From Pseudoflavonifractor sp. MSJ-37 (GTDB lineage: Bacteria > Bacillota > Clostridia > Oscillospirales > Oscillospiraceae), in the NCBI RefSeq assembly GCF_018917965.1, contig NZ_JAHLPP010000003.1, positions 62,001 to 126,000 of the forward strand: a stretch of 64,000 nucleotides of DNA, given 5' to 3'. Positions 1-64,000 of the stretch are shown here, piece by piece. The notes below the pieces were generated by a model. The model made no database searches. It saw only the letters and a program-made list of their open reading frames with translations, and had not been told where the DNA came from. The stretch's first letter is position 1. Each line of letters opens with the position of its first letter. The position numbers and the translations under genes are program-made.

Positions 1-1
1 C

Positions 2-1144
2 ATCGTGCTGATCCTGTCGGAGAGCTTTTTCGACGTGACCCGCCTGCCGGGAGTGACGTTCCGGGAGGACCCGATCCCCCACTTCCGGGCCTTGCAGGCC
101 CAGTCCGGGGGACGGTTCCTGTCCTCCGCCTATGCCGGCGGGACCGGGAACGTGGAGATGGAGCTCTTCACCGCCATCCCCTCCGCCTTCCCCGGGGCCT
201 CGGAGAGCCTGACGACGCTCAGCGACCGGGGTGCCTACCACCGGATGCCCTCGCTGGTGAAGGCGCTGGAGGGCCAGGGCTATGACACGGAGATGGTCCA
301 CTCCTACAACGACAGCCTCTATGACCGGTCCTATGATATGCCGGCCATCGGCTTCGAGACCCGGATCTTCGACCGGGACTTCACTGTGGACAAGCGGTAC
401 GCCGGAGGCTATCTCTCCGACGACTGTCTGGCGGATCAGCTGATCGAGCGGTTCGAACAGAAAGGGGACGGGCCTCTCTTCCTCTACGGCCTGACCATGG
501 AAAACCATCAGCCCTATTTCGCCGGGAAGTTCACCGAGCCATCCGGGGTGGACTATGACTGTCCCACCCTGACCGGCTCCGACCTGGGGGCCTTCGATTC
601 CCTGGTCCATGGCCTCCACGATGCCGACGCCATGCTGGGGAAGCTGGTGGACTACTTCGAGGACTGCGATGAGCCGGTGATGCTGGTGTTCCTGGGGGAC
701 CATCTGCCGGGGCTCTATCTGGACGGGAAGGACACGGTGTATTCCCGGCTGGGCTATGCCTCCTCTCCGGACACCGAGGACTGGGACGCGGAGGAGCTTC
801 TGAAAATGCACCAGACCGACTATGTGGTGTGGAACAATTACGGCGCGGATCTGACGGCCCCTGAGCGGGTGAGCGTCACTGACATGGCGGCCCAGATGCT
901 GGACTGGGCGGGGCTGTGGAAGCCCCTCTGGTTCGACTGGGTGGAGCGGTCCGAGGCGGACATGACGCTCTACCGGGAGCGGCTTTTCGTAGATGGAGTG
1001 GGAGAGCCCTACGATGAGCCTACGGAGGAGAGCGCCGAGACGGTGTCTATCTACCGCAGTCTGGTCTATGATATCCTGTACGGGGAACACTACATCTCCG
1101 GGGCCCTCACCGACTACACGCCGGAGGACGACGCCGGGGACTGA
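2..1144 (+). CDS. LTA synthase/sulfatase-family phosphoglycerol transferase, 5'-truncated
   Basis: This is the C-terminal catalytic part of a membrane-anchored enzyme of the lipoteichoic acid synthase type, which transfers glycerophosphate units outside the cell. The frame is open to the window edge, so the N-terminal membrane helices and the true start lie upstream. Family motifs are visible: LSESFFD at the start (the metal-binding glutamate region of LtaS), AGGTGNVE at about residues 44-51 with the catalytic threonine, and FLGDHLPG near residue 230 with metal-binding Asp and His. The protein ends 21 nt before a GH25 lysozyme gene, suggesting an envelope operon. The exact polymer made cannot be told from sequence; family membership is secure. 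Confidence 0.85.
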   Translation: MVLILSESFFDVTRLPGVTFREDPIPHFRALQAQSGGRFLSSAYAGGTGNVEMELFTAIPSAFPGASESLTTLSDRGAYHRMPSLVKALEGQGYDTEMVHSYNDSLYDRSYDMPAIGFETRIFDRDFTVDKRYAGGYLSDDCLADQLIERFEQKGDGPLFLYGLTMENHQPYFAGKFTEPSGVDYDCPTLTGSDLGAFDSLVHGLHDADAMLGKLVDYFEDCDEPVMLVFLGDHLPGLYLDGKDTVYSRLGYASSPDTEDWDAEELLKMHQTDYVVWNNYGADLTAPERVSVTDMAAQMLDWAGLWKPLWFDWVERSEADMTLYRERLFVDGVGEPYDEPTEESAETVSIYRSLVYDILYGEHYISGALTDYTPEDDAGD

Positions 1145-1165
1145 TCGGAAGGGAGGTGTCCGGCC

Positions 1166-1933
1166 ATGGGGAAGATCCTTTGCAAGCTCATCCGTATGCT
1201 CCTGCGGCTGGTGCTAGCCGCGCTGATCCTGGCGGGACTGGCCGCGCTGACGGTCGGGCTCCTCCGCTGGCGGGGACACATCCTCTTCCGGGAGGAGCCG
1301 GATCCGAAGCAGTGGGAGGTGTTCGGCGTGGACGTGTCCACCTATCAGGGGGACGTGGACTGGACGGCTCTGGCGGATCAGGGGGTGGACTTCGCCTTCA
1401 TCAAGGCCACCGAGGGCAGCGGCCTCCGGGACGTGCGCTTTTCGGACAACTGGGTGGAGGCCCAGGCCGCCGGGCTCCGGGTGGGGGCCTATCACTTTTT
1501 CAGCTACGACAGCCCCGGAGCGGATCAGGCCGCCAACTTCATCGCCGCGGTGCCGGTGACGGAGGGGACTCTGCCGCCGGTGGTGGACCTTGAGTTTTAT
1601 GGACCTTACCTAGAACATCCGGCGGATCGGGACAAGACACGGGCCATCCTGGATCCGCTCCTGACGGCTCTGGAGGAGCGGTACAGGACGAAGCCGATCC
1701 TCTATGCCACCTACCGCTCCTACCAGCTCTACCTGTCCGGCGGGGCCTACCGGGACTATCCCCTGTGGATCAGCAGTCCCATGGTATCGCCGCTTTTCCA
1801 CGACTGGGACTTCTGGCAGTACAGCCACGGGGCCCATCTGGAGGGCTATCAGGGCGGTGTGGACCAGATCGACCTGGACGTGTTCCGGGGGAGCAGAGAG
1901 GAATTTGAGGCGTTCGGGAGAACAGGGACATAA
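1166..1933 (+). CDS. Membrane-anchored GH25 lysozyme (muramidase)
   Basis: The 255-residue protein has an N-terminal transmembrane helix (about residues 10-32) followed by a complete GH25 domain. GH25 enzymes cut the N-acetylmuramic acid to N-acetylglucosamine bond of peptidoglycan. The family hallmarks are present: GVDVSTYQGDVDW at the first strand, FIKATEG, GAYHFFSYD, the catalytic VDLEF (Asp-x-Glu) and a C-terminal DFWQYS with DLDVF. It starts with ATG after a GGGAGGTG ribosome site and follows the LTA-synthase-like gene by 21 nt, so both probably remodel the wall together. No cell-wall-binding repeats are seen; the membrane helix serves as the anchor. Confidence 0.9.
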   Translation: MGKILCKLIRMLLRLVLAALILAGLAALTVGLLRWRGHILFREEPDPKQWEVFGVDVSTYQGDVDWTALADQGVDFAFIKATEGSGLRDVRFSDNWVEAQAAGLRVGAYHFFSYDSPGADQAANFIAAVPVTEGTLPPVVDLEFYGPYLEHPADRDKTRAILDPLLTALEERYRTKPILYATYRSYQLYLSGGAYRDYPLWISSPMVSPLFHDWDFWQYSHGAHLEGYQGGVDQIDLDVFRGSREEFEAFGRTGT

Positions 1934-1972
1934 CGGGCCTGTTCCTGTTCCCGCCGCGTCCTGAAAAAGGGC

Positions 1973-1997
1973 AGGAGAGGGCCTCGTCCCCTCTCCT
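1973..1997 (+). terminator. Weak hairpin after the lysozyme gene
   Basis: AGGAGAGGG pairs with CCCTCTCCT around a short loop, 40 nt after the GH25 stop codon. There is no T-run, so termination here is uncertain; the stronger hairpin at 2018-2047 may serve both strands. Confidence 0.35.
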
Positions 1998-2017
1998 ACG
2001 TCTGCGATATGGACGAA

Positions 2018-2047
2018 AACGTGCCCCGTCTGCGGACGGGGCACGTT
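2018..2047 (-). terminator. Rho-independent terminator of the DUF4097-like gene
   Basis: A perfect 13-bp stem (AACGTGCCCCGTC with its complement) and a four-base loop lie directly after the stop codon at 2050. On the minus strand the stem is followed by a short T-run, on the plus strand it is not, so it mainly serves the minus-strand gene. Confidence 0.7.
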
Positions 2048-2049
2048 CC

Positions 2050-2991
2050 TCAATATGCGTAATAGATGCTCCCCAGCTCCGCCGCCGCTTCGACTATGCG
2101 GGCGCCGGACTGGCCGGCGGTGTGGCCCAGGTCCTCGCCGTCGGAGTAGATCGACCCGCTGGGGGCGGAGAGATCATAGCCGCATTGAAGCAGGTCGTCT
2201 CCGTAGAGGAAGATGTCCTGATCGGCGCAGGAGAGGCTGAGCCGCTGGAAGCCTACACGATCCGCTGTCAGGTCTCCGCCGGAGCAGGACAGCTCTACCG
2301 TGTCCGCCCCGCCCCGGAAGGCCATGAGATAGCCGCCCTCCACCTGGGCGGAGACGGCCCCGCCGTGGAGGCCCTCCAAATCCAGATACAGATCCCCGTC
2401 AGCGCAGACGATGTGGACGGACTCCAGCGCCGTCCCGGCGGGGAGAGTCAGATACAGATCGGACTCGCCGCGGCCGGTGTCGGTGATGGTGAGGGCCCCA
2501 TCCTCATCCTGCCAGCGGAGCTTAGAGGTGCCGCTCAGGCTGAGCCCGAACCCGCTGCCCTCCTGGAACACCACAGAGCCACCCTGGATCTGGATATCCA
2601 CAGTGCGGAAGGCGTCGGCGTCATCGGCCCGGGCGGACACGCCGTAAGAGCCGGCCCCGCCGCTGTCCGGCTCCGGAACGGAGATATGGCTCCACGCGAC
2701 CGCACGGATCACATGGCGGATGCCGAAGGCCAGAAGGAGGCACAGGGCCGCCGCGCCCACCGCCAGAGCGGTCCGGCGGACCTTCCGGCTGGGGGCGCGC
2801 CCGGCGCAGGCGCAGAGCCGCCGGGCCAGCTCCTCCGGCGCGCCCCACTGGTCCATGAGCAGGGCCTCTCTATCGGGACCGGCCTCGTCCAGCTCCGCCT
2901 CATAATAGGTCAGGAGCCGCTGGGCCTCTGCCCGGTCCACCCGGCGGATGAGTCCCTCCCAGAGGGCCTGCAGGTACGCTTCCTTCGTCAT
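2050..2991 (-). CDS. Membrane protein with HAAS/DUF1700-like N-terminus and DUF4097-like beta-repeat domain
   Basis: The 313-residue product starts with a helical segment of the DUF1700/HAAS type (TKEAYLQALWEGL, then AELDEAGPDREALL and WGAPEELARRL), found in Firmicutes proteins linked to PadR-type regulation. One transmembrane helix follows at about residues 75-95. The remainder is a repetitive beta-strand domain (VDIQIQGGSVVF, VHIVCADGDLYLDL, VELSCSGGDLTADRV, LSLSCADQDIFLYGD) like DUF4097 adhesin-type beta-helices. A likely extracytoplasmic sensing or structural role is inference only. A strong GAGGAGG site precedes the ATG. No PadR gene is adjacent, which is unusual for HAAS proteins, so the regulatory link is not supported here. 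Confidence 0.75.
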   Translation of the reverse strand: MTKEAYLQALWEGLIRRVDRAEAQRLLTYYEAELDEAGPDREALLMDQWGAPEELARRLCACAGRAPSRKVRRTALAVGAAALCLLLAFGIRHVIRAVAWSHISVPEPDSGGAGSYGVSARADDADAFRTVDIQIQGGSVVFQEGSGFGLSLSGTSKLRWQDEDGALTITDTGRGESDLYLTLPAGTALESVHIVCADGDLYLDLEGLHGGAVSAQVEGGYLMAFRGGADTVELSCSGGDLTADRVGFQRLSLSCADQDIFLYGDDLLQCGYDLSAPSGSIYSDGEDLGHTAGQSGARIVEAAAELGSIYYAY

Positions 2992-3302
2992 GGATGTCCA
3001 TCCTCCTCTGTCCTGTCTCGTTCGCTATCATCATACGATGGAACAGGCCGGAACGCAAGAGGGGAATGGCCGGTGCTGACGCTCCCTCCAGTATTTCCGC
3101 CCCGTCTGCCGCCGAAATCGGCTATCCTGCACAGCGGCTGGGTATTTCCATCGACGGAACATCCCGGATCTCCGGCGGAAGGGCTTGAAAACTGCGGGTT
3201 TTTGTACTATTATGTAAGATACGTTTTGAGAAGATCGATTTGAGGAATACGGCCGCCTGACACGGTCCGGCCGGCCGGGACCACATAAGGAGAACTCTGG
3301 AT
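2992..3302. other. Divergent intergenic region
   Basis: This 311-nt region separates the divergent DUF4097-like and activase genes. It contains one good plus-strand promoter near its right end and the ribosome site AAGGAG before 3303. No gene or further structure is seen. Confidence 0.6.
3185..3213 (+). promoter_or_regulatory. Sigma-A-type promoter for the dehydratase activase operon
   Basis: TTGAAA (3185-3190) and TATTAT (3208-3213) are separated by 17 nt, about 90 nt before the start codon at 3303. Confidence 0.6.
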
Positions 3303-6254
3303 ATGAGCCTTCGCATCGGCATCGACATCGGCTCCACCACCGTCAAGGTCGTGGTGCTGGATGAACAGAACAAACTGCTGTTCCGCTCCTATGAGCGGCA
3401 CTATTCCAAGACCCGCGAGCGGGCCTGTGAGACCCTGCGGTCCATCGAGGACCGCTTCCGCGGCCAGGATGTGAAGCTGGTCATCACCGGCTCCGCCGGA
3501 CTGGGCGTGGCCAAGGCCAGCGGCATCGACTTCGTGCAGGAGGTCTACGCCACTGCCGCCGCCGTCCGGGAGTACTATCCCGACACCGACGCGGTGATCG
3601 AGCTGGGCGGCGAGGACGCCAAGATCATCTTCTTCGGCGGCGCTCTGGAGGAGCGGATGAACGGCTCCTGCGCCGGCGGTACCGGCGCCTTCATCGACCA
3701 GATGGCCACCCTCATGAACGTGGATGTGGGCGAGCTGGACAAGCTGTCCCTGAAGCATGAGAAGATCTATCCCATCGCCTCCCGGTGCGGCGTGTTCGCC
3801 AAGAGCGATATCCAGCCCATCCTGAACCAGGGCGGCCGGAAGGAGGACGTGGCGGCCTCCATCTTCCAGGCGGTGGTGGACCAGACCGTGGCCGGCCTGA
3901 CGCAGGGCCGGGAGCTCAAGGGCAAGATCGTGTTCTTGGGCGGCCCCCTGCACTTCCTGTACGGCCTGCGGGAGCGCTTCGTGGAGACCCTCCATCTGGA
4001 TGGGGAGCACGCTATTTTCCCGGAGGACGGCGACTGCTTCGCCGGCATCGGCGCGGCCCTGTGCGCCGGGGAGTACAAGGTCCGGCCCTTCGAGGAGTTC
4101 CTGAAGCTTCTGGAGGAGAGCGTGGACGCCAAGACCACGGTGGACACCATGCCCCCTCTGTTCACCGATAAGGAGGACTACGCCGCGTTCCTGAGCCGGC
4201 ACAACGCCAAGCATCCCCCCAAGGCAGACATCGCGGCCTACTCCGGCCCTGCCTGGCTGGGCATCGACGCGGGCTCGACCACCACCAAGATGACCCTCAT
4301 CACAGCGGACGGCGGCCTGTTGTATACCTACTACCACTCCAATCAGGGCAACCCCGTGGCCATCGTGCTGGAGCAGCTCAAGGAGATCTACAAGCTCTGC
4401 GGCAGCCGGATCGAGATCAAGGGAGCCGCAGTCACCGGCTACGGCGAGGACCTGATCAAGAACGCCTTCGGGTGCGACCTGGGTCTGGTGGAGACGGTGG
4501 CCCACTATAAGGCGGCCGCCCACTACGACCCCGATGTGGATTTCATCATCGACATCGGCGGCCAGGATATGAAGTGCTTCAAGATCCGCAACGGCGCGGT
4601 GGATTCCATCATGCTGAACGAGGCCTGCTCCTCCGGATGCGGCTCCTTCATCGAGACCTTCGCCAAGGCGCTGGGCTATGACATCGCCAGCTTCTCCAAG
4701 CTGGGCCTGTTCTCCCCCCATCCGGTGAACCTGGGCTCCCGCTGTACCGTGTTCATGAACTCCTCCGTGAAGCAGGCTCAGAAGGACGGCGCCAGCGTGG
4801 AGGACATCTCCGCCGGCCTGTCCATCTCCATCGTGAAGAACGCGGTGTACAAGGTCATCCGGGCCGCCTCTGCCGACGACCTGGGCAGGCACATCGTGGT
4901 CCAGGGCGGCACCTTCCTGAACGACGCGGTGCTCCGCGCCTTCGAGCAGGAGCTGGGCAGGGACGTGACCCGTCCCACCATCGCCGGGCTCATGGGCGCC
5001 TTCGGCGCGGCCCTGTCCGCCCGGGACCTGCATCTGGAGAAGAGCGCCCTGCTGGACGCCGCGGCGCTGGAGCGGTTCACCCACTCCGCCAAGCCTGTCA
5101 CCTGCAATCTGTGTACCAACCACTGCTCTCTGACCGTCAACCAGTTCGACGGCGGGCGGCGGTTCATCTCCGGCAACCGATGTTCCCGGCCTCTGGGCAA
5201 GGAGAAGGTGGAGATGCCCGACCTGATGCACTTCAAGTACAAGAAGCTCCGGGCCATGGAGGGCATGGGCGAGGGCGACGGCTCCCGGGGGAAGATCGGC
5301 ATCCCCTTCGGCCTGAACATGTATGAGAACCTGCCCTTCTGGTACACCTTCTTCACCAAGCTGAACTTCGAAGTGGTCCTCTCCCCGGAGTCCTCCCGGA
5401 AGCTCTATCTCAAGGGTCAGCGGACGATCCCCTCGGATACGGTGTGCTATCCCGCCAAGCTGCTCCATGGCCATGTGGAGGCGCTGGTGGAGGCCGGTGT
5501 GGACGCCATCTGGTACCCCTGTATGTCCTACAACAACGACGAGGGGATCGGCGACAACCACTACAACTGCCCGGTGGTGGCCTACTACCCCGAACTGCTG
5601 GCCGCCAACGTGCCGGATCTGAAGCAGACCCGCTTCCTGGACCCCTATGTGGGCCTGTGGCGGCATAAAGACTTCATCAAGCGGATCTCTGCGCTCATGG
5701 AGCGGGAATTCTCCATCCCTAAGAAGGAGACCCGGGCCGCGGCCCGGGCGGCCTATGAGGCCTATGAGGTCTATGTGGACGTGGTGCGGGAGACCGGGAA
5801 GGAGTATATCCAGTACGCCCGGACCCACGACCTGCCCATCATCGTCATGTGCGGCCGCCCCTACCACATCGACCCGGAGATCGATCATGGCATCAACGAT
5901 CTGGTGACCTCCTTCGGCTTCGTACTGGTGACGGAGGACGCTCTGAGCTATCTGGAGGGCTATGCCCCCCGGAAGGTGCTCAACCAGTGGACTTTCCAGA
6001 GCCGGATGTACAACGCCGCCCGGTATGTCTGCACGCAGGACGATATGCAGGTGATCCAGCTGGTCTCCTTCGGATGCGGCACGGACGCCATCACCACCGA
6101 CGAGATGCGGGACATCCTGGAGGACGGCGGCAAGCTCTATACCCAGCTCAAGATCGACGACATCAGCAACCTGGGCGCCGTCAAGATCCGGGTCCGCTCC
6201 CTGATCGCCGCCATCGAGGCCCGCAAGGCCCAGGACAAAGGGCCCACGGCCTGA
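3303..6254 (+). CDS. Acyl-CoA dehydratase activase (tandem BadF/HgdC-type ATPases plus DUF2229-like part)
   Basis: This 983-residue protein combines two ASKHA-fold activator domains with the start of a 2-hydroxyacyl-CoA dehydratase-like region. Activators of this family use ATP to push one electron at low potential into the dehydratase. Domain 1 starts with IGIDIGSTTVK and carries ELGGEDAKI and GSCAGGTGAF; domain 2 (from about residue 318) carries GIDAGSTTTK, DIGGQDMK and NEACSSGCGSF, whose cysteine matches the iron-sulfur ligand of HgdC. From about residue 600 come cysteine motifs CNLCTNHC and NRCSRPLG and then a dehydratase-like fold (GLNMYENLPF, DTVCYPAK, YPCMSYNND). The next gene continues this fold in the same frame after one stop codon, so the pair equals the single roughly 1400-residue protein known from related Clostridia. 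The substrate is unknown. Confidence 0.9.
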   Translation: MSLRIGIDIGSTTVKVVVLDEQNKLLFRSYERHYSKTRERACETLRSIEDRFRGQDVKLVITGSAGLGVAKASGIDFVQEVYATAAAVREYYPDTDAVIELGGEDAKIIFFGGALEERMNGSCAGGTGAFIDQMATLMNVDVGELDKLSLKHEKIYPIASRCGVFAKSDIQPILNQGGRKEDVAASIFQAVVDQTVAGLTQGRELKGKIVFLGGPLHFLYGLRERFVETLHLDGEHAIFPEDGDCFAGIGAALCAGEYKVRPFEEFLKLLEESVDAKTTVDTMPPLFTDKEDYAAFLSRHNAKHPPKADIAAYSGPAWLGIDAGSTTTKMTLITADGGLLYTYYHSNQGNPVAIVLEQLKEIYKLCGSRIEIKGAAVTGYGEDLIKNAFGCDLGLVETVAHYKAAAHYDPDVDFIIDIGGQDMKCFKIRNGAVDSIMLNEACSSGCGSFIETFAKALGYDIASFSKLGLFSPHPVNLGSRCTVFMNSSVKQAQKDGASVEDISAGLSISIVKNAVYKVIRAASADDLGRHIVVQGGTFLNDAVLRAFEQELGRDVTRPTIAGLMGAFGAALSARDLHLEKSALLDAAALERFTHSAKPVTCNLCTNHCSLTVNQFDGGRRFISGNRCSRPLGKEKVEMPDLMHFKYKKLRAMEGMGEGDGSRGKIGIPFGLNMYENLPFWYTFFTKLNFEVVLSPESSRKLYLKGQRTIPSDTVCYPAKLLHGHVEALVEAGVDAIWYPCMSYNNDEGIGDNHYNCPVVAYYPELLAANVPDLKQTRFLDPYVGLWRHKDFIKRISALMEREFSIPKKETRAAARAAYEAYEVYVDVVRETGKEYIQYARTHDLPIIVMCGRPYHIDPEIDHGINDLVTSFGFVLVTEDALSYLEGYAPRKVLNQWTFQSRMYNAARYVCTQDDMQVIQLVSFGCGTDAITTDEMRDILEDGGKLYTQLKIDDISNLGAVKIRVRSLIAAIEARKAQDKGPTA

Positions 6255-6272
6255 TCGAAAGGACACACCACT

Positions 6273-7622
6273 ATGGCTGAACTCGTATATGACAAGAACG
6301 GTCGGCTCCTCTTCACCGAGGAGATGAAGAAAGAATACACCCTCCTCATGCCCCAGATGCTCCCCGTCCACTTCGGCATGATGGCCCGCCTGCTGGAGAA
6401 CGAGGGCTACAAGGTGGAGACCCTGAACACCTCCGGCAAGAGCATCGTGGACGCGGGCCAGAAGTATGTCCACAATGACACCTGCTATCCCGCCCTGCTG
6501 GTCATCGGCCAGCTGATCGACGCGGTGCAAAGCGGGAAGTACGACCCCCATAAGGTGGCCCTGCTGATCACCCAGACCGGCGGCGGATGCCGGGCCTCCA
6601 ACTATATCCATCTCCTGCGGAAGGCCCTCAAGAAGGCGGGGCTGGAGTTCGTCCCCGTGGTGTCGGTGAACCTGTCCGGCCTGGAGAAGAACCCTGGCTT
6701 CAAGCTGACGCTCCCCTTCATCCGAAAGGCGGTGTTCGCCATGATGTACGGCGACATCATCGTCCAGACCTCCAACCAGGTCCGCCCCTATGAGGTGGAG
6801 CCCGGCCAGACCGACCGGACCATCCAGCAGGTGGAGGACCGCCTTCTGGACGGCATGAAGCAGGGGAAGGGCCTCTCCTACAAGCAGATGTGTGAGAACT
6901 TCAAGTGGATCGTCCAGGCGTTCAAGGACATCCCCGTCCAAGGCGAGCCCAAGGTCCGCGTGGGCGTGGTGGGTGAGATCTACATCAAATATTCCCCGCT
7001 GGGCAACAATAACTTGGAGCAGTTCCTCCTCTCCGAGGGAGCGGAGCCGGTGGTGCCCGGACTCACCGACTTCATCATCTTCAAGATCTACAACCGGGAT
7101 GTGGACGTGGACCTCTACGGCGGACTGTGGCTGAAGCAGAAGCTCTGCCGCATCGGCGAGGACTATGTGAAGAAGTGCCAGCGGGCCATGATCGCGGCCA
7201 TGGAGGCCGGAGGCTTCCGGGCCCCCGGCACCTTCGACGACCTTCACCGGCTCATCAAGGGCTATCTGGGCGACGGGAACAAGATGGGCGAGGGCTGGCT
7301 CCTCACGGCCGAGATGCTGGAGCTGATCCATTCCGGTACGCCGAACATCGTCTGCACCCAGCCCTTCGGCTGTCTGCCCAACCATATCGTGGGCAAGGGC
7401 ATGATCCGCAAGCTGAAGGATGACTACCCCTGGTCCAATGTGGTGGCCATCGACTACGACCCCGGCGCCACCAAGATCAATCAGGAGAACCGGATCAAGC
7501 TCATGCTGGCCAACGCCAGAGCTCTGGCCAAGGATGAGGCCGCCCGTGAGGCCGCCGCCGGGCACACCGGGGAGGGGGAGAAGATCCCGACCTTTGCAGG
7601 CCCGTCTCACAGATCGGTATGA
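6273..7622 (+). CDS. 2-hydroxyacyl-CoA dehydratase-like protein (C-terminal half of the large activase)
   Basis: This 449-residue protein matches the C-terminal part of large acyl-CoA dehydratase activase proteins. Visible features are LLMPQMLPVHFGMMARLL, NDTCYPALLVIGQLIDA, a CRASNYI segment and CTQPFGCLPNHIVGKG with a cysteine pair likely to help bind an iron-sulfur cluster. It lies in the same frame as the upstream gene, separated by a TGA and 18 nt containing GAAAGGA, a plausible ribosome site seven to eight bases before the ATG. The two are therefore probably translated separately and form one complex. The final 30 residues (about 420-449) are low in family similarity. A perfect terminator follows. 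Confidence 0.85.
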   Translation: MAELVYDKNGRLLFTEEMKKEYTLLMPQMLPVHFGMMARLLENEGYKVETLNTSGKSIVDAGQKYVHNDTCYPALLVIGQLIDAVQSGKYDPHKVALLITQTGGGCRASNYIHLLRKALKKAGLEFVPVVSVNLSGLEKNPGFKLTLPFIRKAVFAMMYGDIIVQTSNQVRPYEVEPGQTDRTIQQVEDRLLDGMKQGKGLSYKQMCENFKWIVQAFKDIPVQGEPKVRVGVVGEIYIKYSPLGNNNLEQFLLSEGAEPVVPGLTDFIIFKIYNRDVDVDLYGGLWLKQKLCRIGEDYVKKCQRAMIAAMEAGGFRAPGTFDDLHRLIKGYLGDGNKMGEGWLLTAEMLELIHSGTPNIVCTQPFGCLPNHIVGKGMIRKLKDDYPWSNVVAIDYDPGATKINQENRIKLMLANARALAKDEAAREAAAGHTGEGEKIPTFAGPSHRSV

Positions 7623-7642
7623 TAGAGCGCTGAAGATAAGAC

Positions 7643-7680
7643 AACAGCGAGGAGCCCCATTTGGGGCTCCTCGCTGTTTT
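7643..7680 (+). terminator. Bidirectional rho-independent terminator
   Basis: A stem of about 16 bp (core GCGAGGAGCCCC/GGGGCTCCTCGC, loop ATTT) is followed by TTTT on the plus strand and lies between the convergent activase and GNAT genes, whose stop codons are within 25 nt on each side. Confidence 0.9.
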
Positions 7681-7685
7681 ACTGC

Positions 7686-8543
7686 TTATTCCGGTTCGAT
7701 ATCCGCCAGCAGATCCCAAGTCCAGCGGGTGGCATAGCGGTATGTCACAGCGTCACCGGCCAGATGGACCAGAAGATCGTTGAGGCGGGGATGGAGGAGG
7801 ACCGCGGAGAAGCGTGCATCGGGTGGAAGCTGGGTCCGGGCGGTCTGAAGAAGCGCCACGACAGAGAAAATCAGCTGTTTCGTCCTACCGGGCGCGGCAT
7901 AGATCCACTCGACACTGATGTCCTGTGCCTGCCGCAGGGTACACACACAGCTGTCGATCTCCTGTTGAGCGTTCAGACCGCAGAAGGACAGGTCCGGATC
8001 GAAGGTCTCCCAGTCCAGCGGAGCGGCGGTGATGCCGGTATGATGCAAGAGGGACTGACATTCCCGCAGACACAGGAGCGGGACATCCCTCAGTGGAAGG
8101 ACACTGGGGAACTCCTTCTCCAACAGAGGGGACAGCATGGGGGAGGTCAGCAGGGCAGAGACAGGACAGGAGATCACAGCGGGGCCCTGTTCTGCCTGCG
8201 CGCCAAGACTGGCCAGCAAGCGGGCGCCGGGGCTGTCCGGCCCCAGCTCATGGACCAGATCGGTCCACAGTGTGTCGCAGTCCAGCAGGGGCAGTACCGT
8301 ACGGAGATACGACAGCAGGCCTGTGGCGATCCCTTGGCGCTGGAAGTCCGGAGAGACGGCGATATAGTCCAAGCGGGCATCTGCGCCGATCCGCTGGAAG
8401 GCGGCAGCTCCGACGGCCACGCCGTCCTCCACTGCTCCTGCGGCAGTCAGGAGGCCGGAGCGCAGTCCAGCCTGCCATTCGGAAGAAAAGAAGGGCAGGA
8501 AGGGCGGCAGACTGGCGGCGTCCAGAAGATGGTATTCCGTCAT
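7686..8543 (-). CDS. GNAT-family N-acetyltransferase
   Basis: The 285-residue protein has a GNAT domain in its first 150 residues, with the acetyl-CoA-binding motif A visible as VSPDFQRQGIATGLL (Q-x-x-G-x-A). The C-terminal half is less typical and may be a second degenerate acetyltransferase fold, since it includes a long helix and RYATRWTWDLL near the end. The substrate cannot be predicted. It starts 13 nt after the small gene at 8557-8781 behind a GGAGG site and is the last gene of the minus-strand operon that begins with the large ART-like protein. Confidence 0.8.
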   Translation of the reverse strand: MTEYHLLDAASLPPFLPFFSSEWQAGLRSGLLTAAGAVEDGVAVGAAAFQRIGADARLDYIAVSPDFQRQGIATGLLSYLRTVLPLLDCDTLWTDLVHELGPDSPGARLLASLGAQAEQGPAVISCPVSALLTSPMLSPLLEKEFPSVLPLRDVPLLCLRECQSLLHHTGITAAPLDWETFDPDLSFCGLNAQQEIDSCVCTLRQAQDISVEWIYAAPGRTKQLIFSVVALLQTARTQLPPDARFSAVLLHPRLNDLLVHLAGDAVTYRYATRWTWDLLADIEPE

Positions 8544-8556
8544 ATAGAGCCTCCGT

Positions 8557-8781
8557 TCACAGACGGACTTGAGCGTCCGGGTCGCGGAGGAGCTGGGCGA
8601 TGCGGTCCAGGACCTCCGGCGCGGCCTGATCTACGTCCTCGAAGTAGCCCAGCTTGAGGAACACACCGGGCTCTTTGTCGGCACGGAACTGGCCGGAGAT
8701 CAGATCGACGTAACAATAGTCCGTATCCCGTTGGATCAGATAGCCGGTGCCGCCGCGGCTGCAAAGTACTTTAAAGTTCAT
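8557..8781 (-). CDS. Small protein overlapping the ART-like gene; possible partner or immunity protein
   Basis: The 74-residue protein (MNFKVLCSRGGTGY...) has no family I recognise. It is acidic and contains YCYVDLISGQF and a C-terminal helix. I chose the ATG at 8781 because GGGAGAG lies just upstream; an ATG at 8793 is in the same frame. Its start lies inside the end of the large gene (11-nt overlap), so the two are translationally coupled. Gene order (large multidomain protein, then small overlapping gene) is that of toxin-immunity pairs, but that role is inference. Confidence 0.7.
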   Translation of the reverse strand: MNFKVLCSRGGTGYLIQRDTDYCYVDLISGQFRADKEPGVFLKLGYFEDVDQAAPEVLDRIAQLLRDPDAQVRL

Positions 8782-10597
8782 GTTCTCTCCCATCCTTTAC
8801 GACTGCTGCGCGGATCCCGAGGGACTTCAGCCGCGCGGCCAGCTCGGGCGGCATCTCCTGCTCGGGCTGGAAATTTTGATCGTCAGAAGCGTAGTCGGCG
8901 ATCAGCGTCACCGACTCGATATCTTCTACCCGGACACCGCCATGGTATTGGAGCTCCAGATAGCCCACATGTCCGGCTTTCAGAGCTCGTTCGATATCTA
9001 CTGGGTCAGGCTGGCCCGCCTCGATCTTCTGGCTGTGCCGATAGGCGTCCGCGATCAGAAAATAGCGGGCCTTGTGGCTCACCGCATGGAGGTCCGGCTG
9101 ATCCATGAAGCTGGGGCGGGAGGTCTGGAGTGCGTCCAGACTGTCGCCCATGGACATGGTGGTCCGACCCTTCATGGCGTTTTGCCTCAGCTTGACCACG
9201 ATCTGTCCATACTGTCTGACCCCCTGGCCTACTTCACTCTGCTCCGAGCTCTCCTTCACCAGATCGCCATGAGAGGCATAGCCGTAGATCTCATACTGGT
9301 CCAACGGAAGGGCCTCCGGGGCGATGCCAAAGCATTTTTGGGAGAAGGCCTTCCGGACGCCCTCGTTGTTCACCGCAGTGGTGCAGTGCGTCTCCATCTG
9401 AGTCTTGAAGCGTCCGGAGTCCAGGATCTGCGCCATGACTGCGCAGTTGGGGACACGTATTTGACAACTGAGTCCCCGCATGGCCTCGCTCAGATACCCG
9501 CGTACCAGATGGTCGGCCCTGTCCCAGTCCAGCTTAGGCGCATCCGAAAACTCCTTCTGGATGTCCTCGTTGGCGAATTGCAGGCTGTGGAAATACTCCG
9601 ACTCCTGCTCTGCGTGCTCCCGGGAACGCAGGTGGGCCGCCCGTATCTCCTCCAGCTTTCGCAGAGTGATGGGCCGGCGCTGGCGCAGGATATCCTCCGC
9701 CCTCTGACGGCGAGCCTCCTCCCGGGTGAGGCCATCGCGCTTCATGAGCCGCTCGACCTCCACCTCGTACTGCTCCTTCTGGGCTCCACTGAGCAAAGAG
9801 CGGTCCTCCGCGCGGGTCTGCTGGGTCTGGTCCAGATAGCGGAAGATCTCCCAACGGATCTTCTGGTAAAAGCGCTCGGCCCGGGCGCCATCACCCTGTT
9901 CGTAGAAGTCCCGCCGCTCCCGTTCCAGCTGTTTCCGCATGGCCTCCGGCATCTCCTGATGGAGCACGTCCTGGAGGTAGAGGGGGATACAGCGCTGGCG
10001 GAACTCGAGTTCGTGGAGCCGCTGGTCGTGGTCCTGAGCGGCCACCCGCTCATAGTTCCGCACTTCGCCCAGCAGATAGCGGCTCAGGGCCTCGTCCTTG
10101 ATCTGAGTGAGGATCACCCGCTCCAGATAGGCGCCCCGGTCGGCATATTTGTTCAGCGGCCGTGCGGCCTCGTAGTCGGTGGCAGGCTGGCCGGGGATGG
10201 GCTGCTCCCGCATGGTCCGGATCATCTGATCCATGCGCAGCTTGGCGGCGGCCATCTGCTTGGCTTCTTCCCGCTGGGCCTTCCGGCGGGCCTCTGCCTG
10301 TCGTGCCTGTGCCTTGGCCTCCTGCCGCTGCTGTCGGCGGACCTCCCGCTGGCGGGTCCGCTGTTCCTTCCGGCTGAGCTGACGCTGTTGGACCGGTCCG
10401 GCCTGTGCCGGCGCGGGAGCGGCGGCCTGGACCCGCACTGGCTGGGCGAGCTGGGGCGGGAGCGCCCCGTGGGCCTGCCAGTTCCGATGCTCTTCAATCT
10501 GCTGTGGCGCGGCGTGGACCTGTACCGGATCCTCCTGCCGATGGATCTCTACCGTTGCCGGCCTCTGCTGGAGCTGTTCGCCCTCTCGCTGACACAT
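8771..10597 (-). CDS. Large coiled-coil protein with DUF3626/ADP-ribosyltransferase-like C-terminal domain
   Basis: The 608-residue protein has no signal peptide or membrane helix. Residues 1-60 are Gln/Pro-rich, 70-120 are an Arg/Gln/Ala-rich helix (RKEQRTRQREVRRQQRQEAK), 130-380 are charged helices, and the last 150 residues form a distinct domain. That domain holds YGQIVVKLR, GRTTMSMGDSL and YLELQYHGGV, resembling DUF3626 and the R-(S/T)xS-(E)xQ pattern of ADP-ribosyltransferases. If so, R/T in GRTTMS and E/Q in LELQ would contact NAD; this needs a profile search. AAAGGAGG lies nine bases before the chosen ATG; an ATG at 10603 is only three bases away from it. First gene of a three-gene operon. 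Alternative: a structural protein with an inactive fold. Confidence 0.75.
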   Translation of the reverse strand: MCQREGEQLQQRPATVEIHRQEDPVQVHAAPQQIEEHRNWQAHGALPPQLAQPVRVQAAAPAPAQAGPVQQRQLSRKEQRTRQREVRRQQRQEAKAQARQAEARRKAQREEAKQMAAAKLRMDQMIRTMREQPIPGQPATDYEAARPLNKYADRGAYLERVILTQIKDEALSRYLLGEVRNYERVAAQDHDQRLHELEFRQRCIPLYLQDVLHQEMPEAMRKQLERERRDFYEQGDGARAERFYQKIRWEIFRYLDQTQQTRAEDRSLLSGAQKEQYEVEVERLMKRDGLTREEARRQRAEDILRQRRPITLRKLEEIRAAHLRSREHAEQESEYFHSLQFANEDIQKEFSDAPKLDWDRADHLVRGYLSEAMRGLSCQIRVPNCAVMAQILDSGRFKTQMETHCTTAVNNEGVRKAFSQKCFGIAPEALPLDQYEIYGYASHGDLVKESSEQSEVGQGVRQYGQIVVKLRQNAMKGRTTMSMGDSLDALQTSRPSFMDQPDLHAVSHKARYFLIADAYRHSQKIEAGQPDPVDIERALKAGHVGYLELQYHGGVRVEDIESVTLIADYASDDQNFQPEQEMPPELAARLKSLGIRAAVVKDGREHEL

Positions 10598-10641
10598 GGT
10601 CATCGGCCTCCTTTGTATCGGATTCGTCTATTTGCCCTTTT

Positions 10642-10670
10642 ATTGTAGCATACAGGCAGAGAAGATACAA
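10642..10670 (-). promoter_or_regulatory. Promoter of the ART-like operon
   Basis: On the minus strand TTGTAT and TACAAT are separated by 17 nt, about 40 nt before the start codon. Confidence 0.55.
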
Positions 10671-10975
10671 CAAAATGCCGGAGAGAAAATGCATCTCGGT
10701 CGCGCGATGACATCCGGCCGTGCACCCATGCCCCTACGTCTGGATGGGATGGGATCGTACGATCAGGGACGACGTGGCTCACGCGTTAGGCTCCAGCGGC
10801 TGGACCGTATAGGTCAAACGGGCATAAGGTCGGCAGAAGGCGGAGACCAGGTGGTCCGCCACCTGGCTGGGGCGGGATCAGACCGAGAGCTTCCGGTCTG
10901 CTTTGGAGCGGGCCTTCCTGATGGACAGCGCCCTTCAGGACCGGGACGGCTGAGTGGCCGAAAGACAGAGAGACG
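10671..10975. other. Non-coding stretch between the ART-like operon and the LysR gene
   Basis: No supported gene lies here. It includes a GGATCGTACGATC palindrome near 10752 and, at about 10841-10953, a plus-strand open segment without start whose translation ends SFRSALERAFLMDSAL; this may be a decayed gene end but I cannot assign it. Confidence 0.4.
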
Positions 10976-11011
10976 AACGAGGCAGGGACGTCTATCTGTC
11001 CCTGCCTCGTT
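10976..11011 (-). terminator. Terminator of the LysR gene
   Basis: A perfect stem (CGAGGCAGGGAC with its complement, extended by two A-T pairs) begins right after the LysR stop codon at 11012. Confidence 0.75.
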
Positions 11012-11905
11012 TCATGTCTGTCGCTGTATCACGGCTCCGTAGAAGGCGATGAAGGCGTCCAAAGCGGCGGAGCGCCATTTGTTCCGGTGGATCAGGAGCT
11101 GAGTCCAGACCGTCACCGGGCAGTCCGTGACCTCCAGCGTCTGTATCTGACCGGCACGGACATAGTCCTCGGAGATGAAATCCGGGAGGAAGGAGAGGAG
11201 CCGGCTGTTTTTGACGATCTCGCAGATCTGGAGGGGAGCGCCGATCTCCAGGACGGGACGGAGCGCGATCGAGCGGGCCGCCAGCTCCCGGTCCAACAGC
11301 TTCCGGTAGCTCATGTCGTGTTCCGTCAGGATGAACTCCTCCGAACAGAGGTCCTCCAGCCGAAGGTCCGGCCGCCGGAGGATCGGATGGTCCGCCGCCG
11401 CGATGAAGTGGACCGACTCCTCCCGTTCGGCGCAGATGAGGTACTCGGAGTCATAGATGTGGCTGTCCAGAGTGAACACCAGGTCGGTCTCGTTCTTTTG
11501 CAGCTTGTCGAACATCCCCTCCGTCCCGCTCTCGGAGATGATCAGGTGGATGGAGGGGTACTGCGCCCGGAAGCGCAGGAGATCATCCCTGAAATACCGG
11601 CTGCACACGGAGCTGGACATGGCCAGACGGATCGTGCCCTCCACCCGCTCCGGGCGTTTGAGTTCGGCCATCATCTTCTCCCGGGTCTTCAGGATACTGC
11701 GGGCATAGTCGAGGACGACGGCGCCGTCTGAAGTGAGCGCGATCTTATGATAGAGGCGGTCGAAGAGGGTGGTGTCCAGCTCCCGCTCCAGCTGCCGGAT
11801 CTGGGAGGAGACGGTGGACTGAGTGTAGCCCAGCTTTTCCGCGGCGGCGGAGAAGCCGGAGTATTCACAGACCGCGATGAAGGTCTTGAGCACGTTCGTA
11901 TCCAT
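11012..11905 (-). CDS. LysR-family transcriptional regulator
   Basis: The 297-residue protein has a classical LysR winged HTH (residues 1-60: LKTFIAVCEYSGFSAAAEKL, TQSTVSSQIRQLE, LFDRLYHK) and a two-lobed periplasmic-binding-protein-like effector domain from residue 90 (IRLAMSSSVCSRYF, LLSFLPDFI). It is divergent from the sodium symporter gene with 135 nt between them, the normal arrangement for a LysR regulator and its target. The shared region has a perfect 12-bp palindrome and an adjacent AACGA-5-TCGTT repeat as possible binding sites. The effector is unknown; an amino acid is a guess from the transporter family. Confidence 0.9.
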   Translation of the reverse strand: MDTNVLKTFIAVCEYSGFSAAAEKLGYTQSTVSSQIRQLERELDTTLFDRLYHKIALTSDGAVVLDYARSILKTREKMMAELKRPERVEGTIRLAMSSSVCSRYFRDDLLRFRAQYPSIHLIISESGTEGMFDKLQKNETDLVFTLDSHIYDSEYLICAEREESVHFIAAADHPILRRPDLRLEDLCSEEFILTEHDMSYRKLLDRELAARSIALRPVLEIGAPLQICEIVKNSRLLSFLPDFISEDYVRAGQIQTLEVTDCPVTVWTQLLIHRNKWRSAALDAFIAFYGAVIQRQT

Positions 11906-11938
11906 GAGGGCCTCCGTAGAAACGATATTTTCGTTAGT

Positions 11939-11950
11939 ATATCATGATAT
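11939..11950. promoter_or_regulatory. Candidate LysR operator
   Basis: ATATCATGATAT is a perfect palindrome in the LysR/symporter intergenic region. It lies about ten bases upstream of the -35 box of the symporter promoter, a usual place for an activating LysR site. A second inverted repeat AACGA-TATTT-TCGTT lies at 11921-11935. Confidence 0.45.
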
Positions 11951-11957
11951 CATCGGT

Positions 11958-11986
11958 TTTACAAATATTGTTCTCCAACTTATAAT
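11958..11986 (+). promoter_or_regulatory. Promoter of the sodium symporter gene
   Basis: TTTACA (11958-11963) and a perfect TATAAT (11981-11986) are spaced by 17 nt. Confidence 0.75.
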
Positions 11987-12040
11987 GGATACGATAGAGG
12001 GGAGGAATATCCCCTCAGCAAACATGGGAGGTCCAGATCT

Positions 12041-13375
12041 ATGGAGCGTGAACAGCTTGGGAGCCGCCTGGGATTCATCATGCTATCCGCCGGCTGTGCC
12101 ATCGGATGCGGGAACGTGTGGAAATTTCCGTGGATGTGCGGGCAGAACGGCGGAGGCAGCTTCATGCTGGTATATATCCTCTGCCTGATCGTGCTGGGCA
12201 TCCCGGCGCTGGTCATGGAGTTCTCTGTGGGCCGCGCCGCCCAGACCAGTCCGCTCTATATGTACCGCAAGCTGGAGAAGCCCGGCCAGAAGTGGGGCGG
12301 CTTCGGATGGGCGTGTCTGGCGGGCAATCTGGCCCTGATGGCATTCTATACGGTCGTCTGCGGGTGGCTCATCTATTATTTCACTAAATTCCTGATCGGG
12401 CAGAACGCGTCTCTGAGCTTCGCGGCCATGATCGCGGCCCCTGAGATCGACGTGGGGTTCCTGCTGATCACGGTGACGGCGGCCTTCCTCATCCTCTCCT
12501 TCGACCTCCAGAGCGGGCTGGAGCGGATCACCAAGATCATGATGTCCGCCCTGCTGGTCCTGATGCTGGTCCTGGCGGTCCACAGCCTCTTCCTGGAGGG
12601 GGCACGGGAGGGGATGACCTTTTACCTGAAGCCGGACTTCTCTAAGATCGACGGCTCCGTGGTGGTGGGCGCCATGAACCAGGCCTTCTTCACGCTGTCC
12701 ACCGGCATGGGCGGGATGGCGATCTTCGGGAGCTACATCGGGAAGGAACGCTCCCTGATGGGCGAGGCCATCCATGTGATCCTGCTGGACACGCTGGTGG
12801 CGGTCCTGGCAGGCATCATCATCTTCCCGGCCTGCTTCACCTATGATCTTGAGGTCACGGCGGGACCGAGCCTGCTGTTCGACACGATGGCCACGGTGTT
12901 CGCCCATATGTCCGGCGGGCATCTGTGGGGGACGCTGTTCTTCCTGTTCATGATCTTCGCGGCCATGTCCACGGTGCTGGGCGTCTGCGAGAACATCCTG
13001 GCCATGGTCCGGGAGCTGACCGGCTGGTCCCGGCGGAAGGGGAGCTTGGTCTGCGGCGTCGGCGTGTTCCTTCTGGCCTTGACTACTGCGCTGGGCTTCA
13101 GCGTCCTCCGGTTCCAGCCCTTCGCGGCGGGCACCACCTGGCTGGACTTCTGGGATTTCATCGTCTCTACCAATGTGCTCCCGCTGGGCTCGCTGGTGCT
13201 GGCGCTCTTCTGCTGCAACAAGTTCGGCTGGGGCTGGGACGCCTTCCTGGAGGAGGTCAACACCGGCACCGGCCTGAAGGTCCGGGGATGGATGAAGCCG
13301 TTGTTCCGCTATATCTTCCCCGCCATCATCGCGGCGATCTATCTCTATGGCATCGCCACGTTCCAGTGGAGATGA
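12041..13375 (+). CDS. Sodium-dependent transporter, neurotransmitter:sodium symporter (SNF/NSS) family
   Basis: The 444-residue membrane protein belongs to the NSS family, which couples sodium entry to uptake of amino acids or similar solutes (LeuT, MhsT, TnaT). The start shows the diagnostic TM1 sequence with an unwound glycine region (SAGCAIGCGNVWKFPW) followed by GGGSFMLVYILCL and PALVMEFSVGR. TM6 (AFFTLSTGMGGMAIFGSY) and TM8-like SxLGVCENILAM segments are also present. The length fits the 11-TM bacterial type. An AGGTC-type ribosome site lies before the ATG. It is probably controlled by the divergent LysR regulator. Substrate is not predictable. Confidence 0.92.
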   Translation: MEREQLGSRLGFIMLSAGCAIGCGNVWKFPWMCGQNGGGSFMLVYILCLIVLGIPALVMEFSVGRAAQTSPLYMYRKLEKPGQKWGGFGWACLAGNLALMAFYTVVCGWLIYYFTKFLIGQNASLSFAAMIAAPEIDVGFLLITVTAAFLILSFDLQSGLERITKIMMSALLVLMLVLAVHSLFLEGAREGMTFYLKPDFSKIDGSVVVGAMNQAFFTLSTGMGGMAIFGSYIGKERSLMGEAIHVILLDTLVAVLAGIIIFPACFTYDLEVTAGPSLLFDTMATVFAHMSGGHLWGTLFFLFMIFAAMSTVLGVCENILAMVRELTGWSRRKGSLVCGVGVFLLALTTALGFSVLRFQPFAAGTTWLDFWDFIVSTNVLPLGSLVLALFCCNKFGWGWDAFLEEVNTGTGLKVRGWMKPLFRYIFPAIIAAIYLYGIATFQWR

Positions 13376-13404
13376 TACGAAAACGATACGCATCGACGAA
13401 AAAC

Positions 13405-13445
13405 GCCCTGTGTGGAGGGATCGGTCCGATCCATCTACACAGGGC
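13405..13445 (+). terminator. Terminator of the symporter gene
   Basis: GCCCTGTGT pairs with ACACAGGGC, and inside it GGATCGG/CCGATCC forms a second stem, giving a long hairpin followed by TCTGTTCTT. Confidence 0.7.
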
Positions 13446-13484
13446 TCTGTTCTTATCGGTGGGCCGCCATTTTCGGAAAAATAA

Positions 13485-13510
13485 AAAGGAGCAACATTCG
13501 TTGCTCCTTT
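13485..13510 (-). terminator. Terminator of tRNA-Pro
   Basis: An 11-bp perfect stem AAAGGAGCAAC/GTTGCTCCTTT with loop ATTC directly follows the tRNA 3' end on the minus strand and is followed by TTTATTTTT. Confidence 0.85.
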
Positions 13511-13586
13511 GGTCCGAGTGACTGGATTCGAACCAGCGGCCTCTTGAACCCCATTCAAGCGCGATACCAAACTTCGCCACACCCGG
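13510..13586 (-). tRNA. tRNA-Pro (anticodon GGG), CCA encoded
   Basis: On the minus strand a full cloverleaf can be drawn: acceptor CCGGGTG/CACTCGG with one G-U pair, anticodon stem CTTGA/TCAAG around the loop ATGGGGT (anticodon GGG), T-arm CTGG/CCAG around TTCGAAT, discriminator A and encoded CCA. The tRNA has 77 nt and is followed by its own terminator. Confidence 0.93.
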
Positions 13587-13676
13587 ATATCTTATCCTAT
13601 TTCAACGTCATCACCAGACGACTTACTAAATATACCACACTCTTCTGGACTTTGCAACCCCTTTTTGCAAAATTCC

Positions 13677-13705
13677 TGGAAATGATTTTCCGATGCTGGT
13701 ATAAT
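13677..13705 (+). promoter_or_regulatory. Promoter upstream of the macrodomain gene
   Basis: A perfect TATAAT (13700-13705) preceded at 17 nt by a weak -35 TGGAAA. Between it and the start at 13821 lies a partly palindromic segment around 13748-13781 rich in GATC. Confidence 0.5.
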
Positions 13706-13820
13706 GGGACCATGGTATCCTTTTAGTGCCTATCTTACAAAAGAGTGCGTACGATCCGGCGGGACCGGATCGTGCGATCTTGATATCGAACGACGACACA
13801 GAGAAAAGGAGGAGAGATCC

Positions 13821-14636
13821 ATGGACCGAACGGAACGACAGCGCCGTCTGATCCAGGCCCTGCTGACGGAAATGCCGGAGTACCGGGCCTTCGCCGCGGA
13901 GTTCTCCGGGGACCGATACAGCCAGCGGCGGCTCCTGCGGAGCCTGATGAACCTGCGGCCGCCCATGCCGCTGGACCCGGCCTTCCTGGCGGAGCAGGAC
14001 GCTCTGCTGGAAGCCGAGCGGGAAGAGAAGGGCGTGGTGGAGGCCGATGACCTGACGCCCACCGCCGCCGATCCCCGGCTGGTGCTGTGGCAGGGGGACA
14101 TCACCCGTCTCCGGGCGGACGCCATCGTCAATGCCGCCAACTCCGCCCTGCTGGGGTGCTTCCAGCCCTGCCACGGGTGCATCGACAACGCCATCCACTC
14201 GGCGGCGGGGCTCCAGCTCCGGGACGACTGCGCCAAGCTCATGGCCGCTCAGGGCAGCGAGGAGCCGGAGGGCCGGGCCAAGCTCACGCCGGGCCATGCC
14301 CTCCCGGCCCGGTATGTGATCCACACGGTGGGACCCGTGGTCCGGGGGAGAGTGCCCACCGACCGGGACCGGGCCGCGCTGGGGTCCTGCTACCGGTCCT
14401 GTTTGGAACTGGCCGGGGAGCGCGGGCTGGAGAGCGTCGCCTTCTGCTGTATCTCCACCGGCGTCTATCATTTCCCCAATGAGGAGGCCGCCGCCATCGC
14501 GGTAGACACCGTGAAGGCCGTCCTGGACCAGGGGAGCACGGTCAGGAGAGTGATCTTCAATGTTTTCAAAGATCTGGATGCCGCGGTCTACCGCCGACTC
14601 CTTGGCGGAGACCGAGCGGCTGAGAGCTGCCCTTGA
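13821..14636 (+). CDS. Zinc-dependent macrodomain ADP-ribose hydrolase (SirTM-linked type)
   Basis: The 271-residue protein matches zinc-containing macrodomain hydrolases that remove ADP-ribose put on proteins by SirTM sirtuins. A helical N-terminal extension (about 90 residues) precedes the macrodomain, which shows WQGDITRLRADAIVNAANSALLGC, then CHGCIDNAIHSAAG with Cys and His able to bind zinc, TPGHALPARYVIHTVGP and ISTGVYHFPNEEAA. The upstream ATGs are not used: GGAGGAG lies just before 13821. The next gene is the normal partner, a SirTM sirtuin, but it is broken here, so the hydrolase has lost its local ADP-ribosyltransferase. No lipoylated GcvH-L or LplA gene is present nearby. Confidence 0.9.
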   Translation: MDRTERQRRLIQALLTEMPEYRAFAAEFSGDRYSQRRLLRSLMNLRPPMPLDPAFLAEQDALLEAEREEKGVVEADDLTPTAADPRLVLWQGDITRLRADAIVNAANSALLGCFQPCHGCIDNAIHSAAGLQLRDDCAKLMAAQGSEEPEGRAKLTPGHALPARYVIHTVGPVVRGRVPTDRDRAALGSCYRSCLELAGERGLESVAFCCISTGVYHFPNEEAAAIAVDTVKAVLDQGSTVRRVIFNVFKDLDAAVYRRLLGGDRAAESCP

Positions 14637-15070
14637 CCGGGCCGACGCGGTCCTGATCGGCGCGGGAGCGGGCTTTCCACCTCCGCCGGATGGTGGAGGA
14701 ACAGCGGGACGGGAAGATCCCCTCGGAACGGATCCCCCGCTGCCCCAAGTGCGGCGGGCCCGCTGAGATGGACTTGCGCTCGGATGATACCTTCGTGCAG
14801 GACGAGGGCTGGTACCGGGCGGCGGGCCGCTATGAGGACTTCCGCCGGCGGCATCAGGGGTGCCGGATGCTCTATCTGGAGCTGGGCGTGGGACAGAACA
14901 CCCCCGGCATCATCAAGTATCCCTTCCGGAAGATGACCGCCCGGGACCTGGAGGCCGTCTACGCCTGCGTGAACAAGGGCGCGGCCTATGTTCCTGCCGT
15001 CCTGCGGCGGCAGGCCATCTGCATCGACCGGGACATCGGGGAGACGATCCGGGACCTGCTCCGGGGCTGA
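14578..15070 (+). pseudogene. SirTM-type sirtuin, broken by frameshift and internal deletion
   Basis: Three reading frames carry consecutive pieces of a SirTM sirtuin (a NAD-dependent protein ADP-ribosyltransferase). Frame one gives ERLRAALDRADAVLIGAGAG; frame three continues with GLSTSAG, so one base is missing in the NAD-binding loop; frame two then gives RRMVEEQRDGKIPSERIPRC with CPKCGGP, DDTFVQDEGW and ELGVGQNTPGIIKYPF to a normal C-terminus (residues to 15070). Compared with intact SirTM proteins of about 290 residues, roughly 130 residues of the Rossmann and catalytic region are deleted between STSAG and RRMVEEQ. The start overlaps the macrodomain gene by 59 nt, as in intact operons. 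The product cannot be active. Confidence 0.85.
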
Positions 15071-15072
15071 TC

Positions 15073-15843
15073 TCAGGAGGCACTCTCCCGGAGGGGGAGC
15101 TGGCGGCCGGTGTGATCGATCGTATAGTCCCCGTCCAGGAGGAGCTGGGAGATCGGCACGACGCGGTATCCCTGCCGGAGCAGGCCCTCCAGGATGGTGG
15201 GCAGGGCCTCCGGCGTGTGGACCGCCGCGTTGTGGAAGAGGACGATGGAGCCGGGCTGGACCTTGGACATGACCCGCTGGACGATCTCATCGGCAGAGAT
15301 CTCCTTCCAGTCCAGACTGTCCACGTCCCACTGGATGGGCTCCATGCCGAGGGAGCGGATCGTGGCGATCACCGTGTCGTTGTACTCCCCGTAGGGCGGG
15401 CGGATCAGGGTGGGGCGCACACCGGTGGCCCCTTCGATCTTGTCATTGCAGGCCTGGACGTCGGCGGCGATCTCCTCAGCGGAGAGTTGGCCCATGTGGG
15501 GATGAGTATCGGAGTGGTTCATGACCTCATGGCCCGCGTCATGGAGGGCCTTCACCGACTCCGGATATTTGTCCACCCAACTCCCTACCACGAAGAAGGT
15601 GGCCTTCACGTCGTACTTCCCAAGGATGTCGATGAGCGTCTGAGTGTCCTCGTTGCCCCAGGCGGCATCGAAGGAGACGGAGACCAGCTTCTGGTCCCGC
15701 TGGACGCAGTAGATGGGGAGCTGGCGGGCGGTGGTGGAGGCTCCCACGATGGCGGGATGGTCCACCACGGTGAACATGAGGGCCGCGGCCAGCAGACAGC
15801 CGACGACCGTGAGCGCCTTGCGCCGGACGATCAAAAATCGCAT
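15073..15843 (-). CDS. Polysaccharide deacetylase, PdaB-like
   Basis: The 256-residue protein has an N-terminal signal-anchor helix (RKALTVVGCLLAAALMFTVV) and a NodB homology domain that removes acetyl groups from peptidoglycan or related polymers. Motifs: SVSFDAAWGNEDTQ (motif 1, with D as base), HSDTHPHM (motif 2, zinc His residues), RPPYGEYN (motif 3), DVDSLDW (motif 4) and ILFHN-like VLFHNAAVH (motif 5). The shape (short stem, AAWGNEDT) fits the clostridial sporulation PdaB group. Start chosen at 15843 because GGGAGG precedes it; the longer frame upstream is probably not translated. Its stop is three bases from the SirTM remnant end, so the genes converge. Confidence 0.88.
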   Translation of the reverse strand: MRFLIVRRKALTVVGCLLAAALMFTVVDHPAIVGASTTARQLPIYCVQRDQKLVSVSFDAAWGNEDTQTLIDILGKYDVKATFFVVGSWVDKYPESVKALHDAGHEVMNHSDTHPHMGQLSAEEIAADVQACNDKIEGATGVRPTLIRPPYGEYNDTVIATIRSLGMEPIQWDVDSLDWKEISADEIVQRVMSKVQPGSIVLFHNAAVHTPEALPTILEGLLRQGYRVVPISQLLLDGDYTIDHTGRQLPLRESAS

Positions 15844-15916
15844 AAACGATCCCTCCCTGATGATGTTCGTTCTCTGGACCATATGCGGATCGGGGGGAGA
15901 ACATGAGAGGGACAGG

Positions 15917-15954
15917 AAACGGGAGCCGGCGCGCACACGCGCCGGCTCCCGTTT
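15917..15954 (-). terminator. Terminator of the bioY-DUF1284 operon
   Basis: A perfect 17-bp stem (core GGGAGCCGGCGCG with its complement) and CACA loop lie 28 nt after the DUF1284 stop on the minus strand, ending in a GTTT tail. Confidence 0.85.
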
Positions 15955-15982
15955 CGACGATATGGAGATGGATGGGACGGCC

Positions 15983-16384
15983 TCATCCCGCCCCGCAGAT
16001 GTTCCTTCGACAGGCGCTGACCGGGAACCAGCTGCACCCCTCGCAGATATGGGCCAGAAGATCCGGCGTCATCCGGGCGTCGATCTGGCGGATCAGGTCC
16101 TGATAGACATACTCCTTCTCCTCCAGGCCGAAGGCCTCCACGGTCTTTCGGTCGAAGCCCTTCACCTTTTGCTGGGTGGCGCAGAGGTCCTCGCCCTCTT
16201 TGTGGGGGCACTGGGCGCAGAGCGCGTCCGTGGAGAAGGTCAGGCGGATCTTGGTCCCCGGCTGATGGCGGAGCCGGTCCACCACCGCGTCCATGTGGGA
16301 GACGAAGCCGGCGCTGTATCCTTTCCCGGAGTAGCCCTGAGTGCAGAGCAGGTGGTGGGGCCGCAGGGGGATCGGGGCGCTCAC
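15983..16384 (-). CDS. DUF1284 domain protein
   Basis: The 133-residue protein matches DUF1284 from its start (LRPHHLLCTQGYSGKGYS). It is cysteine-rich, with CAQCPHKEGEDLC in the middle and CEGCSWFPVSAC near the end, spaced like metal or iron-sulfur ligands. The biochemical role of the family is not known. Its start codon overlaps the bioY stop by four bases (ATGA), so it is coupled to the biotin transporter; whether it acts in biotin-related metabolism is unclear. Confidence 0.85.
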   Translation of the reverse strand: MSAPIPLRPHHLLCTQGYSGKGYSAGFVSHMDAVVDRLRHQPGTKIRLTFSTDALCAQCPHKEGEDLCATQQKVKGFDRKTVEAFGLEEKEYVYQDLIRQIDARMTPDLLAHICEGCSWFPVSACRRNICGAG

Positions 16385-16950
16385 CGGGCCAGCCCCGGGA
16401 TGCGCTTCCGCACCGTGAAGCCGATCGCGGAGGCCAGCACCGCCTTGATCACGGCAGTGGGGATAAAGGGGAACACGCAGGCGGTCAGGCCCACCATCAC
16501 CGTGCTCTTGGTGAGCAGGCAGAACATCACCACGCCCACCACATAGTTGACCACCGTGCCCGCGATCAGGGCCAGCACGAACAGGGCCTTGGAGCGCTCA
16601 TACCGCTCCGCCCCCAGACCGATCAGGAGGGCCATCAGGGGGAAGGAGATCAGGAAGCCACCGGTGGGGCCCACGAACTTGTCCAGTCCGCCGGACAGGT
16701 TGGCCAGCACCGGCACGCCCACCGCACCCAGCGCCAGATAGATCACCGTGGAGAGGGTGGAAAGCCGGGCGCCCAGGACCACCGCGGCCAGCGTGATCGC
16801 GAAGGTCTGCATGGTCATGGGCACGCCCAGAGGCATGGGGATCGAGATCTGGGCCATCACCGCGATCACGGCGGCGAACAGTCCGGCATAGCACAGCTCC
16901 CGCACCTTGGCGGAGGAGCGGGGAGTGGGGGTGGCGGCAGTATCGTTCAT
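16381..16950 (-). CDS. bioY: BioY biotin transporter, S component
   Basis: The 189-residue protein has six predicted membrane helices and the BioY signature: LCYAGLFAAVIAVMAQISIPMPLGVPMTMQ split over TM1, GARLSTLSTVIYLALGAVG, and GGLDKFVGPTGGFLISFP, which forms the biotin pocket. BioY is the substrate-binding part of ECF biotin transporters and works with shared EcfAA'T subunits encoded elsewhere. AAGGAGG precedes the ATG. A BirA-like box overlaps its promoter, so biotin repression is likely. Confidence 0.93.
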   Translation of the reverse strand: MNDTAATPTPRSSAKVRELCYAGLFAAVIAVMAQISIPMPLGVPMTMQTFAITLAAVVLGARLSTLSTVIYLALGAVGVPVLANLSGGLDKFVGPTGGFLISFPLMALLIGLGAERYERSKALFVLALIAGTVVNYVVGVVMFCLLTKSTVMVGLTACVFPFIPTAVIKAVLASAIGFTVRKRIPGLAR

Positions 16951-16997
16951 GACAAAAGACCTCCTTGGCCCCGGTCGGGGCGCTTTGACTTGCCCCT

Positions 16998-17026
16998 ATT
17001 ACACCACGGCGGAGGTCGATCGTCAA
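16998..17026 (-). promoter_or_regulatory. bioY promoter
   Basis: On the minus strand TTGACG and TGTAAT are separated by 17 nt, about 50 nt before the bioY start codon. Confidence 0.6.
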
Positions 17027-17048
17027 CTAAAATTTGAAAATGGTTTAC
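17022..17048 (-). promoter_or_regulatory. BirA-like operator overlapping the bioY -35 box
   Basis: On the minus strand GTAAAC, a 15-nt AT-rich spacer and GTTGAC form an imperfect inverted repeat with the layout of Firmicutes BirA (biotin repressor) boxes. The right half overlaps the -35 hexamer, so binding would block transcription. Confidence 0.5.
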
Positions 17049-17081
17049 GATCTCGGAGGATCGCACGATCGGCGGGCGGGC

Positions 17082-18368
17082 TCAGGCCGGCTTTACCGGC
17101 AGCATGAACTGGAGCTGGAACACCCCGCCGGAGGCGCTGAACTCGCACAGGCCGCCCCGGCGCCGGGCGATCGCCTGGATGCTCTGACAGCCGTAGCCGT
17201 GCCCCTCCCGGCCGGAGACCGGCAGGCCGTCCCGCAGGACCAGCTCCCCGGAGTAGGGGTTGCGGATCTGGATCCTCAGCTTGTTCAGCCGCACATCGCA
17301 GGTCAGCGCCACCCAGCGCTCGCCCTCCGGCAGCTCGGAGACCGCCCGGAGGGCGTTCTCCAGCCCGTTGGACAGCACGGAGCACAGCTCCGTGTCCGAG
17401 ATCGGCAGATCCCGGGGGACCTTGGCCTTCACCGTCAGCAGGACCCCCATGCGCTGGGCCTTGTCCGTGAAGGAGGAGCACAGCAGTCCCACCGTCTCGT
17501 TCTCACAGAAGTGCCGGGGCGTGATGGCCTCGATGTCCGCCCGGACCGAGTGGATGTAGGCGGCGGCCTGCTCCGGCTTCCCGGCGGCCAGGAGGCCGTC
17601 GATCATGTTCAGGTGGTGCCGCATATCGTGCTGGTACACCGCCGTCTGGGTCTCGGACCGGCGGAGGGCGTCCATCTCCAGCTGGGACTGCTTGAGCTGG
17701 GACTCCAGCATGGAGGTCTGCATCTCCACGCGGCTCATCCGCTGGGTCTGGACGTGGTAGGCCGTCAGGAAGAGCACATAGAACAGGATCAGCACCGTGG
17801 GCAGGAACTCGTTCACCGCGTAGAGCCCCGAATAGAGCAGATCGGAGTAGATCGTGGTGGCGTAGTCGAACACATAGTACGTCACCGGAAGGCTGCCGAA
17901 CAGCAGGAGCGCCGTCCGGGAGCAGGTCATGGCCTCCCGGGCCGAGCGGACGAACCACCGCAGGAGGCACCACAGGATCGGCCCGATGCAGAGGGTATAG
18001 CTGATCTCGCCCAGAAGGGCCGAGCGGGACAGCCCCGTCACCGCCATGTCCACCCACCGGGGGAGCTGACAGCACAGATAGGCCGTGCAGGTGCAGACCA
18101 CCGCCTCCAGCACCGGCTTGCGCAGGACCAAGATCAGGGCCAGCGTCAGGGGCAGATGCACGATCAGGGGATAGAGCTGCTTCACCGTGGACACCCCAAG
18201 GATCAGCCAGCAGGGGCTCTGGATCAGCAGGAACAGGGGGGCCAGCGCCGTCATGATCCGCCTCTGCCGGGCCGTTTGGCACCCGCCGGCGATCGCCACG
18301 CTGAGTTGTAGGCCGAACAGGAGCACCAGCGCGTAGTTGAACACCCCCAGAGCCCTTGCCAGCGTCAT
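17082..18368 (-). CDS. Sensor histidine kinase, AgrC/GHKL type
   Basis: The 428-residue protein has a membrane part of about six helices (residues 10-230), a coiled-coil linker (MQTSMLESQLKQSQLEMDAL), the phospho-acceptor box YQHDMRHHLNMIDGLL at about residue 260, and a GHKL ATPase domain with SVLSNGLENALRAV (N box) and GHGYGCQSIQAIA (G box). This is the AgrC/NatK class that pairs with LytTR regulators. The response regulator gene directly upstream ends four bases inside its start (ATGA). No peptide pheromone gene was found close by, so the signal is unknown. Confidence 0.92.
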   Translation of the reverse strand: MTLARALGVFNYALVLLFGLQLSVAIAGGCQTARQRRIMTALAPLFLLIQSPCWLILGVSTVKQLYPLIVHLPLTLALILVLRKPVLEAVVCTCTAYLCCQLPRWVDMAVTGLSRSALLGEISYTLCIGPILWCLLRWFVRSAREAMTCSRTALLLFGSLPVTYYVFDYATTIYSDLLYSGLYAVNEFLPTVLILFYVLFLTAYHVQTQRMSRVEMQTSMLESQLKQSQLEMDALRRSETQTAVYQHDMRHHLNMIDGLLAAGKPEQAAAYIHSVRADIEAITPRHFCENETVGLLCSSFTDKAQRMGVLLTVKAKVPRDLPISDTELCSVLSNGLENALRAVSELPEGERWVALTCDVRLNKLRIQIRNPYSGELVLRDGLPVSGREGHGYGCQSIQAIARRRGGLCEFSASGGVFQLQFMLPVKPA

Positions 18369-19093
18369 CCGTCCACCTCCTCCCGGTCGGAGAAGAGCAG
18401 GGCCATATAGTCCTTCTGGAGCTGGGGGAACAGCAGGCGGGACACCGGCAGATCTTTGCCGGAGAAGGTCCGCACCCCCGCCGGGGACAGCTCCTCGATC
18501 TGGAGCATATTGACGATGTAGGACCGGTGGATCCGGGTGAACTCCGCCCGGGAGAGGAGCTGGTCCTCGTATTCGTTCAGCGAGCCGGCCACCTCCCGCA
18601 CCTGGCCGTCCGTCAGGTTGAAGTAGAGCCGCTTCCGGTTCACCTCCACATAGGCGAGCTGGGAGAAGGGCACCCGCACCAGCGTGTTCCCCGCCTTGAG
18701 GGTCAGGCCGTCCTGAGGCCGCTGTTCCCGCAGATAGAGCCGGTCCAGGATCGGCCAGAGGAGCTTCGCCCCGATCGGCTTGAGCAGGTACTCCAGCGCG
18801 TCCACCCCGTAGCTCTCGTAGGCGAAGCCGGGGGAGGAGGTCAGGAACACCAGCTCCGCCGTCCGGTCGAAGCTCCGGATCTCCCGGGCGGCCTCCATGC
18901 CGTCGATGCCGGGCATCATCACGTCCAGCAGATAGAGGGTGAACGTCTCCCGCTGGGCCGCGTCCAGCAGGTCCGCCGCGCTCTGGAACGTCCGCGTCCG
19001 CACGGGATGGCCCCGCTCCGCCTGCCAGCGCTCCAGCAGGCCCGCCAGAGCCGCCAGCTCCTCCGCCTGATCGTCACACACCGCAATGTACAT
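18365..19093 (-). CDS. LytTR-family response regulator
   Basis: The 242-residue protein has a receiver domain (residues 1-120; acidic MYIAVCDDQ, phospho-site LLDVMMPGIDG, switch Thr/Ser FLTSSPG, Lys in YLLKPIG) and a LytTR DNA-binding domain (residues 140-235; VPFSQLAYVEVNRKRLYF, FTRIHRSYIVNM). LytTR proteins bind direct repeats upstream of their targets. The start is set at 19093 by GGGAGGCG; a longer open frame upstream lacks similarity. It is translated first and coupled to the kinase gene. Confidence 0.92.
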   Translation of the reverse strand: MYIAVCDDQAEELAALAGLLERWQAERGHPVRTRTFQSAADLLDAAQRETFTLYLLDVMMPGIDGMEAAREIRSFDRTAELVFLTSSPGFAYESYGVDALEYLLKPIGAKLLWPILDRLYLREQRPQDGLTLKAGNTLVRVPFSQLAYVEVNRKRLYFNLTDGQVREVAGSLNEYEDQLLSRAEFTRIHRSYIVNMLQIEELSPAGVRTFSGKDLPVSRLLFPQLQKDYMALLFSDREEVDG

Positions 19094-19312
19094 TCCGACG
19101 CCTCCCTCCGGCCGCGCCCACGGATCCGGATCCGGTCGAAGGGCACGACGCTTCGAGCTTATTCTACCACAGGATCGTGGGATCTTCCAGAAAAAAGACG
19201 CATTTCGGGGCCTGTGGGGCGCATTTCGGGCGGACGGCCCGCCGGGGACGGAAAAAGCTGTTATGCTGTCCTCGATGGATGGCGCCTCTGCGCGGAAAGG
19301 AGATGAGACGAG

Positions 19313-19624
19313 ATGCCGGCATGGATACCGTGGCTGTTGGCCATCATCAGCAGCGGGGCCTTCGTGGTCCTGTGGTTTTGGGAAGCGCGCCGGGTCCTGA
19401 ACGCCCGGAGGAGCACCGTAGAGAGCGCCGCCGCCCAGCTCGCCGCCTGTCAGAGGCGGGCGGGGGAGGCACGGGGCGACCCGGACGCCGCCGCGGTACT
19501 GGCCCGGAGCGAGAGCATCTGGCATCAGGCGGTGGACCTCTACAACGAGGCCCTGCGCAAGCCGTGGCTCTACCTGCCCGGGACGATCATGGGATTCGAG
19601 ATCAAAAAGGAGGAATGGAAATGA
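19313..19624 (+). CDS. Small membrane-anchored protein of unknown function
   Basis: The 103-residue protein has an N-terminal membrane helix (WIPWLLAIISSGAFVVLWFW) and a soluble helical tail with heptad character (RRSTVESAAAQLAACQRRAG, ESIWHQAVDLYNEALRKP). The layout recalls the N-terminal part of LemA-type proteins, but I do not see a clear family match. Its stop overlaps the start of the giant SLH protein (ATGA), so the two are co-translated. Confidence 0.7.
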   Translation: MPAWIPWLLAIISSGAFVVLWFWEARRVLNARRSTVESAAAQLAACQRRAGEARGDPDAAAVLARSESIWHQAVDLYNEALRKPWLYLPGTIMGFEIKKEEWK

Positions 19625-22600
19625 GGACGAAGAAGCGGCTCCTGAGCCTGTTCACCGCGCTCTGCCTGACGCTGGGCCTTCTGCCCACCGCGGCGATGGC
19701 GGCGACGAGTCCGGCGACGAGCGTGAGAGTTGGCGGTGTTAATCTGACGAGCGGAAAGTATCTTGTTGAGGGCGCAAGCACGGCAACGGATTCCGCGCCT
19801 TCCAGCGGCGGGTATGCCTATTTTCACGAAGGTACGCTGGAACTGCATGATTTCGCTGTCACTACTGATGCTCAGGCGATAAAATGGTCGTATTCTGAAT
19901 CAAATAAGACCCCACACTTGACGATCCAACTCGCAGGTACGAACGATATCACCAGCACTAATAATAGCGCAATCAATGGCGAAGCAGGATTTACCGACGG
20001 ACCCTGCCTGACGATCACAGGCAACGGTACGTTGAATGCCACGGGAAAGAATCATGCGATCTGGGTCTGGAAGAACATCACGATCACCGGCGGCGCGACG
20101 GTCAATGCCAAGAGTACGAGCGATACCGAGGGCAGCATCTGTATCGCAAATAACTCGTCTGCTGGTAAGATCACGATCGACAACGCCACCGTCAAAGCGG
20201 AAGGCGCCAAGTATGGCATCGGATATAGCAATGGCAGTTCGAAGCGAAATATCCCTGCCATCAAGAGCGGCACTGTGACGGTGAGCGGTACCGCCGCCGC
20301 GTTCATGGAGACGCCTGATTTGAGTAACTATACGGATGCCCATACGATCAAGGCGGGCGCTGACGCATCCAGTACGGCTGATGTTACAAGCATCGGGAGC
20401 GAGAAGTATGTGAGCATCACCCCCGGTACCGTTGACACATACACCGTCTCCGGCACGGTCAAGGGTCAGAGCGGTAGCGGCATCTCCGGCGCGACCGTCC
20501 AGCTTTGCAAAGCTGGCACTTCCGGATCTTCGGAAGTGAAGAACACTATTACTGGCGGTGATGGCGGATATAGCTTTACCGATGTTGCGGCTGGTACTTA
20601 TACTGTCAAGGCCACCAAGGATGGCTATAATGCCAGTTCCGACCAGAACGTCACAGTGACGGATAGTAACGCTTCTGTTGCGGACATCACGCTCACAGTT
20701 GCGGATACTTACAACGTCAAAGTCAAAGGCACGACGATCGACAGCGTCAACAAGAGCGACGTGCTGAACGACGGCGGTACAGTCTCCTATGATCCCACTA
20801 CCGGGACTCTGACGCTGAAGGATGCGAAGATCGAGTCGACTACCGAAAGAGGCATCGAGGCATCAGAGGACCTGACTATCGAGCTGTCGGGGACGAATAA
20901 GATCGATGTCTCCAGCAACGCGGTCTATATTTCCTCTAGTAGTGGGACCCCTAAACTTACGATCACCGGAACGGGCAGTTTGACGGCTGAAAGCGATGGT
21001 GCGATGACTACGCTTTACGTGAAGTCTGACATCACCATCCAAGGCGGCGCTACTGTCATGGCGACCCAGACCGGCACCGCTCAGGCAATGCACGCTACAA
21101 ACGGTACGATCACGATCACGGGCGAAGGCACGAATGTGACGGCCACGAACAGCGGTTCCGATCGAGCGATCCTGAGTAATGTCGAGGTCAAGGATAAAGC
21201 GACTCTGACCGCCACGGCGGCAACAGGGAAGAAGGCCATCGATGGTACGCTCACGGTCAGCGCAGACCACGAGGTCAAAGCTGGCGCGAGTGCGGCAGAG
21301 GCAACTGTGAAAACAGATTTGTCGAATTTGACAGAGTGTTATGTGAATGTTGCGCCTAAGGGCACGACCCCGACCACTTACACTGTGTCCATCACCGCTG
21401 GCGGGCATATGACCAAGACGACGGGATCCGGCGAGACGACGCAGAACGTCAGCGGCGCGATCGTGGATGTAGTCTACACGGCAGACGGGGGGTACTATTT
21501 CCCGGAGGGTTACTCCGTTTCTGCGGTGAACGGGATCTCCGTCACCCGCAACAGCTACACTCAGATCACCGTGTCCGGCACTCCGACCGCGAATGCCGCG
21601 ATCACGCTGATGGCCCCGACTCAGAAGATCGCTCCGGCCGCTCCGACGGGCCTTGCGGGCGTGGGCTGCACGACCGACTCCAACAACAACGGCAAGATCA
21701 CCGGCGTGGATACTGCGATGGAATACCGGAAGTCCGACGATTCTGATTGGACTGCCGTGAGCGGCGATACGATCACCGGTCTGGTGCCCGGTACCTATCA
21801 CATCCGCGTAAAGGCGACGGATACGGCGCTGGCTTCTAACGCAGTGGACGTGACCATCGACGCTTATGTGCTCGCCTACGGCGTCTGGGTGGGCGCTACT
21901 CAAATCACCAGCGCCAACAAGGACGCCGTGCTGGGCGACAGCAAGATCTCCTATGATCCCAGCACCAAGACCCTGACGCTGAACGGCGCGAACATCACCG
22001 GCGCGGGCAATCGTGTGTACACCAACACCATCAAAGACGCCTGCGGCATCTACTCCAAGCACGACCTGACCATCATGGTGCGGGGCGAGAACACCATCAC
22101 CGGCGCGGCAGGTCAGGCCTACGGAAGCTACGGCATCTTCGTGAGCGGCCGGCTGACGTTCACCAACGACAACACCGACAACAAGCTTACAATCACCGGC
22201 GGCACTTCCACCAACCGCGGCAATGCGTGGGTGCCCGGCATCTATGCCAGCAGTATCACGGTGAACGACTGCCACCTTATCGTGAGCGGCGGCACGGCCA
22301 CGAATGACCGATCCCCTGTGAGCTACGCCATGTCCACCGTGCCCACTCTGTACAAGGCCAAGGTGGTCAAGGCCAGCAAGAATACCGACGGCAGCGCTCC
22401 TGTGGTCCCCGAGGACGGCAAGATCAGCAGCAGTTACAGCTACAAGTATCTGGAGATCGTGCGGGACAGTACGGACACGACGGTCGCGGCCCCGGTCATC
22501 GAGCCTGACGGCGGCTATTTCACCGACAATGTGACGGTGAAGATCTCCGGACTGACCCCGAACTCCACGATTAAATACAGCTTTGGTGATACCGCTCAGC

Positions 22601-24048
22601 TGGAGATCACTCCGGCCAGCAATACTGCGGCTCCCTGCAAGGACGATATCGAGTTGAACGATACTACCGTGATCAAGGCGACCGCCTATGTGGGTGATCA
22701 GCCGAGCGCGACCGTCACAGCGACCTTCACCAAGCGCGGCACAGATGATAAGCCCGTCACCGGTGTGACGCTGGACCAGTACGAGCTGACGAAGAAGGTC
22801 CACGACACTGCGACCCTGATGGCCACGGTCCAGCCGGATAACGCCACGATCAAAGACGTGACCTGGGCCTCTGACAACGAGTCCGTGGTCAAGGTGGACC
22901 AGAACGGCAAGGTCACCGCCGTGGCCCCCGGCAAGGCCCGGATCTCCGTCACCACCAAGGACGGCGGCTTCACGGCCTGCTGCGACGTGATCGTGGAGGC
23001 CACGCATCTCGTCTCCTTCAAGCCCAACGGCGGCACGGTGACGCCCACCAGCATGTATACCAAGGACGGCAAGCTGACCGACCTGCCCACGCCCACCCGG
23101 AGCGGCTACCGCTTCGACGGCTGGTTCACGGCTCTCACCGGCGGCACGAAAGTGACCACCAGCACCGAGTTCAGCGCCGACGTGACGGAGGTCTACGCCC
23201 ACTGGACCCAGAACAGCTCCGGCGGGAACACTTCCGGCGGCTCCAGCCGGGACGATGACGATCCCACCTATCCCGTGAGCGCCCCCGCCAAGACCGAGGG
23301 CGGCTCCGTCACCGTGACCCCCAAGAACGCCTCCAAGGGCTCCAACGTGACCATCACGGTCGATCCCAAGGACGGCTACGCGCTGGACCAGATCCGCGTG
23401 ACCGACAAGAACGGCGACACCGTGAAGCTCACTGACAAGGGCAATGGCAAGTACAGCTTCACCATGCCCGGCGGCAAGGTGGACGTGCGCGTCTCCTTCG
23501 TCAAGGAGTCCCGGCCCGCCAAGGGCTTCACCGATGTGCCCGCGGGAAGCTGGTGCTATGACGCGGTCATGTGGGCCGTGGACGAGGGCGTCACTGAGGG
23601 CGTGGGCAAGGGCCTCTTCGCCCCCGATATGGTCTGCACCCGGGCCCAGATCGTCACCTTCCTGTGGCGGTCCGCCGGTTCCCCGGAGCCCAAGACCACC
23701 AGCCTCAAGTTCACCGACGTGAGCCCCGACGCCTACTACTATAAGGCGGTCCTGTGGGCCACGGAGAACGGCTATGTCTCCGGCGTCAGCAAGGACGAGT
23801 TCGCCCCCGACCTGCCCTGCACCCGGGCCCAGGCCGTGGCGATCCTGCACCGGATCGCGGGCTCTCCCGCGGTCTCCGGCGGCTCCTTCGCCGACGTGGA
23901 CGCCGGCGCGTATTACGCCGGCGCGGTGTCCTGGGCCGTGCGGGAGGGCATCACCTCCGGCGTCGGCAAGGACAAGTTCGGCCCCGGCGCGCCCTGCACC
24001 CGTGCCCAGATCGTGACCTTCCTCTATCGGATGGATCAGGGCAGGTAA
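19621..24048 (+). CDS. Giant SLH-anchored surface protein with carbohydrate-binding-like, BIG2, InlB-repeat modules
   Basis: The 1475-residue protein is exported (signal peptide 1-28, ending AAMAA) and held on the wall by three C-terminal SLH repeats (about 1302-1475; GFTDVPAGSWCYDAVMWAV, FTDVSPDAYYYKAV, FADVDAGAYYAGAV). Between them lie repeated beta-helix segments of the carbohydrate-binding-like type, each with YDPTTGTLTLKDA or YDPSTKTLTLNGA (about 36-270, 360-570, 755-940), a carboxypeptidase-regulatory-like domain (273-360), a chitobiase-C-like module (955-1040), a BIG2 domain (1043-1125), an InlB B-repeat (1128-1200) and a Gly/Ser linker. Likely an adhesin; ligand unknown. Codon use in about 19730-22500 is visibly less GC-rich than the ends, suggesting a mosaic. 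Confidence 0.9.
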   Translation: MRTKKRLLSLFTALCLTLGLLPTAAMAATSPATSVRVGGVNLTSGKYLVEGASTATDSAPSSGGYAYFHEGTLELHDFAVTTDAQAIKWSYSESNKTPHLTIQLAGTNDITSTNNSAINGEAGFTDGPCLTITGNGTLNATGKNHAIWVWKNITITGGATVNAKSTSDTEGSICIANNSSAGKITIDNATVKAEGAKYGIGYSNGSSKRNIPAIKSGTVTVSGTAAAFMETPDLSNYTDAHTIKAGADASSTADVTSIGSEKYVSITPGTVDTYTVSGTVKGQSGSGISGATVQLCKAGTSGSSEVKNTITGGDGGYSFTDVAAGTYTVKATKDGYNASSDQNVTVTDSNASVADITLTVADTYNVKVKGTTIDSVNKSDVLNDGGTVSYDPTTGTLTLKDAKIESTTERGIEASEDLTIELSGTNKIDVSSNAVYISSSSGTPKLTITGTGSLTAESDGAMTTLYVKSDITIQGGATVMATQTGTAQAMHATNGTITITGEGTNVTATNSGSDRAILSNVEVKDKATLTATAATGKKAIDGTLTVSADHEVKAGASAAEATVKTDLSNLTECYVNVAPKGTTPTTYTVSITAGGHMTKTTGSGETTQNVSGAIVDVVYTADGGYYFPEGYSVSAVNGISVTRNSYTQITVSGTPTANAAITLMAPTQKIAPAAPTGLAGVGCTTDSNNNGKITGVDTAMEYRKSDDSDWTAVSGDTITGLVPGTYHIRVKATDTALASNAVDVTIDAYVLAYGVWVGATQITSANKDAVLGDSKISYDPSTKTLTLNGANITGAGNRVYTNTIKDACGIYSKHDLTIMVRGENTITGAAGQAYGSYGIFVSGRLTFTNDNTDNKLTITGGTSTNRGNAWVPGIYASSITVNDCHLIVSGGTATNDRSPVSYAMSTVPTLYKAKVVKASKNTDGSAPVVPEDGKISSSYSYKYLEIVRDSTDTTVAAPVIEPDGGYFTDNVTVKISGLTPNSTIKYSFGDTAQLEITPASNTAAPCKDDIELNDTTVIKATAYVGDQPSATVTATFTKRGTDDKPVTGVTLDQYELTKKVHDTATLMATVQPDNATIKDVTWASDNESVVKVDQNGKVTAVAPGKARISVTTKDGGFTACCDVIVEATHLVSFKPNGGTVTPTSMYTKDGKLTDLPTPTRSGYRFDGWFTALTGGTKVTTSTEFSADVTEVYAHWTQNSSGGNTSGGSSRDDDDPTYPVSAPAKTEGGSVTVTPKNASKGSNVTITVDPKDGYALDQIRVTDKNGDTVKLTDKGNGKYSFTMPGGKVDVRVSFVKESRPAKGFTDVPAGSWCYDAVMWAVDEGVTEGVGKGLFAPDMVCTRAQIVTFLWRSAGSPEPKTTSLKFTDVSPDAYYYKAVLWATENGYVSGVSKDEFAPDLPCTRAQAVAILHRIAGSPAVSGGSFADVDAGAYYAGAVSWAVREGITSGVGKDKFGPGAPCTRAQIVTFLYRMDQGR

Positions 24049-24064
24049 ACTGTCTCAGATACGA

Positions 24065-24095
24065 GAGCCCCCCGCCCAAAACGGGCGGGGGGCTC
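24065..24095 (+). terminator. Terminator of the SLH protein gene, copy 1
   Basis: GAGCCCCCCGCCC pairs perfectly with GGGCGGGGGGCTC around AAAAC, 17 nt after the stop codon. The same sequence recurs at 24331. Confidence 0.85.
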
Positions 24096-24330
24096 AGACT
24101 GTCAAAAAAGTCATTTCTCCCGTTGAGCGATGCGGGAGCCTCGCAGAGTTCCGTCACCCGCAGGTGGCGGAATAAAATGTAAGGCGTTTTTTCTGAGGAC
24201 ATGTGCCTCAGAAAAAACTCTTCTCAGGCCGCAAGTGTGCGAGCGCAGCGAGTGCGCGCGGCGGCCTGTATCCTATCGAAGAAATGGCAAAGCCATTTCT
24301 GAGAAGCGTGTCGAACTTGTTCGACACGCT

Positions 24331-24361
24331 GAGCCCCCCGCCCAAAACGGGCGGGGGGCTT
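24331..24361 (+). terminator. Second copy of the same terminator hairpin
   Basis: The same hairpin as at 24065 (GAGCCCCCCGCCC, AAAAC loop), 266 nt further on and followed by TTCGC. No gene lies between the two copies. Confidence 0.7.
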
Positions 24362-24488
24362 TCGCGGTATCCTGCATTTCAGGCCATCAGGACGACATTT
24401 CGGGCCGGGAGGAGGAGGCTGGGTCGGAAAAACTGTTATGATGGGATCGAATCGAAGGACCTTTTGACGGTCCGGAGGAGGAGACACG

Positions 24489-25547
24489 ATGGGACTGTTC
24501 AGCAACAAGAAGAAGCTCTGTCCGCTCTGCGGAGGGCCCACGCCCCGGCTCCTGCCCACCAAGGTGGAGGGCATGCCGATCTGCAAGGAGTGCGACCAGA
24601 AGGTGGACCTCCCCGCCGGCGCGATCGACCACATGACGGTGGAGGACCTGAAAAAATACATGGAGTTCTACGACGCCAACGCCCCGCTCCGGGCGCGGTT
24701 CACGGAGACCTACCGCTACGGCTTCGGCCTGTTCAGCGGCGACCTGATCCTGGACGGCACCCACCGGCTCCTGCGGGTCCGGGGGAGCGACGACGCCATC
24801 GTGCTGGAGGCCAGGGACATCGTGTCCTTCCGGATCACCGAGAACGGCCAGCCGCTGTATGAGGGCAAGTCCACCGGCCTCTTCTGCCGGGACAGCGACG
24901 TGCCCGCTCAGGTGGACGCCCTCCGGGGGCGCATCGACCAGTTCAACCTCCAGCGCCAGCAGTTCGAACAGATGGAGCGTCTGGCCGAGATGATGGACCG
25001 CCGGGACCGGGACCGCGATCGGGACCACGGAGCCCCGCCCCCGCCGCCCCGGCCGTACCGTCCCCGTCCCAGCTTCGACGCGGACCCCGTGCGGGAGTTG
25101 GCCGTGGAGGTGACGTTCCGCCATCCCTACTGGAAGTCCTTCCGGGAGACGGTGTCGTGCCCCAGCTTCAACAGCGACTATCCCAGCGCGGACAGCTTTT
25201 TGGATGAGTACACCAGCACCACCAGGAAGCTCTACGATCTGGCGGTGGCGCTGATCCAGCTCATGGACCCCAACGCCAAGGAGTACTGGAACGGCGACAA
25301 GCCCGCTCCCGCGCCCGCCCCGAAGGCGGCTCCGGCGGCGAAGTCCGTGCCCAAGCCGCAGGCGCAGCCCTCCGCCGCCCCCAAGACGGTGAAGAAGGTG
25401 GTCCTGCCGGGGCAGAAAAAGACGACCTCCGCGGCCTCCGCCGACGATGTGGCGGCGGAGCTGAAGAAGTACAAGGACCTGCTGGACGCGGGCATCCTGA
25501 CGGAAGAGGAGTTCACGGCGAAGAAGCGCCAGCTATTGGGCATCTGA
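24489..25547 (+). CDS. DUF4428 zinc-ribbon protein with C-terminal SHOCT domain
   Basis: The 352-residue cytoplasmic protein starts with a zinc ribbon of the DUF4428 type ([12 protein letters not shown] ... ICKECDQKV), continues with a beta-rich PH-like part (residues 60-150), an Arg/Asp linker ([12 protein letters not shown]), a middle domain with [16 protein letters not shown], a Pro/Ala/Lys-rich linker, and ends in a SHOCT helix pair ([27 protein letters not shown]). SHOCT tails often mediate oligomerisation. The role is unknown. GGAGGAG precedes the ATG, and 16 nt separate it from the protease gene. Confidence 0.88.
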
Positions 25548-25563
25548 CCGAGAGGAGGCGACC

Positions 25564-27513
25564 ATGGAGAAGCGGAAAACAGCGGCTCTGGCTCTGGCGG
25601 CGGCTCAGCTCCTGAGCCTGACGGCCTGCGGCGGCGACGACGCCGGTACGCCGTCCGCCTCCGAGGGCGAGGCGGGGAGCTGGGCGGTCTACTGGTATCT
25701 CTGCGGCAGCGATCTGGAGTCCAACGGCGGCTTCGCCACCAGCGATCTGAGCGAGCTGCTGGAGGTGGAGCTGCCCGAGAACGTGAAGGTAGTCATCGAG
25801 ACCGGCGGCGCCCAGACGTGGAACAATGACGTGGTGGACGCCTCCAAGCTCCAGCGCTATGTGTACGACAGCGAGGGCCTCACGCTGGTGGACGAACAGC
25901 CCTCCGCCAGCATGGGCGAGGCCGACACTCTGGCCGACTTCCTGAGCTACGCGAAGGAGAACTATCCGGCGGAAAAGACGGCGGTGGTGTTCTGGGACCA
26001 CGGCGGAGGCTCGGTCTCCGGCGCGGCCTTCGACGAGATCTACGGCTACGACGCCCTGACGCTGGACGAGATGCGGGACGCCTTCACGCGCGTGTGGGAC
26101 GCGGACGAGGCGGACCCGCCGCTGGAGCTGGTGGGCTTCGACACCTGCCTGATGGCCACGGTGGACGTGGCGGGGACCTTCGCGGACCTGTCCCGCTGGC
26201 TGGTGGCCTCCGAGGAGACAGAGCCGGCCAACGGCTGGTATTACTCCCAGTGGGTGGGGGCCCTGGCCGATGACCCGTCCATGGACGGGCAGGCTCTGGG
26301 CAAGATCATCTGCGACGCCTATTACGCGGGCTGTGAGGCCGTCGGCACGCAGGACGGCGCGACCCTGTCCCTGACGGATCTCTCCAAGGTGGGGGATCTG
26401 CTGGACGCCTACGAGGCCTTCGGCGCGGAGGCTCTGTCCGCCGCCTGTGAGGATCCGGGCTTCCTGTCCCGGATGGCCCGGGCCGCCGCCCAGAGCGAGA
26501 ACTACGGCGGCAACACGAAGGAGCAGGGCTACACCAACATGGTGGACCTGGGCCATCTGGCCCGTCAGAGCATGGACCTGCTGGGCACGGCCCAGAGCGT
26601 GCAGGACGCCCTGGACGCCTGCGTGGCCTACCGGGTGAACGGACCCTACCGGACAGAGGCCACGGGCCTGTCCTGCTACTGGTCCTATAACGGCGACATC
26701 GACGACCTGAACGGCTATATCGATCAGGGCACCGGCACAGCGTTCAAGTATTTCTACACCTACGAGCTCACTGGCGAGCTGGACGAGGGCGGCATGGAGT
26801 ACCTCTCCGGCCTGGACGTGCAGGAACTGCCCAAGGTCCCCAGCCTGCTGGATACCGGCTGGGACGGCGCTCCGCTGGACGTGGACGATCAGGGCACGTC
26901 CTTCCTGACTCTGGGCCCGGAGGCCGACTCGATCCTGGCGGGCATCGGCTTCTCCCTCTACTATGTGGACGAGGAGAGCGACTCCATGCTCCTGCTGGGC
27001 ACGGACAACGATATGCAGGCCGACTGGGAGAACGGCGTGTTCTCCGACAACTTCCGGGGCGTGTGGGGGAGCATCGACGGCCATCTGGCCTATATGGAGC
27101 TGAGCTATGAGAGCGAGGACTACAACCTCTACTCGGTGCCGGTGCTCCTGAACGACGAGCCCTACGCCCTCCAGGTGGCTTACGACTTCGGTGCGGAGGA
27201 GTGGAGCATCCTGGGCGCCCGGCGGGGCATCGACGACAACGGCATGGCCGACAAGGAGCTGCGGCTCCTGGAGCCGGGGGACGAGCTGACCACGATCTGG
27301 TATCTGTCCAGCTTCTCCGGCGACGATGACTTCGAGCCCTACACAGCGGAGACCTTCTCGGTGACGGCGGACACCGCCTTCGGAGAGATGGCCCTCCCGG
27401 ACGGACAGTACGCCATGGTGTACGAGATGCGGGACGCCATGGACCACTACGCCCTGTCCGACGCGGTATTGTTCGACTGCTCTGACGGTGAGATCTACAC
27501 CACCGTCGTATGA
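25564..27513 (+). CDS. Clostripain-family (C11) cysteine peptidase, lipoprotein
   Basis: The 649-residue protein is a lipoprotein (lipobox LSLTAC, Cys at residue 21) with a C11 peptidase domain. The catalytic pair is visible: His in [10 protein letters not shown] (about residue 146) and Cys in [11 protein letters not shown] (about residue 198), with [10 protein letters not shown] at the start of the fold. Clostripain-type enzymes cleave after basic residues; here no obvious self-processing site is seen. The C-terminal 250 residues are a beta-rich domain of unknown function. It overlaps or abuts the next lipoprotein gene, so the pair may act together at the cell surface. Confidence 0.9.
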
Positions 27514-27557
27514 ACAGGATATCAGAAACTGGAATGAAATGGATGGAGGAAACGATC

Positions 27558-28133
27558 ATGGACAAGAAGAAACTGTTTGCCTGCGGCCTGGCGGCCGTGA
27601 TGAGCCTGGGCCTGGCGGCCTGCGGCGGCGATGACTCCGGCGCCGGCGCGGATCAGCCCGCCGAGACTCCCGCTCCTGTGGAGACCGCGGCCCCCGAGGA
27701 GACCGCTCCCGCCGAGACCACCGCTCCGGACGGCCTGGCTGAGGACAGCCTGTTCAGCATCCTGAACGACGAGGACGTGGTGATGGTGCCCGATTGGCTG
27801 GCCGGCTCCTCCTGGGAGTTCATGGGCGGCTATCTGGACGGCGAGAACATGGAGCAGGCGGACTACGACGCCGCGCTGGAGCAGTACGGCGGCACCCTCC
27901 AGCTGGACTTCACCTCCGACTCTGAGGTCGATATGGTCCAGGGCGGCGGTACGCTGAACGGCACCTACTATGTCACCGATGATTCCCTGAACCTGGGCAT
28001 CGACTTCCCGGACAACGACCTGAAGTATGCCGCCATGTTCTTCACGCAGGACGGCGGCGAGAGCTGTGTCCTGGCCCTGCTCTCTGACGAGACCGGCCGG
28101 AACGCGATCTTCTTCACTCCTGTGGCGGAGTAA
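27558..28133 (+). CDS. Lipoprotein of unknown function
   Basis: The 191-residue protein has a lipobox (LGLAAC) and a low-complexity Ala/Pro/Glu/Thr linker (residues 25-60), followed by a lipocalin-like beta domain (SWEFMGGYLDGE, GTLQLDFTSDSEVDMVQGGGTLNGTYYV in two parts, IFFTPVAE). Start chosen at 27558 because GGATGGAGGA precedes it; a longer in-frame start at 27510 would hide the signal peptide. It follows the C11 peptidase gene and ends before a strong terminator. No family recognised. Confidence 0.8.
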   Translation: MDKKKLFACGLAAVMSLGLAACGGDDSGAGADQPAETPAPVETAAPEETAPAETTAPDGLAEDSLFSILNDEDVVMVPDWLAGSSWEFMGGYLDGENMEQADYDAALEQYGGTLQLDFTSDSEVDMVQGGGTLNGTYYVTDDSLNLGIDFPDNDLKYAAMFFTQDGGESCVLALLSDETGRNAIFFTPVAE

Positions 28134-28155
28134 CACCGCATCGCGTGATACGCCT

Positions 28156-28227
<72 letters not shown>

Positions 28228-28280
28228 GTATTTGGATGGAGACAGGTGTATCATGAGAGGAAAGAGGGGAGGAAGCGCGT

Positions 28281-29633
28281 ATGAGGAGGCGCATGAGACA
28301 GAGGGGGACCAGTGTGGCCCGCTACGGCTTCGGCCTGCTGGTCTGTCTGGAGGTCCTGATGTCCTTCACGTTCCTGGGGTACATCCATATCCCGCCGATC
28401 TCGATCACGACGGCCTATCTGCCGATCCTGGCGGCGGGCTGTCTGCTCGGGACGGCGCAGGCCGCGGCGATGGGTCTGCTCTTCGGTCTGGCCAGTCTGT
28501 TCAAGGCATCCGCCAGCTATGTCATGCCGGCGGATGGGATCTTCTCGCCCTTCCACAGCGGCGCGCCGGTGCCCAGTCTGATCCTGAGCGTGGGCACGCG
28601 GGTCCTGTTCGGCCTACTGGTGGGCCTGGCCTTCCGGGCGGCGCGGGGGAGACGGCATGAGCGGCTGTGGGTCGGCCTGATCGGCGGCGCCGCCACTCAT
28701 GTCCACGCGTTCCTGGTCTATCTGGCCATGGGGGCTTTTTTCCCGGAGTATGGCTATGACTATGCGCGGGCGTTCCATCTGGGAGCGGGCGAGCTCGCGC
28801 TGGACGTGGCCTGCGTGGTCCTGACAGAGCTCCTGCTGACCGTCCGGGACAGCGGGAGGGCGGCGCGTTTGCAGCGCTACATCGACCAGACGGAGACGGT
28901 GATACCGATGGAACGGAAGATCGTCTGGTGGTTCGCCGTATTCGAGGGGACTGGCCTGCTGATCTCGGCGGCCGCGGCACTCTATTTCGCTCAGCGGAGA
29001 TCCTATATGCTGAACCAACATGGGGTCACAGTCACAAGAGAGATCGGCGGGGATCTGCTCCACCTCCAGATTCAGTTCATGCTGGCCGCGCTGGCGCTGA
29101 ACTTCATCGCCCTGCTCCTGCTGTTGGCGATGTACCGCTATATGGCCTATCGGGAGTATCTGGGGGAGTTGGACAGCCTCACCGGCGTGATGGGGCGGCG
29201 GATGTTCCTGCGCCGGTGCGACCAGCTTTTGGCGGACGGCCTGGATGGCTGGTATCTGTCCATCGACGTGGACCTGTTCAAATCCATCAACGACACCTTC
29301 GGCCACCCAGCGGGCGACCGGGTGCTGGCGGGCATCGGAGAAGCCCTCCGGACAGCTTTCGCCACGGACGGCGCGGTGGGCCGGGTGGGCGGCGACGAGT
29401 TCGCGGTGATCGTCACGAGGCCCCTCACCCGGGCGGAGCTGGCCCGGCGGCTGGACGGATTTTTAGCGGATATCGCCGGGCTCCTGCCCGAGTGGAAGGT
29501 GACGTGCAGCATCGGCGCCCGGTGCTCCGACTTCCAGCAGGACATAACGGAGCTTTTGACCGAGACGGACGACGCCCTCTATCGGGCCAAGGCGCGGGGC
29601 CGTGCCTGCTATGTGATCGACGGCGGCCAGTGA
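28281..29633 (+). CDS. Membrane diguanylate cyclase with ECF-S-like sensor region
   Basis: The 450-residue protein makes cyclic di-GMP from two GTP. The GGDEF domain (residues 290-445) is complete: LDSLTGVMGRRMFLRR, DVDLFKSINDTFGH and the active-site loop RVGGDEFAVI. Two membrane blocks precede it. The first (20-200; PPISITTAYLPILAAG, AAAMGLLFGLASLFKA) resembles the S components of ECF vitamin transporters, and the second is a helix pair around a short extracellular loop (220-290). This points to a membrane sensor that may read a small ligand; the ligand is unknown. No RxxD inhibitory site is evident. A GGGAGG site lies before the ATG. Confidence 0.88.
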   Translation: MRRRMRQRGTSVARYGFGLLVCLEVLMSFTFLGYIHIPPISITTAYLPILAAGCLLGTAQAAAMGLLFGLASLFKASASYVMPADGIFSPFHSGAPVPSLILSVGTRVLFGLLVGLAFRAARGRRHERLWVGLIGGAATHVHAFLVYLAMGAFFPEYGYDYARAFHLGAGELALDVACVVLTELLLTVRDSGRAARLQRYIDQTETVIPMERKIVWWFAVFEGTGLLISAAAALYFAQRRSYMLNQHGVTVTREIGGDLLHLQIQFMLAALALNFIALLLLLAMYRYMAYREYLGELDSLTGVMGRRMFLRRCDQLLADGLDGWYLSIDVDLFKSINDTFGHPAGDRVLAGIGEALRTAFATDGAVGRVGGDEFAVIVTRPLTRAELARRLDGFLADIAGLLPEWKVTCSIGARCSDFQQDITELLTETDDALYRAKARGRACYVIDGGQ

Positions 29634-29655
29634 AATAGAATAGTGGAAAAAGAGA

Positions 29656-29700
29656 TGGAGCGCCCCCGGCAGTTGGATCAGGACTGCCAGGGGCGCTCCA
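29656..29700. terminator. Bidirectional terminator between convergent genes
   Basis: TGGAGCGCCCC pairs with GGGGCGCTCCA, and GGCAGT with ACTGCC inside it. It lies between the cyclase gene and the convergent SDR gene. Confidence 0.75.
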
Positions 29701-29732
29701 TTCATAGGAAGGAAGAAAGGAAAACTGTGAGA

Positions 29733-30533
29733 TCAGGGACGTAGGCCCATGCCGCCCTCCAGCGTGAGGGTCTCGCCGGACATATACTTGAAGTCGGGCA
29801 TCGCAAGCTGGACGCACACCCGGCCGATCTCCGTCTCCGGGTCGCCGTAGTGGCCCAGAGGAGGCATCTTCACATTGGCCTTGAAGGCCTCAGGGTAGGC
29901 CTTCTCGAACTGCTCCAGCTGAGCAGTCCAGGCCAGGGGACAGACGATGTTCACGTTGATGCCGTCCTTGCCCCACTCGTTGGCGGCCACCCGGGACAGG
30001 CCCCGGATGCCCTCCTTGGCGGCGGCGTAGGCACACTGGCCGAAGTTGCCGAACAGGCCCGCGCCGGAGGCGAAGTTGATGACGCTGCCCTTGGACTGCG
30101 CCAGATAGGGGTAGCAGGCCTTCATATAATAGAATGCGGCATACAGGCCGGAGTAGAGGGCCAGATCGAACTGGGCGGTGGTGTGCTCCGCCAAAGGCAC
30201 GCCGGAAGCGGAGGCCTGGGCGTTGTTGATCAGGACCTGGATCCCGCCGAAGGTGTCTACAGCCTGCTGGACCACGGCGGCGGCGGTGGCCTCATTGTCC
30301 GCGCCGGCGTTGATGTCGGCCTGGATGGGGAGGACCCGGATGCCATACTTGGACTCCAGCTCGTTCTTGGCGTCCTCCAGCTTTTTGACGTTGCGCCCGG
30401 TGATGACCAGATTCGCGCCCTCCTTCGCGTAGGCGGTGGCGATGCCGTAGCCGATGGAGCCGCAGCGGCCGTCGCTCAGCACGGCCCGGCCAGCGCCGGT
30501 GATGATCGCGGTCTTGCCAGTCAGAAATCCCAT
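29733..30533 (-). CDS. SDR-family NAD(P)-dependent oxidoreductase
   Basis: The 266-residue protein is a short-chain dehydrogenase/reductase. The cofactor loop is unusual: TGAG is followed by about nine extra residues before GSIGYGIA, closer to the FabI-type layout than to the classical TGxxxGxG. The rest is classical: VLINNAQAS (NNAG-like), VINFASGAG with the catalytic Ser and YAAAKEG with catalytic Tyr and Lys. The C-terminus (YMSGETLTLEGGMGLRP) is typical. Substrate unknown; alcohol, sterol or acyl substrates are all possible. Confidence 0.9.
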   Translation of the reverse strand: MGFLTGKTAIITGAGRAVLSDGRCGSIGYGIATAYAKEGANLVITGRNVKKLEDAKNELESKYGIRVLPIQADINAGADNEATAAAVVQQAVDTFGGIQVLINNAQASASGVPLAEHTTAQFDLALYSGLYAAFYYMKACYPYLAQSKGSVINFASGAGLFGNFGQCAYAAAKEGIRGLSRVAANEWGKDGINVNIVCPLAWTAQLEQFEKAYPEAFKANVKMPPLGHYGDPETEIGRVCVQLAMPDFKYMSGETLTLEGGMGLRP

Positions 30534-30809
30534 CTTGATACACGCTCCTCGTGTTCCAATTTTGTTGTTTCTATTTTAGCATGGCTCACGCGAAAGTCAA
30601 TATATAAATTACAAAAAGCAGACTTGATAGTTTGAAATTTTTGTGAACACGGAGGTATAGCTGGATACAGAGACCGGGGGCCGGAGCGAAAGGACCACCC
30701 CTCCGGTCATGAGGGGGCTGCAAGTCTGTCTGTGATACGATATGATCATTCTGTATCCAGCACCTTTGAGTCGTCTGGTACCCAGACCTAACGCTCCCTG
30801 TTATCCCCA
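30534..30809. other. AT-rich intergenic region with an inverted-repeat element
   Basis: This stretch lies upstream of the SDR gene and holds a 102-bp element with 11-bp inverted ends (separate entry). No gene is supported. Confidence 0.5.
30660..30761. repeat. 102-bp element with 11-bp terminal inverted repeats
   Basis: GCTGGATACAG (30660-30670) and CTGTATCCAGC (30751-30761) are perfect inverted repeats around 80 nt with no open frame. It could be a small non-autonomous transposon relic or a long-stem RNA. It lies next to a truncated SLH gene. Confidence 0.5.
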
Positions 30810-31065
30810 GGCCTGACACCGGCGATTCCTCCAGCTCCGGCAAGGATGACGATGACAGCGGCGGTCGGCTCAAGGACCTGACCATCACCGACAAGGGCCT
30901 GATGGCGGGCATCGGCGACTGGAAGTTCGATCCCGAGGACACCATCACCCTGGAACAGTTCATGTCTATGCTCTACCGTTGCGCCCGGTACAAGGGCTAT
31001 GATGTGAGCGCAAGCGCGGATCTGGCTATACGGACGCCTCCAGCGCCAGCCGACAGGGCGTATGT
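30810..31065 (+). pseudogene. Remnant of an SLH-domain surface protein (C-terminal end)
   Basis: One frame reads a Ser/Asp-rich linker (SSSGKDDDDSGG) and then SLH-like text (KGLMAGIGDWKFDPEDTITL, EQFMSMLYRCARYKGYDVSA); after a frameshift near 31025 another frame continues GYTDASSASRQG. This is the end of an SLH protein like those at 19.6 and 33.5 kb, lacking its upstream part and its end. Nothing upstream restores a start, so it is decayed. Confidence 0.75.
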
Positions 31066-31085
31066 TTCCGTTTTTTGGGGGGATC

Positions 31086-31334
31086 TCACACCGATGGCTC
31101 CAGCCCGAGGAAGAACTCCTCGTAGGAACAGCCGTAGATCTGCTTCAGCTCGATGAGCACGCTGACCCGGATGTTGAGTTCTCCAGACTCGTATTTGGCA
31201 TAAGTCGTGCGGCCGATATCACAGCCGCGGAGCTGGAGCGCCGCGCACAGCTTTTCCTGGGAAAGACCATGCTCGCCCCTCAAACGCCGCAGATTCGCTC
31301 CCATGTTCCGGTCTACTCTGATTTTTTGTTCCAT
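31086..31334 (-). CDS. XRE-family HTH regulator
   Basis: The 82-residue protein is almost only a helix-turn-helix domain (NMGANLRRLRGEHGLSQEKL, CDIGRTTYAKYESGELNI, SVLIELKQIYGCSYEEFF). I took the ATG at 31334; an in-frame ATG 54 nt upstream would add a tail with no similarity. It is divergent from the small gene at 31476, and GACCAGTAT-type inverted repeats lie between them, so it probably represses its own or the divergent promoter. Confidence 0.85.
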   Translation of the reverse strand: MEQKIRVDRNMGANLRRLRGEHGLSQEKLCAALQLRGCDIGRTTYAKYESGELNIRVSVLIELKQIYGCSYEEFFLGLEPSV

Positions 31335-31360
31335 GACACACCGCCGTATGGCCTGTATCA

Positions 31361-31430
31361 GACCAGTATTGTTTGCAACTGGTCTCATTTTGTGCTACAC
31401 TAGCGGTAAAGATCGACCGTTATACTGGTC
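31361..31430. promoter_or_regulatory. Candidate operator repeats for the XRE regulator
   Basis: GACCAGT (31361) and ACTGGTC (31378) form an inverted repeat that overlaps the -35 box of the divergent promoter; GACCGTTATACTGGTC (31415-31430) is a second, shorter-spaced copy after the -10 box. Two halves share GACCAGTAT/ATACTGGTC. Confidence 0.5.
31373..31401 (+). promoter_or_regulatory. Promoter for the small gene at 31476
   Basis: TTGCAA (31373-31378) and TACACT (31396-31401) are separated by 17 nt. Confidence 0.6.
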
Positions 31431-31475
31431 AAAATTTGTCGAAAGAGAGAGAACACGACCCAGGAGGAGTCATAA

Positions 31476-31709
31476 GTGGCGAACTATGAGAAGATGTATG
31501 CGGTGCTCTGCGGCGCGGTGGACGATGTGATCGACGATCTGGAGCGGATCCCGCTGGCCTATGCCTCGGCCCGGAAGCTCCGGATGGCGCTCCAGACCAC
31601 GGAGGACCTGTACATCGACACCTCGGCTTACAGCGAGGAGACCGGAGACCGCCGGATCATCCGGATGCACTTCGACCGCCCGGCAGGGGACGAGGGGCCG
31701 AAGGAATGA
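31476..31709 (+). CDS. Small acidic protein of unknown function
   Basis: The 77-residue protein starts with GTG after a strong AGGAGGA site. It is helical (MYAVLCGAVDDVIDDLERI, ASARKLRMALQTTEDLYI) with an acidic tail. No family recognised. It is divergent from an XRE regulator and has its own terminator, so it may be a regulated single gene, perhaps part of a two-gene regulatory unit. Confidence 0.7.
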   Translation: MANYEKMYAVLCGAVDDVIDDLERIPLAYASARKLRMALQTTEDLYIDTSAYSEETGDRRIIRMHFDRPAGDEGPKE

Positions 31710-31713
31710 AAAA

Positions 31714-31747
31714 ACAGGCCAGCCCGGTCAAAAACGGGCTGGCCTGT
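31714..31747. terminator. Bidirectional terminator
   Basis: ACAGGCCAGCCCG pairs perfectly with CGGGCTGGCCTGT around GTCAAAAA; it sits between the convergent small gene and the second cyclase gene. Confidence 0.85.
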
Positions 31748-31751
31748 GTCA

Positions 31752-33155
31752 TCATTTGGTCTCCGCGGGATCCTCCGTGTCCGGCTCGAGGTGGTGGAGC
31801 ATATCGGGACCATAGAAATGGCACCCATGCTTGCCGTGCTTCTTGGTGTGATAGAGGGCCAGATCCGCGTCGTTGAAGAGGCTCTCGCTGGGCTCCTCCC
31901 GGTCGGAGAAGGCGATGCCCGCGCTGAGGGAGACCGCCGCCAGACCGTCCGTGTCCCCGGAGAGCACCCCGTTGATATAGTCGATCTTCTCCTGGATCGT
32001 GTAGGCCAGGTCGCTGGTCATCTCCACCATGATGACGGCGAACTCGTCGCCGCCGATCCGGCACACATAGTCGTTGCTCCGGAAGGTGGTCATCAGGAGC
32101 TTGGCCACCTTTTTCAGGATCTGGTCGCCGGCGGCATGGCCGTAGGTGTCGTTCACCTGCTTGAAGGTGTCCACGTCCATCAGGATGAGGGCGAAGGGGC
32201 TGTCCCCATTGAGGTAGATCTGGAGGATCCGGTCGAAGGAGCCCCGATTCAGCAGGTCGGTGAGGGCGTCATGCTCCGCCTCGTGCCGGATCAGCATCTG
32301 GGTCTCACGATTCTCCTGATAGACCTTGTTGTAGGTCACGGCCAGCGTCTGGAGTTCCGCCGCGCCGATCACCGGGAAGATCTCGCCCCGCTGGATGCTC
32401 TCGTTGTAGCTCATGAGGGGCTTGACGATGGAGTGGCGCACCATCATGCACATGGCCAGCGTCAGGGCGGCCAGAAGACAGACGCCCAGCTCCAGCTTCA
32501 GATACATATCGGAAAAGATGGCAGAAGCCCGGCTCTGCTGACTGCGGGTGGAGGCCACCAGCGCTTCCAGACACTGAGATACATCGTTCCGGATGCTGGT
32601 CCGGGCCTTCTGATACTGGTCGCTGAAAACGAGCATCTGGGCCTTGGACAGCTTCTCCTCTTTCGTGGAGGCCTGGTCGGCCGAGGTGGGACTCACCGCC
32701 GCGACCTCCTTGGGCCAGAAGCTGGGATCGATGCCGTTGGCCTCGGAGACCAGCCGCATGGAGTAGTACTCGGTGTCCATCAGTTGATCGGAGCAGACCA
32801 GTGCCTCATGGAGCGCCTGGAACGCCTCCGTGCCGTCGAAGTCGGCCCGCAGGGCTTCTAAAGCGTTCTCCCGGCGGCGGGTGACGTTGGCCTCCTCGAA
32901 GTAGTGATCCATGTACTGCCACTCTCCGGTCATGGCGTAGAGCCGCACCTGCTCGGTCAGATAGTCGGACCCGGCCTGGAGCTGGTTGGCGGCGTCCTCG
33001 CAGAGGAAGTACTGCTCTGTGGTCGCGTGAAGCACATGGAACTCGTGGTTCCCCAAGGCGAAAAGGACCGCGAACAGTGCCGCCGCCACGATCGTGATCC
33101 GGATGCTCCAGACGCTGAGGCGCTGGATCCGGATCTTTCCATCGATATGTACCAT
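31752..33155 (-). CDS. Membrane diguanylate cyclase with extracellular four-helix-type sensor
   Basis: The 467-residue protein has two membrane helices (about 15-38 and 225-248) enclosing a helical extracellular sensor rich in coiled-coil text (QLQAGSDYLTEQVRLYAMTG, SDQYQKARTSIRNDV), a HAMP-like stretch (VRHSIVKPLMSYNESIQRG), a short coiled coil, and a full GGDEF domain (HDALTDLLNRGSFDRIL, DVDTFKQVNDTYGH, RIGGDEFAVI). It should synthesise cyclic di-GMP. Start chosen at 33155 behind GAGGGAG. It is divergent from the giant SLH protein gene, which makes a c-di-GMP link to surface adhesion possible but unproved. Confidence 0.9.
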   Translation of the reverse strand: MVHIDGKIRIQRLSVWSIRITIVAAALFAVLFALGNHEFHVLHATTEQYFLCEDAANQLQAGSDYLTEQVRLYAMTGEWQYMDHYFEEANVTRRRENALEALRADFDGTEAFQALHEALVCSDQLMDTEYYSMRLVSEANGIDPSFWPKEVAAVSPTSADQASTKEEKLSKAQMLVFSDQYQKARTSIRNDVSQCLEALVASTRSQQSRASAIFSDMYLKLELGVCLLAALTLAMCMMVRHSIVKPLMSYNESIQRGEIFPVIGAAELQTLAVTYNKVYQENRETQMLIRHEAEHDALTDLLNRGSFDRILQIYLNGDSPFALILMDVDTFKQVNDTYGHAAGDQILKKVAKLLMTTFRSNDYVCRIGGDEFAVIMVEMTSDLAYTIQEKIDYINGVLSGDTDGLAAVSLSAGIAFSDREEPSESLFNDADLALYHTKKHGKHGCHFYGPDMLHHLEPDTEDPAETK

Positions 33156-33346
33156 TGCTGCCATCTCCCTCGGAGACATACCACCCAGGAGACGGCAGAT
33201 CTCACGTTACGATGTACCATGGATTATATACCCTCCTGTCGTGTTATGCAATCTCAGAACGAAAAATACATGGGGCGGGCTCTGAAAATGGATATTTCAT
33301 GGACGAGGTATGAGAAAATATGTCCATACGATCTTCTGGAATGGCA

Positions 33347-33376
33347 TTGACAACAGAAGATCGGCTGTGCTATACT
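33347..33376 (+). promoter_or_regulatory. Strong promoter of the SLH protein gene
   Basis: Perfect TTGACA (33347-33352) and TATACT (33371-33376) are separated by 18 nt, leaving a leader of about 120 nt. Confidence 0.75.
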
Positions 33377-33389
33377 ACACGCGTCACGA

Positions 33390-33475
33390 AGTTAGCTTTA
33401 GGTAACTTTGAAGAATATCCCTGCCCTTCAGCGGGCAGGGATATTTCCGGAACGATAGTTAGCCATAAGCAACCG
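33390..33475 (+). promoter_or_regulatory. Structured 5' leader (unclassified cis-regulatory RNA candidate)
   Basis: A perfect 13-bp hairpin AATATCCCTGCCC/GGGCAGGGATATT (33414-33445) is flanked by two related 16-nt segments, GTTAGCTTTAGGTAAC and GTTAGCCATAAGCAAC, agreeing at 12 of 16 positions. It lies between promoter and start codon. It lacks the consensus of the c-di-GMP-I riboswitch and matches no class I can name. It could also be an attenuator or an mRNA-stabilising stem. Confidence 0.5.
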
Positions 33476-33502
33476 GCGAGGACAAGAAGGGAATGATATC
33501 AT

Positions 33503-36500
33503 ATGCAGAAAAAAGCGACCAGAGCGGCCGCTCTGGCGTTGGCAGGGACGATGCTCCTGCCAACGCCTGCCTTTGCGGCTGTACCGTCTGATTTTTCCGA
33601 CTTCCCGTCGGATTGGTCTGCGTCCGCCATGCGGAAAGCGGTGGAGGACGGCCTGCTCAGCGGCTCCAACGGCCTGATCCGGGCCAAGGGCCTGCTGACC
33701 CGCGCCGAGGTGGCATCCATCGCCGCCCGGGCCTTCGGCGGCACCAAGACCACCTCGCTCTCCGGCGTCAGCGACGTGGAGCCGGGGGATTGGCACTATG
33801 ACGCCATGGGCAAGGCCGTGGCCATGGGCATCCTCCAGGGCTCCAACGGAAAGCTCCGTCCCAACGACCCCGTGACCCGGGAGGAGGCCTTCGCGGTCCT
33901 CGCCCGGGCCTATGAGCTGGAGGCCGCCTCCGACAGCGCCCTCTCTAAATTCTCCGACGCGGCCAGCGTCTCCGGCTGGGCCAAGTCCAACGTGGCCGCG
34001 CTGGTGGAGGCCGGATATGTGAACGGCTCCAATGGCCGGATCGACGGCAAGGGGCAGATCACCCGGGCCGAGTTCGCCCAGGTGCTCAGCGGCCTGTCCA
34101 GCGGCTATATGGACGGCGGGACCCGCTCCGACGAGACCGTGGAGGGCAATCTGGTGGTCCGGGGCTCCGGCGCGGTCCTGTCCAACGTGACCGTGAAGGG
34201 CGACCTGATCCTGGCCGACGGCGCGGCGCAGACCTCGCTCCAGAACGTGACCGTCACCGGCCGGATCTTGATCCGGAACGGCGGCTCCGTCACCGCCTCT
34301 GGCACCACGGCCGGGGAGGGCACCGTGGTATCCAGCCCCAGCGGCACCACTTCTCTGAACGTGACCGGCGGCGACCTGGGCACCGTGTCCATCCGGTCCG
34401 ACGTCAGGCTGTCCGGCGATCTGCCCCGCGTGTCCGTGGATGAGGCGGCCGGCATCACCGTGGACAAGGGCGCCAAGATCGGCACCATCACCGTCAACGC
34501 CGATGGGAGCAAGATCTCCGGCTCCGGCAAGGTGGAGCGGGTCAACGCCGACGCCGATGACGTGACCGTCACGGTCCCCGGCGCGAAGGTCACGGCCGGC
34601 GCCGGTACCTCCGGTGTCACGGCCGGATCCACCTCCGTGACGGCGGGCAGGACAGAGACGGTCCGCAGCGCTTCTTCCGGCGGCTCCAGCGGCGGCAGTT
34701 CGTCCGGCGGCTCCAGCGGCGGGTCCTCTTCCGGCGGCGGTTCCAGCTCCGGCGGGAACAACAGCGGCGGGAGCACGGCCACGGAGGCCAAATTGGTCCA
34801 CAAGGCCGAGATCCAGACGCTGGATCTGGGAAGCTGGCTGGTGCTGGAGTTCGCGGACGGCTATACGCAGTCCAACTGCACCGTCAGCGTGGACGGTCAG
34901 GCGGTGGCCTCCGGCGTCATCACTCCGGTCACGACCGAGGGCACGATCGCCAAGATCCCTCTGGTGGGCGCCCCCGGCAAGGTGACGATCGTCTCCGGGG
35001 ACAAGAGCCAGACGGTCTCTCTGGGCAATGGCTCCAATGGGGACGCTGTGTATACCGGCGGGGGGTATCTGCCGGAGAAGGTGGTGGGCCACGGCCCTGT
35101 GGCGATGTGGGACTACTATCTCACCAACTACGATGATGAGGGCAGCGTCCGGGTCCACCCGAAAAAGACCACCTTCGACCAGAACGCTGTGGTCAACGAG
35201 CATCCCAGCTATTCTCCCGATACCGTTTTGAACGCGGATGGCAGTGGCAATGTGGTCATCATGTTCAACTACAACACCGATGAGGAGAAGGCGTGGTTCG
35301 ACGCGATCGCCGAGACGGGCGCGCTGGCGCTGGTGGAGTACGGCCAGTACAAGAACACGATCAACGACCACCTGGCTTATCGCATCGAAAAAGATGTGGA
35401 CCATTACGGCAGTAAGGTGGGTGAGCTGATCATCTCCTTTGGTCAGTCGAATTTCACCAACAATGGCCGCTACTATGTGCGGGTGAAGTCCGGGGAGAAC
35501 TCCTATGCCATGGCCTCCATCCATGTCCAGCGGCATGAGGAGCCGGAATTCGAGCTGACGGAGACGCCCAGGTCCGGCGTGAACCTCCACTTCAACGTGA
35601 AGAACATGGCCTACGGCGTCACCCAGCCCATCGAGAGCGTGACCCTCACCGACCCCACCGGCGAGACCCGGGAGCTGGAGAAGATCCGGGACTGGTATCT
35701 GATCGGCGACCTGTTTGTCCTCTACAACGATGAGGCGGCCACGGACGGCCGGAACAACATCCCGTACAACGGCAACTACACCATGACCATCCGGGCCAAC
35801 GGCTTCCAGACTGTGACCAAGACGTTCAACGTCACCGGCGGCATGGAAGCGCCTAAAAAGGAGAGCGGCGCGGCGGTGCTGGCGCTGGGCTTCGACGCGG
35901 TGACCATGGCCACCAGCTCTGCGGGCGGCGGCGGCTCCTCGGAGGACGGCGGTTCCGCCATCTCCGCAGATCTGATGTTCGACAGCGACCTGCTGGCCAA
36001 CGCCCTGATCTTGGAGGAACTGGACGATGAGGCGACTGCGGCCACCGCCGGTCAGGTGGTCGAGTGGTGGTCCGCTCTGGCCGGGAAGGACTATCTGGTC
36101 GAGACCGGTTCCGCCACCTATTACACCTGGACCTCCTATCTGAACGCCGTGAACGACGCCAAGGTGGCCGGGAAGAGCTGGCTCCCCTATGCCGACTATA
36201 AGACGAGCGGCGCGAAACAGGAGAGCTCGGACCGCCCCCACGCGGTGAAGGAGGTCCTGGAGGACGGCCTGCTGGGCGACATCCAGGACAGCGGCGAGTA
36301 CGGCCGTTTCGAGGTCCCCGCTTATACGGTCACGGAAAACAGGCAGGGCAGGGATCTGGTCCTGACCTTCTCCGGCGACGGCGCGGCGGACTATCTGAGC
36401 AAGATCAGCGCCATCTACAAGGGCGGCGATTGGCTCCATGCGCTGGAAGAAGAGGACAAGTATACGATCGATGCCGATGCGCGGACCCTGACGATCGATA

Positions 36501-37666
36501 AGAGCGTCCTCAAGGTGGGTGAGAACCGTATCACCGTGGAGGCCGTCGGCTACAAGAGCCTGGACGCGAGGATCCAGTATGCCAAGGTCAACGAGGAGGA
36601 TCTGTCTCTGGAGGTCGCTGGCGAGATCACGATCCCCGAGGGGAGCGACAAGACTTCTGTCACCGTCAAGGTGAAGAACTCCAAGGGCGATCTCCTGAGC
36701 AATTTGAAGTCGGTCACGCTGGATGACAGCCCTGTCTGGACCAAGGGTGCGAGCAGTTCTGATGCAGTCTACTATTCTTTGAATGAGGACAAGACGGAGC
36801 TGATCCTGCACAATGTCGGCGTTGGTGAACATACGCTGACGCTCACGGCAGAGTATTATGAGGATGCGCTGACGGCCACCATCAAGGTCAAGGACAGTAA
36901 GGGCAATACCGAAGAGGAAAAGAAGGACGTGCCCAACGACAAGCCGACTGGAGGCAAGTCTGGGAATGTCTACACGCTCAACTTCGGCGCGGATATGCCT
37001 TTGGATTGGACATATAGCATTTATAGTGAGAACTGGTCTGTCAAGGTCAATGGACAGGAGTATAGCTTCAACTCTAATCTCCTTATGCTTTCTCGACTTG
37101 GAGAAAATGAGTATGCTTGGTATGATCCGGCCTACAACGATAAGATTTTGGATCTTGGGAGCGGGGCCTTCGAGGATGGAGAGAATACCGTTGTGATCGA
37201 AGTGAAGGGGTATAAGGCTCTGACGCTCAAGGTGAACGGTGCGGACGGCACGGTCATCACCGACAGCACCGGCGGCGGTTCTGGCAGCACGACGCCTACT
37301 GAGCCCGCCCCGGGCGAGAACGAGGAAGGCACGGATGCGCCGGCGTATTCGAGTACGTCTAAAGACTATTATAGCGGGAACTATCAAATCAGTTTTGGCG
37401 AATCCGGCGATAGCATGATTGCTACTTATCTCAGTAAAATGACTGAGGTGAAAGTTGGAGATACTACCTATACCAAGACTGATTCGAGTGGGGCGTTTTC
37501 TGCCCTGCCAAATGGCACTTACTATATCAACAATGCGACGAGCCAGTTCATCAGGCTTTCTCCCAGTGCGTTCAACAAAGATGGGACCACCACTATCACG
37601 ATCAAAGCTGAGGGTTACAAGGACCTCATTGTGGTGGTCGACTTTTCCGGCAAGGAAGTCAAGTAA
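33503..37666 (+). CDS. Giant SLH surface protein with beta-helix and hemoblobin-interacting-type domains
   Basis: The 1387-residue protein has a signal peptide (1-26, ending PAFAA), three N-terminal SLH repeats (about 30-205; WSASAMRKAVEDGLLSGSNG, WHYDAMGKAVAMGILQGSNG, AKSNVAALVEAGYVNGSNG), a right-handed beta-helix (210-390; NVTVKGDLILADGA, NVTVTGRILIRNGGSV), a Ser/Gly-rich linker (390-425) and four or more domains like the hemoblobin-interacting (HID) family (about 685-785, 940-1030, 1150-1255, 1286-1387; for example LVLTFSGDG ... VGENRITVEAVGYKSL). SLH anchors it to secondary wall polymers; the HID-like modules suggest binding to host material. It has no catalytic motif. The last 350 residues use a less GC-rich codon set. 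Confidence 0.9.
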   Translation: MQKKATRAAALALAGTMLLPTPAFAAVPSDFSDFPSDWSASAMRKAVEDGLLSGSNGLIRAKGLLTRAEVASIAARAFGGTKTTSLSGVSDVEPGDWHYDAMGKAVAMGILQGSNGKLRPNDPVTREEAFAVLARAYELEAASDSALSKFSDAASVSGWAKSNVAALVEAGYVNGSNGRIDGKGQITRAEFAQVLSGLSSGYMDGGTRSDETVEGNLVVRGSGAVLSNVTVKGDLILADGAAQTSLQNVTVTGRILIRNGGSVTASGTTAGEGTVVSSPSGTTSLNVTGGDLGTVSIRSDVRLSGDLPRVSVDEAAGITVDKGAKIGTITVNADGSKISGSGKVERVNADADDVTVTVPGAKVTAGAGTSGVTAGSTSVTAGRTETVRSASSGGSSGGSSSGGSSGGSSSGGGSSSGGNNSGGSTATEAKLVHKAEIQTLDLGSWLVLEFADGYTQSNCTVSVDGQAVASGVITPVTTEGTIAKIPLVGAPGKVTIVSGDKSQTVSLGNGSNGDAVYTGGGYLPEKVVGHGPVAMWDYYLTNYDDEGSVRVHPKKTTFDQNAVVNEHPSYSPDTVLNADGSGNVVIMFNYNTDEEKAWFDAIAETGALALVEYGQYKNTINDHLAYRIEKDVDHYGSKVGELIISFGQSNFTNNGRYYVRVKSGENSYAMASIHVQRHEEPEFELTETPRSGVNLHFNVKNMAYGVTQPIESVTLTDPTGETRELEKIRDWYLIGDLFVLYNDEAATDGRNNIPYNGNYTMTIRANGFQTVTKTFNVTGGMEAPKKESGAAVLALGFDAVTMATSSAGGGGSSEDGGSAISADLMFDSDLLANALILEELDDEATAATAGQVVEWWSALAGKDYLVETGSATYYTWTSYLNAVNDAKVAGKSWLPYADYKTSGAKQESSDRPHAVKEVLEDGLLGDIQDSGEYGRFEVPAYTVTENRQGRDLVLTFSGDGAADYLSKISAIYKGGDWLHALEEEDKYTIDADARTLTIDKSVLKVGENRITVEAVGYKSLDARIQYAKVNEEDLSLEVAGEITIPEGSDKTSVTVKVKNSKGDLLSNLKSVTLDDSPVWTKGASSSDAVYYSLNEDKTELILHNVGVGEHTLTLTAEYYEDALTATIKVKDSKGNTEEEKKDVPNDKPTGGKSGNVYTLNFGADMPLDWTYSIYSENWSVKVNGQEYSFNSNLLMLSRLGENEYAWYDPAYNDKILDLGSGAFEDGENTVVIEVKGYKALTLKVNGADGTVITDSTGGGSGSTTPTEPAPGENEEGTDAPAYSSTSKDYYSGNYQISFGESGDSMIATYLSKMTEVKVGDTTYTKTDSSGAFSALPNGTYYINNATSQFIRLSPSAFNKDGTTTITIKAEGYKDLIVVVDFSGKEVK

Positions 37667-37677
37667 ATAGCTCCCCT

Positions 37678-37712
37678 GCGGCGGCGATGGATCTCCATCG
37701 CCGTCGCTTTTT
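37678..37712 (+). terminator. Terminator of the SLH protein gene
   Basis: GCGGCGGCGATGG pairs with CCATCGCCGTCGC (one G-U) around ATCT and is followed by TTTTT. Confidence 0.85.
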
Positions 37713-37786
37713 ACATTCCTTATATATGTCCCTACATTCCTCTGACTTGCCCAAGTCTCCCGAATGTGCTACAATAAAAACAGACG

Positions 37787-37824
37787 AACCCCGAACCCTT
37801 GATTTTTCAGGGGTTCGGGGTTTT
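37787..37824. terminator. Terminator-like hairpin next to the phage integrase
   Basis: AACCCCGAACCC pairs with GGGTTCGGGGTT and is followed by TTTTC on the plus strand; a T-rich stretch also precedes it on the minus strand. It may end integrase transcription or belong to attL. Confidence 0.7.
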
Positions 37825-37886
37825 CTTGTTACTAATATGTGTATAGTTCAGCGTTCAACGGCCTAAAATGTTCACAGGCTTGAACC

Positions 37887-38900
37887 CTATGGAATCAGGT
37901 TCACGGTGGCCTTCAGTTCGTCCAAAGTCTTGTGATTATACACCCGGTTTCCCGTGTCCTTGGACACATGGCCCATGAGCAAATCAATACATTTTCGGTT
38001 TCCCCCGGCGCTGTCCAGTTGGGTTTCAAAGGTGTGGCGGCACTCATGCGGGGTGTGGTTCATGTTCAGGGCCTTCATAATGTCTGCCCAAAATATCCGG
38101 TATTGGGTTTGGTTGCAGACCTTCCCATTATAGCAAATCAGCCGTGGGCCACCTTCGGCAAGCCGCTGTTCAATCAATGGCCTGATCTTCGGGTGGATGG
38201 GAACGATGCGGTTTTTACCGGCCTTCGTTTTGGTGCCGCCCTTCATCGTGCCTTCCTTCAGGTCAATATCTTCCGGTTTCAAGTTCAGAAATTCAGAGAT
38301 ACGCCACCCGGAATATAGCAGGATCAGGACGGTATCAACCCAAGGATCAGACTGATGTTCCCACACCGTTTTGATTTCATCCTTGGTGAACGGAAGGCGG
38401 CTTGTTTCTGGAACAGGATCAGAGGTCAACAGATCGGAGAATGTACGGGTTATAATATCCATTTCAAGGGCAAACCGGTCAAGGTGGCCCCACAGGTTCT
38501 TGATTGCCGCTTGGGTTGAATATCCTTTCCCGCAGTTGTCAATGGTTTCTTGCATTTGATATGACCGGATTTGTTTGTAAGGCTTGTTCATATACGCTGA
38601 ACAATGCTTGAACGCTGAACAGAGGGAAGCCCGGTTGGATTCACCCAGCTTCGGGGCTTTCTTTTCTTTCCAGAGGTCAAAAAGCTGTTGAAGGGTGATT
38701 TTGGCCCGGTCAACATCCCACGGATCACGGTTGTATTCAGCAAGCATGATATTTCCGGCTTCACGGGTTTCAGCATAACCGATAATGTCATAAATCGGGT
38801 GGCCTTTGTCATTCCAACCTATGGTTTTCTTCACGATGTACGGGCGGCGGCGCTGGCCTGATAGCTTCGCAACTGTTCCGTACCCATTTGGGTTCCGCAT
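37887..38900 (-). CDS. int: Phage tyrosine-type integrase
   Basis: The 337-residue protein is a site-specific tyrosine recombinase that integrates and excises the phage genome. An AP2-like arm-binding start (GYGTVAKLSGQRRRPYIVKK) is followed by a core-binding SAM-like domain and the catalytic domain. Catalytic residues are visible: Arg in YSGWRISEFL, Lys in KAGKNRIVPI, HECRH in the box II, His in GHVSKDTGNRVYNH and the Tyr in the same segment. Start taken at 38900 behind AGGTGA; the longer frame is not needed. It is the leftmost phage gene, transcribed towards the host junction. Confidence 0.93.
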   Translation of the reverse strand: MRNPNGYGTVAKLSGQRRRPYIVKKTIGWNDKGHPIYDIIGYAETREAGNIMLAEYNRDPWDVDRAKITLQQLFDLWKEKKAPKLGESNRASLCSAFKHCSAYMNKPYKQIRSYQMQETIDNCGKGYSTQAAIKNLWGHLDRFALEMDIITRTFSDLLTSDPVPETSRLPFTKDEIKTVWEHQSDPWVDTVLILLYSGWRISEFLNLKPEDIDLKEGTMKGGTKTKAGKNRIVPIHPKIRPLIEQRLAEGGPRLICYNGKVCNQTQYRIFWADIMKALNMNHTPHECRHTFETQLDSAGGNRKCIDLLMGHVSKDTGNRVYNHKTLDELKATVNLIP

Positions 38901-39105
38901 TATATCACCTGAACTTTCTGAAAATGGGTATGGCAAAGCCAAACCCCGTGTGATATAATGGTCAATGGTGGTTGAAACATTAACTTCAATTTGGGGTTTG
39001 TTTCGCCTGACCGCTTCGGTGTTCCAGCACCGGAGCGGTCATTTTTTTTGATTTTGAATGATGTTGAATGAGCCTGAAGCCTTGCGGCACAAGGTTTTTT
39101 CGGAA

Positions 39106-39216
39106 ATCCTTCAACATTCAAGATGAAACATATTTTTCTAATATTTCAAGAAAAAAAGTATATAAGAAGTATGAAAAATATAACCAGAAGGGATTTGATC
39201 TTGAATGTTGAAGGAT
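39106..39216. repeat. Inverted-repeat element, copy 1 (perfect 19-bp arms)
   Basis: ATCCTTCAACATTCAAGAT (39106-39124) and its exact reverse complement (39198-39216) enclose 73 bp of very AT-rich DNA with AAGAAAAAAAGTATATAAG. The right arm touches the stop codon of the gene at 39217. A closely related element lies at 56720-56836, and similarity extends about 50 bp upstream of both. Confidence 0.85.
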
Positions 39217-39798
39217 TCATTTCCGCAACACGGGTGGTGATAGATAAAGTTTGAAGGTGTTCTTGTACGGTTCCTGAAACAGAACTTTTTCCCGCTTCAT
39301 AGCACTAACGATGGAAATGATAGCTTCTCTATATGACGGATCAAATCTTGAATAAATATCCTTTTGAAGAATACCGGGTTCAGATTTAACAATTTCCGAA
39401 ACCTTACGCCGTATATATGGGCCATTTTCAATTAAGAAATTTGTGGATTCTTGTTTTGCTTTGAATTTCCGTTCATAAATAGTCCAGTTATCAATTAAAT
39501 CCTGATACCCTTCTTCGATTTTAGCTTCCAAACTGAAATCACGGCAACGGCTGTTGGAGCAATGACAATAATAGCCTTCAAACCATTGTTTTCCTTCAGG
39601 CGTGGCATAGCAAAATTCTTTTAGGGTGTGTAAAGAACTCAAACATATTTCATAGGCCAATCTATAAGAATCAGCGTCACCATAATCTTCAATTTTGGGG
39701 GCAAGTGCTTGATGTTCCATTTTCTGAAGATAATCCGCATTGTCAATAGCAAATTGATCTGATGGCGAAAGCCCATATCTGAAAGAAGATTTTTTCAT
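39217..39798 (-). CDS. Phage protein of unknown function, possible C-terminal winged helix
   Basis: The 193-residue protein lies between integrase and repressor on the minus strand, the lysogeny side. Its N-terminal half has cysteines (FEGYYCHCSNSRCRDFS), and the C-terminal part resembles a winged helix (LIENGPYIRRKVSEIVKSEP, ILQKDIYSRF, AIISIVSAMKREKVLFQE). No family recognised. A role in lysogeny or regulation is inferred from position only. Confidence 0.75.
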   Translation of the reverse strand: MKKSSFRYGLSPSDQFAIDNADYLQKMEHQALAPKIEDYGDADSYRLAYEICLSSLHTLKEFCYATPEGKQWFEGYYCHCSNSRCRDFSLEAKIEEGYQDLIDNWTIYERKFKAKQESTNFLIENGPYIRRKVSEIVKSEPGILQKDIYSRFDPSYREAIISIVSAMKREKVLFQEPYKNTFKLYLSPPVLRK

Positions 39799-39809
39799 TA
39801 TGGCACCGC

Positions 39810-40439
39810 CTATCTAATATCACTTTGGAAGGCAACAGCCTTTCCAAGAATCCTGATCCGGTTCAATTCTTCCCCGGTGTATCGCATAGTTTTATATTTG
39901 GGGTTTTCAGCGAACAGCAACAGTTCATTTTCATCCGGGTTATATTGAACCCGCTTCAGGGTGGCTTCATCACCGATCAGAACGGCGGCAATTTCACCAT
40001 CATCAACCATTTCCTGTTGACGAATGAACACTATATCACCGTCATAGATTCTGGCCCCAATCATGGAATCACCTTTGGCCCGTAAGCAGAAATCAGCATC
40101 AATGTTGGCCCCGGCTTCCACATACAATTCCTTTTCTTCGTTGGCAAAGATCGGGGTTCCACAGGCAATGTTCCCAAGCAACGGGAATTTGCGGGTTTCT
40201 ATTCTAAATAGGTTATCAACTTGGATTTCCTCTTTCCACCCCATCAAATAGGCCGGTGTGGTATGTAGGACTTTCGCCAAGTCTGCAATTTTGTCACGGC
40301 GCATATTGGCAATGATCCCGTTTTCCCATTTCCGAACGGTACTTTTACCAACGCCAACAGCGTTGCCCACCTGTTCAAGCGTGAGATTATTTTCTTCACG
40401 CAAAGCCTTGATCTTTTGGCCCATAGTCAATTCAGCCAC
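39810..40439 (-). CDS. Phage repressor with HTH and S24 (LexA-like) self-cleavage domain
   Basis: The 209-residue protein is a CI/LexA-type lysogeny repressor. Residues 6-60 are an XRE HTH (MGQKIKALREENNLTLEQVG, VGKSTVRKWENG). The S24 peptidase part has the Cys93-Gly94 cleavage site (IACGTP), the Ser125 nucleophile (GDSMIG) and the Lys162 base (EATLKRV), so it should cleave itself on RecA activation. The start is GTG at 40439 behind GAAAGGGG. It lies divergent from the early operon; GTGTCC palindromes at three places in the phage are its probable operators. Confidence 0.92.
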   Translation of the reverse strand: MAELTMGQKIKALREENNLTLEQVGNAVGVGKSTVRKWENGIIANMRRDKIADLAKVLHTTPAYLMGWKEEIQVDNLFRIETRKFPLLGNIACGTPIFANEEKELYVEAGANIDADFCLRAKGDSMIGARIYDGDIVFIRQQEMVDDGEIAAVLIGDEATLKRVQYNPDENELLLFAENPKYKTMRYTGEELNRIRILGKAVAFQSDIR

Positions 40440-40467
40440 ATGAACACCCCTTTCGGTTAGTAACAAT

Positions 40468-40496
40468 AGTATAACCGCAATGTGTCTTTTTTGCAA
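40468..40496 (-). promoter_or_regulatory. Repressor-maintenance promoter
   Basis: On the minus strand TTGCAA and TATACT are separated by 17 nt, 28 nt before the GTG start. A GTGTC half-site lies in the spacer (40482-40486). Confidence 0.65.
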
Positions 40497-40545
40497 CCCC
40501 TAAAGCGAAAAAACAAAAAAAGTTTCTTTTAGTCCACAAATGGGG

Positions 40546-40574
40546 TTGACAAGCAACGGGCGGTGTGGTACTAT
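40546..40574 (+). promoter_or_regulatory. Early lytic promoter
   Basis: Perfect TTGACA (40546-40551) and TACTAT (40569-40574) with 17-nt spacing, directly before the operator palindrome. Confidence 0.75.
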
Positions 40575-40578
40575 GATG

Positions 40579-40594
40579 GTGTCCTAAAGGACAC
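40579..40594. promoter_or_regulatory. Phage operator, copy 1 (early promoter)
   Basis: GTGTCCTAAAGGACAC, 7-bp perfect arms around AA, starts five bases after the -10 box, at the expected transcription start. Binding would block the early promoter. Confidence 0.7.
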
Positions 40595-40633
40595 GACAAA
40601 AGCGAATAAGACACCGAAAGGGGTACATGAGAT

Positions 40634-40960
40634 ATGAAGAACCTGAACACGATGAAGTTCGTTTCCAATGCTATTGAAGAACTGGTTGAGTACAAAGCCG
40701 CCATTGCTGGTTCCAAAACTTTTGATGAAGCCAAAAACACCGGAAGAATGATGGCAGGGTACATTAACGGGCTTATCACTTTTCTGAATACGATGATCTG
40801 TGAAGAAAACAATGATTTCACGGCGGAATTTGATGAAGTTCTGGATGGCTGGATGTTCAAAATGTATGATGCTGTGGCCGACAAAGCGATTGAAACCAAT
40901 CAGGATAAGGACACTATTTGGAAACTGTTGGTCAAGCGTGATGAATATACGATGATGTGA
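40634..40960 (+). CDS. First early phage gene, unknown function
   Basis: The 108-residue helical acidic protein (MKNLNTMKFVSNAIEELVEY, FDEVLDGWMFKMYDAVADKA) has no family I recognise. It is the first gene after the early promoter and operator, the position of many Cro/antirepressor or host-takeover genes. It has a good GAAAGGGG site. A hairpin ACGGGCC-TGAA-GGCCCGT (40968-40985) follows the stop. Confidence 0.7.
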   Translation: MKNLNTMKFVSNAIEELVEYKAAIAGSKTFDEAKNTGRMMAGYINGLITFLNTMICEENNDFTAEFDEVLDGWMFKMYDAVADKAIETNQDKDTIWKLLVKRDEYTMM

Positions 40961-41011
40961 AGCCGAAACGGGCCTGAAGGCCCGTCCACCGGAACCGCCC
41001 CACCGGTGCTG

Positions 41012-41134
41012 ATGATGGCAGGGCAACAGCGACAATATGAGCGTTCCCGTTTATGGTTTCGGGTGTTGGGTATCAATCCCCATGTAAAAGATATGACCGC
41101 CCGGAAATTGCTTGTTCGGAACTTGGCTGTTTGA
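41012..41134 (+). CDS. Small phage ORF (40 residues), tentative
   Basis: A short basic frame (MMAGQQRQYERSRLWFRVLG, INPHVKDMTARKLLVRNLAV) fills the gap between the first early gene and the Cro-like gene. No clear ribosome site is seen, but composition matches phage proteins and the gap has no other use. It may be a real small gene. Confidence 0.4.
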   Translation: MMAGQQRQYERSRLWFRVLGINPHVKDMTARKLLVRNLAV

Positions 41135-41157
41135 TTTTTTAGAAAGGATGTGAGCGA

Positions 41158-41364
41158 ATGAACAAGGCCCGCTTGGAATATGAAATGTCCGTTCGGGGTG
41201 TTACCCGTGCCAAGCTGTGTGAAGTCCTTGGAATTTCCCGATCCGCCTTTTACCGAAAGTGTAATGGGGGTTCGGAGTTCACCCAAGGCGAGATTCAGAA
41301 GATCGTGGATTTTCTGAACCTTGAAACCCCGGTGGGAATTTTTTTTGATGCGAAAGTGTCCTAA
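41158..41364 (+). CDS. Small Cro-like HTH protein
   Basis: The 68-residue protein is a lone helix-turn-helix domain (MSVRGVTRAKLCEVLGISRS, AFYRKCNGG, QGEIQKIVDFL), a likely Cro-type regulator. AAAGGATG precedes the ATG. Operator copy 2 overlaps its stop codon, suggesting that repressor binding also acts inside the operon. Confidence 0.8.
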   Translation: MNKARLEYEMSVRGVTRAKLCEVLGISRSAFYRKCNGGSEFTQGEIQKIVDFLNLETPVGIFFDAKVS

Positions 41365-41371
41365 ATGACAC
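41356..41371. promoter_or_regulatory. Phage operator, copy 2
   Basis: GTGTCCTAAATGACAC spans the stop codon of the Cro-like gene. It differs at one base from copy 1 and is identical to copy 3 at 49696. No promoter is obvious here, so it may act as a roadblock-type site. Confidence 0.6.
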
Positions 41372-41388
41372 TTCGAGGAGTAAGCACC

Positions 41389-42011
41389 ATGAATGAAGTC
41401 AGTTTGAAACCGGTCATTGATGAACTTGAAACCTTGTTTTCAAAGTTCAACAAAGCCTTCTTTGAAGGCAAGCTGGAAAAGCCTGTTATCACCGTTTCCC
41501 CGGATCATACCCGTGGGGCTTATGGCTGGTGTACCGCTTGGAAGGCTTGGCAAGACGGCACCAAGGAAGGCGGCTATTACGAAATCAACCTGTGTGCCGA
41601 ATACCTGAACCGCCCCTTTGAAGAAACCTGTGGAACCTTGCTTCACGAAATGGTTCACCTTCTCAATCTTCAGGACAATGTTCAGGACACTTCCCGTTCT
41701 GGTTCCTACCACAACCGGAAGTTCAAAGAAACCGCTGAAGCCCACGGCCTGACCGTGGAGAAAGGCGAAAAGTACGGGTGGCGCAAAACCACCTTGAACC
41801 CGCAAGCTGAAGCCTTCGTGAAATCCCTTGGCAAATCCGGGTTCTGTCTGGTTCGGCCCCGTACCAATCCGCTGAAGGGTTCCCGGAAGGGGGGGGGGGA
41901 TCGAGTTCCCGCAAATATGTATGCCCCTGTTGCGGAACCATCATCCGGGCCACCAAGGAAGTTCATGTTCTTTGCGGGGAATGTGAAGTGGCCTTTGAAG
42001 AACAGGAGTGA
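41389..42011 (+). CDS. SprT-like zinc metallopeptidase, interrupted at a G11 tract
   Basis: The first 165 residues form a SprT-like peptidase domain with the HEMVHLL zinc motif and a downstream His (GSYHNRKFKE). A run of 11 G (41889-41899) then shifts the frame. As written, translation goes on to 42105 in an unrelated frame. In the alternative frame it continues GSSSRKYVCPCCGTIIRATK and CGECEVAFEEQE, a four-cysteine zinc ribbon typical of SprT proteins, and ends at 42011 in a GTGA overlap with the next gene. So a 9- or 12-G tract gives the full protein of about 207 residues. SprT/Spartan proteins act on DNA-bound proteins; phage forms are common in early operons. Confidence 0.8.
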
Positions 42012-42325
42012 TTTCAACGGAAAAACATCTTCATGCCGTTCAGTTCGATGGAATGACTTTTGGAATGGCAATAGACACTTCCACAGAAGCGTACAAGTCA
42101 TTTAAGAAAGCCTTGAAATACGAAAGCTGTATCAGCATTTTTGGGGATGAAATTCTTGTTCGGGTAATTCCATTCAAAAATTTGGGTGGGATTATGCGTG
42201 AAGCCCATTGGCTGGTAACTGAAGGTCATTACTTTGACTACATCAAAATTGATGGGCTTCAGGATGATATTTATGTGAAGTATTCGGATAAACAAATTGA
42301 TTTTCGCCACAGAAAAAGTTGGTAG
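42008..42325 (+). CDS. Early phage protein of unknown function
   Basis: The 105-residue protein starts with GTG overlapping the restored SprT stop codon (GTGA), behind an AACAGGA-type site. It shows beta-rich text (GMTFGMAIDTST, DEILVRVIPFKNLGG, DDIYVKYSDKQIDF). No family recognised. Confidence 0.7.
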   Translation: MISTEKHLHAVQFDGMTFGMAIDTSTEAYKSFKKALKYESCISIFGDEILVRVIPFKNLGGIMREAHWLVTEGHYFDYIKIDGLQDDIYVKYSDKQIDFRHRKSW

Positions 42326-42346
42326 AAATCGAAAGGAGTAAGCGCA

Positions 42347-42778
42347 ATGACCACCACTTTTGCAGAGCGTTTGAAGAACGCCATGGAACAGGCCAATGTG
42401 AGCCAATCCGACCTGTCAAGGCGGACGGGGGCTTCCAAGGCCGCAATCAGTCAGTATCTTTCCGGGAAGAACACCCCCAACATGGAGCGGATCGCCGCCC
42501 TTGCCAATGCCACCGGCGTAACCCTTGATTACCTGATCGGCTATGGGGCCGCCCCGGACACGGAGCCGCCTATCAAGAAGATCAGCGTGAAGGAAGCCGC
42601 CCGGTGTATGGGTAAATCTGATCAGTTCGTCAGGATCGGCCTTCAGCGTGGCCTTCTTCCCTTCGGTAGAGCCGTTCCCGGAACCGGCACTTGCTGGAAC
42701 TACTACATTAACCCGGCCAAGTTCAAGGAATTTGTTGGGGCCGAACAGTTCAACGCCTTCTTTGGCCTTACGGCCTGA
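42347..42778 (+). CDS. Phage XRE-family regulator with C-terminal DNA-binding-like part
   Basis: The 143-residue protein has an XRE HTH (residues 5-62; LKNAMEQANVSQSDLSRRTG, SKAAISQYLSGKNTPNMERI) and a second part (75-143; SVKEAARCMGKSDQFVRIGL, WNYYINPAKFKEFVG) that resembles an excisionase/MerR-like helix used for DNA binding. It is probably a second regulator of the early operon. GAAAGGAG precedes the ATG. Confidence 0.85.
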   Translation: MTTTFAERLKNAMEQANVSQSDLSRRTGASKAAISQYLSGKNTPNMERIAALANATGVTLDYLIGYGAAPDTEPPIKKISVKEAARCMGKSDQFVRIGLQRGLLPFGRAVPGTGTCWNYYINPAKFKEFVGAEQFNAFFGLTA

Positions 42779-42800
42779 TTTCTGAAAAGGAGTAAATGAG

Positions 42801-43169
42801 ATGAAAACCAGATTTGATGGAACCCTGTGGATCGGGGCCGGTGGACAGGCTTTCCACCCCGCCGAAATGGAAACCGATCACCTGTTGAACACGGTGAAGA
42901 TGCTGAAGAACCGCCCCGCTGTGGTGGTGTCCATGGTGGTTCGTGATATTGAAGCCACCCCCGATTGTTGCCCCTTTGATCCCTTCAACGGCGGTCATTC
43001 CGGGATGGTGAAGCAGTCCTTGTTCAATATCACTTCCCTTTCCCCGGAACAGGTGAGTGATTACGCCTTGAACAGCACCTTGGGAATGACTATGAAGGCC
43101 GAACTTCTTTCCCGTGGCGTGAATGTGGAAAACTACCTTTCCATGATTGAAGCGCCTGAAACCTTATGA
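42801..43169 (+). CDS. Early phage protein of unknown function
   Basis: The 122-residue protein begins MKTRFDGTLWIGAGG and contains a hydrophobic strand (RPAVVVSMVVRDIE). It precedes the SNF2 helicase gene and overlaps its start by four bases, so the two are coupled. No family recognised. Confidence 0.7.
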   Translation: MKTRFDGTLWIGAGGQAFHPAEMETDHLLNTVKMLKNRPAVVVSMVVRDIEATPDCCPFDPFNGGHSGMVKQSLFNITSLSPEQVSDYALNSTLGMTMKAELLSRGVNVENYLSMIEAPETL

Positions 43170-44524
43170 TCAGCCTATTCCAGCACCAGCAACAGGCCCT
43201 TGACGAAACCGAGGGGAAGAACCGGGTTGCCTATTACCTTGATATGGGCCTTGGAAAGACCTTCGTTGGTTCCGAAAAAATGATGAAGCTGAACCGCCGT
43301 GTGAATCTGGTGGTGTGCCAATGTTCAAAGGTTCAGGATTGGATTGAACATTTTCAAACCTACTACACCCGGAATTGTGTGTTTGACCTGACCAACCCGA
43401 AAACCTTCAAATGGTTCTTTGAACAGGTTCAATGTGAAGTTCCAACCCTGATGATAGGCGTTATCAACTATGAACTGACCTTCAGGCGGAAGGTTCTGAA
43501 AACTCTGACCGGCTTCACGCTGATGTTGGACGAAAGTTCCCTGATTCAGAATGAGAACGCCAAACGGTCAAAATTCATTCTTGACCTGAAGCCTGATAAT
43601 GTGATCCTTCTTTCCGGTACACCCACAGGCGGCAAATATGAAAAGCTGTGGAGCCAATGCCAACTGTTGGGGTGGAAGATTTCAAAACCCCTGTTCTGGA
43701 AGCAGTACATTGAAACGGAATGGGTTGAAGAAGATGGCTTTTGGCGGCAGAAGATTACCGGCTATAAGAATGTTGACCGGCTGAAGATGAAGCTGGCCGA
43801 ACATGGGGCCGTTTTTATGACTACCGATCAGGCCGGAATCAGCCTTCCCGAAAAGACTTGGATCAAGGTGAAAACCAAACCTTCCCCGCTTTACTGGAAG
43901 TTCTGGAAAGAACGGTTCGTGTCGATTGACACGGCGAACCTTGGGGAATTTGAACTGGATTCTGATTTCTACGGTTCCAATGCCCATTGTGAGCGGGAAT
44001 TGATTGGTGATACCAGCTTAACCCGCCGCCTTTATGCCCGTCAGCTTTGCGGCCTATATAACAAGGCCCGGTATGAAGCCTTCCGGGATTTGGCGGACAG
44101 CACAGAAGATCGGCTGATTGTGTTCTATAACTTCACGGAAGAAATGGAGCGCCTGAAGGGGATTGCCAAGAGCCTGAACCGGCCCGTTTCGGTTCTGTGC
44201 GGTGAAGAAAAAAATCTGGATGCCTACCACTACCAGCACAACAGCATTACCTTCATCCAGTATCAGGCCGGGGCTATGGGCGGCAACTTTCAACTTGCCA
44301 ACAAAATCATTTATTTCAGCCTTCCGCAAGGTTCCGAACTGTGGGAGCAATCCCAGAAGCGTATTCACCGCCTTGGGCAAGAAAGGCCGTGCTTCTACTA
44401 CCTTATGATTTGCCCCGGAACGGTGGAAGAAGATATTCTTTCCACTTTGGAAATGAGAAAGGATTATACCGATGAACTATTCAGAAAGTATGAGCAAGCG
44501 GGAACAGCGCCGCAGAGCGATTAA
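43166..44524 (+). CDS. SNF2-type DEAD/DEAH helicase-like ATPase
   Basis: The 452-residue protein has two RecA-like domains of superfamily 2. Domain 1: Q-motif-like LFQHQQQALDE, Walker A YLDMGLGKT at about residue 28, motif Ia VVCQCSKVQDW, motif II LMLDESS (DE, DEAH variant), motif III LLSGTPTGG. Domain 2: motif IV IVFYNFTEEMERL, motif V YQAGAMGGNFQLANKIIYF and motif VI SQKRIHRLGQ, the SNF2 signature. It probably remodels protein-DNA complexes in phage replication. The 3D-domain gene starts 53 nt before its end. Confidence 0.9.
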   Translation: MISLFQHQQQALDETEGKNRVAYYLDMGLGKTFVGSEKMMKLNRRVNLVVCQCSKVQDWIEHFQTYYTRNCVFDLTNPKTFKWFFEQVQCEVPTLMIGVINYELTFRRKVLKTLTGFTLMLDESSLIQNENAKRSKFILDLKPDNVILLSGTPTGGKYEKLWSQCQLLGWKISKPLFWKQYIETEWVEEDGFWRQKITGYKNVDRLKMKLAEHGAVFMTTDQAGISLPEKTWIKVKTKPSPLYWKFWKERFVSIDTANLGEFELDSDFYGSNAHCERELIGDTSLTRRLYARQLCGLYNKARYEAFRDLADSTEDRLIVFYNFTEEMERLKGIAKSLNRPVSVLCGEEKNLDAYHYQHNSITFIQYQAGAMGGNFQLANKIIYFSLPQGSELWEQSQKRIHRLGQERPCFYYLMICPGTVEEDILSTLEMRKDYTDELFRKYEQAGTAPQSD

Positions 44525-45053
44525 CCAGCGGTTCAGGCGGATGTTCCTTGTGGCCCTGTTGATGGGCCTTGCCATGGGGTTTGTGTTTGGCCGGTGTTCC
44601 GCTTCCAGCAAGGACAGACCGGAACCCATCGTTGAACAGGATCAGCTTACCAGCGTCATTCCTGATGTGACTTTGGAGCCGATGGAAACCCCGCTGGTGG
44701 AAGAACCCGCAGAGCCGGAACGGATTCTGTTAGGCAGTTTCAGAATCACGGCCTATTGTTCCTGTGAAAAGTGCTGTGGTGAGTGGGCAAAGAACCGGCC
44801 CAACGGGATTGTGTATGGTGCCGCTGGTGTGGAACTGAAGGCCGGTGTTTCCTGTGCTTCCCCGCTTCCCTTGGGAACGGTGGTGGAAGTGGAAGGCTTG
44901 GGCGAATACATAGTTCAGGATCGCCCCGCCCAATGGGTGATTGACAAATACGGTGAAAACCAGATTGACATTTACTTTGACAGCCATGAAGCCGCTTCCG
45001 CCTTTGGCCTGAAGCAGTTGAATGTTTATGAGAAAGGAGAACCCACAGAATGA
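44472..45053 (+). CDS. Membrane-anchored 3D-domain protein
   Basis: The 193-residue protein has one membrane helix (MFLVALLMGLAMGFVFG), an acidic Pro/Glu linker, and a 3D domain (FRITAYCSCEKCCGEW, GVSCASPLPLGTVVEV, IVQDRPAQW, QIDIYF). The 3D fold carries three conserved Asp residues and is found in murein-cutting lytic transglycosylases of the MltA type. Its place in an early phage operon is odd for lysis; it may alter the wall. Start lies inside the helicase gene. Confidence 0.85.
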   Translation: MNYSESMSKREQRRRAINQRFRRMFLVALLMGLAMGFVFGRCSASSKDRPEPIVEQDQLTSVIPDVTLEPMETPLVEEPAEPERILLGSFRITAYCSCEKCCGEWAKNRPNGIVYGAAGVELKAGVSCASPLPLGTVVEVEGLGEYIVQDRPAQWVIDKYGENQIDIYFDSHEAASAFGLKQLNVYEKGEPTE

Positions 45054-45496
45054 TCAAATGTGAAAACGCTTGCCCCCGTGGAAAGTTTGATGGGTGTTGC
45101 CACAAATGCCCTGACTTCCACACTTGCCCGGATTCCTGTGAGGAAAACCCGAACGAATGTGGACAGGCCACCTTCGATGAAGAAACGGCCCTTCAGGAGT
45201 TCAAGAGTTCCCAGCTTGCCACCCTGAACGCCATTGCTTCCCTGACGGCCCACAAGAAGGCCATTGAGGATCAGGAAAAGCAGATGAAAACGGCCCTGTA
45301 TGACGCTATGGTGAAGTTCGGTGTGGATAAGTTTGAATCCGATGTGCTGAACCTTACCCTTGTGAAGCCCACCACGGCCACCAGCATTGATTCCACAAAG
45401 CTGAAGAAGAAATACCCGGATATTGCTTCCGAGTGTTCTAAGACCACCGCCAAGGCCGGTTATGTGAAAATCACCCTGAAAGGCGGTGGGAAGTAA
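45050..45496 (+). CDS. Gp157-like phage protein with cysteine-rich N-terminus
   Basis: The 148-residue protein has a seven-cysteine N-terminal cluster (CENACPRGKFDGCCHKCPDF), a coiled coil (SSQLATLNAIASLTAHKKAI, EDQEKQMKTALYDAM) and a beta-hairpin end (FESDVLNLTLVKPTTATSID, SKLKKKYPDI-like) resembling siphovirus Gp157 proteins. Gp157 is linked to phage defence in Streptococcus; function here is not shown. It overlaps its neighbours by one to four bases. Confidence 0.7.
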   Translation: MIKCENACPRGKFDGCCHKCPDFHTCPDSCEENPNECGQATFDEETALQEFKSSQLATLNAIASLTAHKKAIEDQEKQMKTALYDAMVKFGVDKFESDVLNLTLVKPTTATSIDSTKLKKKYPDIASECSKTTAKAGYVKITLKGGGK

Positions 45497-45714
45497 TGAT
45501 AGAAGGTTTGACACCTAAAGAAGCCGATGCGTGGGGAAGCGAAATGGCCCGTATTATTACCGGCACTATCCATGAACTGCTTTTGGCGGCGGATCGCCAC
45601 AATATTGATCGGGATTCAGCAGTTCAGCATTTTTCAGCCCTGTTTTCAACAATAGCGGATGTGGCAACCTTTGAACACTTTGAATTAGGTGAAGCCGATG
45701 AAGAAACAGATTGA
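45496..45714 (+). CDS. Small phage protein
   Basis: The 72-residue acidic helical protein (TPKEADAWGSEMARIITGTI, SALFSTIADVATFEHFEL) starts at the last base of the upstream stop codon and overlaps the next gene. No family recognised. Confidence 0.65.
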   Translation: MIEGLTPKEADAWGSEMARIITGTIHELLLAADRHNIDRDSAVQHFSALFSTIADVATFEHFELGEADEETD

Positions 45715-45871
45715 TATTTGCGCCACCTGTGTTCACGATGAACCCGGTTATTGTTCCGTCATTGGCACCATACCCCATTGCTGTTCCCGCCATTGGCATT
45801 GTGAGCCGGGAAAAGCCGCAAAGGACTATGTTCCCAAGCAGGAAGAAGGTGAAACCGATGGCGAGGGATGA
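45698..45871 (+). CDS. Small cysteine-rich phage protein
   Basis: The 57-residue protein has six cysteines in pairs (CATCVHDEPGYC, PHCCSRHWHC), fitting a zinc-binding mini-domain. Start at ATG 45698 behind AGGTGA. No family recognised; position within the early operon is the only clue. Confidence 0.65.
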   Translation: MKKQIDICATCVHDEPGYCSVIGTIPHCCSRHWHCEPGKAAKDYVPKQEEGETDGEG

Positions 45872-46133
45872 ACTTTGGGATGCCCTGAAGAAACACGCCC
45901 ACCGCAATCACCAAGAACGGGTTTCCAAGAATCCTGACCGGATTGCCTATGCTATTCAGCAGTTTGAACGGCACGGCATTGAATACCAACTGAAGAATGA
46001 GCAGACCGGCCATTTTCATTGTTGGCGAAAGTCTGATGATAAACTGTTCCAATTCTACGCCGGAACGGGAAAAATTCAGGGTTTCACCCAAATCAGGGGG
46101 ATTCACAGCCTGATTCAGATGTTGGAGGGGTGA
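45858..46133 (+). CDS. Small phage protein
   Basis: The 91-residue protein (MARDELWDALKKHAHRNHQE) overlaps its upstream gene. The middle (FERHGIEYQLKNEQTGHFHC, LFQFYAGTGKI) resembles a short endonuclease-like or VRR-associated accessory protein, without a clear family. GAAGGTGAAA precedes the ATG. Confidence 0.65.
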   Translation: MARDELWDALKKHAHRNHQERVSKNPDRIAYAIQQFERHGIEYQLKNEQTGHFHCWRKSDDKLFQFYAGTGKIQGFTQIRGIHSLIQMLEG

Positions 46134-46136
46134 GCC

Positions 46137-46553
46137 TTGGCCGGTGAAAAGAACTTTGAAAACCGCCTGAAGAAGTGGCTGGAATCTGAAGGGATATATC
46201 CCTTGGGTGAACCGGTTGACCGGATGAAGGCCCCGCCCTGTGGCTATTGGGAAAAGCGTTGGGGTGGTGGGCGATATACCAAAGCCGGGTTACCTGATAT
46301 GCGGATCACCGTGAATGGGATTGCCTTTGAAGTGGAATTGAAAGCCACCAACGGAACCCCTTCAGAACTTCAGAAACGGAACCTGAAACAAATCAACGGT
46401 TCCAACGGGTTTGGGTTCATCCTTTACCCGGAAGGCTTTGAAGCCTTCAAAACCATAGTGAAAGGGGTGAAACAATGCGAGTTTCCCACAGCCGGGTTGA
46501 AGTCTTTAATAGATGCCCATACAAGTACGGCTTGCGATATGTGGAAGGGATAG
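46137..46553 (+). CDS. VRR-NUC domain nuclease
   Basis: The 138-residue protein carries a VRR-NUC fold (PD-(D/E)XK superfamily): GLPDMRI, the catalytic FEVELKATNG (E-x-K pattern) and the helix ELQKRNLKQI. Phage VRR-NUC proteins act as structure-specific nucleases in replication or repair. The start codon is TTG behind GGAGGGGTGA. Its end overlaps the next gene by 79 nt. Confidence 0.85.
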   Translation: MAGEKNFENRLKKWLESEGIYPLGEPVDRMKAPPCGYWEKRWGGGRYTKAGLPDMRITVNGIAFEVELKATNGTPSELQKRNLKQINGSNGFGFILYPEGFEAFKTIVKGVKQCEFPTAGLKSLIDAHTSTACDMWKG

Positions 46554-48451
46554 ACACGATCCCGAACACGGACGCAGATAACGCCCTGATCCTTGGCACA
46601 GCACTTCACACCGGCATTGAAGAAGGGGTTGAACAGGCCCTTGACTTCTACCAGAACAGTTTCCCGGTGCTGACAGATGATCATATCAACGAAATGATCA
46701 AGCTGGAAGCCATGATTCCAAAGGCCAAGGCCATGTTGCCGCCCGGTGGAGCCTTTGAACTTCCCATTGGGAACGCTGATTTCATCGGCTTCATGGATTA
46801 TCTGGTTCCCGTGGGGAAGGGGCTGAAGCTGGATGGCCTGATCACCGGTGAAGATTTGGATGAATTTGAAGCGTTTGATTTGTACGATTTCAAGTATTCC
46901 AACAACGCCAAAAGCTACGCCGTTTCCGGGCAGTTGCATGAATACAAGTATTGGTATGAACTGACACACCCCGGCCACCGGATCAGGGATATGTATTTCC
47001 TGATTGTTCCCAAGGTGAAGATCAGACAGAAAAGCACCGAAACGCTTTCACAGTTCCGTGATCGTTTGCAGGATGCTTTGAAGGACGCTGAACCAACGCT
47101 GTTGCCGGTTCAGTACGATCCTATGAAGGTTGTGGATTTTCTGACCAGCGTGAAACACATGGTTGAAGCCACAGAGTTTCCCAAGAACCCAAACCACTTT
47201 TGCGGGTGGTGTGAGTATGAAGAATTTTGTCAGAAAGGATGGGATTATATGTTACTTCCCAAAAATGAACGGCGTGACCTGAACGCCACCAAGAAAAAGG
47301 TTGTGTGGCTTTACGGCGCACCCTTCAGCGGCAAGACCTTCTTTGCCAATCAGTTCCCCGATCCCCTGATGTTGAACACGGATGGCAACATCAAGTTTGT
47401 GGATGCCCCCTATATCGCCATTCGTGACACCGTAACGGTGGAAGGCCGCATTACCAAACGCAAGCTGGCCTATGAAGTTTTCATGGAAACCGTGGCCGAA
47501 CTGGAAAAGAAGCAGAACGATTTCCGAACCATCGTGGTTGACCTTCTGGAAGATGTTTATGAATCGTGCCGGGTTTACATTTGTGACCGTCAGGGCTGGA
47601 AGCATGAATCCGATGATTCCTTCCGTGCGTGGGATATGGTCAGAAGCGAGTTCCTGAACACCCTGAAGCGGCTTGTGAATCTGGACTATGAAAACATCAT
47701 CCTGATCAGCCATGAGGACAGAAGCCGTGACCTGACACGCAAGGGCGGGGATAAGATCAGTTCCATCAAGCCGAACCTTCAGGATAAAGTGGCAAACAAG
47801 GTGGCCGGTATGGTTGATCTGGTGGCCCGTATCGTGGCGGACGATGATGAACGGGTGATGTCCTTTAAGACTTCGGAAGTCATTTTCGGCGGTGGCCGTC
47901 TGACCGTCCACGAAAAGGAAATTCCGCTGACCTATGACGCATTTTGTGAAGTCTATGAGGAAGCCAACCAGAGGGCCGCAGGAGCCGTTAAGCGTGGCGG
48001 CAATACCCCGGCTACCCCCGCACCCGAAACCACCGGCACGGCTACCACAGCGCCCAGCAGAAGGGGAAGAAAGGCCAAGGCTGAAACCACGGCCCCGGTT
48101 GATACTTATGATCCGGTTGAGGATGCGGCAAAGGCGGCGTGTGGTGATCCTGATGGAACTTGGGAGCCGGGCGGCGGTGAAGCCGTTGAGGAACCCGAAC
48201 CGGCCACCGGTGACACCCCGCCTTGGAATGACCTTCCCAAATGCCCGGACGGTGAGCGCATTTTCAAACAGCATGACGATAACCCGGAAATCCCCCTTTG
48301 CCCGTCCATTGACGCTGGGCACCGTTGCCATAAGGAAGGTGGCCCTGATGGTTGCCCCCTGTGGGATCGCCCCAAGGCCCCGGCAGAGGAACCCGCACCC
48401 AAGATGGATGTGAACCCGCCCCGCCGCACCCGGAAGAAGCGTGAAGAATAA
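46475..48451 (+). CDS. Fusion of PD-(D/E)XK nuclease (RecB/Cas4-like) and Sak4-type ATPase
   Basis: The 658-residue protein joins two phage recombination functions. Residues 1-255 form a RecB-type nuclease: VSHSRVEVFNRCPYKYGLRY at the start, DLYDFKYSN as the catalytic D-x-K region, and the cysteines of CGWCEYEEFC. Residues 270-480 form a RecA-like Sak4 ATPase with Walker A GAPFSGKTFF and Walker B-like TIVVDLLEDV. The rest is a Pro/Ala/Thr linker and a cysteine/histidine-rich end (PLCPSIDAGHRCHKEGGPDG). In many phages these are two genes. A ribosome-like AAAGGA lies nine bases before an internal ATG at 47249, so a separate Sak4 product may also be made. Confidence 0.88.
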   Translation: MRVSHSRVEVFNRCPYKYGLRYVEGIDTIPNTDADNALILGTALHTGIEEGVEQALDFYQNSFPVLTDDHINEMIKLEAMIPKAKAMLPPGGAFELPIGNADFIGFMDYLVPVGKGLKLDGLITGEDLDEFEAFDLYDFKYSNNAKSYAVSGQLHEYKYWYELTHPGHRIRDMYFLIVPKVKIRQKSTETLSQFRDRLQDALKDAEPTLLPVQYDPMKVVDFLTSVKHMVEATEFPKNPNHFCGWCEYEEFCQKGWDYMLLPKNERRDLNATKKKVVWLYGAPFSGKTFFANQFPDPLMLNTDGNIKFVDAPYIAIRDTVTVEGRITKRKLAYEVFMETVAELEKKQNDFRTIVVDLLEDVYESCRVYICDRQGWKHESDDSFRAWDMVRSEFLNTLKRLVNLDYENIILISHEDRSRDLTRKGGDKISSIKPNLQDKVANKVAGMVDLVARIVADDDERVMSFKTSEVIFGGGRLTVHEKEIPLTYDAFCEVYEEANQRAAGAVKRGGNTPATPAPETTGTATTAPSRRGRKAKAETTAPVDTYDPVEDAAKAACGDPDGTWEPGGGEAVEEPEPATGDTPPWNDLPKCPDGERIFKQHDDNPEIPLCPSIDAGHRCHKEGGPDGCPLWDRPKAPAEEPAPKMDVNPPRRTRKKREE

Positions 48452-48786
48452 TGGCTGATGTGCTGATGATCGCCGGGAAGCCTGAAACCATCTTCAATGC
48501 CCGTGATTTTGAATATCTGGTTGAAAAGCACATGGGTTATGAAGCGGCCAAGTATTTCCGGGAATACGCTGAAAAGGCTGATGAAGAAGTGAGATCGGCT
48601 AAGGCCAGGGAAAACACCGACCTTGCTTCCTATGAAGCAAGCCTTGAAAGCAATTCCAGAGCCTTTCAGGATATTCAGGCAGAAGCCGCCGCAATTACGG
48701 GAGTTCTTCAGCAAAAGCGGATCAGCCGTGAGAAGATCGCCCATTCAATCCGTGAGATTGGAAAAATCATTTCCAACCAAATATAA
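48451..48786 (+). CDS. Small helical phage protein
   Basis: The 111-residue protein is a long helix pair with coiled-coil character (FEYLVEKHMGYEAAKYFREY, AEKADEEVRSAKARENTDLA, SYEASLESNSRAFQDI). It starts at the last base of the upstream stop (TAATG). No family recognised. Confidence 0.7.
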   Translation: MADVLMIAGKPETIFNARDFEYLVEKHMGYEAAKYFREYAEKADEEVRSAKARENTDLASYEASLESNSRAFQDIQAEAAAITGVLQQKRISREKIAHSIREIGKIISNQI

Positions 48787-48798
48787 GGAGGAAACAAC

Positions 48799-49174
48799 AT
48801 GAAAAACGATGCCCTGAACAGGTTCAAAGATGAATTGAACCGCCGTGGCCTGATTCGCAAGATTCAGGTGTGTGCAAACCTGATCCCCCCCCCCGCCTGA
48901 TGCTGACACGGAATCCCTGATTCAGTATCACCGGAGCGCCGCAAAGATTGCGATTGCCAACTATGCCGCCAATCACGATGATTTCTATGAAGTTATGTTT
49001 GATGCGGCGCTGGATCACCTGTTGGATGGGGTTCTGACCGATGATCTGTTTATCCCCGACAAGGAATTTGCCCCTACGAAAGAAGAAGTTGACACTATGA
49101 ACCGGGCCAAGGAAACCGCAGAGGTTGTGAAGGGCCTGTTCCATGGGTTGGCTGATATTCTCAAAACTATCTGA
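48799..49174 (+). CDS. Phage protein of unknown function, interrupted at a C10 tract
   Basis: A strong AAGGAGG starts this gene (MKNDALNRFKDELNRRGLIR), but a run of ten C (48885-48894) shifts the frame and stops it after 40 residues. With nine C the frame continues DADTESLIQYHRSAAKIAIA, NYAANHDDFYEVMF, GLFHGLADILKTI to a stop at 49172-49174, giving 124 residues. Downstream frame use and spacing to the next gene favour the longer product. No family recognised. Confidence 0.7.
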
Positions 49175-49202
49175 ACACAACATTTTATGGAGGTAAAACA
49201 CT

Positions 49203-49673
49203 ATGGCTATTGATTTTGACAAGATTGATCGTTCCGTTGATCTGAAGGGCCTTCAGGCCGATGTGGAGGATGCCAAGAAGAACGGCGGCGGAGATTTCCC
49301 CACCATTCCCGCTGGCAAGTATGAAGTGAAGCTGGAAACCATGGAGATCAAAGGCACCAAGGCCGATCCCAACCGCCCCATGCTGGCCGTGTCCTTCAAA
49401 ATCCTGTCCGGTGACTACAAGAACCAGCGTTTGTTTATGAACCGTGTTCTTTACGGCACCAAAAATGACAAGAACATGATCGCTTCGGCCATGGGCTTCC
49501 TTGAAAAGCTGGATTCCGGTGTGCCTATCAGCTTCACCAGCTACAAGCAGTTTTCCCAGCTTGTCATGGATGTGGCGGAAGCCATTGATGGAACCTTGGA
49601 ATATGCGGTGGATTATGATGATTCCCGTTTCAATTCCATCACCGTTGATGAAGTCTTTGAGGTTGAAAACTGA
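49203..49673 (+). CDS. DUF669-family phage protein, SSB-like
   Basis: The 156-residue protein matches DUF669, found in phage replication modules and thought to be a single-strand-binding-type protein. Visible: FPTIPAGKYEVKLETMEIKG, SFKILSGDYKNQRLFMNRVL, IASAMGFLEKL and an acidic C-terminus (DDSRFNSITVDEVFEVEN), as in SSB proteins. It sits between recombination and polymerase genes. Confidence 0.8.
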   Translation: MAIDFDKIDRSVDLKGLQADVEDAKKNGGGDFPTIPAGKYEVKLETMEIKGTKADPNRPMLAVSFKILSGDYKNQRLFMNRVLYGTKNDKNMIASAMGFLEKLDSGVPISFTSYKQFSQLVMDVAEAIDGTLEYAVDYDDSRFNSITVDEVFEVEN

Positions 49674-49695
49674 AGCAAAATTTTTTACTTCAAAA

Positions 49696-49711
49696 GTGTC
49701 CTAAATGACAC
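49696..49711. promoter_or_regulatory. Phage operator, copy 3
   Basis: GTGTCCTAAATGACAC lies in the 183-nt gap before the DNA polymerase gene. Identical to copy 2 at 41356. A UUCG-capped hairpin TGTGGGGC/GCCCCACA follows at 49748-49767. Confidence 0.6.
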
Positions 49712-49856
49712 CGAACAGGTTTTGAACCTTAACTTTTAAGCACAACTTGTGGGGCTTCGGCCCCACAGTGGCCCCAAGTGAAAGCCTTCCCGTGGCGGGG
49801 CTGATAAGGCGGAAACGCTGACCGATTTCACAAAAAGCTAAAAGGATGGTGAGTTG

Positions 49857-51659
49857 ATGATCTTCTATGATTTTGAGGTATTCCGGTATGACTGGCTGGT
49901 TGTGCTGATCGACCTGAACGCCCGACAAGAAACCGTGATTATCAATGATCCCGACAAGCTGAAGCGCTTCTATGAGCAACACAACGGCGTGATTTGGGCC
50001 GGGTACAATTCCCGAAACTATGATCAGTACATTTTGAAAGCCATTCTGTGTGGGTTTGATCCCAAGCGTGTGAATGACTGGATCATTGCAGAGGACAAAC
50101 CCGGTTATAGGTTTTCGGCCCTGTTCCGGGAATACCCGCTGATCAACTATGATGTGATGCCGAACCCGCCAATCAGCCTGAAGGCGCTGGAAGCGTTCAT
50201 GGGCCATTCCATCAAAGAAACTTCTGTTCCCTTTGATATTGACCGGCCTTTGACTGAAGCGGAACTGGCCGAAACAGTCAAATATTGCCGCCATGATGTG
50301 GAACAGACGGTGGAAGTGTGGTTAAGGCGGAAGGAAGATGAATTTGATGCCCAAATGTCACTTGTGAAGGCGTTCCACCTTCCCATTTCTGACATTGGCC
50401 GCACAAAGGCCCAGCTTTCCGCCAAAATCCTTGGAGCCGTTCAGCGGGAACACAATGACGAATTTGATATTGAGTTCCCACCCAGCTTGCGGATTGAAAA
50501 ATACACGGAAGTTCTGAATTGGTACAAAAACCCGCTGAACCGGGATTATTCCAAAACCCTTGAACTGGATGTGGCCGGGGTTCCCCATGTTTTCGCTTGG
50601 GGTGGTTTGCATGGTGCAAGGGTTCAATATCATGGGGAAGGCTGGTTCGTGAATGTGGATGTGGCTTCCTATTATCCTTCCCTAATGCTGGTTTATAAGT
50701 GGCTTTCCCGCAATGTTCACGATCCTTCCAAGTATGCAGAAATCTACCACACCCGCCTGAAGCTGAAGGCAGAGAAGAACCCCATGCAACAGCCTTATAA
50801 GATTGTTCTGAACAGCACCTATGGAGCCATGAAGGACAAGCACAATGCCATGTATGATCCCCGTCAGGCCAACAATGTTTGTGTGGGCGGTCAACTTCTT
50901 CTTTTGGATTTGATTGAACGGTTGGAAGATCACTGTGAAATCATCCAGAGCAACACAGATGGTATTCTGGTAAAACTTCGCCGGTATGAAGATTTTGAAC
51001 TGCTGGATGATCTGTGTTGGGAGTGGGAGAAAAGAACCGGGATGCGGCTTGAATTTGACGAGTTCCAGAAGGTTTATCAGAAGGATGTGAACAACTATAT
51101 TATCGTTCCTTCCGGGCCGCTGAAGGACGAAAAAGGGAAACCCCGCTGGAAGTGCAAGGGTGCCTATGTCAAAAAGCTGTCCGATCTGGATTATGACCTT
51201 CCCATTGTCAACAGGGCCATTGTGAATTACTTCCTTCAGGGTATTGCCCCGGAAGAAACCATTCTGGCCTGTGACAGCTTGCGGGATTTCCAGAAGGTTG
51301 TGAAGGTTTCCAGCAAGTACAAATATGCACTTTATTCCCCGGTGATTACGGAAGCCAAAATCAGGGATGAAAAGGGCCGTTCCAAGAAAATCACCCGTTT
51401 CAGCGGCGGTGAGATTCAGACGGATAAGACCTTCCGGGTATTTGCTTCCAAGGATCATAGCAAGGGTGGAATCTTCAAGGTTTCCGGGAAAATCATCAAG
51501 GGCCGGGAAAAGAACCCTGAAAAATTCGGCAACACACCGGATCATTGTTTCTTCATCAATGATGATGTGACCAACCTTCCTATCCCGGATGAACTGGACA
51601 AGCAGTATTACATTGATGTTGCTTGGGATCGCCTGAAAGATTTTGGGGTGGAACGATGA
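49857..51659 (+). CDS. Family B DNA polymerase with 3'-5' exonuclease
   Basis: The 600-residue protein contains both domains. Exonuclease: FYDFEV (D-x-E), YNSRNYD and YCRHDV, the DEDDy set. Polymerase: motif A VDVASYYPSLML, motif B KIVLNSTYGAM and motif C SNTDGILVK in place of the usual YGDTDS. The length is short for family B, as in small phage enzymes. ATG at 49857 follows AAAAGGATGGTGAG and a TTG. It should copy the phage genome with the D5-type helicase-primase encoded next. The motif C change is noteworthy but keeps the Asp. Confidence 0.9.
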   Translation: MIFYDFEVFRYDWLVVLIDLNARQETVIINDPDKLKRFYEQHNGVIWAGYNSRNYDQYILKAILCGFDPKRVNDWIIAEDKPGYRFSALFREYPLINYDVMPNPPISLKALEAFMGHSIKETSVPFDIDRPLTEAELAETVKYCRHDVEQTVEVWLRRKEDEFDAQMSLVKAFHLPISDIGRTKAQLSAKILGAVQREHNDEFDIEFPPSLRIEKYTEVLNWYKNPLNRDYSKTLELDVAGVPHVFAWGGLHGARVQYHGEGWFVNVDVASYYPSLMLVYKWLSRNVHDPSKYAEIYHTRLKLKAEKNPMQQPYKIVLNSTYGAMKDKHNAMYDPRQANNVCVGGQLLLLDLIERLEDHCEIIQSNTDGILVKLRRYEDFELLDDLCWEWEKRTGMRLEFDEFQKVYQKDVNNYIIVPSGPLKDEKGKPRWKCKGAYVKKLSDLDYDLPIVNRAIVNYFLQGIAPEETILACDSLRDFQKVVKVSSKYKYALYSPVITEAKIRDEKGRSKKITRFSGGEIQTDKTFRVFASKDHSKGGIFKVSGKIIKGREKNPEKFGNTPDHCFFINDDVTNLPIPDELDKQYYIDVAWDRLKDFGVER

Positions 51660-51709
51660 ACAATATGACCTTTCGGGGGGGGGAGCGTTGAAGCATGGAA
51701 TTATTTAGG
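51656..51709 (+). CDS. Very short ORF with a G9 tract, tentative
   Basis: ATGA overlap with the polymerase stop opens a 17-residue frame (MNNMTFRGGGALKHGII). The G9 run (51675-51683) lies in it, and length changes would shorten or extend it. It may be a leader or only the ribosome-site region of the next gene. No homology. Confidence 0.3.
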
Positions 51710-53587
51710 GGCTATGTGCCAACCAGAAACAAACAATGCCTTGAAAAGTTCAAAGGCGTTGAAAAACTGAAAACCCGTTCACAGGTTCAAGACCTTGATG
51801 AATACGCCGGTATTCTTGGGGAAGAAACGATCCTGATTGATGTGGACGATGCGGAAACATCTGAACTTCTGTTCAGAATGGTTCAAGATTTAGAACTGAA
51901 ATGCCGAGTGTACGCCACCACACGGGGAAAGCATTTTCTGTTCAAAAACTGTGGCGTTGAAAAAAGCTGGACAAAACAGACCTTGGCCGTTGGTATCACC
52001 ACAGATGGCAAGGTTGGAGCCAACAACAGCTATGAAATTCTGAAGTTAGGCGGTGTGGAACGGCCCATTCTGTATGACTACCCGGAAGGCGAAATTCAGG
52101 AACTTCCCAAGTGGCTGACACCGGTGAAAAGCAATTATGACTTCCCGAACCTTGGGGAAGGTGATGGGCGGAACCAAACCCTGTTCAACTACATACTGAC
52201 GCTTCAAAGCGATGATTTCACCAAGGAAGAAGCCCGTGAGTGTATCAGGCTGATCAACCGGTATGTGCTGAAGAAGCCCCTTTCGGATAAAGAACTTGAT
52301 GTGATTCTTCGGGATGATGCCTTCAAGAAAACATCTTTCTTCCGGGATAAAACCTTCCTGTTCGATAAGTTCGCCACCTACCTGAAGAACAACAACCATA
52401 TTGTGAAGATCAATAACCAGCTTCACATTTACAAGGATGGTATCTATGTTTCCGGGGCCGGTGAGATTGAAGGGGCCATGATCAAGCTGATCAGCAATTT
52501 GAAACGGGCGTGGCGTTCGGAAGTGCTGTCCTATCTGGAAATTATGATTGAGGAAAACACAAAGGCCACAAACCCCAACATCATTGCTTTCAGCAACGGC
52601 CTTTACAACATTCGGGATGGTTCCTTCAAAGAGTTCACCCCGGATGTGGTGATTACCAATAAAATTCCGTGGCCGTACAATCCCGCCGCCCATGATGATC
52701 TGTTGGATCACACCCTGAACCGGCTGGCCTGTGATGATCCTGAAGTTCGGGCCTTGCTGGAAGAAATGGTGGGTTACTGTATGTACCGCCGCAATGAACT
52801 TGGTAAAGCCTTCATCCTGATTGGCGATAAGAGCAACGGCAAATCCACCTTCCTTCATGTGGTGAAAAACCTTCTTGGGGATCAGAACATTGCTTCCCTT
52901 GACCTGAAGGAATTGGGTGATAGGTTCAAAACCGCTGAACTTTTCGGCAAGCTGGCAAACATCGGTGATGATATTGGTGATGAATTTATTGCCAACGCTT
53001 CCGTGTTCAAAAAGCTGGTGACGGGTGATCGGGTGAATGTGGAGCGCAAAGGCCAAGATCCCTTTGAGTTCAACAATTATTCCAAATTCCTGTTCAGCGC
53101 CAACAACATTCCCCGTATCAAGGACAAGACCGGAGCCGTTCAACGGCGTTTGGTGATTGTTCCCTTTGATGCCAAGTTTACCCCCAATGATGCTAACTTC
53201 CGCCCGTTCATCAAGGATGAACTGTGTGAACAAAGCAGTATGGAATATCTGGCCTTGCTTGGCCTTCAGGGGTTGAAGCGAGTGTTGGGCAATGCACAGT
53301 TCACCACTTCCAGCCGGGTTCAGGGGCAGTTGGACGAATATGAGGAAAACAACAATCCCATTATTGGCTTTATCAAAGAAATTGGCTTGGATTCCATCGT
53401 GAATGAAGCCACAAAGACGGTTTACCGGAAGTACAAGGAATATTGCATTGCAAATAACTTCCAAGCACTTTCAAATATTGAATTTTCCCGGCAAATCACA
53501 AAACGCTGTGGACTGGTGATTGTGGACAAATGGATCAGCCGCCTTGGGAAATGCCGGGTATTTGTGGAAGGTGGTGAAGATGAATGA
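51695..53587 (+). CDS. D5-type primase-helicase (SF3)
   Basis: The 630-residue protein has an N-terminal bifunctional primase/polymerase-like part (residues 1-200; EETILIDVDDAETSELLF, YATTRGKHFLF) and a C-terminal P4/D5-type SF3 helicase (from 300; Walker A GDKSNGKST near residue 377, Walker B-like LANIGDDIGDEF, sensor-like FLFSANNIPRI). It unwinds and primes the phage origin. The G9 run and GGGAGCG provide the upstream ribosome region. Its stop overlaps the next gene by four bases. Confidence 0.9.
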   Translation: MELFRGYVPTRNKQCLEKFKGVEKLKTRSQVQDLDEYAGILGEETILIDVDDAETSELLFRMVQDLELKCRVYATTRGKHFLFKNCGVEKSWTKQTLAVGITTDGKVGANNSYEILKLGGVERPILYDYPEGEIQELPKWLTPVKSNYDFPNLGEGDGRNQTLFNYILTLQSDDFTKEEARECIRLINRYVLKKPLSDKELDVILRDDAFKKTSFFRDKTFLFDKFATYLKNNNHIVKINNQLHIYKDGIYVSGAGEIEGAMIKLISNLKRAWRSEVLSYLEIMIEENTKATNPNIIAFSNGLYNIRDGSFKEFTPDVVITNKIPWPYNPAAHDDLLDHTLNRLACDDPEVRALLEEMVGYCMYRRNELGKAFILIGDKSNGKSTFLHVVKNLLGDQNIASLDLKELGDRFKTAELFGKLANIGDDIGDEFIANASVFKKLVTGDRVNVERKGQDPFEFNNYSKFLFSANNIPRIKDKTGAVQRRLVIVPFDAKFTPNDANFRPFIKDELCEQSSMEYLALLGLQGLKRVLGNAQFTTSSRVQGQLDEYEENNNPIIGFIKEIGLDSIVNEATKTVYRKYKEYCIANNFQALSNIEFSRQITKRCGLVIVDKWISRLGKCRVFVEGGEDE

Positions 53588-54615
53588 TACAAACTTTTGA
53601 AACTATGACAGAACTGTTAGATAGCGTTCCAAAGGAAAATATGACCTTTGAAATGTGTAATGCGTTTGTCAAGGCGTGGGGGAAAATTCATGGATACGGT
53701 GGAGGAAAGTCCGAAATTCAGCCATTCACCAAGTATCCTAAAATAATGGTCAGCGTTAGTGGTGGGGCCGATTCCGATATTATGATTGATCTGATTGAAA
53801 GGATCGGCCACCCATTAAGTGAAGTTCACTATGTGTTCTTTGATACTGGTATTGAGTTCACAGCAACTAAACGCCACCTTGATTATCTGGAAAACAAGTA
53901 TGGAATCCAGATAGAACGGTATCGGGCCAAAATACCAGTTCCTCTTGGGTGTCGAAAATACGGTGTTCCATTTTTAAGCAAACAGGTTTCCCAATATATA
54001 TCCCGCCTTCAAAAACACGGGTTCAAATGGGAAGATAAACCATTTGAAGTGTTATATGCCGAATATCCCCGATGCAAGGCGGCTTTACGCTGGTGGTGTA
54101 ATCGTTGGGGAGATCACAGCAAAATGAACATTTCAAATAACCCGTGGCTTAAAGAGTTCATGGTACAAAACCCACCACAGTTTCTCATTTCAGATGGATG
54201 TTGTTCAGGGGCCAAGAAAAAAACTTCAGCCATGATTGAAAAAATAATCAACCCTGATCTGAATTGTCAGGGTGTGAGGAAAGCTGAAGGCGGGGCAAGA
54301 TCAACCGCTTATACTTCTTGTTTTGATGAAGTCTTTGGTGGATGTGATAAATTCAGGCCCATTTTCTGGTTCAAGAAGGAAGATAAAGCCGCTTATGAAG
54401 CGGCCTTTGAAATAGTTCATTCTGACTGTTATACCGTTTACGGGTTTCAAAGAACTGGATGTGCCTGTTGCCCCTTTGGGCGGCATTGGGAAGATGAACT
54501 ATGCGCCGCTGAAAAATATGAGCCTAATTTATATAGGGCGGCGGTAAATATTTTTGGAAAATCTTATGAATATACCAAAAAATACCGGGAATTTCAGAAG
54601 AAAATGAAAGGATGA
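53584..54615 (+). CDS. Phage PAPS-reductase/DndC-like PP-loop protein
   Basis: The 343-residue protein is of the PAPS reductase/adenine nucleotide alpha-hydrolase type. The PP-loop is MVSVSGGADSDIMIDLI (SGG-D-S, residues 56-72), with FDTGIEFTAT after it. Cysteines are many, including CKAALRWWCNRWG, CCSGAKKK and the C-terminal CACCPFG, which could hold an iron-sulfur cluster as in DndC of DNA phosphorothioation. Roles in sulfur transfer or DNA modification are possible, but no other Dnd gene is present. It starts a run of nucleotide-related genes. Confidence 0.85.
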   Translation: MIQTFETMTELLDSVPKENMTFEMCNAFVKAWGKIHGYGGGKSEIQPFTKYPKIMVSVSGGADSDIMIDLIERIGHPLSEVHYVFFDTGIEFTATKRHLDYLENKYGIQIERYRAKIPVPLGCRKYGVPFLSKQVSQYISRLQKHGFKWEDKPFEVLYAEYPRCKAALRWWCNRWGDHSKMNISNNPWLKEFMVQNPPQFLISDGCCSGAKKKTSAMIEKIINPDLNCQGVRKAEGGARSTAYTSCFDEVFGGCDKFRPIFWFKKEDKAAYEAAFEIVHSDCYTVYGFQRTGCACCPFGRHWEDELCAAEKYEPNLYRAAVNIFGKSYEYTKKYREFQKKMKG

Positions 54616-54618
54616 TGA

Positions 54619-54921
54619 ATGATGGCAGACACAAAAGTTGCAAAACACGCCCTGATCTGTGAGGAAATCAATGATCTGTATGCCCGGAAGAATCAGGACT
54701 ACGGCGATTCCTTCCACCAGACCTTCACGGAGGAAGGAATGGCAATGGCCCGGATCAGGCTTGGGGATAAGCTGGCCCGGTTCAAGAGCCTGACCAAATC
54801 CGGGGTTCAGCAGGTGAAGGATGAATCCATCCGTGATACCCTGATTGACCTTGCCAACTACGCCATTATGACGGTGTTGGAACTGGATGCTATGGAAGAA
54901 GGTGATTCTGATGAACGCTAA
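54619..54921 (+). CDS. Nucleotide-modification-associated domain protein (DUF1599/Nmad1)
   Basis: The 100-residue protein matches DUF1599: ICEEINDLYARKNQDYGDSF, RIRLGDKLARF and LIDLANYAIMT. This family is seen in phages with modified nucleotides. Its stop overlaps the MazG-like gene. Confidence 0.8.
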   Translation: MMADTKVAKHALICEEINDLYARKNQDYGDSFHQTFTEEGMAMARIRLGDKLARFKSLTKSGVQQVKDESIRDTLIDLANYAIMTVLELDAMEEGDSDER

Positions 54922-55249
54922 CCGGTATATGCGGGATGCTTTGCGAACCGCTGACCGTTCCAGCGCCGACCGCCTGAAGCTGGAATGTGCCTTGGGCCTT
55001 TGCGGTGAAGCTGGTGAAGTGGCCGAACAGGTGAAGAAGCATTTCTTCCACGGCCATGAACTGGACAAGCGCCACATGATTGAAGAACTTGGGGATGTGG
55101 CTTGGTATCTGGCCGTTCTGTGCAACGCCATTGGTTCTGACCTTGATACCGTTATGGAAGAAAACCTGAAGAAGCTGGAAAAGCGTTATCCTGAAGGCTT
55201 TGATCCTTACCGTTCACAGCACAGGAATGATTTTGGAGGTGTACTATGA
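54911..55249 (+). CDS. MazG-like nucleotide pyrophosphohydrolase
   Basis: The 112-residue protein has the MazG fold: LKLECALGLCGEAGEVAEQV (E-x-x-E), RHMIEELGDVAWYLAVL (E-x-x-D) and YPEGFDP at the end. MazG-type enzymes clean the nucleotide pool and may lower stress alarmones. ATG at 54911 overlaps the end of DUF1599. It is followed by thyX with an ATGA-type overlap. Confidence 0.88.
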   Translation: MNANRYMRDALRTADRSSADRLKLECALGLCGEAGEVAEQVKKHFFHGHELDKRHMIEELGDVAWYLAVLCNAIGSDLDTVMEENLKKLEKRYPEGFDPYRSQHRNDFGGVL

Positions 55250-55902
55250 AGATTATCAAACCCGATGTGCAGTTCATTACCCCGGTTGATGGGGCAATTA
55301 TCCTGAAGCGGCTGGAAGAATGTGGCCGTGTCTGCTATAAGTCCGAGGACAAAATCACGGACGGTTCCGCTGAAAAGTTCGTTGCCGGAATCATCAAGCG
55401 TGGGCATGAAGCGGTTTTGGAACATTGTTCCTTCACGGTGAAGTTTATCTGTGATCGTGGGGTTTCGCATGAAATTGTACGCCACAGAATGGCTTCCTAT
55501 TGTCAGGAATCCACCCGCTATTGCAACTACGGCAAGGGAAAGTTCGGTGAGGAAATCACGGTGATTGAACCTTGTTTTTTCAATGATGGTCATTCGGATC
55601 AGGATAATGAAAATTACCTGAAATGGGAAGCCGCCATGAAGGATGCTGAAGCGTGGTATATGGAACTACTTCAGAATGGTGCAACCCCGCAGGAAGCCCG
55701 TTCCGTGTTGCCCAACAGCCTGAAAACGGAAGTGGTTATGACGGCCAACATTCGGGAGTGGCGGCACTTCCTGAAGTTGCGTTGTTCCCCCGCCGCACAT
55801 CCGCAGATGCGGGAAGTGGCCTTGATCCTGTTGGACAAGGTTCACGCCCTGATTCCGGTTTGCTTCGATGATATTTGGAGTGAATACCATGCCGATCTTT
55901 AA
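55246..55902 (+). CDS. thyX: Flavin-dependent thymidylate synthase ThyX
   Basis: The 218-residue protein carries the ThyX signature RHRMASYCQESTR (RHRxxSxxxxSxR) and the C-terminal NIREWRHFLKLR and HPQMREVA. ThyX makes dTMP from dUMP using methylenetetrahydrofolate and FAD. This gives the phage its own thymidine supply. An in-frame ATG sits four bases inside the MazG stop. Confidence 0.93.
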   Translation: MKIIKPDVQFITPVDGAIILKRLEECGRVCYKSEDKITDGSAEKFVAGIIKRGHEAVLEHCSFTVKFICDRGVSHEIVRHRMASYCQESTRYCNYGKGKFGEEITVIEPCFFNDGHSDQDNENYLKWEAAMKDAEAWYMELLQNGATPQEARSVLPNSLKTEVVMTANIREWRHFLKLRCSPAAHPQMREVALILLDKVHALIPVCFDDIWSEYHADL

Positions 55903-56236
55903 GAAGTCAGGCGGGAAAATCTTTGGGGTGCAGTTCAACAAAGCTGAACAACGGGCCTTGGATCACGCAATCAATGAACAGATTGTGAAAAATGATCTGG
56001 CCTTCGATATGGACAAGGAATCTTCCATTCTGTGGATGCTTCACACCCAGTTTGGCTTTGGCCCCAAGCGCCTGAAAAAAGCATGGGATTTGTTCTATGC
56101 CGAAACCCGGAAGCTACGGGAATACTACCTGATGGATCAGGCGGATGAAGGGTGGTTGGCCCGTCAAAAGCTGAAGGAAATTGGGTGTGATATTGAAGAA
56201 TGGTACAGAGAAGAAGGAGGGAAAACCGATGCCTAA
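55889..56236 (+). CDS. Phage protein of unknown function
   Basis: The 115-residue protein starts MPIFKKSGGKIFGVQFN inside the end of thyX. It contains LDHAINEQIVKNDLAFDMDK and HTQFGFGPKRLKKAWDLFYA, a short helical protein common in Clostridium phages. No function known. Confidence 0.7.
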   Translation: MPIFKKSGGKIFGVQFNKAEQRALDHAINEQIVKNDLAFDMDKESSILWMLHTQFGFGPKRLKKAWDLFYAETRKLREYYLMDQADEGWLARQKLKEIGCDIEEWYREEGGKTDA

Positions 56237-56435
56237 ACCTTGGGAAAATGCTGAAGGGTATCACGATCCGACAGCCTACCACGGCACAAAGAACATCATC
56301 CGGGATGAAGATGAACAGCAGAAGCGGGTGAACACCCTGATCTTCGTTCTGAAGTACATTACCCGGTTGGCGGGGTTTGAACTTCTGAACCGCATTGAAA
56401 TCAAAGACCGAAAGACCGGGAGGGAATACCGATGA
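56229..56435 (+). CDS. Small phage protein
   Basis: The 68-residue protein (MPKPWENAEGYHDPTAYHGT) is basic and overlaps both neighbours by four to eight bases. The start at 56229 is behind GAAGGAGGG. No family recognised. Confidence 0.65.
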   Translation: MPKPWENAEGYHDPTAYHGTKNIIRDEDEQQKRVNTLIFVLKYITRLAGFELLNRIEIKDRKTGREYR

Positions 56436-56620
56436 AGAATAAACCCTGTCCGTTTTGTCAGGCGGAATTGGTTCAGGAAAACCGATTGAACCCCCTTGCA
56501 AAAAAGTACGGGGATCTTCCGTTCAGGACTTTCTATGTTCATCCGAAAAACGGTTGCTTCTTGGAAGCGTTGGCCTTGCGGGGTGAACAGTTGGAGAAGT
56601 GGAACACCCGGAGCGGCTGA
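56432..56620 (+). CDS. Lar-like restriction-alleviation zinc-ribbon protein
   Basis: The 62-residue protein resembles Lar: CPFCQAEL near the start, then HPKNGC and EKWNTR at the end. In Lar proteins such a zinc ribbon eases host type I restriction. The similarity is short, so the role is tentative. Confidence 0.6.
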   Translation: MKNKPCPFCQAELVQENRLNPLAKKYGDLPFRTFYVHPKNGCFLEALALRGEQLEKWNTRSG

Positions 56621-56896
56621 CCAGTATTTCTTCAGTAGGGGTTGGAACAGCGGCCTTCAATATATGTGGAATGATGTTGAAGGCCCTGAAACCCTTGCAA
56701 TTACTGACTTTTTCACGAAATCCTTCAACATTCAACATTCAACAGATTACTTCAATTATTTAAGAGAAAAAATATATAGTATATGAAGAATGTAATAATA
56801 GTGAAGAAGGCGGTTTTGATCTTGAATGTTGAAGGAATTTCCCAAAACCCTTGATATGACAACGTTTGAAGCCCTTCAACATCTATTCCAGAAAGG
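56621..56896. other. Intergenic region with the second inverted-repeat element
   Basis: This 276-nt gap between early and late genes carries the second copy of the inverted-repeat element and very AT-rich DNA (AAAAAATATATAGTATATG). The late regulator gene follows, so promoters or regulator sites are expected here. Confidence 0.6.
56720..56836. repeat. Inverted-repeat element, copy 2
   Basis: ATCCTTCAACATTCAA (56720-56735) and, at 56819-56836, ATCTTGAATGTTGAAGGA enclose 83 bp of AT-rich DNA with AAGAGAAAAAATATATAG. It matches the element at 39106-39216 in arms, centre and upstream flank (AATGATGTTGAA near 56668 and 39057). Two extra TTCAACATTC copies follow the left arm. Confidence 0.8.
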
Positions 56897-56908
56897 ATGT
56901 GTTACATA

Positions 56909-57352
56909 GTGAATGACAAAGACCTTGCCCAGCAAGCCAAGGATTTTCTGAATCAGATCAGCCGCCTTGATGCTTTGATCAACCGGCTTTTGAGTACGGT
57001 TGAAACGGAGCGTTCCCGGTTGACTTCCATCGGGTGTGAACTGAAACCGGACAAGGTTCAGACTTCAGGCCCAAAGAACAGCCTTGAAATCACGATCTGT
57101 AAAATTGATGAACTTGAACGCACCATCAATGACCGGATTGATGAACTTGTTGACCTGAAGAACACTACCATGAAGGCGATTCAGAGCCTTGCAGACTTCG
57201 ATCAGCAAAATATCCTGATTGCCCGGTACATTGACGGGAAAAAATGGCTTGATATTGCCTTTGACCTTAACTTTTCAATTTCACAGGTTTACAAGATTCA
57301 CGGGAAGGCCCTGATTGCCTTTGCTGAAAAGAACCCTAACCTTTTATCTTAG
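56909..57352 (+). CDS. DUF1492/RinA-like late transcription regulator
   Basis: The 147-residue protein matches the DUF1492 family of phage regulators with a sigma-region-4-like end: a coiled coil (DALINRLLSTVETERSRLTS, ELERTINDRIDELVDLKNTT) then ARYIDGKKWLDIAFDLNFSI and SQVYKIHGKAL as a helix-turn-helix. Such proteins switch on late genes. Start taken at GTG 56909 with GAAAGG 12 bases away; an ATG at 56897 overlaps that site. It sits just before terminase. Confidence 0.85.
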   Translation: MNDKDLAQQAKDFLNQISRLDALINRLLSTVETERSRLTSIGCELKPDKVQTSGPKNSLEITICKIDELERTINDRIDELVDLKNTTMKAIQSLADFDQQNILIARYIDGKKWLDIAFDLNFSISQVYKIHGKALIAFAEKNPNLLS

Positions 57353-57462
57353 CTTGAATTGTAGTGTAAAATCGTATCTTTGAGAAAACAGGATAGGATT
57401 TTACAGTATCAAGTGTGAGAAAATAATACTGTAAAAATGCACCCCCTTATAGGGGTGCATTT
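57353..57462 (+). promoter_or_regulatory. Inverted repeats and terminator before the terminase genes
   Basis: TTTTACAGTAT (57399-57409) and ATACTGTAAAA (57426-57436) form an inverted repeat, and GTAAAATC/GATTTTAC a second one, possible sites for the regulator just upstream. They run into a hairpin AAATGCACCCC/GGGGTGCATTT (57435-57462), a terminator candidate followed by TTTCACTTTTT. Confidence 0.5.
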
Positions 57463-57490
57463 CACTTTTTCAGGAAAGGCGGTGAATACC

Positions 57491-57913
57491 TTGACACCAA
57501 GACAGCGGAAGTTCTGTGATGAATACTTGATCAGCGGCAATGCTACCGATGCGGCGATTAAGGCCGGGTATTCACCTAAGACAGCAAAACAGACGGGTTC
57601 GGAAAACCTTGCAAAACCTGACTTGAAAGCCTACATCGAAACCGAACTTGAAAAACTTCATTCGGCCAAGATCGCTGATGCTGAAGAAGTGATGAAGTAT
57701 CTTACTTCGGTGATGCGGGGTGAACATACTGAAGAAATCCCGATTCTTTGCGGTGACGGTTGCCAAGAGTTGACACAGAAAGAGGTTGGAGCCAAAGAAC
57801 GGCTGAAGGCCGCTGAACTGATTGGCAAGCGTTACGGTATGTTCACAGATAAAGTTGGTGTGGAAGGGGCCGTTCCGGTGATTATCACGGGGGATGATCA
57901 ACTTGAAGATTAG
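57491..57913 (+). CDS. terS: Terminase small subunit
   Basis: The 140-residue protein is a TerS of the terminase_2 type with an N-terminal HTH (TPRQRKFCDEYLISGNATDA, AIKAGYSPKTAKQTGSENLA). It recognises the packaging site. The start is TTG at 57491, six bases after GGCGGTG; a GTG at 57482 is too near its ribosome site. It overlaps the large subunit gene by 20 nt. Confidence 0.88.
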   Translation: MTPRQRKFCDEYLISGNATDAAIKAGYSPKTAKQTGSENLAKPDLKAYIETELEKLHSAKIADAEEVMKYLTSVMRGEHTEEIPILCGDGCQELTQKEVGAKERLKAAELIGKRYGMFTDKVGVEGAVPVIITGDDQLED

Positions 57914-59225
57914 CCCCAATGCCAAGCGGGTTCACCTTCCTGAAGTAGTTGGGAAGGGTTACGGAACCTTCTGGAACTTCAAAGGCCGTTACCGGGTGTG
58001 CAAAGGTTCCCGTGCTTCCAAGAAGTCAAAGACCACGGCCCTGAACATCATCAAACGGATGATGCAATACCCGGAAGCCAATACCCTTGTGGTTCGCAAG
58101 GTGTTCAGAACCTTGAAGGATTCCTGTTTCACCGAACTGAAATGGGCAATCAACCGCCTTGGCGTTTCGGCCTATTGGGAAATCAAGGAAAGCCCCCTTG
58201 AAATGACCTATCTTCCCACCGGTCAGAAGATTTACTTCAGGGGCCTTGATGATCCCCTGAAAGTCACATCAATTACCGTTGAAATCGGTTATCTGTGCTG
58301 GTGCTGGATTGAAGAAGCATACGAAATTATGAATGAATCTGATTTCGATATGCTGGATGAATCCATCCGTGGTGCTATCCCGGAAGAAACGGGCCTGTTC
58401 AAGCAAATCACGCTGACCTTCAACCCGTGGAACGAAAAGCATTGGATCAGGAAGCGATTCTTCGGAGAAATCACCGGCAAGGATGCCCAAGGGAACCCCA
58501 CATACAAATTCCATGATAGCTGGATCAGCCCGGATGGGCAGATTTACGCCACAACCACCAATTACCTGTGTAATGAATGGCTGGATGCGGCGGATTTGAA
58601 GGTTTTCAACAGCATGAAGGAAAATAACCCCCGCCGTTACAAAGTGGCTGGCCTTGGGGGTTGGGGCATTGTGGATGGCCTGATTTTTGATAATTGGCGG
58701 GAAGAAGCCTTTGACATTCAGGCTATTTCCAAAAAGGCTGGTGTGAAAAGCGCCTTCGGCCTTGACTTCGGTTATACCAACGATCCCACGGCCCTGTTCT
58801 GTGGGCTGGTGAGCCAAACAGAAAAGACCATTTGGGTTTTCGATGAACTGTATGAAAAGGCCCTGACCAACCGGGTAATCTGTGAACGGATTACCGCCAT
58901 GGGTTACGCCAAGGAACGGATCAAGGCCGATTGTGCAGAACCCAAAAGCATTGACGAATTGCGGGAAGCTGGCCTTCATCGTATCAGACCGGCCCGGAAG
59001 GGTAAGGACAGTATCAACAACGGAATCCAGTACATTCAGGGTTACACCATCATTGTTCATCCCCGGTGTGTGAATTTCATTACCGAAATTTCAAACTACA
59101 CTTGGGCTGAAGATAAGTTTGGGGCCAAGATCAACACCCCCATTGATGATTTCAACCACTTGATGGATGCCATGCGTTATGGGCTGGAAGATATGCTGGT
59201 TGGCCCCGCCTTCAGCTTCGATTAA
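57894..59225 (+). CDS. terL: Terminase large subunit (PBSX type)
   Basis: The 443-residue protein is the packaging motor. The ATPase part has a Walker A variant (CKGSRASKKSKTTA, residues 36-49) and Walker B-like LCWCWIEEAYE, and the nuclease part has the acidic LDFGYTNDPTAL and the late D of PIDDFNHLMDAMRYG. PBSX-type TerL proteins are usual in siphophages. It overlaps TerS. Confidence 0.92.
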   Translation: MINLKISPNAKRVHLPEVVGKGYGTFWNFKGRYRVCKGSRASKKSKTTALNIIKRMMQYPEANTLVVRKVFRTLKDSCFTELKWAINRLGVSAYWEIKESPLEMTYLPTGQKIYFRGLDDPLKVTSITVEIGYLCWCWIEEAYEIMNESDFDMLDESIRGAIPEETGLFKQITLTFNPWNEKHWIRKRFFGEITGKDAQGNPTYKFHDSWISPDGQIYATTTNYLCNEWLDAADLKVFNSMKENNPRRYKVAGLGGWGIVDGLIFDNWREEAFDIQAISKKAGVKSAFGLDFGYTNDPTALFCGLVSQTEKTIWVFDELYEKALTNRVICERITAMGYAKERIKADCAEPKSIDELREAGLHRIRPARKGKDSINNGIQYIQGYTIIVHPRCVNFITEISNYTWAEDKFGAKINTPIDDFNHLMDAMRYGLEDMLVGPAFSFD

Positions 59226-59245
59226 CAACATGATAGTAACAAATT

Positions 59246-59273
59246 GCCCCGGAAACCTTGTGTTTCCGGGCGC
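59246..59273 (+). terminator. Hairpin after terL
   Basis: CCCGGAAAC pairs with GTTTCCGGG around CTTGT between terL and the next small gene. T-poor, so possibly a processing site rather than a terminator. Confidence 0.4.
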
Positions 59274-59310
59274 TTGTATTTATTAAGCAATAGAAAGGCG
59301 GTGAAGCCCG

Positions 59311-59484
59311 ATGTTTGAGCAACAGCACATTCTGAACAAGATTGAACAATGGGCTGAACGCCTACCTTATAAAACCCTGAAGATTGAAGTGGAACTTCCC
59401 AATCAGTCATTTGTTTTGGAGAAGTCAAAGAACAGGCCGGTGGGATTTGCCCCCCCCCCGATGGAGAAAAGAAAGGGTGATTGA
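59311..59484 (+). CDS. Small phage protein with a C10 tract at its end
   Basis: The 57-residue protein (MFEQQHILNKIEQWAERLPY) ends GFAPPPMEKRKGD; its Pro triplet is coded by ten C (59450-59459). A change by one C would run the frame into the portal gene. It lies between terL and portal and has GAAAGGCGG before it. No family recognised. Confidence 0.65.
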   Translation: MFEQQHILNKIEQWAERLPYKTLKIEVELPNQSFVLEKSKNRPVGFAPPPMEKRKGD

Positions 59485-59486
59485 CT

Positions 59487-60965
59487 ATGTTTCTGAATAA
59501 CGCTATGGATCGGATCAATCGCCTGATTATTCAGGGTGGGCGAACCGGCATGACAGAACTTCAGTTTTACGCCGCTGAAATCCGTGAATGGAAGAACAGC
59601 CCAAAGCGCATGGATCAAATTAAAGGCGCTGATTACTATGAAGGCCGCCATGACATTCTGAACCGGAAGCGCACGATCATTGGCGCTGATGGCAAACTTC
59701 AGGAAGTGGACAACCTTCCGAACAACCGCCTGATTGATAACCAATATGCCCTGATGGTGGATCAGAAAACCAACTACCTTGTGGGTAAGCCTTTCACGGT
59801 GAACTGTCAAAACAAGGCGTATGCTGATGCCCTGAATGATGTGTTCAATAAGCGTTTTCACCGCCTTCTGAAGTATGTGTGTGAAGATGCCCTGAACGGT
59901 GGGCTTGGCTGGTTGTTTCCCTTCTATGACAAAAAGGGAAATTTGGCCTTCAAGCATTTCCCCGCCTATGAAGTCCTTCCGTTTTGGGCGGACGATGATC
60001 ACACCGTCCTTGATTCTGCTATCCGCCTTTATCCACAGGAAGTATGGGATGGATATACCAAAAGAATCATTGAACGGGTTGAACTGTTCAAGGTGGATGG
60101 GCTTTATCGCTATGTTTATGACGGAAGCGAACTGAAGCCTGATACCGAAAACGGGGAACATGAAAATTACTTCACCATTGAAGAAGGTTCTGAATCCACG
60201 GAATTGAATTGGGAACGGATTCCGCTGATCCCGTTCAAGTACAACAAACAGGAAATCCCCCTGATCCGCCGTGTGAAAACCCTTCAGGACGGTATCAACA
60301 CCATGATTTCCGACTTTGAAAATAATATGCAAGAGGACGCACGGAACACCATTTTGATCCTGAAGAACTATGATGGTGAAAACCTTGGTGAGTTCCGCCG
60401 CAATCTTGCGACCTTCGGAGCCGTGAAAGTTCGTGATGATGGTGATGTTACCACCCTGACGGTAACAGTCAATTCCGAGAACTACAAGGCCATTTTGGAT
60501 GTGTTCAAAAAATCCCTGATTGAAAACGCCCGTGGCTATGATGCCAAGGATGATCGGTTGTCCGGCAACCCCAATCAGATGAACATTCAATCCATGTATT
60601 CTGACATTGACCTTGATGCAAACGGCATGGAAACCGAGTTCCAAGCGGCCTTTGAAGAACTTCTGTGGTTCGTCAACAGCCACTTCAGCAATACCGGCAT
60701 TGGGGATTTTTCGGATGATGTAGCGATTGTGTTCAACCGTGACATTCTGATCAATGAATCTGAATCCATTGATAACTGTTCCAAATCGGTTGGTATTCTG
60801 TCCAATGAAACCATTGTGGAACAGCACCCGTGGGTTACGGATGTTGAAGCAGAAATGGCCCGGTTGCAGAAAGAGAAGGAAGAAGCCATGGAACAGGCGC
60901 AGGAATACGCCGGGGCCTTCCAGACCGGCAACCAGAACAGCGGTGATGATGGTGGGGGCGAATAA
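59487..60965 (+). CDS. Phage portal protein (SPP1 Gp6-like)
   Basis: The 492-residue protein matches Gp6-type portals, the 12-mer ring through which DNA enters the capsid. Recognisable: GADYYEGRHDILNRKRTIIG, NNRLIDNQYALMVDQKTNYL, EDARNTILILKNYDG and SIDNCSKSVGILSNETI. It follows terL as in SPP1-like phages. A long acidic coil and Gly-rich tail end it. The ATG at 59487 is preferred to a TTG at 59481. Confidence 0.93.
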   Translation: MFLNNAMDRINRLIIQGGRTGMTELQFYAAEIREWKNSPKRMDQIKGADYYEGRHDILNRKRTIIGADGKLQEVDNLPNNRLIDNQYALMVDQKTNYLVGKPFTVNCQNKAYADALNDVFNKRFHRLLKYVCEDALNGGLGWLFPFYDKKGNLAFKHFPAYEVLPFWADDDHTVLDSAIRLYPQEVWDGYTKRIIERVELFKVDGLYRYVYDGSELKPDTENGEHENYFTIEEGSESTELNWERIPLIPFKYNKQEIPLIRRVKTLQDGINTMISDFENNMQEDARNTILILKNYDGENLGEFRRNLATFGAVKVRDDGDVTTLTVTVNSENYKAILDVFKKSLIENARGYDAKDDRLSGNPNQMNIQSMYSDIDLDANGMETEFQAAFEELLWFVNSHFSNTGIGDFSDDVAIVFNRDILINESESIDNCSKSVGILSNETIVEQHPWVTDVEAEMARLQKEKEEAMEQAQEYAGAFQTGNQNSGDDGGGE

Positions 60966-61067
60966 CCCCCGCCATTTCACAATATATGCCGGGGCAGATA
61001 TTGAGTGTGGCGGGGTGCTATTACTCCTACCCGCCAAAGGGTGAAATTCCCTTCCCCGGCCCATTAT

Positions 61068-61142
61068 GGCCCGTTGGTCAAGCGGTCAAGACACCGCCCT
61101 TTCACGGCGGTAACGCCGGTTCAACTCCGGCACGGGCTACCA
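61068..61142 (+). tRNA. tRNA-Glu (anticodon TTC), CCA encoded
   Basis: Acceptor GGCCCGT/ACGGGCT (one G-U), anticodon stem CCGCC/GGCGG around CTTTCAC (anticodon TTC), T-arm GCCGG/CCGGC, and encoded CCA. It is 75 nt long. It reads GAA, the Glu codon strongly preferred in this phage. Confidence 0.93.
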
Positions 61143-61196
61143 GAATAGCGGTTGTATTCTTCGGAGTACAAGCGGGATGAAAACCCCCGCTTTTAT

Positions 61197-61281
61197 GCTG
61201 AAGTGATGGAACAGGCAGACAAGGCGGATTCAAAATCCGTTGCCGCAAGGCGTGTGGGTTCAAATCCCACCTTCAGCACCA
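61197..61281 (+). tRNA. tRNA-Leu (anticodon CAA), CCA encoded
   Basis: Acceptor GCTGAAG/CTTCAGC, anticodon loop TTCAAAA (anticodon CAA), a long variable arm (TTGCCGCAAGGC) as in class II tRNA, T-arm GTGGG/CCCAC around TTCAAAT, encoded CCA. It is 85 nt long. It reads TTG, common in the phage and rare in the host part. A GCGGG/CCCGC hairpin (61172-61190) separates it from tRNA-Glu. Confidence 0.92.
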
Positions 61282-61306
61282 TTATTCAGGATTGGAGGAT
61301 CAGCCC

Positions 61307-63295
61307 ATGAACAATGCGGATTATTGGCGGGGCCGGTTCTCCATCTTGGAGGACAGCGCCCACAGAGAAGCCCAGCAAACCATTCAGGCCATGGAAGAAA
61401 TGTATCTGGATGCCCAGCGTTCAGTTCAGAAGGAAATTGAAAGCTGGTATGCCCGGTTTGCGGACAACAACCAAATCAGCCTGACCGATGCCCGGAAATG
61501 GCTGACCGCTGGACAGCTTGAAGAATTTCATTGGACAGTTGAACAGTATATCAAGATCGGTGAACAGGCCGGGTTGGATGCGGCGTGGCTGAAGAAGCTG
61601 GAAAACGCTTCCGCCCGGTTCCATATTTCCCGCCTTGAATCTGTTCAGATGGGTATTCAGCAACAGCTTGAATTGCTTTACGGCAATCAGGTTGACAGTC
61701 TGGATGCCCTGTTGAAGAAGGTTGTGGGCAACGGGTACACCCACACGGCCTTTGAAGTTCAGAAAGGCGTGGGACTTGGGTGGGATATTACCGCCCTGAA
61801 TCAGAAGAAACTTGAAACCTTGCTTTCAAAACCGTGGACAACTGACGGGCGAACCTTCCGGGATCGCTGTTGGCTGAACAAGAATGATCTGGTGGGTTCC
61901 GTCAGCAAGAGCCTAACCCAAGGGCTTCTTCGGGGCGATTCCCCGGCCAAGATTACCACGGCCATTCAGAAGCAGTTTGGGGTTCACCGTTACAAGGCTG
62001 GACGGCTGGTGAATACGGAAACCACCTATTTCAACGCCGTTGCCACCAAAGAGAGTTACAAAGATTTGGGCGTGGAAATGGTGGAAATCATTGAAACGCT
62101 TGATTCCCATACCTGTTCCATTTGTGGTGGCCTTGATGGGAAGGTGATTCCCATTGCCCAATATGAACCCGGCGTAACTGTGCCGCCCTTCCACCCGAAT
62201 TGCAGAGGAACAACCGCCCCGGCCATTGATCCCAAGTATGCCGGTGAGAGAGCCGCCCGGAATGAGGATGGCAAGGTTTACTATGTACCCGCCAACATGA
62301 AATATGCTGATTGGGTTCAGACCTTCGTGAATGGTGGTTCCAAGGGTGGCTTGACCGCCGCAACCGGGGCCGCTATAATGAAGGCGAAACGGGCGCTTGA
62401 AATCCTGAAGCCTGAAATGTTCCCGGAATATTTGACCGATAAGAAGGAACTGAAGAACACCAAAACCCTGATGGATTATATCAATGGGTGTGAAAATGCT
62501 GATCCTGATGTAGTGGCCCTTTATGCCAAGATGGGGGATATGGAGAATATCAAGGCAAACGGAATCCCCATGAAGGTTTCCCACGGAAAAGATCATGCTG
62601 TCAGTTATCGGTATAGGTTGTCGAATGATCATATCATTGATGCCGAATTGACCATTCCCAAGCTGTCCGGTGAAGATTTGACCGGGCAAGTGGTTACAAC
62701 GCTCCATGAAGAAATGCACCTGATGGATATGTTCAATCGGGCAGATGCCGCCAAATATTCCAACTGGTTCAGTTCCAGTAATGCAAAATTGAGCGCTTTT
62801 TTTCAAAAAACGGATACGGATATTGCTGATGATATTGATGCGCTATTTGAAGCCTTCGATAAAGAGTGTACCTGCATTTCAAGGGAAATCAATTCTGAAT
62901 TGCGGAAAACAACAGATGCCTTGTATGATCAATACCTTGCGGGTGGCATATCCTACACAGACTATAAAAAAGGGTTCAATAAGCTGAAACGGGAAGCAAG
63001 TGAACAAATTGATTATCAATGCCGAAACGCTATGGGCGGCGGTGTCAGTTCACTTGAAGATATTTATGATGCCCTTTCCGGTGGTTCGGCCCGTGATGCT
63101 GGCCTTGTGAGATACGGCCATGGAACGCAATACTACCGGAATATTGGGAAGCGTTCTGAAGAAACCCTTGCCAATTACGGAGCCTTGGCGATTGTCCGCC
63201 CTGATTTGGTGGATATGCTACGCAAGGATAAACCTGAATTGGTGGATGCCTTGGATGAAGTCATTCAAGAAATGCTGAAGAAAGCTGGTGGTTAA
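61307..63295 (+). CDS. MuF head protein fused to an HExxH metallopeptidase domain
   Basis: The 662-residue protein starts with a minor head (SPP1 gp7/MuF) module of about 310 residues, seen in TLDSHTCSICGGLDGKVI and PPFHPNCRGTTAPA with zinc-binding Cys/His. The C-terminal part (about 360-662) is not structural: it carries TLHEEMHLMD (HExxH, residues 467-471) and SEETLANYGALA (Glu618/619 as likely third zinc ligand), the plan of gluzincin toxins. MuF proteins with changeable toxin tails are known in temperate phages. A 70-residue gene follows without gap and may code for immunity. Start at 61307 behind TTGGAGGA. Confidence 0.88.
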   Translation: MNNADYWRGRFSILEDSAHREAQQTIQAMEEMYLDAQRSVQKEIESWYARFADNNQISLTDARKWLTAGQLEEFHWTVEQYIKIGEQAGLDAAWLKKLENASARFHISRLESVQMGIQQQLELLYGNQVDSLDALLKKVVGNGYTHTAFEVQKGVGLGWDITALNQKKLETLLSKPWTTDGRTFRDRCWLNKNDLVGSVSKSLTQGLLRGDSPAKITTAIQKQFGVHRYKAGRLVNTETTYFNAVATKESYKDLGVEMVEIIETLDSHTCSICGGLDGKVIPIAQYEPGVTVPPFHPNCRGTTAPAIDPKYAGERAARNEDGKVYYVPANMKYADWVQTFVNGGSKGGLTAATGAAIMKAKRALEILKPEMFPEYLTDKKELKNTKTLMDYINGCENADPDVVALYAKMGDMENIKANGIPMKVSHGKDHAVSYRYRLSNDHIIDAELTIPKLSGEDLTGQVVTTLHEEMHLMDMFNRADAAKYSNWFSSSNAKLSAFFQKTDTDIADDIDALFEAFDKECTCISREINSELRKTTDALYDQYLAGGISYTDYKKGFNKLKREASEQIDYQCRNAMGGGVSSLEDIYDALSGGSARDAGLVRYGHGTQYYRNIGKRSEETLANYGALAIVRPDLVDMLRKDKPELVDALDEVIQEMLKKAGG

Positions 63296-63508
63296 GTGAA
63301 TCGGGAAGAAAAGCTGATGAAGGTTCATCAACTTCTTACTGAAGTTGATGATGTGCTGGTAGATCGCTTTTTCGATACGGACAGCGAAAAACTTCTTGAT
63401 GAAAAAATTGAAGTGCTGACCGCCTTGAAGAATGGAAAGAAACCTGAAGAAATTTCCAAGTATTATTCCGTTCTTGAAAAGTTCACACCTGATCAGCATT
63501 GGGATTAA
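63296..63508 (+). CDS. Small acidic protein after the MuF metallopeptidase; possible immunity protein
   Basis: The 70-residue protein starts with GTG directly after the MuF stop codon and has no family I know. It is acidic and helical (MKVHQLLTEVDDVLVDRFFD, SEKLLDEKIEVLTALKNGKK). Position after a predicted toxin domain and its own terminator suggest that it neutralises the HExxH domain in lysogens; this is inference from gene order. Confidence 0.7.
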   Translation: MNREEKLMKVHQLLTEVDDVLVDRFFDTDSEKLLDEKIEVLTALKNGKKPEEISKYYSVLEKFTPDQHWD

Positions 63509-63527
63509 AACCTATATTGATGATTTG

Positions 63528-63560
63528 ACCACCCCGGCCCTTGGCCGGTGGTGGTTTTTT
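63528..63560 (+). terminator. Terminator after the MuF/immunity pair
   Basis: ACCACC-CCGGCC pairs with GGCCGG-T-GGTGGT (one bulge) around CTT and is followed by six T. Confidence 0.8.
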
Positions 63561-63659
63561 CATACCATCGCCGTTTTGGATTTGTGGGCGGTAAACAGAA
63601 ATCTAAATAAAATCGTGGTTCCTAACCCACGGTAAAAAAGGATTTTGGAGGTTATCACT

Positions 63660-64000
63660 ATGACAAAGGAAAAATTGCTGGAATGGGGTTTGACCGAGGA
63701 ACAGGCCAACAAGGTTATGGAAGGCTTGAACGGTTCTTTTGTCACCAAAAGCCGTTTCAATGAGGTCAACACCGAACTGACCAACGCAAAGAACACGATC
63801 AAAGAGCGTGACACCCAGCTTGAAACGCTGAAGAAGTCCACGGGTGACACCAAGGCGCTTCAGGATCAGATTACCCAGCTTCAGGCCGACAACGCCAATC
63901 AGAAAAAGGCCCATGACGCTGAAATGAAGGCGTTGAAGATCGGCAATGCTGTTGATATGGCATTGACCGGAGCCAAAGCAAAGAACAACACCGCAGTTAA
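63660..64000 (+). CDS. Phage scaffold-like protein (GP20 type), cut by the window end
   Basis: The open frame starts at ATG 63660 behind GGAGG and is still open at 64000 (113 residues seen). It begins MTKEKLLEWGLTEEQANKVM, then a coiled coil (SRFNEVNTELTNAKNTIKER, ALQDQITQLQADNANQKKAH), as in GP20-type minor structural or scaffold proteins that follow head genes in siphophages. The major capsid gene should be next. Confidence 0.85.
   Translation, partial: MTKEKLLEWGLTEEQANKVMEGLNGSFVTKSRFNEVNTELTNAKNTIKERDTQLETLKKSTGDTKALQDQITQLQADNANQKKAHDAEMKALKIGNAVDMALTGAKAKNNTAV

Follow-up and report, generated by a model that had tools for sequence, protein, structure and literature searches.

The stretch of DNA analysed here, which we call the window, is 64,000 nucleotides long and carries on its + strand the gene of a MuF minor head protein of 662 residues (ORF 61307-63295, ATG start). 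Genes for the terminase large subunit and the portal protein are located upstream of it, and a scaffold gene (PF06810) is found downstream, from 63657 on. Residues 199-303 are matched by Pfam PF04233 (Phage_Mu_F; E 1.9e-13) and the protein is also matched by the NCBIfam model phageSPP1_gp7 (E 6.7e-23), which bears out the preliminary description of this locus, in which the N-terminal half had been read as a MuF minor head protein. PHROG 4728 ('head morphogenesis') spans the entire protein, its C-terminal tail included, and PADLOC returned no match for it. Residues 1-345 (61307-62341, + strand), which contain PF04233 and have relatives in 22 viral loci, are referred to below as the constant part. 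A phage integrase is encoded at 37890-38942 in the same prophage, the far end of which lies beyond the window; as indicated by this integrase gene, the element hosting the MuF gene is a temperate phage. Its early part also contains a SprT-like gene (41365-42105) and a PAPS-reductase-like gene (53584-54615). Genes for tRNA-Glu (61068-61142) and tRNA-Leu (61197-61281) are present between the portal and MuF genes; the same pair, or a trio with tRNA-Gln, occupies that spot in loci L118-L122 and is absent in L123, L130 and L138.

The C-terminal 310 residues of the protein (about 353-662; 62363-63292, + strand) are probably a zinc metallopeptidase, and a putative toxin. A confident structure prediction (pLDDT 94.5) gave a zincin resembling the catalytic domain of lethal factor, and the predicted fold has a zinc site, the point on which it had been proposed that the tail be checked. 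The two motifs on which the preliminary description had drawn, TLHEEMH and SEETLANY, occupy residues 465-471 and 617-624. H467-E468-x-x-H471-x-x-D474 (62705-62728, + strand) would supply the zinc site and general base, and the stretch from H605 (in YGHG) to E619 (in ExxANY; 63119-63163, + strand) contains the candidate third zinc ligand, E619. H467, E468, H471, D474, H605 and E619 were unchanged in 38 of 38 aligned tails, and the first four were also invariant in an 11-row alignment that takes in an archaeal-virus protein. No Pfam or NCBIfam family matched the tail at its cut-off. A Foldseek search of the PDB found nothing at E <= 0.001, a profile search against the sequences of solved structures nothing significant (best E 0.057) and a sequence-profile search with the window tail no match at E <= 0.1; for the 38 tail members, there was no significant profile match among the 25 families listed of 49. 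Lethal-factor-like zincins and the MPTase of polyvalent proteins, as presented in the accessible text of PMC5512222, have the fold predicted for the tail, with HExxH, a downstream Glu and an Asp three residues past HExxH. The tail differs from them by a long helical insert and a DIYDALSGG...YGHG motif, and no significant sequence match to them was found in these searches. With respect to the traits of the polyvalent-protein MPTase clade, the Asp past HExxH is invariant in the tail and the His near strand 2 is not.

The putative immunity gene (63296-63508, + strand) starts with GTG at the base right after the TAA of the MuF gene, in the same frame, and encodes 70 residues. Its product is acidic, as had been stated earlier (pI 4.83, 17 D+E against 11 K+R), and aligns over 70 of 70 positions with PHROG 29156 (phrog_29156, E 2.4e-34), the function of which is not annotated. 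No Pfam or NCBIfam model corresponds to it, the profile search against sequences of solved structures gave nothing significant (best E 0.13) and its best PADLOC match had an E of only 0.014. The Shine-Dalgarno energy of the small gene is moderate (-5.5, compared with -9.3 at the MuF start), and it may therefore need translational coupling at the stop codon of the MuF gene. An intrinsic-terminator-like hairpin with a T run (63527-63556, + strand; -24.2 kcal/mol, z -5.2 versus shuffles) starts 18 nt past the small-gene stop, in the gap before the scaffold gene, in agreement with the terminator of its own that had been attributed to the small gene. Folding the tail and the small protein as one chain gave a pLDDT of 89.4 and a pTM of 0.82, with 40-91 by block for the small part; these scores are not taken as evidence of contact.

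Among virus contigs, the small protein as a query picked out 46 loci, duplicates kept. The tail was directly upstream in 38 of them, including two with only the tail end at the contig edge and one with a tail split by a stop; one further locus was cut at a contig edge and 7 had no tail. With the tail as the query, 41 viral loci were found and the small gene was next in 30. Of the others, 2 loci end too early, 5 have an ORF whose relation to the small gene is doubtful, and 4 are weak tail relatives that lack the small gene (L058-L061). Small ORFs behind the tails of L050 and L054 resemble the small gene in an LDDKI..A...I.GE pattern; a two-sequence search gave no better than E 0.008, too weak to establish homology, and both loci were scored as having no small gene. 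Genome contigs with the tail had a small-gene relative next to it in 10 of 10 cases, and in all ten of these genomes the sole small-gene match adjoins the tail. The pair, which had been proposed for a search in other MuF prophages, was recovered in viruses and in genomes alike. Matches to the small gene, a few of them weak, came from 3 of 391 genomes searched in the class and from 3 of 397 in a related family; the tail and the small gene are a rare, patchy and mobile pair. The occurrence of homologues of both in many phages, along with zinc-motif residues that are invariant in all 38 rows, indicates that the features read at the MuF gene are not due to chance. Distances between tails and between small genes were correlated (r 0.67, 35 pairs). 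When carrier divergence was held constant, the partial r of the small gene with the tail was 0.30, against 0.21 with the carrier (26 pairs); small-gene divergence tracks the tail hardly more than the carrier. Two further candidates for small-gene relatives, L103 (an SNF2 protein, E 4e-4) and L117 (a 214-aa frame, E 7e-5), were taken for chance matches, and the match in L116 is weak and unplaced.

The tail and the small gene are found together on several carriers, namely MuF proteins (L044, L082), Phage_min_cap2 (L087), VG15 (L046) and a 2,339-residue protein of vir335 (BK063680.1), a virus of Methanomassiliicoccales. The latter protein (L020:12080-19099), which has no Pfam or PHROG match, ends in the tail, and the small gene comes next. 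A weak overlap of MuF with Phage_min_cap2 in L082 suggests that these two carriers may be distant kin. The constant part, for its part, has relatives in 22 virus loci (41-100% identity), and among the tails on these related MuF bodies are papain-like ones, others of HExxH type and some left unassigned (named by eye); the small ORFs that go with each of them are different as well. The tail profile and the small-gene profile each match only L118 among the 22. In L127 and L128 the constant part leads straight to the scaffold gene, with no tail.

The preliminary description had tied the small gene to this tail as a specific partner. This did not hold in every locus, as the small gene was found without the tail in the 7 viral loci mentioned above and twice in genome G338, but these copies lie mostly behind other MuF tails or in prophage remnants, as orphan immunity genes might. 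In L013-L016 the small gene stands behind other, partly HExxH-like MuF tails, together with further small ORFs; in L063 it is behind a MuF gene without this tail and in L073 in a phage tail region. To judge by their sequence context, the orphan small genes fit immunity genes that would have been retained after an exchange of toxins. Some of these loci show additional features. In L013:1875-3549 the HExxH-type tail of the MuF gene continues in another frame, with two small ORFs and then the orphan small gene coming after it, and in L015/L016:1978-3757 resolvase-like and TnpB-like genes (assigned by eye) separate another MuF tail from a shortened small gene. The two copies without tail in G338 (L115, G338:C64; 12190-12420 and 15769-15912) are 3.5 kb apart in prophage remnants with a terminase-like fragment and have a common sequence on their downstream side. 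In L081:3551-4213 the small protein is fused in frame to an HTH_3 domain. The scaffold gene comes right after this fusion, and the 3.5 kb upstream contain no MuF gene; a rearrangement or an assembly error may lie behind this.

These exchanges bear on another role for the tail: instead of a toxin, it could be a protease for processing or for host takeover, at work within the head or at an early stage of infection and comparable to the MPTase domains of polyvalent proteins, with the small protein serving as its chaperone or as a timing inhibitor. Such a role would agree with the proposal, in the accessible part of PMC5512222, that zincin domains of injected phage proteins process proteins, with the Asp that the tail and one MPTase clade of that report have three residues past HExxH, and with the position of the tail in vir335, where it closes a 2,339-residue protein outside any MuF context. 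Yet the exchange of tails on one MuF body, each tail with its own small ORF, and the persistence of small genes without the tail are better explained by a toxin and its immunity protein, and we consider a protease role of this kind unlikely.

The window protein has the MuF domain, C-termini that vary among its relatives, a linked small gene and a place in a temperate phage, and by these sequence traits it would belong to the MuF toxins, which are known mainly from temperate phages. The proposal that the MuF protein with its zinc-peptidase tail and the linked small gene form a toxin-immunity pair is in this way supported by comparison. The same plan, with a MuF N-terminus, an exchangeable C-terminal toxin and a small downstream gene, is that of the MuF polymorphic toxins in the available text of three reports (Jamet 2017, PMC5576092; Apk2, PMC12226406; Bxa, PMC11699363), according to which 20% of 191 reported MuF toxins have a metallopeptidase domain and 89.4% have a small ORF after them. 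Compared with these toxins, the window tail family and its 70-residue partner stand apart in having no Pfam or NCBIfam model.

A promoter-like sequence, TTGACC-N17-TATAAT (11 of 12 positions), was detected by scanning at 62351-62379 (+ strand), at the seam between the constant part and the tail, a position common to related genes. This promoter-like site inside the MuF gene is a new point that goes beyond the preliminary description. The window contains two promoter-like sites with at most one mismatch, against 0.12 expected; the one at the seam does not have the TG of an extended -10. Among the 38 relatives of the window tail, 8 had a site of at least 10/12 in the interval from -105 to +15 relative to the start of the tail. 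Shuffling of dinucleotides gave 0.5 and never reached 8 in 200 rounds, and synonymous shuffles within the segment gave 3.8, with 1 of 200 reaching it.

For a wider sample, the loci already collected were joined by 80 further virus loci and by the best loci from a search of 391 genomes of the class (71 matched), both found with a constant-part profile (A9). It comprised 182 genes with a constant-part end, and 103 once near-duplicates had been removed: 93 long ones (tails of at least 80 aa), 9 short ones (less than 40 aa) and 1 in between. This pool is not a random sample, since it derives partly from searches with the window tail, and the tails of its long genes form only 20 families, the largest with 42 members; a G-rich linker motif is common to 34 of the 93. 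Sites of at least 10/12 with a spacing of 16-18 nt, within 150 nt past the constant part, were found in 45 of the 93 long genes, at 11/12 or better in 19 and with an extended -10 in 25. In the same three classes, dinucleotide shuffling gave means of 2.2, 0.2 and 0.2 (maxima 7, 2 and 2 in 100 rounds), resampling of synonymous codons 9.8, 2.5 and 1.5 (maxima 15, 7 and 5), and the reverse strand 2, 0 and 0. At least one member of 16 of the 20 tail families had a site, and in L223 and L242 it was a 12/12 match with an extended -10. Under a relaxed rule, which also allows TG-extended sites of 9/12, the count was 56 of 93, versus 2 on the other strand; 48 long genes were without a site at 10/12 or better, and 37 under the relaxed rule.

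The sites were confined in spacing and in position. The spacer was of 17 nt in 30 loci, of 16 in 8 and of 18 in 9, and wrong spacings gave 2 or 3. The successive 50-nt bins after the seam held sites in 25, 15 and 6 of the 93 genes, and the eight bins before it in none. Elsewhere, sites were seen in 4 of 87 tail bodies (2.7 expected) and in 0 and 1 of 93 genes at two places in the constant part. Short MuF genes of the same pool had a site in 1 of 9 cases. ATA Ile codons under the -10 (36 of 42) were not taken as evidence, because the sites had been picked for TATAAT.

After the hypothesis had been formed, 348 genomes of the phylum were searched separately with PF04233 (53 genomes matched, 30 loci, 28 placed) and with PF06152 (25 matched, 27 loci, 17 placed of 19 scanned, 8 weak, broken or duplicate ones being left out). 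A 200-nt segment, from +60 to +260 past the domain, was scanned. Sites were found in 5 of 11 long genes in the PF04233 sample and in 5 of 10 in the PF06152 sample (shuffles 0.55 and 0.37); the short genes, 17 in the first sample and 7 in the second, had none.

Linkers are A+T-rich in many loci and partly homologous, and the figure of 9.8 of 93 from synonymous resampling alone implies that linker peptide and codon usage could account for about a fifth of the excess of sites. On a reading of this kind, the sites would not be promoters and would have arisen as by-products, either of how the linkers are composed or of a seam left by recombination. Evidence against this comes from the strand bias of 45 to 2, the sharp optimum at a spacer of 17, the extended -10 in 25 genes versus 0 on the other strand, the occurrence of sites in G+C-rich linkers too (L177, 0.64; L200, 0.61) and the repetition of the pattern in the two further samples. 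We regard a by-product origin as very unlikely.

The products expected from a transcript starting at the seam were assessed in the long genes. An ORF of 40-170 aa follows the MuF gene in all 86 (of 93) that had enough downstream DNA, compared with 44-49 when this DNA was shuffled. Its Shine-Dalgarno energy is -7 or lower in 69 of 86 (7-15 after shuffling), the best start being used for genuine and shuffled sequences alike; an earlier rule that took the first start codon had given 31 of 86 with a motif. When hairpins with a T run were called by a folding rule in the 700 nt past the stop codon of the MuF gene, 66 of 85 long genes had one (shuffles 2.5), as did 4 of 9 short ones; a stricter rule demanding a perfect stem gave 16 of 85 and 2 of 9. 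To judge from these Shine-Dalgarno sequences and terminator-like hairpins, a seam transcript would express the small gene and end before the capsid genes.

The seam transcript would also hold the whole coding region of the tail, and it could serve to make free toxin tail in addition to the antidote, as a toxin-antitoxin (addiction) module of the lysogen. Salmonella Rhs loci provide a model for this, as they have, in the available text of PMC7043789, an internal promoter at the same relative place, near the junction of the conserved part and the toxin, from which free toxin is made by way of internal starts. The MuF loci resemble them in the position of the promoter-like site but differ in that no good internal toxin starts were seen. 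In-frame tail starts past the promoter with a Shine-Dalgarno energy of -7 were found in only 2 of 45 loci, as against 1 of 45 in the constant-part control, strong internal starts by another count in 2 of 92, and the window has no in-frame start better than -4.3 in the 240 nt past its seam site. An addiction module is for these reasons distinctly unlikely. With no internal toxin start preceded by a good ribosome-binding site, the antidote alone would be made from the seam transcript.

We consider it fairly likely, on the strength of the sequence comparisons, that the locus is a polymorphic toxin gene carried by a phage and paired with an immunity gene, and that the seam promoter keeps the antidote on in the lysogen. 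The domains, the conserved zinc residues, the linkage, the cassette exchange, the promoter-like site and the terminator are read from sequence; from them we infer the enzyme activity, a target, the inhibition, the delivery and the use of the promoter in lysogens. On this view the MuF body serves as a minor head protein, its metallopeptidase tail would be carried along with the DNA into a newly infected host and cut a protein there, and the acidic 70-residue protein would bind and block the tail. The toxin part and the small gene would thus form one cassette with two modes of expression. During lytic growth, a late promoter would yield the antidote as well as the complete MuF-toxin. In the lysogen, with the late genes off, the seam promoter (62351-62379) would drive transcription through the remainder of the MuF gene and through the small gene as far as the terminator at 63527-63556, which would keep the scaffold and capsid genes silent, and the antidote would shield the lysogen against toxin carried in by sister phages. 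More generally, we lean slightly towards the view that prophage toxins of Bacillota on head proteins (MuF, Phage_min_cap2) commonly form a unit of seam promoter, toxin tail, immunity gene and terminator within a capsid gene, which would give lysogens the antidote from a silent late operon.

Phage morons are units of the late region that have a promoter and a terminator of their own; the unit proposed here differs from them in that its start lies within a capsid gene, to which it is joined in frame. A promoter within a MuF toxin gene is not described in the available text of PMC5576092, PMC12226406 and PMC11699363, nor in the literature searched, subscription papers and preprints excepted. In the type VI secretion system of V. 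cholerae, a promoter inside an effector gene transcribes the downstream immunity gene while the main operon is silent, as documented in the available part of PMC3857813; the two cases differ in that a secretion system was studied there, with lacZ fusions, and phage head genes are considered here, from their sequences, which speak strongly for a promoter-like site ahead of the small gene.

If the proposed scheme is true, lysogens would survive toxin-loaded virions of their own kind and non-lysogens would not. The seam promoter predicts that lysogens make the antidote and not the toxin, in which case the pair would be a kin-recognition device acting at infection, and it shows where the late operon could be cut to see antidote expression. 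The seam site would also be of use in the search for toxin-immunity cassettes where the tail of a phage head gene has no family match. This tail and the 70-residue protein are an added pair, found also in a virus of a methanogen lineage, vir335, in which the tail protein adjoins parB, helicase and Erf genes.
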